A DNA stretch of 26,183 bases, from positions 1 through 26,183 of the IMG/VR virus record IMGVR_UViG_3300020054_000263. One strand, 5' to 3'. This document shows, piece by piece, positions 1 to 26,183 of the stretch. Source of the stretch: a virus. The position numbers were made by a program, and so were the translations under genes. Within the stretch, counting starts at the first letter, position 1, and every line of letters starts with the position of its first letter. Below the pieces are notes generated by a model that had not been told where the DNA came from, ran no database searches, and saw nothing but the letters and a program-made list of their open reading frames with translations.

Positions 1-3000
1 TGTTCATACGCGCACCTTCAATACGGCGCGACATATCCTGCATGGTTGCTGTAAGCGAGGCTACAACCTGTATAGGGTTGCGCTCTGTGCCCATCTCCTC
101 CACGGTTCGGCGGCGAGACATACGTACGTCGGTTTGGGCTAGCAACTTTTCGGTTCTGTAGGGCAAAAGGTCGTCCATGTCAGGTACGAGGTTTTTGCTC
201 CTAACAAGATTTTCGTCAATCCCTTGTTCTACAAAGTACGTGTCCCCGGTAGTGGCGTTGTACATCTTGTAAAAATCGCGGCCCGGCTTCAGACCGCTGA
301 GTTGCTTGCCGTTCTTCGTGATAACCCAGTCCATAGACTGCGTGGCTGTTTTAAAGTTCTTAGCTCTAGCGGCCTCTGAAATACCTACGTTGCCCGCAGC
401 GCGATCAATCATACGGCGGTAGCGCGGGTTGTCGGACAGCGCAAGTATGTCGTCTAGCGTGAAGTCTTCCTGCCCTTCGCGCATAACGCGCAGGCGCTTG
501 GCTTCTGACAGCAGTTCTTCCATACCGGCCACTGTCTTCTTTACCATATCTACGTGCGCAGGGTTGTTTAGCGCTTTGGCTAGCTTATCGTCGTCGCGCT
601 CACCAAGGTAGTCAACCAGCGCCTGTTGCGCGTTTGAGTCCATGCTCCGCAAAGTCTCGTAGGCGGCGTATGCTGTAGCCGACACGTTTTGCCTATTGCG
701 CGCGTACTCGTGGAGCAAGTTGCGGAATTGCTCGGTCGTGCCGTATTTATCTACGACACCAACCACTACGGCGCGGACAGCGGCCGACAGCGGGTTCTCT
801 TGGGATACGAAGTTGGCAAATTTGTCCGCCGACCATTTACCAAAGCCGTCCATTAACTGTGCCCACGTCTCTTTCCCAAACGCATTGGCTATAACGTTCA
901 TAGTGGTGCGACCTAGTTGGTCAAACACAGTAAGGTCTTGTCTGGTTTTGCGTTTAGCTTGCGGCACGGCTGTTTCTGCTTTACCCGCCGCTACCTCGTC
1001 AAATCGCGCTTGCTCAGCTTCTGCCGCCGCATCTTGCCGCTTTTTCTTTTCATCTTCTTTAAACTTCTTAACGTCTTCGTTGACCTTTTCGCGGCCTTTG
1101 TTGCTTTCTGCGGCCTTTTGCTTGGCGCTCTGCGACTTCGCCACCATGTCAGGGGGTAGGTTATTGAAGTCTATCGCCGCTTTGACTATGGCGCTTTTGT
1201 TGCCTTTACCACCTTTCTTAGAGAACCCGAACGCGAACGCGGTCAGTGAGTCGTCAGATCGAGCGTAGATGTCGCTAAGCAACGCAGATGTGGCGTCCAT
1301 GTAGCTGGACAGCACAGAGTTTGGCACGGCTTTGATACCCAGCAGTGCCTTTATCTTCATTACAAAAAACTGCCACAAGTTCTTTGCCGCGCCCTTTTTA
1401 ACTGCTGTTAGGGTAGCGGCATTCCGTATCGGGGTAGCGGCCATAACTTTTTGTAGTACGGGGTCGGTCATGCCGTAGGACACAAATTCGTCAATCATTT
1501 GCCCCCGCTTATCAGACTCCCTGAGTATTACAGCTAGCCGGCTTAGTTCCTCCGGTGAAAGCTTAAGGTCAGGGTCTACACCCTCTCGGTTAAACTCCGT
1601 AATTTGTTCGTCAACTATTTTAAAACGGCCCAAAAGGTCGGTGCGCACAGCGTTCAACGCGGTAATTATATCTTGGTTAGCTTGTTGCGTAAGCGTGCCC
1701 CTCGTTACAGCATGCAAAACCTCGTGCAAAACTGTAGATTCGTTTTGGCCATCTGTGGCCAAATACAACGTGTATTGCGGGCTACCTTCTGCACGGCGGG
1801 AAAGAAGCCCGTACGCCTGTTCTGGGTGTTCGGCCGCTTTTACGTTGCCAATAACAAGCTCTACGTTGTTAAAGAACCCGTTGCGCTCACCTATTTTTAT
1901 TAAGTGATCCGCTAGCATGCGGGTGTAAGGCGAAGGCGAGACTTTTCTATAGTGCGCAAGCATAGCCCCGACAGGCGTAGAGAAGTCTCGCTCTTTTTGC
2001 GCTAGGCGTTTGTCTATCTGCCTAGCCAAACTTGGCGTGTTAGTTTCGGTAACGGGGCGCCCCGAAGTCGTTTGCCCTACTACGCTGTTATACCCGTAGG
2101 TTACCTCCTCGTCAGGGGCAATGCCCGGCACCTCTACCGCTTGGTCAACAGCGTCTCTCGTTTCGTTTCTTTCTGTCCCAAAATCCGTGAGCCGGCCCTC
2201 GCGGTACCGCCGGTTATAGATGTGGAATTTAATCGCGGGAGACGTTTCGCCTTCCCTCGTTGTTGGAGCTAGCGAAGTAACCTCTCTTTCGGTTCGCGCC
2301 GTAGCGCGCTTGGCTAGGTACTGCGCTATTCGCAAGTTGTTTCTACCAACAAGCTGTTCTATTTCGTTTATTGCGTCGGCGATTCTTTTTGTGCGGGCTT
2401 CCAGCGGGATTACGCCAAGCCCAGACTTTTCTGGCGGCGTAGAAACCACTCTTTTGGCGAAATCCTCCTGTTGCTCTAATTCTTCGTCGCTAAATGTTGT
2501 GCCTTGTTCGGCGGCGAAATCTGGCCCCGGTAGGTCTATAATATCTAGCTCGTTGGCGCCCGTGACTTGAAGCGGGCGAGCACGAGGATAAACTTTTAGG
2601 ATCGACTCGTACGACACCATAGCCGCGTGCAGTTCTTCAAACGCGTCCACAAGCCGTTGGCTTTGCGCATTGTTGTCCGTGTCTAGCCAACGGCGTACGG
2701 CGTTCACCAACTTAATAGTGTTGCGGCTCGCCTGAGTTCCTGCCTTTTTGCCGGTAGCAGCGCGACTGCCTTCAGCGGGAGTGTATCCGCGCATTAACTG
2801 CACTAAGGCTTTGAACCCGTCGGGCGTCAGCAATTTCTTTTCTATCGCGTCTGCGGCGCCGGCCGGGGCTGTGTATTCGTTAAACGCGTCACTGGCTAAA
2901 ATTTTTGCCTTGTCTGCGTTGCTGATTACCTCGGAGGGCAGCGCTACTAATTCTTCCGGCGACTTCACGTTGAGCAGGACTTCAAGAGTCTGTTTGCCTA

Positions 3001-4861
3001 AGCGCTTAAATTCTCCCGCAAACCGCGCTTGCGCCATGATCCTAGCTGTAGTGCCGGGGTCGCCATACACCTCGTCTAGCGAATTAGCCATCGGCGTACC
3101 GAACGCTTCTTCAAAGTTCGTGCTAGTCAGCTTACGGCCTAAATTAATCAACTTAGGCTTAACGGCTTCAGCTTTAGCCGTGCCTTTTTCCGGGCTACCT
3201 CCAACTTTAGCCTTTACCGGCTCGACGATGCCGGCGTCTTTTGGGTCGATAACGTCAAATAGCTCGTTAGAGTCGCCCTCAAGCTCGTCCTCAACCGCAA
3301 TCTTTTGCGTAGGTCGGTCTGGCGCGGCCTCTTGTTGCGCCGTGTCTTGGTCTATAAATTCAGCCGGAGTCACCGGCGCGGCGCCTTTAGGGTCTGTACC
3401 ACGAAAGTCGGGTATACCTCCCTGCTCTACGTACGTTTTAAACGCATCGCTGTTTAAAATTGTCTGCTTGCGGCTGTTGCTGAGTACAGATGTGGGTAAG
3501 GCTTCTAGCTCTGCCGCAGATTTCACGTTGAGCACGGCGTCAATAGACTTCTTACCTATGCCCTTTATGCCTTTGAGTTCTGTTTCCAGCGTAGCACGCG
3601 CGGCTTGTCTAGCTTCGGCACTTGCTTCCGCTCCTGCCGCCCTCCGTTGCCGAGCCTCAAAATCAACCCCTTCTGCGCCTTCACGCCGTATGGCTGTGAA
3701 GCCGATTGTCGGGTCGTCCTTAGTGCCGCCGCCCGTTCGGATAATGTCGAAGTCCGCCGCGTTGTCGCCTCGACGGGTCAGGGCCGCTTTAGCGGCGGCT
3801 TCCGTCTTGAATAGTTCTCCGCTCTTGGTTCTTACGCCCTCGCGCTTGGCACGGCTAAGGCGCTCTACTTCCTGCCCCGCCTCTGGTAGCTCGGTGGTTT
3901 CTCCACGCGTAGGAAGAACGCGCTTTGTAGCAGGCTCGGGGGAGGTGCCGCGAATCCCAGTAAACCCTGCGCCCATAGCAGAGCCAAGGAGAAGCCCGCC
4001 AGCCGCCGCAGAGCCTAACCCTTCGGTTATGTCTTCGCCAAGGGCTAAGTTCGTTATAGCCTGTTCTGAGAGCGACTGGGGCAGTTCTTCAAACACACCC
4101 TCGCGGATGCCGCCCAGCGCCATACGGTTCAAAAGCCGGCCTTTACCTGCACCGGCTCCGCCTGCAAGGGCGATGTCAATATCGCCAGCTTGCTCTAGCC
4201 CTCGACCCACGGCACCCGTTAGCCCTTGCTGTTGGGCCATTTTGCCGATGAGTCGGTTGCTTCCCCCAGAGATTAAGCCGGTAGCTATACCAGCGGGGAC
4301 ACCCGCTAAACGCTGAAAGTAATCGCCCCCTTCTTCGCCGATAGCACCGGCGGTCAAAGCACCTGCTACGGTGCCCTCGCCGATAGCCGCTCGCACTGGA
4401 GCAGACAACTTAGGAGCAAGAGCGCCAACTCCTCTGGCTACTGCTCCACCCGTGAATACAGCCGGCAAGGTTTCTGCAAGAGCGCCCACGCCCAAGGCTG
4501 GGTCGCGTGCAATAGCGCGGAGGTACGTCCCCGCGTCATCGAAAAACCCTTCTGTTTGGGCTAGCTCTTGCGCAAGCCTCGCCTGTTCTGCTTGCCTTTG
4601 CGGAGAGTACAGGGCTTCGCCCATACCCCGCCTAAGCTCGCCTATCCCTTGACTAACCCCGCCCAAACCGGGAACCAGCGCGGCAAAGCCCTGCGGGATG
4701 GCGGCAATCCCGCTAAGGACATCCACCCCTACGTCAGAAACGCGCCTAAGCCCTGCCCCTTGATCGGCAAGGTCGATTGCTTGGTTGTAATCGGGTCGGA
4801 GGGGCGCCAGCAGGCTAGACCCGCGTGCAATCTCCTCGGGAGTCGGGTTTAGTAAGGACAT
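1..4861 (-). CDS. Giant DNA-ejection/internal virion protein with zincin motif (3' end off window)
   Basis: The minus-strand frame is open from ATG 4861, which overlaps the previous TAA as TAATG, to the left edge. I followed 1620 codons and saw no stop in the parts I checked. It starts MSLLNPTPEEIARG. Gly/Ala-rich hydrophobic helices lie at about 90-170 and 230-290, with EGVFEELPQSLSEQ at about 254-267, a motif of large phage internal proteins. Residues 338-385 (GELFKTEAAAKAALTRRG) resemble a small domain of large polyvalent phage proteins. Two diverged 44-residue units lie at 434-477 and 620-663. H1046-E-V-L-H1050 with E1125 in DEFVSYGMTDP is a probable zinc-peptidase site. A helical, Lys/Glu-rich C-terminal part follows. 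It is likely injected with DNA into the cell envelope, as for T7 gp16 or N4-type ejection proteins, and may cut a host or phage protein. The full length is unknown. Confidence 0.7.
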   Translation of the reverse strand, partial: MSLLNPTPEEIARGSSLLAPLRPDYNQAIDLADQGAGLRRVSDVGVDVLSGIAAIPQGFAALVPGLGGVSQGIGELRRGMGEALYSPQRQAEQARLAQELAQTEGFFDDAGTYLRAIARDPALGVGALAETLPAVFTGGAVARGVGALAPKLSAPVRAAIGEGTVAGALTAGAIGEEGGDYFQRLAGVPAGIATGLISGGSNRLIGKMAQQQGLTGAVGRGLEQAGDIDIALAGGAGAGKGRLLNRMALGGIREGVFEELPQSLSEQAITNLALGEDITEGLGSAAAGGLLLGSAMGAGFTGIRGTSPEPATKRVLPTRGETTELPEAGQEVERLSRAKREGVRTKSGELFKTEAAAKAALTRRGDNAADFDIIRTGGGTKDDPTIGFTAIRREGAEGVDFEARQRRAAGAEASAEARQAARATLETELKGIKGIGKKSIDAVLNVKSAAELEALPTSVLSNSRKQTILNSDAFKTYVEQGGIPDFRGTDPKGAAPVTPAEFIDQDTAQQEAAPDRPTQKIAVEDELEGDSNELFDVIDPKDAGIVEPVKAKVGGSPEKGTAKAEAVKPKLINLGRKLTSTNFEEAFGTPMANSLDEVYGDPGTTARIMAQARFAGEFKRLGKQTLEVLLNVKSPEELVALPSEVISNADKAKILASDAFNEYTAPAGAADAIEKKLLTPDGFKALVQLMRGYTPAEGSRAATGKKAGTQASRNTIKLVNAVRRWLDTDNNAQSQRLVDAFEELHAAMVSYESILKVYPRARPLQVTGANELDIIDLPGPDFAAEQGTTFSDEELEQQEDFAKRVVSTPPEKSGLGVIPLEARTKRIADAINEIEQLVGRNNLRIAQYLAKRATARTEREVTSLAPTTREGETSPAIKFHIYNRRYREGRLTDFGTERNETRDAVDQAVEVPGIAPDEEVTYGYNSVVGQTTSGRPVTETNTPSLARQIDKRLAQKERDFSTPVGAMLAHYRKVSPSPYTRMLADHLIKIGERNGFFNNVELVIGNVKAAEHPEQAYGLLSRRAEGSPQYTLYLATDGQNESTVLHEVLHAVTRGTLTQQANQDIITALNAVRTDLLGRFKIVDEQITEFNREGVDPDLKLSPEELSRLAVILRESDKRGQMIDEFVSYGMTDPVLQKVMAATPIRNAATLTAVKKGAAKNLWQFFVMKIKALLGIKAVPNSVLSSYMDATSALLSDIYARSDDSLTAFAFGFSKKGGKGNKSAIVKAAIDFNNLPPDMVAKSQSAKQKAAESNKGREKVNEDVKKFKEDEKKKRQDAAAEAEQARFDEVAAGKAETAVPQAKRKTRQDLTVFDQLGRTTMNVIANAFGKETWAQLMDGFGKWSADKFANFVSQENPLSAAVRAVVVGVVDKYGTTEQFRNLLHEYARNRQNVSATAYAAYETLRSMDSNAQQALVDYLGERDDDKLAKALNNPAHVDMVKKTVAGMEELLSEAKRLRVMREGQEDFTLDDILALSDNPRYRRMIDRAAGNVGISEAARAKNFKTATQSMDWVITKNGKQLSGLKPGRDFYKMYNATTGDTYFVEQGIDENLVRSKNLVPDMDDLLPYRTEKLLAQTDVRMSRRRTVEEMGTERNPIQVVASLTATMQDMSRRIEGARMN
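2873..3004 (-). repeat. Copy 2 of a duplicated 44-residue HhH-like unit
   Basis: Residues 620-663 of the giant ejection protein: RLGKQTLEVLLNVKSPEELVALP...SN...KAKIL..SDAFNEY. It is the diverged partner of copy 1, 558 bases away, with the same spacing and no gap. The first Gly of the hairpin is lost (G434 becomes R620), so DNA binding is less likely in this copy than in copy 1. Confidence 0.65.
3431..3562 (-). repeat. Copy 1 of a duplicated 44-residue HhH-like unit
   Basis: Residues 434-477 of the giant ejection protein: GIGKKSIDAVLNVKS...ELEALP...SN...KQTIL..SDAFKTY. It aligns without gaps to copy 2 (residues 620-663) with 23 of 44 identical residues by my count. The 'GIGKK..DAVLN..S..EL..L' pattern looks like a helix-hairpin-helix DNA-binding motif followed by a helix. 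Confidence 0.65.
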
Positions 4862-6009
4862 TAAGCATCATCCGCCATCATCGCTTTTTCGACCATCGCT
4901 TTAATAGTCTTCATGCCGTAAAACCGCACGGCTTCCGCAGGGAATACATAGTCGCCCGTGTCTAGCCCAGCCGTTTTGCCTTCGGCTGTGGGGTTTTCCA
5001 TACTAACTTCGCCGCCATCGGCAAAGGGCCGTACTCTACCCTCCTCACGCTCCTCGGGGTTTTGATACATTTGCAGTAGCATATTGAGGGCGTCCGACGT
5101 TAGCTCCGGGTCGGATTGTCGGACAGCCATGTTGCCGCCGGTGGCGGCGTTCAAAATCGTTTCGGCGATGGCACGTTGACGCTCCCGTTGGGCTGTGTCG
5201 TAAAGCAGTTCTTGGCCGTACCCGGTCACATCCGTAGCCCTCTGCTGCAAGCCGGCATTCGCTAGAATCTGCGCCAAATCCCGTTGCATCGCGTTACGGT
5301 CAACGCCAGACTTGTACTCAGCCTGCCCAATATCCTCGGCTAGCCGTGCTTCGTCGAGCGCCTGCTTCTGGGACAACAACCCTTGGCGCCCACCTTCGCG
5401 GACGCTATCTGCGGCCAGTCCCCTAGACGCTTGGCGGTCTTGAATAGCCATTTTAAGTAGCTCGGGCGTAACAAAGCCGACTTGGTTCATGCGGTCGTAA
5501 AAATCGCCCTGCTTAGCGGCCCGCTCCATAGCCAGATTTTCGCGCATAGCCTGCTGTCTGTTAGGGATATTGATAGCCGTACGGCTCTCATATCGGGGCA
5601 TAAACTCGGCAGAAGACGCGAGGTTAATAGCCCTGCGGGTCAAATCGTTAGCCGAGTACTGAGGGGGCGCGCTTCTTGAGCCAAAGCCCGTGTCTACAGA
5701 AAGCTGGCGAGTCCCTGCCTCGCGGTTAATTCTTTCCATAGACTGATCTAAAGCAGACCTATTAGGATCAGGTACTGGCCCCCCGTAGATTTGCTCCCTA
5801 TACGCCTTTAGGCTGGCCGCCAGCGCGTCCGCCGACGGGTCAGGCGCAGGGGGCGCAGGGGGCGCAGGGGGCGCAGGGGGCGCAGGGTTCCCTCTTTGGT
5901 TAGCACGAGCGCGCGCTATACCGCTGTTATTGCTAGAGTTAGTGGGAATGCCTATTGCCTGTGCAAGCGAAGCTGCTTGTTCCCTCTCTAGTGCCGGGTT
6001 TCTAGCCAT
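4861..6009 (-). CDS. Helical internal virion/ejection-type protein with GEFVIP-like C-terminus
   Basis: A 382-residue protein from ATG 6009, chosen because AGGAGG lies 9 bases upstream and the ATG overlaps the adaptor's TAA (TAATG); the longer reading from 6030 adds seven residues without such a site. The N-terminus contains a Pro/Ala tract (five PAP units) encoded by a perfect 9-bp tandem repeat. The middle, about residues 90-310, is Arg/Gln/Glu/Ala rich and highly helical. The C-terminus has FADGGEV at 329-335 and GDYVFPAEAVRFYG at 352-365, a relative of the GEFVIP module of the 252-residue protein. Its position between adaptor and giant ejection protein is that of internal ejection proteins (compare P22 gp7/gp20), hence the call. 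No catalytic motif is seen. It could alternatively be a tail-assembly protein. Confidence 0.5.
   Translation of the reverse strand: MARNPALEREQAASLAQAIGIPTNSSNNSGIARARANQRGNPAPPAPPAPPAPPAPDPSADALAASLKAYREQIYGGPVPDPNRSALDQSMERINREAGTRQLSVDTGFGSRSAPPQYSANDLTRRAINLASSAEFMPRYESRTAINIPNRQQAMRENLAMERAAKQGDFYDRMNQVGFVTPELLKMAIQDRQASRGLAADSVREGGRQGLLSQKQALDEARLAEDIGQAEYKSGVDRNAMQRDLAQILANAGLQQRATDVTGYGQELLYDTAQRERQRAIAETILNAATGGNMAVRQSDPELTSDALNMLLQMYQNPEEREEGRVRPFADGGEVSMENPTAEGKTAGLDTGDYVFPAEAVRFYGMKTIKAMVEKAMMADDA
5843..5887 (-). repeat. Five perfect tandem copies of a 9-bp unit
   Basis: GGCGCAGGG is repeated five times on the plus strand, which reads as PAP units on the minus strand within the N-terminal linker of the 382-residue protein. 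The copies are identical, unlike the diverged protein repeats elsewhere in the window, so the tract is probably recent and may vary in copy number without breaking the frame (9 bp = 3 codons). Confidence 0.9.
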
Positions 6010-6641
6010 TACCGTTTGCCTCCTGTCCACGAGCGCAGGGGCGCACGGGGCGATGTGCGTAGTAGATAATCCATACGCTTAGCTTCCAGAACGCCAAGCT
6101 CCCAGCGCTGCATAAACGTCGTCGCAGTGCCTACGTTGTTACCATCTACATCGTTAGTGATAAGTGCTTTATGCGCCGCGAAGTCCGCGAGCAGCAACTG
6201 CCACTCAGCAGGGACAACCGGATCGTCGCTAGCGCCAAACCCTTCTTCGGGCAAGGCGGCTATAATTAAATCTACAATGTACGCGGCATCTGGTGTGGGG
6301 TAAAACGTAACATTGCGTGTGGGAAAACCAGTAACATACCCCGTAGGTTTACCCCTAGCACTACGCAAATAGACAGTACTGCTTGGCGCAGTTAGACGGT
6401 CTACAGGCGTGTCGTCTATGTGTGCGAAGACAACCTTTAGTGTGTTTTCTGGTAACGCGTAGGTGCTGGAGTCCGCAGCTGTGGTCACCGACTCCTCTAC
6501 TACGTTCAGGTGCGTGCGCATACAAAATAGCCGCTCCGCCTCTTGCAGAGCGGTTAGTAGGAAGTCGTCTGACCAAAGATACGGCTCAGTAGAATCAGCC
6601 AACAACGTGCGTGTATACGCGATTAACTCTGAGCCGGTCAT
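6009..6641 (-). CDS. Head-tail adaptor (connector) protein
   Basis: A 210-residue protein with the features of podovirus gp4-like adaptors. The N-terminal helix and loop MTGSELIAYTRTLLADSTEPYLWSDDFLLTALQEAERLFC are typical ('LI..tR..L.D...PYLWSD..L..al.eAe'). Next come a beta-rich middle (STYALPEN..., GFPTRNVTFYPTPD) and a C-terminal helical part (LLLADFAAHKALI) with a basic Arg-rich end. These proteins dock under the portal after packaging, close the channel and form the platform for the tail. It starts with GAGGAG 6 bases upstream, overlapping the end of the previous gene, and its TAA overlaps the next ATG as TAATG. Confidence 0.75.
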   Translation of the reverse strand: MTGSELIAYTRTLLADSTEPYLWSDDFLLTALQEAERLFCMRTHLNVVEESVTTAADSSTYALPENTLKVVFAHIDDTPVDRLTAPSSTVYLRSARGKPTGYVTGFPTRNVTFYPTPDAAYIVDLIIAALPEEGFGASDDPVVPAEWQLLLADFAAHKALITNDVDGNNVGTATTFMQRWELGVLEAKRMDYLLRTSPRAPLRSWTGGKR

Positions 6642-6644
6642 GTA

Positions 6645-6875
6645 TTACTCCTCGCCAAAGAGAGAGTCTAGGTCATCCTCTGATTTTACTTCAGATTCTT
6701 CCTCAACGATAGGCTTAGGCTCAGCTTTTGGCTTAGCTTTAGCTTTTGGCTTAGGTGCAGGGGTAGGCTCCGGCGTAGGCTCGTCTTCTACCTCTACCAT
6801 ATCTTCTCGGGTCGCTAATGCAGCGGTATAGATATACAAATCACCCGTTTTTTCGTGTCGAAGCATCTTAGGCAT
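6645..6875 (-). CDS. Small Pro/Lys-rich protein with acidic tail, unknown function
   Basis: A 76-residue protein. ATG 6875 has AAGGA upstream and is the first gene after the terminator. A short N-terminal segment (MPKMLRHEKTGDLYIYTAALA) is followed by a Glu/Thr/Pro stretch, a PKPKAKAKPKAEPKP linker and a strongly acidic end (SEDDLDSLFGEE). It is predicted to be largely disordered. I do not recognise a family; small proteins with an 'L-x-S-L-F-G' acidic end could act as tethers to capsid or ejection components. GAGGAG, inside its last codons and 6 bases before ATG 6641, serves as the ribosome-binding site of the adaptor gene. Confidence 0.55.
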   Translation of the reverse strand: MPKMLRHEKTGDLYIYTAALATREDMVEVEDEPTPEPTPAPKPKAKAKPKAEPKPIVEEESEVKSEDDLDSLFGEE

Positions 6876-6889
6876 AATTCACAGTCCTT

Positions 6890-6917
6890 AATAAAAAGAG
6901 GGGAGCATAGCTCCCCT
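6890..6917 (-). terminator. Rho-independent terminator after the capsid genes
   Basis: In the minus direction there is an 8-bp perfect stem, AGGGGAGC / GCTCCCCT, with a 3-base loop (6899-6917), followed by CTTTTTATTA (6889-6898). This is a classic intrinsic terminator in the 66-base gap just after the decoration gene. It is positioned like the T7 Tphi terminator after gene 10. It should limit, but perhaps not fully stop, read-through into the adaptor and ejection genes. Confidence 0.85.
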
Positions 6918-6941
6918 AAAGAGTCCCACAAAACGGACCGA

Positions 6942-7382
6942 TTAGCCAGCAACGCCGCACATAACGGCGTGGGCAAAGACACGAATCTTCATTGTGTCGT
7001 GCGCACCAGCAGTGGGGCACTCAATGTCGATGGTGTCGTCAGCGGAATAGAACTTGCCGCCAGCAAATGCACCGCCGCCGTGTCCAACAGACCCAGCAGT
7101 AGCGACGCTAGCCGCCGCAACCCAACCGTCTACGTCAGCACCGTCGCCGATGTTGACAGTTTGAGCAGCGTCACCGTTGATTACCTCGTACATAACGTCG
7201 AGAACCAGAGTACCCTTGGGCACTTTGATTACTTCTACTACATCGTTAGCAGCAAGGTTCAACAAGGAGGCGTCAAAAGTACCTTCCAGTACAGTTACCG
7301 CAGGGGCGCTAGCAGCGTTGCTACCGTTGCCGTCTACGATCAGTGCCCCGTCCGCGCCGGGGTAAGCGTTAAAAGTCGCCAT
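6942..7382 (-). CDS. Probable head decoration or minor capsid protein
   Basis: A 146-residue protein directly after the coat gene, with AAGGAG about 9 bases before ATG 7382. Alternating beta-strands and Gly/Ala/Asp turns match small beta-rich phage proteins with the pattern VIKVPKGTLVLDVMYEV...QTVNIGDGADVDGWVA...GGKFYSADDTIDI...TMKIRVFAHAV. Proteins with this pattern sit beside coat genes and are annotated as decoration or structural proteins. It probably binds the capsid surface or stabilises it. No enzymatic motif is seen. It is the last gene before a strong intrinsic terminator, so it is probably co-expressed with the coat. Confidence 0.6.
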   Translation of the reverse strand: MATFNAYPGADGALIVDGNGSNAASAPAVTVLEGTFDASLLNLAANDVVEVIKVPKGTLVLDVMYEVINGDAAQTVNIGDGADVDGWVAAASVATAGSVGHGGGAFAGGKFYSADDTIDIECPTAGAHDTMKIRVFAHAVMCGVAG

Positions 7383-7394
7383 AGGTCAGTCTCC

Positions 7395-8315
7395 TTATGC
7401 CTTGTAAGCGTACGCAGCGGTGAGAGACTTGCCGTCGATAACTTTGTAGCCATAGACTTGCAGGCCACGCATGATGTTACCGAAAGTAGACTCTGCACGC
7501 AGAGATTCAGTCTTGGTCAGCTGAGAAGCAAACGTCAGACCATTCTTTACACCCGCGATAAAGTTGAAGGCATTTTGTCCACCGTCAACGACTTTGGGCA
7601 GGTTGTTGCTCTGGTAAATCTCAAAGCGGTCAATCATGCCGACCCGTCCGTTGCGGAGAGGCGAGGAGCCGTCACCGGTCAAAGACGCGTCTTTGAGGTC
7701 TGACTTCTTGAGCAGAGTAGTTGCCCAGTAAGGCATAACCAAGAAACGTCCAGTCTCGGGGCGGTTTTGCTCGTCCAGCACTTGACCCATATCCAAGATT
7801 ACGTCGAGGACGTTGGACTTGTCTACTGCCAGCGGAGTGCCCGTAGCGCCAAGGTTGATGTTGCCAGAGATACGACCGGCGGCAGCGCCTTTGTTCTCAG
7901 CAGCGAAGTCGGGAACGATAGAACCCAAAACTTCGGTGTCAACCCGAATCTTCATCTGCTCTGACGCGTCACCTGCCCACATGTTCATAAGTTCAAGGTC
8001 AGCCTGTACATCCTGTACATCGTCAACGATTGCAGACCAGTACTTACCTTTGTCGATAAGCAGTTCAACGATTTCGCTTTCTGGACGCTGGTTTACCAGA
8101 GTTTGTCCAGACTGGTAGTCGTTGATGGTCAAGGTGGGGATGGTGCGAATCTTTACCATATCACCTTGGCTACGAATCTCACCTTCGTAGTTGGTGTTAG
8201 AAATAGCAGTCAAAACAGTAGCATCGTAGAACTTCTCGATGAGCTTCTTTGACCAGATTTCTGGGATAAAAGTACCGCTATACGATACTGTCCCGCTTGC
8301 GTGAGGATATGCCAT
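7395..8315 (-). CDS. Major capsid (coat) protein, P22-like / HK97 fold
   Basis: A 306-residue protein with a strong AGGAG site just before ATG 8315. The N-terminus (FIPEIWSKKLIEKFYDATVLTAI) is the typical N-arm and first helix of P22-type coat proteins. GDMVKIRTIPTLTINDYQSG is the family's E-loop/beta segment, and later segments (RFLVMPYWATTLLKKSDL; IDRFEIYQSNNLPKV; FNFIAGVKNGLTFASQLTKTESLRAE) fit the P- and A-domains of the HK97 fold. Its order after scaffold and portal confirms the role. It is shorter than the P22 coat (430), so it probably lacks the extra inserted domain. It should be the most abundant product, consistent with the candidate promoter upstream and terminator downstream. Confidence 0.9.
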   Translation of the reverse strand: MAYPHASGTVSYSGTFIPEIWSKKLIEKFYDATVLTAISNTNYEGEIRSQGDMVKIRTIPTLTINDYQSGQTLVNQRPESEIVELLIDKGKYWSAIVDDVQDVQADLELMNMWAGDASEQMKIRVDTEVLGSIVPDFAAENKGAAAGRISGNINLGATGTPLAVDKSNVLDVILDMGQVLDEQNRPETGRFLVMPYWATTLLKKSDLKDASLTGDGSSPLRNGRVGMIDRFEIYQSNNLPKVVDGGQNAFNFIAGVKNGLTFASQLTKTESLRAESTFGNIMRGLQVYGYKVIDGKSLTAAYAYKA

Positions 8316-8341
8316 GTTACTCTCCTAGAGTTAGGCCCATA

Positions 8342-9400
8342 TTAAACTGCAATCCTACCTTCGGATTGCGCTCGGAATAAATCGCGTTCAAGTTTATCAA
8401 ACTCTTTAGGTGAAATTCTACCCAAACGTTTGTCATCATATAACTTGGCGATGGACTTACGATCCCACTCCATTTTATCACCTTGGCCTTTAGGCGTTGC
8501 GGCTCGCCCTCTGCCGGGAACAACTTTCTTAGCCAGCTTTTCGCTAGGTGCGGAGGCTTCGGTTTCAGCAGGTTCTTCAGTTGACGCAGGTTCTTCAGAT
8601 ACACCCATAAGTTGTTCAAATGTATTGAAAAACGACGCTGCCCGTCGAACGTCTTGCTTAGCCACTGCATCTTGCAATAGTTGCAGTCTTGGCGCTCCTA
8701 CCATCGGCTCTGGCTGGTTAAGCCAGTTCAAGAACGTTTCATCAGTATTTAGCTGTTGCCAGTTTGGTACTGATTTAGTCAGACTATCAAAGAAGACTTC
8801 TTGTGCTGTACGAGCGGTAGACTGTTCTACAGTCTGTACAGAACCTTCGAGTTTCTTTAGCCTTTCTTCTACTAATTGTAGAATCTCGGCTGTAGTGTTA
8901 CTAGATACGTCTTGCGCAGCACGCTTAACCATATCTACTAGTTCACTACCATACTCCTCGACGTCTTTTTGCGTCAGCTGTGGTGTCGCCTGCGGCACCG
9001 ACAACTTCTGCTCCTCTGCGGCGGGGGGTGTTGACTCAACTTGAGCGAACAGTTCCCGCATAGCCTCTAGTTCTTGATCTTTCTTGTTAATCATCCCCTG
9101 CAAAACGCGCCACTTCTGCTCGGATGCCTCTATCTGCTTGCGCAGTTCGGCAATAGCCTCGCTGTCTGTAGCCGCTTGCGGTTCGGCCTCTGGCGACTCA
9201 TCGGTGTGGTCGCTAGTTCCTTGATCGTCTATTGCTACGACCTCATCATCCGCGATAGCGTCGGCTTCCATTTCTACCGCCTGATCTTCAACTGCCGCTT
9301 CAGCTGGTTCTTCTGCCTCTGCTGCCTGCGCCTGCTGTTGATTCAGGTTTTGAATGAGCTGATCCGCTTCTTCGCCTAACTTTTTGGGGTCAAATACCAT
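8342..9400 (-). CDS. Scaffolding protein (capsid assembly)
   Basis: A 352-residue protein lying directly upstream of the coat gene. It shows the composition expected of a podovirus scaffold: an acidic Ala/Glu/Asp/Gln-rich N-terminal region (to about residue 80), a coiled-coil segment at about 82-122 (AELRKQIEASEQKWRVLQG...), a long helical middle, and a basic C-terminal region ending KLYDDKRLGRISPKEFDKLERDLFRA. In P22-type scaffolds the C-terminal helical hairpin binds the coat protein. It should direct coat assembly into a procapsid and then leave. The identification rests on position and composition, because scaffolds share little sequence. AGGA lies upstream of ATG 9400. Confidence 0.7.
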   Translation of the reverse strand: MVFDPKKLGEEADQLIQNLNQQQAQAAEAEEPAEAAVEDQAVEMEADAIADDEVVAIDDQGTSDHTDESPEAEPQAATDSEAIAELRKQIEASEQKWRVLQGMINKKDQELEAMRELFAQVESTPPAAEEQKLSVPQATPQLTQKDVEEYGSELVDMVKRAAQDVSSNTTAEILQLVEERLKKLEGSVQTVEQSTARTAQEVFFDSLTKSVPNWQQLNTDETFLNWLNQPEPMVGAPRLQLLQDAVAKQDVRRAASFFNTFEQLMGVSEEPASTEEPAETEASAPSEKLAKKVVPGRGRAATPKGQGDKMEWDRKSIAKLYDDKRLGRISPKEFDKLERDLFRAQSEGRIAV

Positions 9401-9436
9401 AGCTTTCTTCCTCGATGCCGGGTCCGTGTGCTATTC

Positions 9437-9673
9437 CTAACTGGATGCTCGGTTTTCCGCTTTTCTAAGGTGTTCATTTGCGTCGGATAATAGCCGAATA
9501 ATCTCAGCTACTTCTCGTCCGCGCCCTTGTGCTATTCGCACATCTATTTCGTCACGTCCCATAAGGGCATCGTCACGATGTTTTGCTAAACGACTTTCTA
9601 GCCATTCAACAAATTTCGGCTCGTGCATATTTACACGGGCCAAAATCTCTAATGTGGGTCGATCTATTTTCAT
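9437..9673 (-). CDS. Small conserved protein between portal and scaffold
   Basis: A 78-residue, helical, charged protein. AGGAG lies 4 bases before ATG 9673. The pattern (I-L-A-R-V-N near residues 10-15; EPKFVEWLESRLAKHRDDAL; a central RIAQGRGREVAEIIRLL) is like the small proteins often found next to the portal gene in podoviruses, where a conserved 'QGR.....L..LL' motif ends a helical hairpin. The function of that group is not established; a role in head assembly is likely from position. No DNA-binding motif is evident. Confidence 0.6.
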   Translation of the reverse strand: MKIDRPTLEILARVNMHEPKFVEWLESRLAKHRDDALMGRDEIDVRIAQGRGREVAEIIRLLSDANEHLRKAENRASS

Positions 9674-9702
9674 TATACTCCTAACAATCTAGGTGTTGTC
9701 AA
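9672..9702 (-). promoter_or_regulatory. Candidate sigma70 promoter ahead of the scaffold-coat block
   Basis: On the minus strand an exact TTGACA (9697-9702) begins directly after the portal stop codon, and an exact TATAAT (9672-9677) follows after a 19-base spacer. The TATAAT runs into the start codon of the 78-residue gene (TATAATG), so a transcript would begin inside that gene and could serve the scaffold, coat and decoration genes rather than the 78-residue gene itself. The hexamers are perfect, but the spacer is longer than the usual 17, and no extended -10 or UP element is seen. It is a candidate, not proven. Confidence 0.45.
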
Positions 9703-11709
9703 TTATGGAGTCATACCGTTAGGGCTAAAATTATCGGTAACTGCGGCCCCATTCTCTAGGTTTTGTCCCCCGCCTACTTGTGGCGGTTGTTGCCCTTCTT
9801 GTGGAGGCAACTGCGGCACTTGGCCGCGACGGGGAACAAGCCTATTTACATCCATCTCAAGCCCTTTAGCCACTTCGCGTAGGATTTCTGCGCGTCCTTC
9901 TGGGCCAACAATCTGAGAATCCACGGGGTTGGCGGTCGCTTGCAAGAACTCATTTCTGCGCAACTGCAAGGTTTCAAGCTGCATGAGCGAGATGGCGCCG
10001 CGCGCCTCTACTTGGGCGTCCCCTTTGATCGACTCGTCGTCGTTGTACATCATATTAAATGCGTACATAGCTTCGATAAGCGGGGACAGCACGTTTGTAT
10101 CGACTGTGGATACTACGCCTTTAAGCCCTTTGTTTGCCGCGTTAAACAGCATAGAAAGGCCGGACGCCGTGCGCCCGATGCCACCGCTTAGACCGCCGCC
10201 ACTACCCTGCATGTATCGCGGGATAAGGCTCCAGTCATCAGCAAAGGTGTAAAACCGCTCAAGAACATTTAGAAGCTCTGCGGAGTTGGTGTTTGGCTGG
10301 AAGAAGTTAATAGGAGCGCCGCTACCCCCATACTGGCTGTCGTGCACTTGCCAAATCTTCCAAGGCTGCATGCCCTCAATTTCCTCGCCGGGAGGCAGTC
10401 TGTCTACGTTGACTACCGCCTGTGGGCCAGATGCCATGCTCATATTGTTAACAAGTGAGCGAATAGCCGCATTTACTACGCCCTGCACATCGTCCAGCGC
10501 ATCGGGCAGGCTTTGGCCCCAGTACTCGCCGGGTACTTCTTCCCAGCAGGCTTTGTAGTATGGGCGCCGGCCCAGCGGATCGTCGTTCAGCGTAGCCTTA
10601 ATAACGTGCCGGCCCACAACCCACGCGCATACCTCGTAGTCGCGCTCGGGGTCGTCAATGTCGTCAAGCCCCCAGTCAATAAGGTCTTGCCCGCTAACAG
10701 GGCCGTGGAACTCCAACGCATCGTAGCGGTGGTCAGGCGATAGGTGCTCAAGCCTGTCCATCTCAGAGTCCATCTCATCAGCGTCTGTTAGTCCTAACCA
10801 GTTAGTAAGACTGCCGCCTTCTCCGTCGGTAAGCGCTGCGCGAATGTGCTCCTCACTAAACCCTTCTAGCCCAATAAGATCGTACAACTCGCCACGGCTG
10901 AGCGTGATGTGCTCAATAAAATAGCCATCTTGCGGCGTGATTGCATCGGGAGACGGGTAGCAACGGATTGGGTCGATGCGCTCTACAGTAGGAGCAAAAA
11001 CCTCTTTGGGCTTGGCGATCCATTTGCCGTTTTTGCTAGTCCACTCAAGCTCGGTGCGCCGGCGTACAATCGGCCCTTTAAAATGCGCCGCAGGGTAGGT
11101 CGCAAAATCGTTCAGAAAATCAGCCCACTCCTTGTCCCAGCCGCACTCGGCTAGCTGGTCAGCGATTACTTGCTCCATGCGCTCGACCGCGATACGCGCT
11201 TCCTCGTTTACCCGCATGCGGACAGCATCGGTAAGCTCGTTTCGGCGCGACTGGATCATGGTTTGCGAAGGCGCTTGCCCGTATGCGGCGACGGCTTCTA
11301 ATAACTCGTTTTGAATAGCCTCCTCAACCTGCGCTTTGTCCTCCGGGGGCAACTCCGGCGACGGCGTAGGCTTAACAGTCCACGCGCGCTCAGCTTGTCC
11401 TAGATAGACGTCTCGTAGCCAAGACTCGGCTACACGGCATTTGTTGGAGGTTACACGGCCATATTCTTCGGAGCCGCCAGTTTCACGAATTGCACGTAAC
11501 TTCTGCGGATCATACTCGCCACGCCGCGCTCTTTGTGATTTAAAGATGCGGTCGCGAACCATTTGTTTCTGCGTCCGTGCCGCTTCCCAGCAGTGGTGTA
11601 TATGCTGGGCCAAGTCGTCCATAACGGGCGACTCCATTTCCTCATCATCAACTAGCGCCCGTGCTTCTTGGGCGTCAAGCTCGGCGTTCGATAAAATCCG
11701 CACATTCAT
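9703..11709 (-). CDS. Portal protein
   Basis: A 668-residue protein that fits the podovirus (P22-like) portal family. It has a helical N-terminal region, an R-V-T-S-N-K-C-R-V-A-E-S-W motif near residues 85-97, a long charged helical arm, a DPIRCYPSPDA segment, an Arg/Asp/Pro-rich middle, a WGQSLPDALDDVQGVVNAAIRS crown/stem segment and a Pro/Gln-rich C-terminus. It should form the dodecameric ring at the head vertex through which DNA is packaged and ejected. Its length is close to the P22 portal (about 725). It is followed by a small conserved gene, the scaffold and the coat gene, the normal order. ATG 11709 lies one base after the previous stop, with only a weak Shine-Dalgarno site, so translation may be coupled. 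Confidence 0.85.
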   Translation of the reverse strand: MNVRILSNAELDAQEARALVDDEEMESPVMDDLAQHIHHCWEAARTQKQMVRDRIFKSQRARRGEYDPQKLRAIRETGGSEEYGRVTSNKCRVAESWLRDVYLGQAERAWTVKPTPSPELPPEDKAQVEEAIQNELLEAVAAYGQAPSQTMIQSRRNELTDAVRMRVNEEARIAVERMEQVIADQLAECGWDKEWADFLNDFATYPAAHFKGPIVRRRTELEWTSKNGKWIAKPKEVFAPTVERIDPIRCYPSPDAITPQDGYFIEHITLSRGELYDLIGLEGFSEEHIRAALTDGEGGSLTNWLGLTDADEMDSEMDRLEHLSPDHRYDALEFHGPVSGQDLIDWGLDDIDDPERDYEVCAWVVGRHVIKATLNDDPLGRRPYYKACWEEVPGEYWGQSLPDALDDVQGVVNAAIRSLVNNMSMASGPQAVVNVDRLPPGEEIEGMQPWKIWQVHDSQYGGSGAPINFFQPNTNSAELLNVLERFYTFADDWSLIPRYMQGSGGGLSGGIGRTASGLSMLFNAANKGLKGVVSTVDTNVLSPLIEAMYAFNMMYNDDESIKGDAQVEARGAISLMQLETLQLRRNEFLQATANPVDSQIVGPEGRAEILREVAKGLEMDVNRLVPRRGQVPQLPPQEGQQPPQVGGGQNLENGAAVTDNFSPNGMTP

Positions 11710-11710
11710 A

Positions 11711-12469
11711 TTACGCTATCGCCTGTTTCTTCATCGCCATCCTAGCTTTGTCTACCATAGCGTCTAAAAACTTAGTGCCGTAGTAATCTACTACTTTCTT
11801 AGGAATAACGAACTCGCCCTTAGATAATGCTGCGGGTTGCTCTCCGTCGATCATAGCGGGAATAGAATCAGATTTTGCAGTGCCGGGGCCGTCAAGCAAT
11901 GCACCGCCTACATCCACTTCTCCCCCATCGGCGAAGCCCATAGCTCCAGTACCGCCCATATTTGTTTGCTTTGCCAGCTGTCTAGCCAACTGAGCTTGTT
12001 GCTGTGCAATTCTAGGAATAGCTTGCTCGGGAGGCAGTACAGACTTGCCTAAGCCCGCGTTTTTCATAGCCTTTACGTACTGCTTATACAGCGGACTCAT
12101 ACGCATATCGCCGGGGGCAACTACTCCGCCATCTTTAAACCCAAGCGGACTAAACCCTTGGGTGTCCTCGTTAGGACCAAAAGAAATAGCGCGCGGAGTG
12201 CTAGTACTAGTAAAGTCCACAGGTGAGCTAGGTTGCCGAGAAATAGCAGAACCGAAGCCTTGGCCGGCGAGGTTTCGGCGCAGGGCGCTAACTTGCGCAG
12301 GGTCGGAATACGCGGCAAATGTGCCGCCCGTCAAGCCTGTGGTTAGCGCTTGAGCCTGTGCCGCCTGCTGTGTTTCAGTGGTCCGCGCGCCAGTTAGAGC
12401 ACGGTCGGCTTCTGCGGTAGCTAGCTTGCTTTCTAATGCGCGGCTAAAGTCTTCTTCAAAGGTTGCCAT
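11711..12469 (-). CDS. GEFVIP-motif phage virion-associated protein
   Basis: A 252-residue protein with an AAGGT-type site upstream of ATG 12469 and a stop one base before the portal start. The N-terminal half is Ala, Gln and Thr rich with no known domain. The C-terminal third carries FADGGEV (179-185), then LDGPGTAKSDSIPAMIDG, then GEFVIPKKVVDYYG (218-231) and a final amphipathic helix. This 'G-P-G-t-x-x-S-D-S-I-P-A-x-x-x-x-G-E-F-V-I-P' signature is widespread in phage structural proteins, often near tail or internal virion genes, but its biochemical role is not known to me. A related ending occurs in the 382-residue protein at 4861-6009, which suggests a shared docking or sorting function. 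It is not a portal chaperone that I can recognise. Confidence 0.5.
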   Translation of the reverse strand: MATFEEDFSRALESKLATAEADRALTGARTTETQQAAQAQALTTGLTGGTFAAYSDPAQVSALRRNLAGQGFGSAISRQPSSPVDFTSTSTPRAISFGPNEDTQGFSPLGFKDGGVVAPGDMRMSPLYKQYVKAMKNAGLGKSVLPPEQAIPRIAQQQAQLARQLAKQTNMGGTGAMGFADGGEVDVGGALLDGPGTAKSDSIPAMIDGEQPAALSKGEFVIPKKVVDYYGTKFLDAMVDKARMAMKKQAIA

Positions 12470-12478
12470 AAGTTTACC

Positions 12479-14410
12479 TTACACCGTTATGGATCGACTT
12501 TTACTATATGAGTACGATCTGCTATACGAATCTGTTTCTGATGCACTACTACTGAAATTATACCCCGTGTTATCCCCTGCTGACGAGCCAAGACTTGCAG
12601 ATACACTTCTAATTGCATACGCGGCCTGCGCCAGCCCTGCGTAAGTGGTAGCTTCTGAAGAAGCTAAACCTGCGTCAATAGTGGCTTGGGCCGCTTGCCG
12701 CTGGCTTTCTAAAGATTGCTGTAGTGCATTTGTATCAGCCAAAGCTAGTTCTACGTCGAGTCTAGCATTTTCTAAGCTAACAGACACCCCGGCTTTTTGG
12801 CTCGCAAACTGGACTGCCGCCTGCAACGCTCGGGAGTGGTCCGCAACAATGGCGTTGTTTGTACTAATCCACTGCGTAAGCGCCTGTATATATGACCGTT
12901 GCTGGTCAGCCGCCGCCCTAAATACGCCGATTTCGGCATTGACCGCTTGCGCACTCGCCGCGTTAAACCCGCGCGCCGCATCGTTTATGCTTTGGTTTGC
13001 ACCGAGGGCTGTCGCATACGCGTCCCAGTTAGCCTTATAAACATTAGTGGCTGAACCTTCCGCGCGCACTTGCGCGGCATAAGCGCTAATTTTGGCTTTG
13101 TCTGTGTCTACCGCAGACACGTAGCCTTTAATCGCGCTTGCATACGCTTCTACGTTTACCCTAGCTATGTCTAGGTTCGTATTTAGCCCGCGAAGGTAAA
13201 TAGCGAACTCTTTTATAGGCAGAGTGTTTGCCTTAACATTAGTACTGTAAATGTTTGCTTGTACATTTGTAGTATCTATCTGGGCGTCATATATGCCTAA
13301 CTTAGCTTTGTTAGTTGTTAGGATCGCTCTATCTTCTGATATTTCTGCGTTTTTGGCTTTTTCTTGTGCTAGCGTCGCTTTTACATACTCGCCGTACATA
13401 TCCACAATAATTTTAGCAGCGCGTAAGTGCTCGTTGTACGCCTTAGCTGTGGCGTTAAACAGCTGTATGTGCATGTTTGCGTTGTGCTTAAACGCCTGAA
13501 TAACCGCTACGGCACTGGAAGTGTGCGCGCTAAAAGCCGCCTGCTCTATGGTCGTAGCGGCGCCAAACGCCGCAGAAGTTACGGCTACAGCGTCGTTAGC
13601 GACTTGTTCTTGGGCGGCGGCTGACACGGCAGATGCCTTATCTTCTGCGTCCGTTAGTACTTTGTGGAGTACGCCCGCTAGGGTGCCGGACGTGCTGGAC
13701 ATGCCTTTAGCAGCGCTCTCTATAAACGCCTGCCGTGTCGCGTCGTGTCGCTGGCGCTCTATCTGCGTTAGTTGGCGGGTAGCCAGTGCCGACACGCCTG
13801 TATCGTCTGGCTCAACTTGCAACGCGGCGGATACTGCCGCTGTAGCTGGCGTTAGCACTAGCGGCCCCGGTGCCACCAGTTCATCTACGTTTGCATCTTG
13901 TGGGCCGTCAGGCAAAACCCCAGTAAACAGCGAGACTGGCGTGTAATCGAAGTTTAGCTCAGGTATGTCGGTAAGCTCGGGGGTTTCTCCTACTAGCACA
14001 TTTGGTGCAGTAGGTAGGCTTAGTCCGGCGCTGTCGTCTACAGATATAAAACTTGCTTCGGGGTACGCTAAATTTGGCACCGGTGCCGCTACGGTGGGGA
14101 GCGAGTCCGGCGTTTCGGGCGTAGCAAAATCTAGGGAAGGCGGTGTCAGCGTGCTAAACACGCCAATAACAGACGACGCGGCGGAGTATGCGGCATCGTC
14201 TACAGCCCCCGTAGCCTGCGCCGTTGGTGGGGCGGCTGGCGAAAACGAGGGGTTTTCTGGAATGTCCGCTGTTACGTTGGCGGCAAAGTCTACCGCTGGA
14301 ATAGTTACGTCCGACGGATTTAGGTCGCCTATGTTGGTATTTATGCCGCTACTGACCAGCGATAGCGCGCGGTCAATAACCGTCGATACGTTCTGATATA
14401 TAGTCGTCAT
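12479..14410 (-). CDS. Ala-rich coiled-coil virion protein 2 (likely paralogue of protein 1)
   Basis: A 643-residue protein that overlaps the previous gene by four bases (ATGA). It repeats the architecture of its neighbour: a short helical start; a Pro-rich beta-like segment to about residue 190 (PENPSFSPAAPPTAQA, TPPSLDFATPETPDS); then some 400 residues of Ala-rich helix with Tyr-spaced units (VEAYASAIKGYVSAV, KISAYAAQVRAEG, ANWDAYATALGA). It ends in a striking Ser/Tyr tail, SYSRSYSYSKSRSITV. The helical region should form an extended coiled coil or helical bundle. No enzyme motif is seen. Its likely role is a structural rod partnering protein 1, possibly as a hetero-oligomer; this is inferred from adjacency and similarity. 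Confidence 0.55.
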   Translation of the reverse strand: MTTIYQNVSTVIDRALSLVSSGINTNIGDLNPSDVTIPAVDFAANVTADIPENPSFSPAAPPTAQATGAVDDAAYSAASSVIGVFSTLTPPSLDFATPETPDSLPTVAAPVPNLAYPEASFISVDDSAGLSLPTAPNVLVGETPELTDIPELNFDYTPVSLFTGVLPDGPQDANVDELVAPGPLVLTPATAAVSAALQVEPDDTGVSALATRQLTQIERQRHDATRQAFIESAAKGMSSTSGTLAGVLHKVLTDAEDKASAVSAAAQEQVANDAVAVTSAAFGAATTIEQAAFSAHTSSAVAVIQAFKHNANMHIQLFNATAKAYNEHLRAAKIIVDMYGEYVKATLAQEKAKNAEISEDRAILTTNKAKLGIYDAQIDTTNVQANIYSTNVKANTLPIKEFAIYLRGLNTNLDIARVNVEAYASAIKGYVSAVDTDKAKISAYAAQVRAEGSATNVYKANWDAYATALGANQSINDAARGFNAASAQAVNAEIGVFRAAADQQRSYIQALTQWISTNNAIVADHSRALQAAVQFASQKAGVSVSLENARLDVELALADTNALQQSLESQRQAAQATIDAGLASSEATTYAGLAQAAYAIRSVSASLGSSAGDNTGYNFSSSASETDSYSRSYSYSKSRSITV

Positions 14411-16410
14411 GGTGTAGCCTCAATGCTCCGCGAAGCCGTGTCGCTCTCGGAGTAGCTGTTACTGCCTTGCGAGGAAATTGAAACGCCGTAGGAGTCCGCC
14501 GCCTGCAACGCTTCAGAGGCCGTTAAGCTGGCGGAAGCGCGGAAACTGCTTAGTTGGCCCGAGGCAATGGCTGAACCGGCGCGCCCTGCTGCATCGTACA
14601 CCGAAGCGTATGCTCTGGCTAACTGCTCATTTGCTGTTTGGGATAAGGTAGCTGCGCGTCCCGCTGCGCGCTGCGCGCGGTCTACGTACTCAGAAATAGC
14701 AGTGCCTTTTGCGCCAAGAGCCGCTAGCCCAGCGCCTTCAACAGCGATGTTGTTAACATAATCCGTGACTTCTTTGTTGTAGTCACTGCCGATAGCGTTT
14801 ATGCGCAGCGCTTCTGTGGCGTTATTAACAGCGCGTTGCTGGTAGGCCGCAGACCGTTCGGCGGCTATTACAGACAGTCGCGTAGCAGAAGCGGCGGCGG
14901 CGCTAGTAATCGCAGAGGCGTCGGCAGACAAAGCCCTAAACTCGGACTCTTGTGCCGCCATTTCGACGGTTTTGGCCGAATTTTGTTCTTGCGTGCCTCT
15001 GACCTTAGCGGCGTATAACTCATACTCAGAAACTGCGCGACGCACCGCTGTGTCAAAGGCTTGCGCCTCTGCCGCGTACGCCAACACCGCTGTTCTAGCT
15101 TCTAGCACCTTGCCCTCGTAGCTCTGTACGATTGCGGCGTACGCGTCTAGCTTAGTTTCTTCTCCCGACACTTGGGCCGCATAAACTGACGCTTGTGATT
15201 TTTTGGCCCGTTCTTGTATAGCGAAGCTGTCCGCGTCCAGTGCGTTAACTTGTCCAACTAGCTCCACCTGTCTAGCTTCAAGCTCAAACGCGTCCGCCTC
15301 GGCAACGGCTTGGCTAGTTCCGGCGGTGTACTGTTGCGCCTCGGCTTGTAGCCGCAGCACTTCAGCGTTGTAGCTACTTATAAGCGCTACCGCCGTGTTT
15401 AGCTTTGCTTCTGCGGCTGTTTTAGCTGCGGCAAAATCTAAGTCAAACAGGGCCGTAGCTATGTCCGCAGATACTTTTACGGCAGCGGCGTACGCTGGAA
15501 GCATAACCCGCTTGAGCGCTACGCCCGACTTATACTGGGCCGAGCGAGTTGCCGCACTGTCAAGATTGGTTACGTACGCACTGCGGTAGTCGTCTACCCC
15601 ATGCGTGTTGTAGCTCTGGTTGTCGAGTCCTCGGTCAGCTAGCAAGTTGTGGACGGTAAGCCCCGTTAAGTCGTCTCCATCGGGTACATCTACTCCCGCG
15701 TCAATTAAAGCGACGGCGGCGTCCTCTAACCCCGAGAAAACTTTTGTGTATGTAGGCAAGACTGGCCCTGCGGGAGTCTGTAGCCGCGCAATAGCCGCAT
15801 CAAGCCCCGACACATCTACCAACAAATTTAGGTCGGCCAAATCTACGCCGTCTATGGTTGGTGGTGTAATATCTTGCAGTGTTGGCGCAAGTACCGTCTC
15901 AATCGGGCTGTCAGGCAAAGCAAACGCAGGGGCTTCCCCACCGTCAAACTCATAAGGTGTAGGTGCGGAAGGCGCTGAATTATTTGGTGACAACGGCGGG
16001 ACTGGGGGTGCGTTAAATACAGGTAGCGCCGGCGCGGGGATGTTGCCGCGCTCAACCGGGTCAGCTAAGTTGTATTGGTACGCCGCATTTGGGTCAAACG
16101 ACGCGGGCGAAAGACTTTGGTACGGCAGGGTGGACGTGCTGACTGGACCTGTCTCAGAGAACGTAGCCTCTGGCGGCGTGAAGCTAACAGACCCAACGGA
16201 CGCAGAAAACGCCCTGAGTTCCGCTACGGTATCGTACGCCGCGCTAGCCACTGCATCTGCGCTAGTCTCCAAATCGGTAAGGTACTGGTAAACCTCATTA
16301 CCCCGACGAAGCACCTCTGTGGTGGTGTTAGCCGTCCACGCCGGAGAACCTACTACTGAGTAGATAACATTGGGGGTACCGCTGCCATCATAGTCTACTG
16401 AAACAGACAT
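14407..16410 (-). CDS. Ala-rich coiled-coil virion protein 1
   Basis: A 667-residue protein. The N-terminal part (to about residue 205) is Pro rich and beta-like, with PxPP runs such as APALPVFNAPPVPPLSP. A long, strongly helical region of about 270-640 follows, very rich in Ala, Glu and Gln with repeated Tyr/Ala heptad patterns (for example KLDAYAAIVQSYEGKVLEA and VLAYAAEAQAFDTAV). The tail is Ser rich (SISSQGSNSYSESDTASRS). This layout is shared by the next gene, so the two look paralogous. No signal peptide or catalytic motif is seen. Its position between the LamG protein and the portal block suggests a tail-associated rod or fibre. It starts in a TAATG overlap and ends in an ATGA overlap with the next gene. 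Fibre shaft and internal coiled-coil protein are both possible. Confidence 0.55.
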   Translation of the reverse strand: MSVSVDYDGSGTPNVIYSVVGSPAWTANTTTEVLRRGNEVYQYLTDLETSADAVASAAYDTVAELRAFSASVGSVSFTPPEATFSETGPVSTSTLPYQSLSPASFDPNAAYQYNLADPVERGNIPAPALPVFNAPPVPPLSPNNSAPSAPTPYEFDGGEAPAFALPDSPIETVLAPTLQDITPPTIDGVDLADLNLLVDVSGLDAAIARLQTPAGPVLPTYTKVFSGLEDAAVALIDAGVDVPDGDDLTGLTVHNLLADRGLDNQSYNTHGVDDYRSAYVTNLDSAATRSAQYKSGVALKRVMLPAYAAAVKVSADIATALFDLDFAAAKTAAEAKLNTAVALISSYNAEVLRLQAEAQQYTAGTSQAVAEADAFELEARQVELVGQVNALDADSFAIQERAKKSQASVYAAQVSGEETKLDAYAAIVQSYEGKVLEARTAVLAYAAEAQAFDTAVRRAVSEYELYAAKVRGTQEQNSAKTVEMAAQESEFRALSADASAITSAAAASATRLSVIAAERSAAYQQRAVNNATEALRINAIGSDYNKEVTDYVNNIAVEGAGLAALGAKGTAISEYVDRAQRAAGRAATLSQTANEQLARAYASVYDAAGRAGSAIASGQLSSFRASASLTASEALQAADSYGVSISSQGSNSYSESDTASRSIEATP

Positions 16411-19400
16411 TAGATTCTCCTGCTAAGCTCTTGTACTACTGGCACGCAGTACTGTACGTGTGTATACCCGCTAGACGATATACCCAGCTTGAAGTATGTG
16501 CTCTTTAGCCCTTTGCCGAACAGCGTACGAACTGCACGGTGGTCTCCGGCGGGGCGAGCCATCTCTGTATAAGTGTATGTATTCTGCGCGCCGTTAAGGT
16601 CGGCGGTTACTTTTATGGTCATTGGGCTGGCATGCGTAGAGTAAGAATACATAGCCGGAGTCGTCTTCAGCGAAGGCGACCCAAAGTTTAGGAAGCCAGA
16701 CTGAATAGACAGGTTGGCATACGTACTCGCTTGCTCGTATAAGCCGCTAGCCGCCACTGCGTAGCGCCCCGCCAGACCCGTGATGTCGTTAGTGGCGTAG
16801 CGCGACATAGCCCAGATATTTGTGTTGGCCGTCCACGCGCTTTGCTCACCAAACGGCTGTCCACTTACATCAGCTACTGGGTATGCGGTGTCATAGATAA
16901 ACGCTTCGTCAGTAATGGTGGTCTTAGCCTGCACTCTGGGTAGAGCGTTAGCAGTAATAACCGCCGACTCAGTAATTGTGGTTACAGCTTCAGTCTCGAC
17001 GTACGCCGCGCTGGTGATAACCGCCGCGTCAGTAGTAGTTACTCGCGAGGTAATCTGGAAATACGTAGCGTCAGTAATTACCGCGCCGTCTACAGCGGTT
17101 AGCCGGACAGGGGTGTACGCTCTCGCAACAATCTTAGCCGCGTCTGATACGGCAACCGTGTGCGTACGGCCCGCATAAAGAGCGGAGCTAATTACTGCCG
17201 ATTCAGTAACCGTAGTGCGCGGTGCTTCGAGCGTGGCGATGTCGCTGATAACCGCCGACTCCGTAACAAGTTGGATGGTGCGGACGTCAGTTACTGCTGT
17301 GTCGTTAATAATAGCGCCGTCAGTGTAGCTAACTACGATGGTCTGACGGGGGTACGCCGCACTTGCGATAGTCGCTGACTCAAGCAGCTTCGACGATGCT
17401 TCTATAGTTGCCGCGCTGGTTATAACGGCGCTGTCGGTAACCGTGCTTCTAACCAGATCGGTGTACATAGCGCTGGTAATAACAGCCGTCTCATACACGG
17501 TCTCTTGCGCCGTGACGCCTGCGCTAACGTTCGCTTGTATGGCTGGGGCAAACAGCGGTGAAGGCGACGACACCCATGAGTCGATTGGCCCCACGGCAGC
17601 TGCTGACGGGGCGCCTAGCGCCGACCGAACATCTAGCTTTACGTCGAACTGGCCGGTAGCAAGCACACTAGGCCGACCGAGTGGAGACCGAACCCGCAAG
17701 CGTCCAGCCAAAGGTATGTCTACTTCCCCTTCTGGTGCGAACAACGGCGCCGGCACGGAAAGGCGCGAAGACACGTTTGCGGGAACTTGCACAAACGCCG
17801 CCGGCGCAGACAAAGGAGACGGCACTAGCAGGCCGTGAACCGTAGTGTCCGAAGTAGAATAAATCTGCGGCGCGCCAGCTATAGGGACAAAGGCGCTAAC
17901 AAACCCTGTTTCTACTTGGGTTTGAACTGCGGGTTCCCCAAGCGGTGAGGGGACACGCATCTCGCCGCCGTAAACCGGAATCTCAAGCGTGTGAAACTCT
18001 GTGCCCGGAATTTCGTAGTCTTCGCTCGTGTAGCGCGCCTTAGTGGGCGTGTACCGGAACGAGTCAATATCCCCGCCCCAAGTACATTGGCTATAGACGT
18101 TGGGCGCCGACACACCGGGCTGGTCGTTAAACCACCCTTTTTTGTTGTTCCACTCGTAAGTGAAAACTTTAGATTGGCCATAAAACCCAGCGCCTAGCAG
18201 TTGCCCTATATAAAAAGGCGTGTGCGCCTGCTTTCCGTGGTCGCGGTCGCCGTTTACTGAGGCGTAGTGCACTATAGCAGGGTAGCTAGTGTCGTCGCGG
18301 CCCGACCCCACCAACACGCCGTCTACGTGGATGTATATATTCCCCGAGCGCCGCGTTACTGATACGAAGTGCCATGCTCCGTCGCGCACGTTGTGCGGCT
18401 CAAGATCGGCAACAATTACCTTGTGTTCTAAGAAATAGTCGAGGCTGTAAATTGCCCGCCCCGGCACTACTTCCGTATCGGGGTAAAAACTAGACCAAAC
18501 AAGCTGTCCGTCGGGCATAGAAAACAGCCCGCTAAAGTGCCCATCTAGCGAAGACGGGTCGATAGCTCCTTCACGAAGGTTAACCTTACGCGCCGTTTCA
18601 GCGCCGGGGTTTAAGGAATCTGTCCTATCCGCGTCGAACGGCTCTCCAATACTAAACAGGCACGCGCGGTTCGACGATCTAGCCCAGTTATTCCACTCTC
18701 CTGTAGACCCTTCTGCCGCCTCAATTTCGTCGAGCGTAGTAAGGGCGTAGTCAGAGAAAAACCAGCCCTCCATCGTGAAGTCTTGGTCGAACAAAGGCGG
18801 TACACCGCCTTGGTGGTCTTCGGGCGCAGTGTTCCAGCTATCAGGATTAGTGTAGTACGCGAGGTTAAATAGATCGTAGTACTGCTGGCGTTCGCCGTTA
18901 TCTAATCCGTACCACGCTGCGTAGTCACGTAGTCCGTTAATTCGCAGGGACGCCGCCCCAAAACGGGAATTATCGGTGTTACGAAACTGCGTGCTAGTCC
19001 AGTCCTGTGCGGTATCGGGTGGACCCGGCCAAGACGAGCTATGGCCACCGCTAACAAACAAAAACTGCGAATTAATAGGAGCTTTGAAAGGAAGCCCGTC
19101 TACGTAGTTAGTGTTGGTCGTAACCCCCAAGCTCTCCATCTGAAATAATGTAGAGTACGCGCGGTAAGGGTCGTAAATCTCGGGGCCAAGGACAAGGCTG
19201 GTCGTCGTGGTAAGCACGCCATCGTCGGGCCGAGCATCTGTCCAACAAATAGCATAAAACTGCCGCCCCGCGTCCTCGGGAAGCATAAAGTCTAGCGTTA
19301 GCGTGTTGTCGGTTTCTCCGGGTAGAGCGCCTACGCCGACTTCATACCACTGAATGTTACAGGCGGTAGGTGTAAACGTAAGCTGAATCTGTTGGCCGGC

Positions 19401-19787
19401 AGAAACTACTGACGATGCTGGCAAGTCTAAAAGCAACACCGGAATAGGTGGGTCTACAGCTAGTGGTTCGTCTGCCGACCTATCCACCGGCTCATACTCT
19501 CTTGTGTCGCTGTCGTGCACCTCTGCATCGCGTACATCTAAATCTGTTTGATACGACTGCATGCGCAGACGGTCTCGCGCATCCATGAACCACTGGAGTT
19601 CTTCTAGCGTGTCAATCTCATACGTGGCGCTAGTGCCGTTTTTATAGACGACAAAAACGGTGTACACCTCGTTTCCGTTTTCGTCATACCCCTTAAACGT
19701 AGGGCCATCAATAGAAGCAATTTGGCCGCTAGCATTAGAAACGGTGGTAGTCCCGTTAGAGTTGCTGTTTGCTTGCGTAAAGCCCAT
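16410..19787 (-). CDS. LamG/Ig-like tail fibre or adhesion protein with repeat arrays
   Basis: Taken from ATG 19787 it has 1125 residues; I prefer this start over an in-frame ATG at 19811 because it forms a TAATG overlap with the upstream stop and has GGAG about 10 bases upstream. Layout: a short N-terminal domain (about 1-60); a linker; an Ig-like domain around 120-205 (PASSVVSAGQQIQLTF...NIQWYEV...FYAICW); and a concanavalin/LamG-like domain at about 330-590, with the typical FTMEGW (W342) strand and DGAWHFVSVTR...IYIHVDG (W472) hairpin. Then come two arrays of short repeats (about 607-752 and 758-969) and a unique C-terminal region to 1125. LamG and Ig folds bind glycans and proteins, so host-surface adhesion is the likely role. 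The next gene starts in a TAATG overlap with its stop. Confidence 0.65.
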   Translation of the reverse strand: MGFTQANSNSNGTTTVSNASGQIASIDGPTFKGYDENGNEVYTVFVVYKNGTSATYEIDTLEELQWFMDARDRLRMQSYQTDLDVRDAEVHDSDTREYEPVDRSADEPLAVDPPIPVLLLDLPASSVVSAGQQIQLTFTPTACNIQWYEVGVGALPGETDNTLTLDFMLPEDAGRQFYAICWTDARPDDGVLTTTTSLVLGPEIYDPYRAYSTLFQMESLGVTTNTNYVDGLPFKAPINSQFLFVSGGHSSSWPGPPDTAQDWTSTQFRNTDNSRFGAASLRINGLRDYAAWYGLDNGERQQYYDLFNLAYYTNPDSWNTAPEDHQGGVPPLFDQDFTMEGWFFSDYALTTLDEIEAAEGSTGEWNNWARSSNRACLFSIGEPFDADRTDSLNPGAETARKVNLREGAIDPSSLDGHFSGLFSMPDGQLVWSSFYPDTEVVPGRAIYSLDYFLEHKVIVADLEPHNVRDGAWHFVSVTRRSGNIYIHVDGVLVGSGRDDTSYPAIVHYASVNGDRDHGKQAHTPFYIGQLLGAGFYGQSKVFTYEWNNKKGWFNDQPGVSAPNVYSQCTWGGDIDSFRYTPTKARYTSEDYEIPGTEFHTLEIPVYGGEMRVPSPLGEPAVQTQVETGFVSAFVPIAGAPQIYSTSDTTVHGLLVPSPLSAPAAFVQVPANVSSRLSVPAPLFAPEGEVDIPLAGRLRVRSPLGRPSVLATGQFDVKLDVRSALGAPSAAAVGPIDSWVSSPSPLFAPAIQANVSAGVTAQETVYETAVITSAMYTDLVRSTVTDSAVITSAATIEASSKLLESATIASAAYPRQTIVVSYTDGAIINDTAVTDVRTIQLVTESAVISDIATLEAPRTTVTESAVISSALYAGRTHTVAVSDAAKIVARAYTPVRLTAVDGAVITDATYFQITSRVTTTDAAVITSAAYVETEAVTTITESAVITANALPRVQAKTTITDEAFIYDTAYPVADVSGQPFGEQSAWTANTNIWAMSRYATNDITGLAGRYAVAASGLYEQASTYANLSIQSGFLNFGSPSLKTTPAMYSYSTHASPMTIKVTADLNGAQNTYTYTEMARPAGDHRAVRTLFGKGLKSTYFKLGISSSGYTHVQYCVPVVQELSRRI
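16880..17512 (-). repeat. Array of about eleven 19-20-residue 'TESAVITSAxY' repeats
   Basis: This second protein-level array in the LamG/Ig protein (about residues 758-969) has the consensus [VIT]-T-[ED]-[SA]-A-[VK]-I-[TS]-[SD]-A-x-Y followed by 7-9 variable residues. I count eleven units, among them YETAVITSAMY, VTDSAVITSAA, VTESAVISSALY, VSDAAKIVARAY, TTDAAVITSAAY, ITESAVITANAL and ITDEAFIYDTAY. The regular period suggests a solenoid or elongated beta stalk between the LamG domain and the C-terminal region. Confidence 0.75.
17530..17965 (-). repeat. Array of about seven ~21-residue 'PSPLxxP' repeats
   Basis: Protein-level repeats inside the LamG/Ig protein (about residues 607-752). The units begin with V-P-S-P-L-x-x-P-like cores: VPSPLGEPA, a degenerate VPIAGAPQI, VPSPLSAPA, VPAPLFAPE, VRSPLGRPS, VRSALGAPS and SPSPLFAPA, spaced about 21-24 residues apart. 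DNA identity between units is low, so they are old duplications kept by selection. They probably form a rigid run of beta-turn units or a stalk. Confidence 0.7.
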
Positions 19788-20533
19788 TAGTCGTCGTACT
19801 CCACTCGCCACAGCATTTTGTTAGCGGGGCCGGTAACGGCTGATGAAAAACTAAACCCGCTGTACAGCACTTCCGGCGGCGTGCCACTAGACGAATCTAG
19901 GTTGATCTTTATAGGGCCACCGCCCGGCTTGCGTCGTGCGCCCGGTGCCGGCGTGAAATCGAACGTGTAACCCGCACCCTTGCCGCCAGTGACATAATCT
20001 GCGCTAACCAGAGGGGCATTGCTTGCGTTGCCGCAAGAAAATACATCCCAAAAATTGTATGTGGTTGTGGCCCCGCCACCACCTATTACCGAGTCGGGAG
20101 AAGGTAACGGGTCAAACGTATCGGGGTCCGGTGCAAACACAGTCGAAGAATATGTAGACGGAGATGCTGCGCGTATGTCGGCGAAGCGCTGGCTCACAGG
20201 GCCAGTAAAGTCCGTGGCGAGCGCCGTTCCGTCTGTATCTACGCGCGTTTTCCGTACAACCGTGATCTTAGCGACGCGGCTAGTCAGCAAAGTAAGCCCG
20301 TCGCCGGCTACGTCTACAACGCATTGATAGCGGTGCCCGCCCGATAGAGGGCGTATCCGCGCAAATACTAGCGTGTTTGTAGCAGCGGTGTTGACTAACT
20401 CGGTGCCGCCATCATCCACCATGTACCAACGGTACACGGTCCCCGCTTGTGGCGTGTCAATGGTTACCGATAATGTAACTGCGTCGTATTCATTTACTGT
20501 TACATCAGCCGGCTCATTAGTGATGGCTGGCAC
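19787..20533 (-). CDS. Ig-like domain virion protein
   Basis: A 248-residue protein starting with GTG 20533, which has a GGGAGGGG site 6 bases upstream. Residues 1-90 read as one immunoglobulin-like beta sandwich: a 'P-A-D-V-T-V-N-E-Y-D-A-V-T-L-S-V' entry strand, a central W in VYRWYMVDDGG, and a Y-x-C-V-V-D strand near residues 69-76. Ig-like folds are common in surface-exposed phage head and tail proteins, where they bind weakly to carbohydrates. The second half has Gly and Pro rich stretches (GGGGATTTYNFWDVFSCG, near 152-169; KPGGGPIKINL) and no recognised domain. The TAA overlaps the ATG of the following LamG/Ig protein as TAATG, so the two are likely made in step and may assemble together. 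Confidence 0.6.
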   Translation of the reverse strand: MPAITNEPADVTVNEYDAVTLSVTIDTPQAGTVYRWYMVDDGGTELVNTAATNTLVFARIRPLSGGHRYQCVVDVAGDGLTLLTSRVAKITVVRKTRVDTDGTALATDFTGPVSQRFADIRAASPSTYSSTVFAPDPDTFDPLPSPDSVIGGGGATTTYNFWDVFSCGNASNAPLVSADYVTGGKGAGYTFDFTPAPGARRKPGGGPIKINLDSSSGTPPEVLYSGFSFSSAVTGPANKMLWRVEYDD

Positions 20534-20550
20534 TAGCTACCCCTCCCCTA

Positions 20551-20579
20551 ACCAGCATGGCTGGTGCGGCCTTAGCCGC
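20551..20579 (-). promoter_or_regulatory. Two adjacent inverted repeats at a gene junction
   Basis: Two perfect small inverted repeats sit back to back. ACCAGC-ATG-GCTGGT (20551-20565) forms a 6-bp stem with a 3-base loop. GCGGC-CTTA-GCCGC (20566-20579) forms a 5-bp stem whose loop holds the stop codon (20572-20574) of the 135-residue gene. No T-run follows on the minus strand, so this does not look like an intrinsic terminator. The hairpins lie just upstream of the GGGAGGGG ribosome-binding site of the next gene (GTG 20533). They could affect mRNA processing or coupling between the two genes, or be chance. Confidence 0.35.
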
Positions 20580-20979
20580 CGATAACAGCGGAGACTACCG
20601 TTACTTGCGAACCTGATACGATAGACAACGAGTTGAGTACTAAGTACCCAGACACAGGCGTAGAGCCTGCAACCGTAGGGATACTAAGCAGGACATTCCC
20701 CGCGTCGTCTTTGATTACGCCGTAAGTGCAGGTACCTGTAGCGTTTGCCGCCGTGTCCGGTCCGGCAATAGTCAAAGTAAGCACGCCCGTGCTGCTATCA
20801 ACAACGCCACTAGGCTGGACGTTCCCGGTGCCGAGCAGAACTTCAGCTAACAAAACGTCGCTGTCGTCATACAACTCAATTTTGCCGCCGACGGAGCCGT
20901 CGTCGATAAGGTTAAGAAATGCGTTATTCGCTGCAATAACAGCGCTGGCGGCGTATGTATATTGTGAGGGAGCGGGCAT
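20572..20979 (-). CDS. Small beta-rich phage structural protein
   Basis: A 135-residue protein. ATG 20979 is preceded by a strong AGGAGG site 5 bases upstream, inside the 50-base gap after the 1206-residue protein. The sequence is Ala, Gly, Ser, Thr and Val rich with alternating hydrophobics. The pattern (NAFLNLIDDGSVGGKIELYD near residues 18-37; LLAEVLLG; TGTCTYGVIKDDAGNVLLS; a final LVLNSLSIVSGSQVTV) resembles a small beta-sandwich-like protein often found in phage structural clusters. No signal peptide or catalytic motif is visible. Two small inverted repeats cover its stop codon and the gap to the next gene. It is probably a minor virion protein; the exact role is unknown. Confidence 0.55.
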   Translation of the reverse strand: MPAPSQYTYAASAVIAANNAFLNLIDDGSVGGKIELYDDSDVLLAEVLLGTGNVQPSGVVDSSTGVLTLTIAGPDTAANATGTCTYGVIKDDAGNVLLSIPTVAGSTPVSGYLVLNSLSIVSGSQVTVVSAVIGG

Positions 20980-21029
20980 GTTTGCCTCCTACAAATGTTA
21001 GCGGGAACTAGTTTACCATAGATTACACA

Positions 21030-24000
21030 TCAATAGATAACACCACAAGGAAAAACATCGGTAACTCCTGTAAGCCCTGCGGCGCTATCTAAGTCAAAAT
21101 TAGCTTCTATTACCAACAACGGGTCGCCGCTTGGGTCTGGCCTATACTCGCCATAGGTATAACTACTAGGCGCCCCGGCTAAATAAACTACATTTTCGGG
21201 TATAGGGCCAACATACGGCATGTCGTAGCTATTAAACCGAGTAAGTTGGCGTTCCTTGTAGGTCAAAACGCGGCTTGTAGTCTGGGTAGGCGGCAACAGG
21301 GGTGGTAACAGCGACGCGGGCGCCAAGCATAGCGTGTCGCTTTCCGGCCCAATTTGCACGCGATGCAAGGAAAAATCTTCAGACTGCGCCGTTATCCACC
21401 GGCTAGGCACGCAGCTTAGCTCGTGGTTTACCGGATAACGCCGCTCAAGGGTGTACATGGTAGTGCCGCTAGGCGCAGACTGCACCGCTATCTCCGCGAA
21501 AGTAAACTGGGGTACAGCCCCTCCGACGGCGCTGTGGATTTCGTGATAATTCACATACTCCCGAGTAGGCTCTCCCATAAGTTTAGATATAGTTACGCGT
21601 ACGTAATCTGAGCTTGCGTTTGTAAGTGTTACTGGCGTAGTAAAGTGTATCTCAGATAAATTGTATAGCCTGTCATTATAGAACGGCCCCCACTCATATA
21701 CATACTCGTTCCGCAAACTAGACCCTGTGCGGCCATCTAGCAGCGATTCTTCCCAAAACTCGTGGCCGGCGTAGTCCCCGTGCGCCCAAACAGCGCCACT
21801 GCTAACGGGGGCTGTGTGCGTTTTTGTCCACAGTACGTCTGTTACCCCGTCTCCTAAGTCTTGTTCTACAGAGCTATCAAAAAGTATTATATCGTAATCT
21901 ACTGAATTGTATGTCCACTTATACCTATGCGATGTATTTCGCACGTACGATATTTCTTCTGTTTTAGGATTTAGACTAGATATGTAACAAACAAAATTAC
22001 CGCCGGTCGTGTAAGGACTGTTCGCGTGCGGCGTAGACGTATCGTAATACTGTACGCTAACGGGGCCACTGCTGGTAACCGTGGGCAAAGGCGGGACTGT
22101 CTTGTTCGCTTGAAAGTAAACAAATTCTTTACCGCTAGGAAAAACCAGTTTCTGCTGCGCCCACATGTAGTGGTCCATGCCCGTAGTGGACTGGTTGTGT
22201 AACAGATGCCCGTACCGAAAATCTGCGTATCCATACTGGTACCCATAAAAGTCTATAACCGATTGCACATGCTGTAACTGGTCGGCGTCATCGTAGTGGT
22301 GGAATATGTTGTAGCTTCCTTGCGCGGCCTGCGTGTATTGATTTTTAACAAGCTGGTATGTATCTCCGCCCACAGAGAACGTAGACCCTACGTCGGTAGT
22401 AGCGGCGCTAACTACGTTGGTTATAGGCGTCTGTTGCGGTTGAAAGGTGAACCCACTAGTGGCGTTGTACTCCACGGTTCGCGGAATAGCGGCGCGCTGT
22501 GTGAACGGCAGGGCTGTTTGGAACGCAGGATTAGTGAAGTTATTAGCGACACGGTCGTATTGCGCGGTAACGCTGTTGCTGCTTAGTTCGTAGGCGGTAA
22601 AGCAGAACTTGTTGCCATCGCTAGAAAACTCCACGGTGCCAGCCCACTGTGGCACAAAGCCGTTAGCGATAGTGAAGTCGTACTCGTCCTCTATGCCCCA
22701 CGATACTCCCTGCGTTTCTGGCGTTCGCCACGGCAGGTCGTAAGACTCAGACAAAGCGGCGGGAAACACCGCTACTATCACCTTTGCGTGCGTGCCCAGC
22801 ACCAGCGGACCAGTGTAGCTATTGTTGATCTGGTAGTTGACATACTGCGGTATGGCGTCTGTTTCCCAGTACACCACGCGAATCCAAGTCTGGCCGTCCT
22901 TTTCAAACGGATGTGCTCCCGCCACACACATAAATTCATCAGTAGCGAGGTCGGCGTCAGGAAAGGTTTGGTTAAGCTGGCCAGTATAAAAAGGCGCGTT
23001 ATGCGGCGGTAGCTCATAAAACCTAGTGCCCACGCTAAACCGGCGTATCTGGTACGCAGGGTAGCAATAGTGGGGGTTGGGCGAGTTGTACATACCAACC
23101 CCGCCGGCATACGTATTGACCGTAACATCAGGGGTAGGTACCCATGTAAGCCGCTGGCAGAAATTTTCAGACCACACAGAAAGCCCCGGCTCGTCTTGTA
23201 TTGGCGAGCTAGGGGGCAATTCGTTCCAGTACTGACCGGGCACCGCGTTAACGTCGAATATCGTATTTACTGTGCCGCTGTGCTCGCTACCGCCGACGTT
23301 TAAGCTAGCGCCTTTTACCAAAAAGTACGATGCTGAAGGGTGCGCCGTGTGTTTTTCAAAAACGTCTAGTAAGCTCAAAAACCCTCGGGTGTCCCAGTTA
23401 GCAGAGACAATCGCAGCGTAGTGCCCCGGAGAGTTACGCCAAAAATCCGTAAGCCATTCGCCTATGCCTAATTGTCCGTTACCTAAGTCGTTGTAGTACT
23501 GCACTAAAAGCGCGTTTTCGACGGGGTTATCGGCGTACGGAAGCCCCCACTCTTGACCAGAGTGCGCAATGTGCCTACCAGCCGCTGTACGGAATCCCGG
23601 CATCCAATCGTAATGCGAGTGGCCGAAGTAGCGAGGAGGGTTAATCAGCCCAACGTAGTACATACCGGCGTCGCCAGTCTCGCCATCTCCGCGCAAAGGC
23701 CGGTAGAACGGGGTCAGCCCAGAGTTATTTTCTGTCCGGTAAAAGTTAGTTTTTTGGAAGATGCCCTCTTTAACTAGGCTGGGGTACAGTAATTCTTGTG
23801 GCCTGTGCGCGTAGTACGCGGTGTCTTCTGGTTCGCTAAACGCGCTTGCGTCTAACACTTTTGTAGTTATGACTTCTGGCTCGCTGGACGCTGACTGCGA
23901 GTCGCCACCTACTCGGACGGCGGCGAAAAGCCCGCCCCCAAGCTCCGGTATCGTGCCTTCGTTAAACTCAAACCAATCCGCAGGGGTATTGCTTTGGCCG

Positions 24001-24650
24001 TCGTTAAAGCTATGTGGCTGGCCAAAAATAGGCGCCGTCGAGTAGCGAATTTCTCGGTACGTAGGCCAAGGAAGCGGGTCGCCGGTGTCTGGGTCTATGT
24101 CGTAGGAATCGTTGATGCGCCAAGTAACTGTAGGCGTCAAGTTTTCAAGGCTTTCGGGAATACCGCCCACGTACCGCAAGTCGTCCATGTACTTGTTGTT
24201 TCTATAGTTATTTATAAGCACCTGCGGGAGAGACCCGCCAGATGTGTACTGCACATCGCCGTTTTGATCGGTGATGACCGTCGCGTCGGGAGTTGCCGCT
24301 CGCATGGGCAGTCCAAGGCCGTCCGGCTCGGCGGCAGACACTGGCGTAAGCACCATACCTTCGGGGCGCCAAGGCATGTGAAGTTCGTAAAAAACAACTT
24401 CATCTTCAAGCAGTTGCGCTAACTCAGAAGGTTCTGTAGGACGAGGCTGGGCTGTTATGTATATGGCCGAGTTGTTTTCAGCCACTACGACTCGCACGTT
24501 GCCAAACGGCAAATCGAATATCTTTTCGTATTCGGCGAGTCCTAAAGAGGAACGCAAAGACGCCGCAATGTTTGCACATTGCAGCGCTTCGGGGAGTAAA
24601 GCCTGCGCAGCGGCTTCGTCCCCACTAAAAAAGACGTTGCCGCTGAACAC
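21030..24650 (-). CDS. Large virion protein with a probable internal CAP/SCP domain
   Basis: A 1206-residue protein that starts with GTG two bases after the previous stop, with no clear Shine-Dalgarno site, so translation is probably coupled. Residues of roughly 285-435 look like a CAP (SCP/PR-1, Pfam CAP-type) domain. There is an N-R...GL-P start (NFYRTENNSGLTPF, about 302-316), then H363 in AHSGQEWG, E378 in PVENALL, E398 in IGEWL, and the characteristic W404-R-N-S-P-G-H410 followed by YAAIV. These can supply the two His and two acidic residues of the CAP cavity. The rest is rich in aromatic, Asn, Gly and Pro residues, with beta-strand character typical of tail fibre or adhesion proteins; no membrane segment is seen. 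Its place among tail-type genes suggests an exposed virion component, perhaps acting on the cell surface. The CAP call is by motif only; the flanking 280 and 770 residues are unrecognised. Confidence 0.6.
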   Translation of the reverse strand: MFSGNVFFSGDEAAAQALLPEALQCANIAASLRSSLGLAEYEKIFDLPFGNVRVVVAENNSAIYITAQPRPTEPSELAQLLEDEVVFYELHMPWRPEGMVLTPVSAAEPDGLGLPMRAATPDATVITDQNGDVQYTSGGSLPQVLINNYRNNKYMDDLRYVGGIPESLENLTPTVTWRINDSYDIDPDTGDPLPWPTYREIRYSTAPIFGQPHSFNDGQSNTPADWFEFNEGTIPELGGGLFAAVRVGGDSQSASSEPEVITTKVLDASAFSEPEDTAYYAHRPQELLYPSLVKEGIFQKTNFYRTENNSGLTPFYRPLRGDGETGDAGMYYVGLINPPRYFGHSHYDWMPGFRTAAGRHIAHSGQEWGLPYADNPVENALLVQYYNDLGNGQLGIGEWLTDFWRNSPGHYAAIVSANWDTRGFLSLLDVFEKHTAHPSASYFLVKGASLNVGGSEHSGTVNTIFDVNAVPGQYWNELPPSSPIQDEPGLSVWSENFCQRLTWVPTPDVTVNTYAGGVGMYNSPNPHYCYPAYQIRRFSVGTRFYELPPHNAPFYTGQLNQTFPDADLATDEFMCVAGAHPFEKDGQTWIRVVYWETDAIPQYVNYQINNSYTGPLVLGTHAKVIVAVFPAALSESYDLPWRTPETQGVSWGIEDEYDFTIANGFVPQWAGTVEFSSDGNKFCFTAYELSSNSVTAQYDRVANNFTNPAFQTALPFTQRAAIPRTVEYNATSGFTFQPQQTPITNVVSAATTDVGSTFSVGGDTYQLVKNQYTQAAQGSYNIFHHYDDADQLQHVQSVIDFYGYQYGYADFRYGHLLHNQSTTGMDHYMWAQQKLVFPSGKEFVYFQANKTVPPLPTVTSSGPVSVQYYDTSTPHANSPYTTGGNFVCYISSLNPKTEEISYVRNTSHRYKWTYNSVDYDIILFDSSVEQDLGDGVTDVLWTKTHTAPVSSGAVWAHGDYAGHEFWEESLLDGRTGSSLRNEYVYEWGPFYNDRLYNLSEIHFTTPVTLTNASSDYVRVTISKLMGEPTREYVNYHEIHSAVGGAVPQFTFAEIAVQSAPSGTTMYTLERRYPVNHELSCVPSRWITAQSEDFSLHRVQIGPESDTLCLAPASLLPPLLPPTQTTSRVLTYKERQLTRFNSYDMPYVGPIPENVVYLAGAPSSYTYGEYRPDPSGDPLLVIEANFDLDSAAGLTGVTDVFPCGVIY

Positions 24651-24652
24651 TT

Positions 24653-25228
24653 TTAGCTATCGGTAAGTTCTACTTCGTACCCTAGCTCAAACGTGTCGCC
24701 GTTGTTGACTTGACGTGCCGCTGCGAAACGAGTCGCAGAAACCAGCGTACCGGTCGTTCCGCCTTTTACGTTGCTAGACAGCAAGCCTGCGCCGTAAATG
24801 TCGATAGCGGCAGAAGCGGCGATGGTGAACTGAGCATAAGAGGCCAAGTTACCAATCTTACCAGTCGCAGCAGAGCCGGCAGTCCACGCGGGGCGAGTAG
24901 TTTCGCTGTATCCCTCAGTGTTGCTGGTGATCTCAGTAGCGTTGCTGGTAAAGTTAGCCGCCGTCCAGTTAGAGGCCGGAGTAGCGTTGCCGCTGTAAGG
25001 GGCTAAGTACCACGCCGTAATAGGCGTCGTGCCGCCCAAAGCTGCGTCCAGCACATACAAAATGCCTTCTGCTACTACTAAGTTTGGGTCAACACAAAGG
25101 TCTTTCCCGTTAACGCGGTGGTAGTATTTACCTTTGGCCATGATTGATCCGTGGATCAAAAGCCCCTCGTCTGTTTGCTTAAAGTCGCCACGGTCGAGGA
25201 AAGTGGCGATCTCACTACGGTGCTTCAT
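24653..25228 (-). CDS. Conserved phage structural protein, beta-rich
   Basis: A 191-residue protein. I chose ATG 25228 because an AGGAG ribosome-binding site sits 6 bases upstream in the 10-base gap after the previous gene; a longer reading from 25360 would overlap that gene out of frame and has no such site. Residues 48-78 (DPNLVV...GILYVLDAALGG...TAWYLAPYSG) and 146-164 (GAGLLSSNVKGGTTGTLVS) fit a common phage protein pattern: a short helix around 'vv.eGl.ylLd.al', then 'itsWYvgl', then 'ga.l.ss...GgttGtL'. Proteins with this pattern are usually annotated as hypothetical or structural and lie among tail genes, as here. No enzyme motif is visible. The precise place in the virion is unknown. 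Confidence 0.6.
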   Translation of the reverse strand: MKHRSEIATFLDRGDFKQTDEGLLIHGSIMAKGKYYHRVNGKDLCVDPNLVVAEGILYVLDAALGGTTPITAWYLAPYSGNATPASNWTAANFTSNATEITSNTEGYSETTRPAWTAGSAATGKIGNLASYAQFTIAASAAIDIYGAGLLSSNVKGGTTGTLVSATRFAAARQVNNGDTFELGYEVELTDS

Positions 25229-25238
25229 AATTGTGCTC

Positions 25239-26129
25239 CTATCGCGCAAAAGCATAGATGCGGTCGCCCTGTACGACCAAGTTTCTGGGTAGTAACGGTA
25301 GACCTTCGATATTACTAGCCTGTGGGTATGATACACTACCATCTGGTTTACCAACAGCAAAACCTACATCAGTAAACCATACCGCTACTTCTTCAGCTGT
25401 ACCCACCAATTCTGGTGGCATATTCTGCGTGCCAGTCACTACTCTACCATAGGGGGCCGACTGTTTGCCTACAACACGCATCGTCCAGTTTTCTGGGGCT
25501 GTTCCTGCGAAAAAATACGTATTTTTAGCGCCGCCAACAAAAACGCCGCCATCTAATGCGGCGAGCCACGTCGCTGGCTCTGGCAAACGTAAATAGTTGT
25601 GGGTAGCGCTGTGCGCGCCGTACTCCAACGGCTCTGACCAACGAAGGGTGTGAGACCGCAAAACAAGTAGCCTGCCTCGCCAGTAGGCTAGATCGCGCCC
25701 CCCTTCAAGCTGCGTGTAGGCGTACTGCTGATCGTGGAACTCCCTACCGGGGCGCTGGTTTACTACAAACGAGCTATCCCCGCCGTCCGCAGCGATAATG
25801 GTTTCGCCGTCTGTACACACCGGCCTGTCTGTAACCACGGTCCACGCCAACTTGTCACCATTGGTGTTCGCCGTTACTGTAAACCCGTTAGGAGATAGCT
25901 TACCAACCTGCGCGCCTCGGCCCGCATAAACGTCGCTACCGAACGCAAAGATAGAGTGGTACTCCGAGGTGTCGTCCAGCAGAGAAAACGCGTGACGCGA
26001 CTCTACGGAGCCGTCACGGTCAATATTGCAGTCCACCGCGTCGTACAGCGCATCGGGGGTGAGCGAGTGAGGGTCAACAGTGTTGACTATACCTCGCAGC
26101 CACGGCCCTATAGCCGGTGCGTCAGCCAT
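25239..26129 (-). CDS. Beta-propeller-like phage virion (tail) protein
   Basis: A 296-residue protein. The N-terminus (about residues 9-48, GPWLRGIVNT...DALYDAVDCNIDRDGSVESR) matches the pattern of a widespread phage structural family that starts with a G-I-N-x-x-x-P...AL-x-x-A-V-N-x-D-x-x-G signature. The rest is built of short beta-strand and turn units, including WRGRLLV at 150-156, WSEPL at 164-168 and GGVFVG at 194-199. Such patterns occur in propeller-type podovirus proteins related to the P22 gp10 stabilisation/tail-hub family, although this protein is shorter than P22 gp10. I see no signal peptide, membrane segment or catalytic motif. It begins in a TAATG overlap with the upstream gene and ends 10 bases before the next start. 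The virion role is likely; hub, nozzle or stabiliser cannot be separated from sequence alone. Confidence 0.6.
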   Translation of the reverse strand: MADAPAIGPWLRGIVNTVDPHSLTPDALYDAVDCNIDRDGSVESRHAFSLLDDTSEYHSIFAFGSDVYAGRGAQVGKLSPNGFTVTANTNGDKLAWTVVTDRPVCTDGETIIAADGGDSSFVVNQRPGREFHDQQYAYTQLEGGRDLAYWRGRLLVLRSHTLRWSEPLEYGAHSATHNYLRLPEPATWLAALDGGVFVGGAKNTYFFAGTAPENWTMRVVGKQSAPYGRVVTGTQNMPPELVGTAEEVAVWFTDVGFAVGKPDGSVSYPQASNIEGLPLLPRNLVVQGDRIYAFAR

Positions 26130-26183
26130 TATCCCGCGCTCACCTTCAGCGTACCGCTGTCATTCCACAAAGCTCCGGCAATG
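26129..26183 (-). CDS. 3' end of an upstream virion/tail-type protein (partial)
   Basis: Only the last 17 codons are inside the window; they read IAGALWNDSGTLKVSAG and end in TAA. The LWNDxGTLKxS ending is a pattern I know from the C-termini of many phage tail and structural proteins, which is the only basis for the call. Its TAA overlaps the ATG of the next gene as TAATG, so the two are probably translationally coupled in one operon. The rest of the protein lies beyond the right edge and nothing more can be said about its role. Confidence 0.6.
   Translation of the reverse strand, partial: IAGALWNDSGTLKVSAG

Follow-up and report, generated by a model that had tools for sequence, protein, structure and literature searches.

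A very divergent CAP domain embedded in a large structural-block protein of podovirus-like phages

The CAP fold is known mainly from small secreted proteins, and catalysis by CAP domains is disputed. In bacterial CAP proteins of the SCP/YkwD type (PF00188, TIGR02909; PDB entry 4IFA), the motifs N..R, H, R, [G/A]EN, W..S..H and W-x-x-x-F follow one another in a fixed order. A common structure–function relationship of CAP domains is unknown; for the two conserved histidines, zinc binding has been proposed for GAPR-1 and observed in GLIPR1 (PMC6900432). CAP proteins are also encoded by phages. The Bacillus megaterium phages Slash and Stills carry LysM/SCP (YkwD-like) proteins, described as secreted or possibly serving lysogenic conversion and not assigned to the structural module (PMC3861416, PMC4541274), and PHROG 16914, annotated as 'sporulation protein', likewise represents a phage CAP. 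The protein described here resembles those of Slash and Stills in being a phage-encoded CAP, a comparison confined to the CAP domain itself. It differs from the bacterial SCP/YkwD type in that its domain forms part of an 800–1,200-aa protein of the phage structural block rather than a small secreted protein. The sequence-only reading knew of no such arrangement inside a large podovirus tail-region protein, and our search of the open-licence literature agrees: phage-encoded CAP proteins are already known, and the search turned up no phage structural protein described as containing a CAP domain.

The window, i.e. the whole stretch of DNA analysed here, is a 26,183-base IMG/VR virus record whose structural genes run along the minus strand (Table 1). 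It also encodes a portal/adaptor, whose nearest relatives in deposited phages are those of Rhizobium phages (37%), and a major head protein. Close copies of the 1206-aa protein (93–100% identity) were found on five IMG/VR contigs, with intact copies at the same level of identity in L002, L004 and L005. No relative was found among the 50,697 phage records of INPHARED, and searching with the single sequence gave no CAP relative in Pfam, PHROGs, PDB or INPHARED. The PF00188 comparison proposed by the sequence-only reading gave no match to the window protein, even at E 10, nor did a PDB search with its CAP region alone. The long C-terminal part after the CAP domain was not recognised; a match to Pfam SP2 at residues 853–928 (E 0.0049) fell below the cut-off and was taken as chance. 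AlphaFold2 models from the single sequence and from ten sequences were of low confidence (mean pLDDT 38.0 and 39.9, respectively), and a Foldseek search with a low-confidence model contained no CAP match and amounted to noise.

Table 1. Features of the CAP gene and its neighbours, in coordinates of the window
Feature	Coordinates	Strand	Basis or remark
Protein of 1206 aa with embedded predicted CAP domain	21030..24650	-	ORF; GTG start, stop included
Family N-terminal motif W94-x-P-E-G-x-V-x-T-P103 ... G111-x-G-x-P115	24306..24371	-	kept across family
Predicted CAP domain, residues about 286–497, insertions around core	23160..23795	-	alignment, hhalign, PDB match
T301-N302-x-x-R305, first CAP helix motif	23736..23750	-	invariant in alignment; corresponds to TN..R of 4IFA
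H344 (FGHSH), first conserved His	23619..23621	-	invariant in family; matched to FSHDS His of 4IFA
R359, invariant Arg between His and Glu, as in ordinary CAPs	23574..23576	-	alignment, 4IFA
E378-N379, [G/A]EN motif	23514..23519	-	alignment, 4IFA
W404-R-N-S407-P-G-H410-Y411, second conserved His motif	23418..23441	-	S and H invariant
W493-S-E-N-F497, probable last CAP strand	23160..23174	-	alignment
Conserved C-terminal end (relatives: LDLxxITGxxDLxxNIxPxGV)	21033..21098	-	kept in relatives
Head closure Hc3 (phrog_8040), 296 aa	25239..26129	-	PHROG E 1.1e-35
phrog_8123, directly upstream of CAP gene	24653..25360	-	PHROG E 2.4e-57
Virion structural protein phrog_3758, directly downstream of CAP gene	20572..20979	-	PHROG E 6.4e-6

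More distant relatives were recovered with short patterns. A scan of IMG/VR with the degenerate pattern W-x-N-S-P-G-H-x-A-x-[I/M] yielded 38 stretches whose translations look like CAP proteins on inspection, one of them (L022) read as such from a short fragment only. Most are small proteins; two, L018 (1208 aa from stop to stop) and L050 (949 aa), are large and similar to the window protein, with L050 matching it over the N-terminus and the CAP region (1e-5 and 3e-4; E-values scaled to a 1-Mb database). The N-terminal pattern W-x-P-E-G-x-V-x-T-P, common to the window protein, L018 and L050, served as a search anchor independent of the CAP region. It added L054, L055/L064, L057/L059/L062/L067/L082, L063, L060, L068, L061/L065, L066 and L076, and also drew chance matches without any family features. 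The large relatives measure 800–1,210 aa where complete, and some are cut by contig ends. Some family members lie in bacterial genomes, presumably as prophages: L082 is located in Paracidovorax citrulli DSM 17060. The C-terminal pattern LxxITGxxDLxxxNI gave 10 stretches in IMG/VR, nine of which are known family loci, while the tenth, L112, lies on the same contig as L068; no CAP-less protein with the family C-terminal end was found within reach of this pattern. A further pattern, W-x-N-x-P-G-H-Y-A, was discarded, its extra matches being non-CAP chance hits only. Searches for related loci with L018, L050 and the window protein as queries yielded nothing beyond near-identical or identical copies, and no locus in genomes; no cultured phage was found with the L057-type and L054 proteins as queries.

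The residues from which a CAP domain had originally been proposed are all present in the window protein, namely NFYR at 302, GLTP at 311, H363 in AHSG (362–365), E378 in VENA (377–380), E398 in GEW (397–399), and W404 and H410 in WRNSPGHYAAI. All distant relatives, also those obtained with CAP-independent patterns, have the conserved residues in the CAP-like order. The family thus carries the ordered CAP signature N..R - H - [G/A]EN - W..S..H: every relative that spans the region retains TN..R, H, R, EN and [W/L]..S..H, and EN and S..H stand at the expected places in all large relatives found. Variation within the second histidine motif includes L at the W404 position in L064 and D at the Y411 position in L076. 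Of the four site residues first proposed (H363, E378, E398 and H410), E378 and H410 stand, whereas H363 (replaced by T in L054) and E398 are not conserved in the family alignment. The conserved set comprises instead H344, E378 and H410, together with R359, N302/R305 and N379. With E398 variable, the family lacks the second conserved Glu that belongs to the classical four-residue CAP site; the ordinary bacterial CAPs compared also have no conserved Glu there, and its absence is therefore not treated as excluding. Residues 493–497 (WSENF) align with the W-A-Q-L-F of L054 and L066, and ordinary CAPs end in a corresponding W-V-Q-x-F; this match to the last strand places the domain at about residues 286–497. 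The interval first marked for it (23345–23796, approximately residues 285–435) ends too early. Compared with bacterial SCP/YkwD CAPs, the order of the motifs is the same and their spacing approximately so; the window family differs in its long insertions, above all in the segment from the second His to the last strand, and in having HY in place of the HR of ordinary CAPs.

The similarity to CAP domains is best seen in profile comparisons. An hhalign profile built only from members recovered with the N-terminal pattern matched Pfam-called CAP domains of Burkholderiales genomes with a probability of 96.6% and a score of 67.0, compared with a mean of 10.2 and a maximum of 16.2 in 200 column shuffles. 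With the residue order retained by all distant relatives and the column-shuffled controls failing completely, the motif match is more than chance. Masking lowered the score to 50.5 without GEN, 50.0 without TN..R, 29 without SPxHY and 11 without all four blocks, and this block-by-block fall indicates that several blocks contribute to the CAP similarity. The window protein and a close copy matched the CAP-independent relatives at 99.4%, but compared directly with the CAPs the same pair reached only 9.5%, so that the CAP case for the window protein runs through its relatives. A 12-row family profile (A1), which includes L018 and L050, both found by the CAP motif, returned a single match at E ≤ 10 among 177,635 PDB sequences: 4IFA (E 6.3e-4), annotated as 'Extracellular protein containing a SCP domain', with an alignment that takes in N..R, H, R, GEN and W.NS.GH. 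A ten-row profile without L018 (A2) did not return 4IFA from the PDB; A1 shifts the window EN four columns out of place, which A2 does not. Among Pfam families, PF00188 had matches in the largest number of members (5/12 at E ≤ 1, best E 0.0036). Neither the window protein nor the family members tested reached its gathering threshold, which is a detection limit and not a structural criterion, and full-length L018 and L050 had no match in Pfam. The CAP span of L018 aligns with PHROG 16914 (E 0.002). In 399 Burkholderiales genomes, the family profile identified one bacterial CAP protein (E 7e-5); a model built on ordinary CAPs scored this protein at 106 bits, which confirms that it is CAP-like. 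The ordered residues of the distant relatives and the profile scores beyond shuffles thus bear out the proposed domain, and judging from these alignments the window protein almost certainly holds a genuine, very divergent CAP domain.

The genes around the CAP gene form a block, Hc3 / phrog_8123 / CAP protein / phrog_3758, that recurs in distant loci. The CAP gene has Hc3 (phrog_8040) in its vicinity in L018, L050, L060 and L054 and phrog_8123 in L018, L060, L061 and L054 (the L050 gene at this position does not match phrog_8123), and phrog_3758 follows directly downstream in L018, L050 and L064. Downstream of the L054 gene comes a head protein (phrog_240), and in L066 the neighbours differ, the structural block not being seen for those tested. 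From this gene order, and with major head and portal proteins encoded on the same contig of the window, the CAP protein is probably part of the virion. The same gene order is found in F116-like Pseudomonas phages and Pseudoalteromonas phage Y7, with a protein of ~860 aa replacing the CAP protein. This protein (F116 gp54 and its counterparts in Pseudomonas phage 8P_019 and Y7) occupies the same place, after an Hc3-like gene and phrog_8123, but has no CAP motifs, and hence the position does not require a CAP. Its N-terminal 50 residues gave a collinear profile score of 36.9 with the CAP family, above the maximum of 22.6 in 100 shuffles; the hhalign probability was only 9%, so that a common scaffold origin is suggested, not shown, and direct blastp against the F116-like proteins returned nothing. 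Going by the profile similarity, the two groups possibly share an attachment region at the N-terminus.

Further observations concern the neighbouring genes. In the window Hc3, the stretch 127–277 matches PHROG positions 227–375, and the Hc3 proteins of relatives measure 416–426 aa; in L005, a 1606-aa open frame lies just upstream of the Hc3 gene. L064 carries two genes of ~145–150 aa after the CAP gene (3097–3990), both matching phrog_3758, and similar pairs occur in L057, L063 and L065; the structural gene thus appears duplicated in relatives and single in the window. At 19787–20533 (minus strand), the window encodes a 248-aa protein with weak matches to Ig_7 (E 1.9e-4), Ig_3 (E 1.5e-3) and a tail-protein PHROG. 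About 50 C-terminal residues of a 389-aa protein (4861–6030, minus strand) share 36% identity with an internal stretch of a second protein, that of a 252-aa gene (11711–12469, minus strand), in the version carried by relatives; this suggests that the two proteins share a C-terminal module.

The evolutionary rates along the CAP protein, derived from comparison of the window with L002 and L003, are markedly uneven. The pN/pS ratio is 0.13–0.14 for the whole protein, 0.019 for residues 341–420, with plenty of synonymous change, and 0.35–0.46 for residues 1001–1206. H344, R359, E378 and H410 all lie within the slowest-evolving stretch, and the strongest purifying selection falls on the cavity region. 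Fast evolution such as that of residues 1001–1206 would be in keeping with a host-contact region, and the host-variable part of the CAP protein is likely its C-terminal one. Within the same segment (window 21033–21650, minus strand), relatives have a small deletion at about residues 1104–1107.

Based on these data, we propose the following hypothetical scenario, in which (i) the gene product would be a structural protein in the tail region of a podovirus-like phage, probably attached near the tail nozzle by residues 1 to about 165; (ii) the CAP domain would be built into the middle of the protein and followed by the long C-terminal part, which ends in the fast-evolving region and is closed by the conserved motif; (iii) H344 and H410, with E378 nearby, would form the usual CAP cavity holding a divalent metal, by analogy with GLIPR1 and GAPR-1; (iv) during adsorption or genome entry, the CAP domain would bind a constant envelope component, be it lipid, LPS core or peptidoglycan; and (v) the variable C-terminal part would provide host-specific recognition. 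We favour, with moderate confidence, this reading of a tail protein in which the conserved CAP core has two binding partners, a metal and a constant ligand of the envelope. Metal-assisted ligand binding as the function of the domain, rather than catalysis or pure scaffolding, is put forward tentatively, at slightly short of an even chance.

An assembly function, in which the CAP domain packs or oligomerises within a tail appendage, perhaps via a metal, and has no host ligand, appears unlikely, though it deserves consideration. Between close relatives, no other part of the protein is as conserved as the CAP core, and such conservation is unusual for a host-contact region. Crystals of CAP proteins contain dimers or higher oligomers, and the assembly of GAPR-1 depends on zinc (PMC7554809, PMC6900432). 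However, the conserved residues (H, E, H) are those of the open CAP cavity and not obviously needed for pure packing, and F116-like phages build their tail without a CAP. Rather improbable is hydrolytic activity of the domain, as a peptidase or another hydrolase, by which the envelope would be opened as the genome enters. Conservation of the His/Glu cavity residues in all relatives, the lowest pN/pS in the protein and the proximity of the Hc3 gene would fit such an enzyme; the second Glu, however, is not conserved, the sole invariant nucleophile, S407, belongs to the ordinary SPGH motif, and CAP enzymes as such are contested. A different fold of the region, with the motifs matching through chance or convergence, is very improbable, as the failure of single-sequence searches and the low-confidence structure models are outweighed by the ordered residues kept in about a dozen lineages, the majority of them recovered without recourse to the CAP motif, by an hhalign score far above shuffles and by an SCP protein as the only PDB match.

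In summary, our analysis points to a CAP domain that would extend the repertoire of phage tail modules and has been missed by annotation pipelines. It is possible, at rather below an even chance, that a lineage of tailed phages fixed a slowly evolving CAP in a tail protein for metal-dependent binding or opening of the envelope at infection. If the domain is kept in the infection apparatus, the role of a CAP would become directly testable by infection assays.
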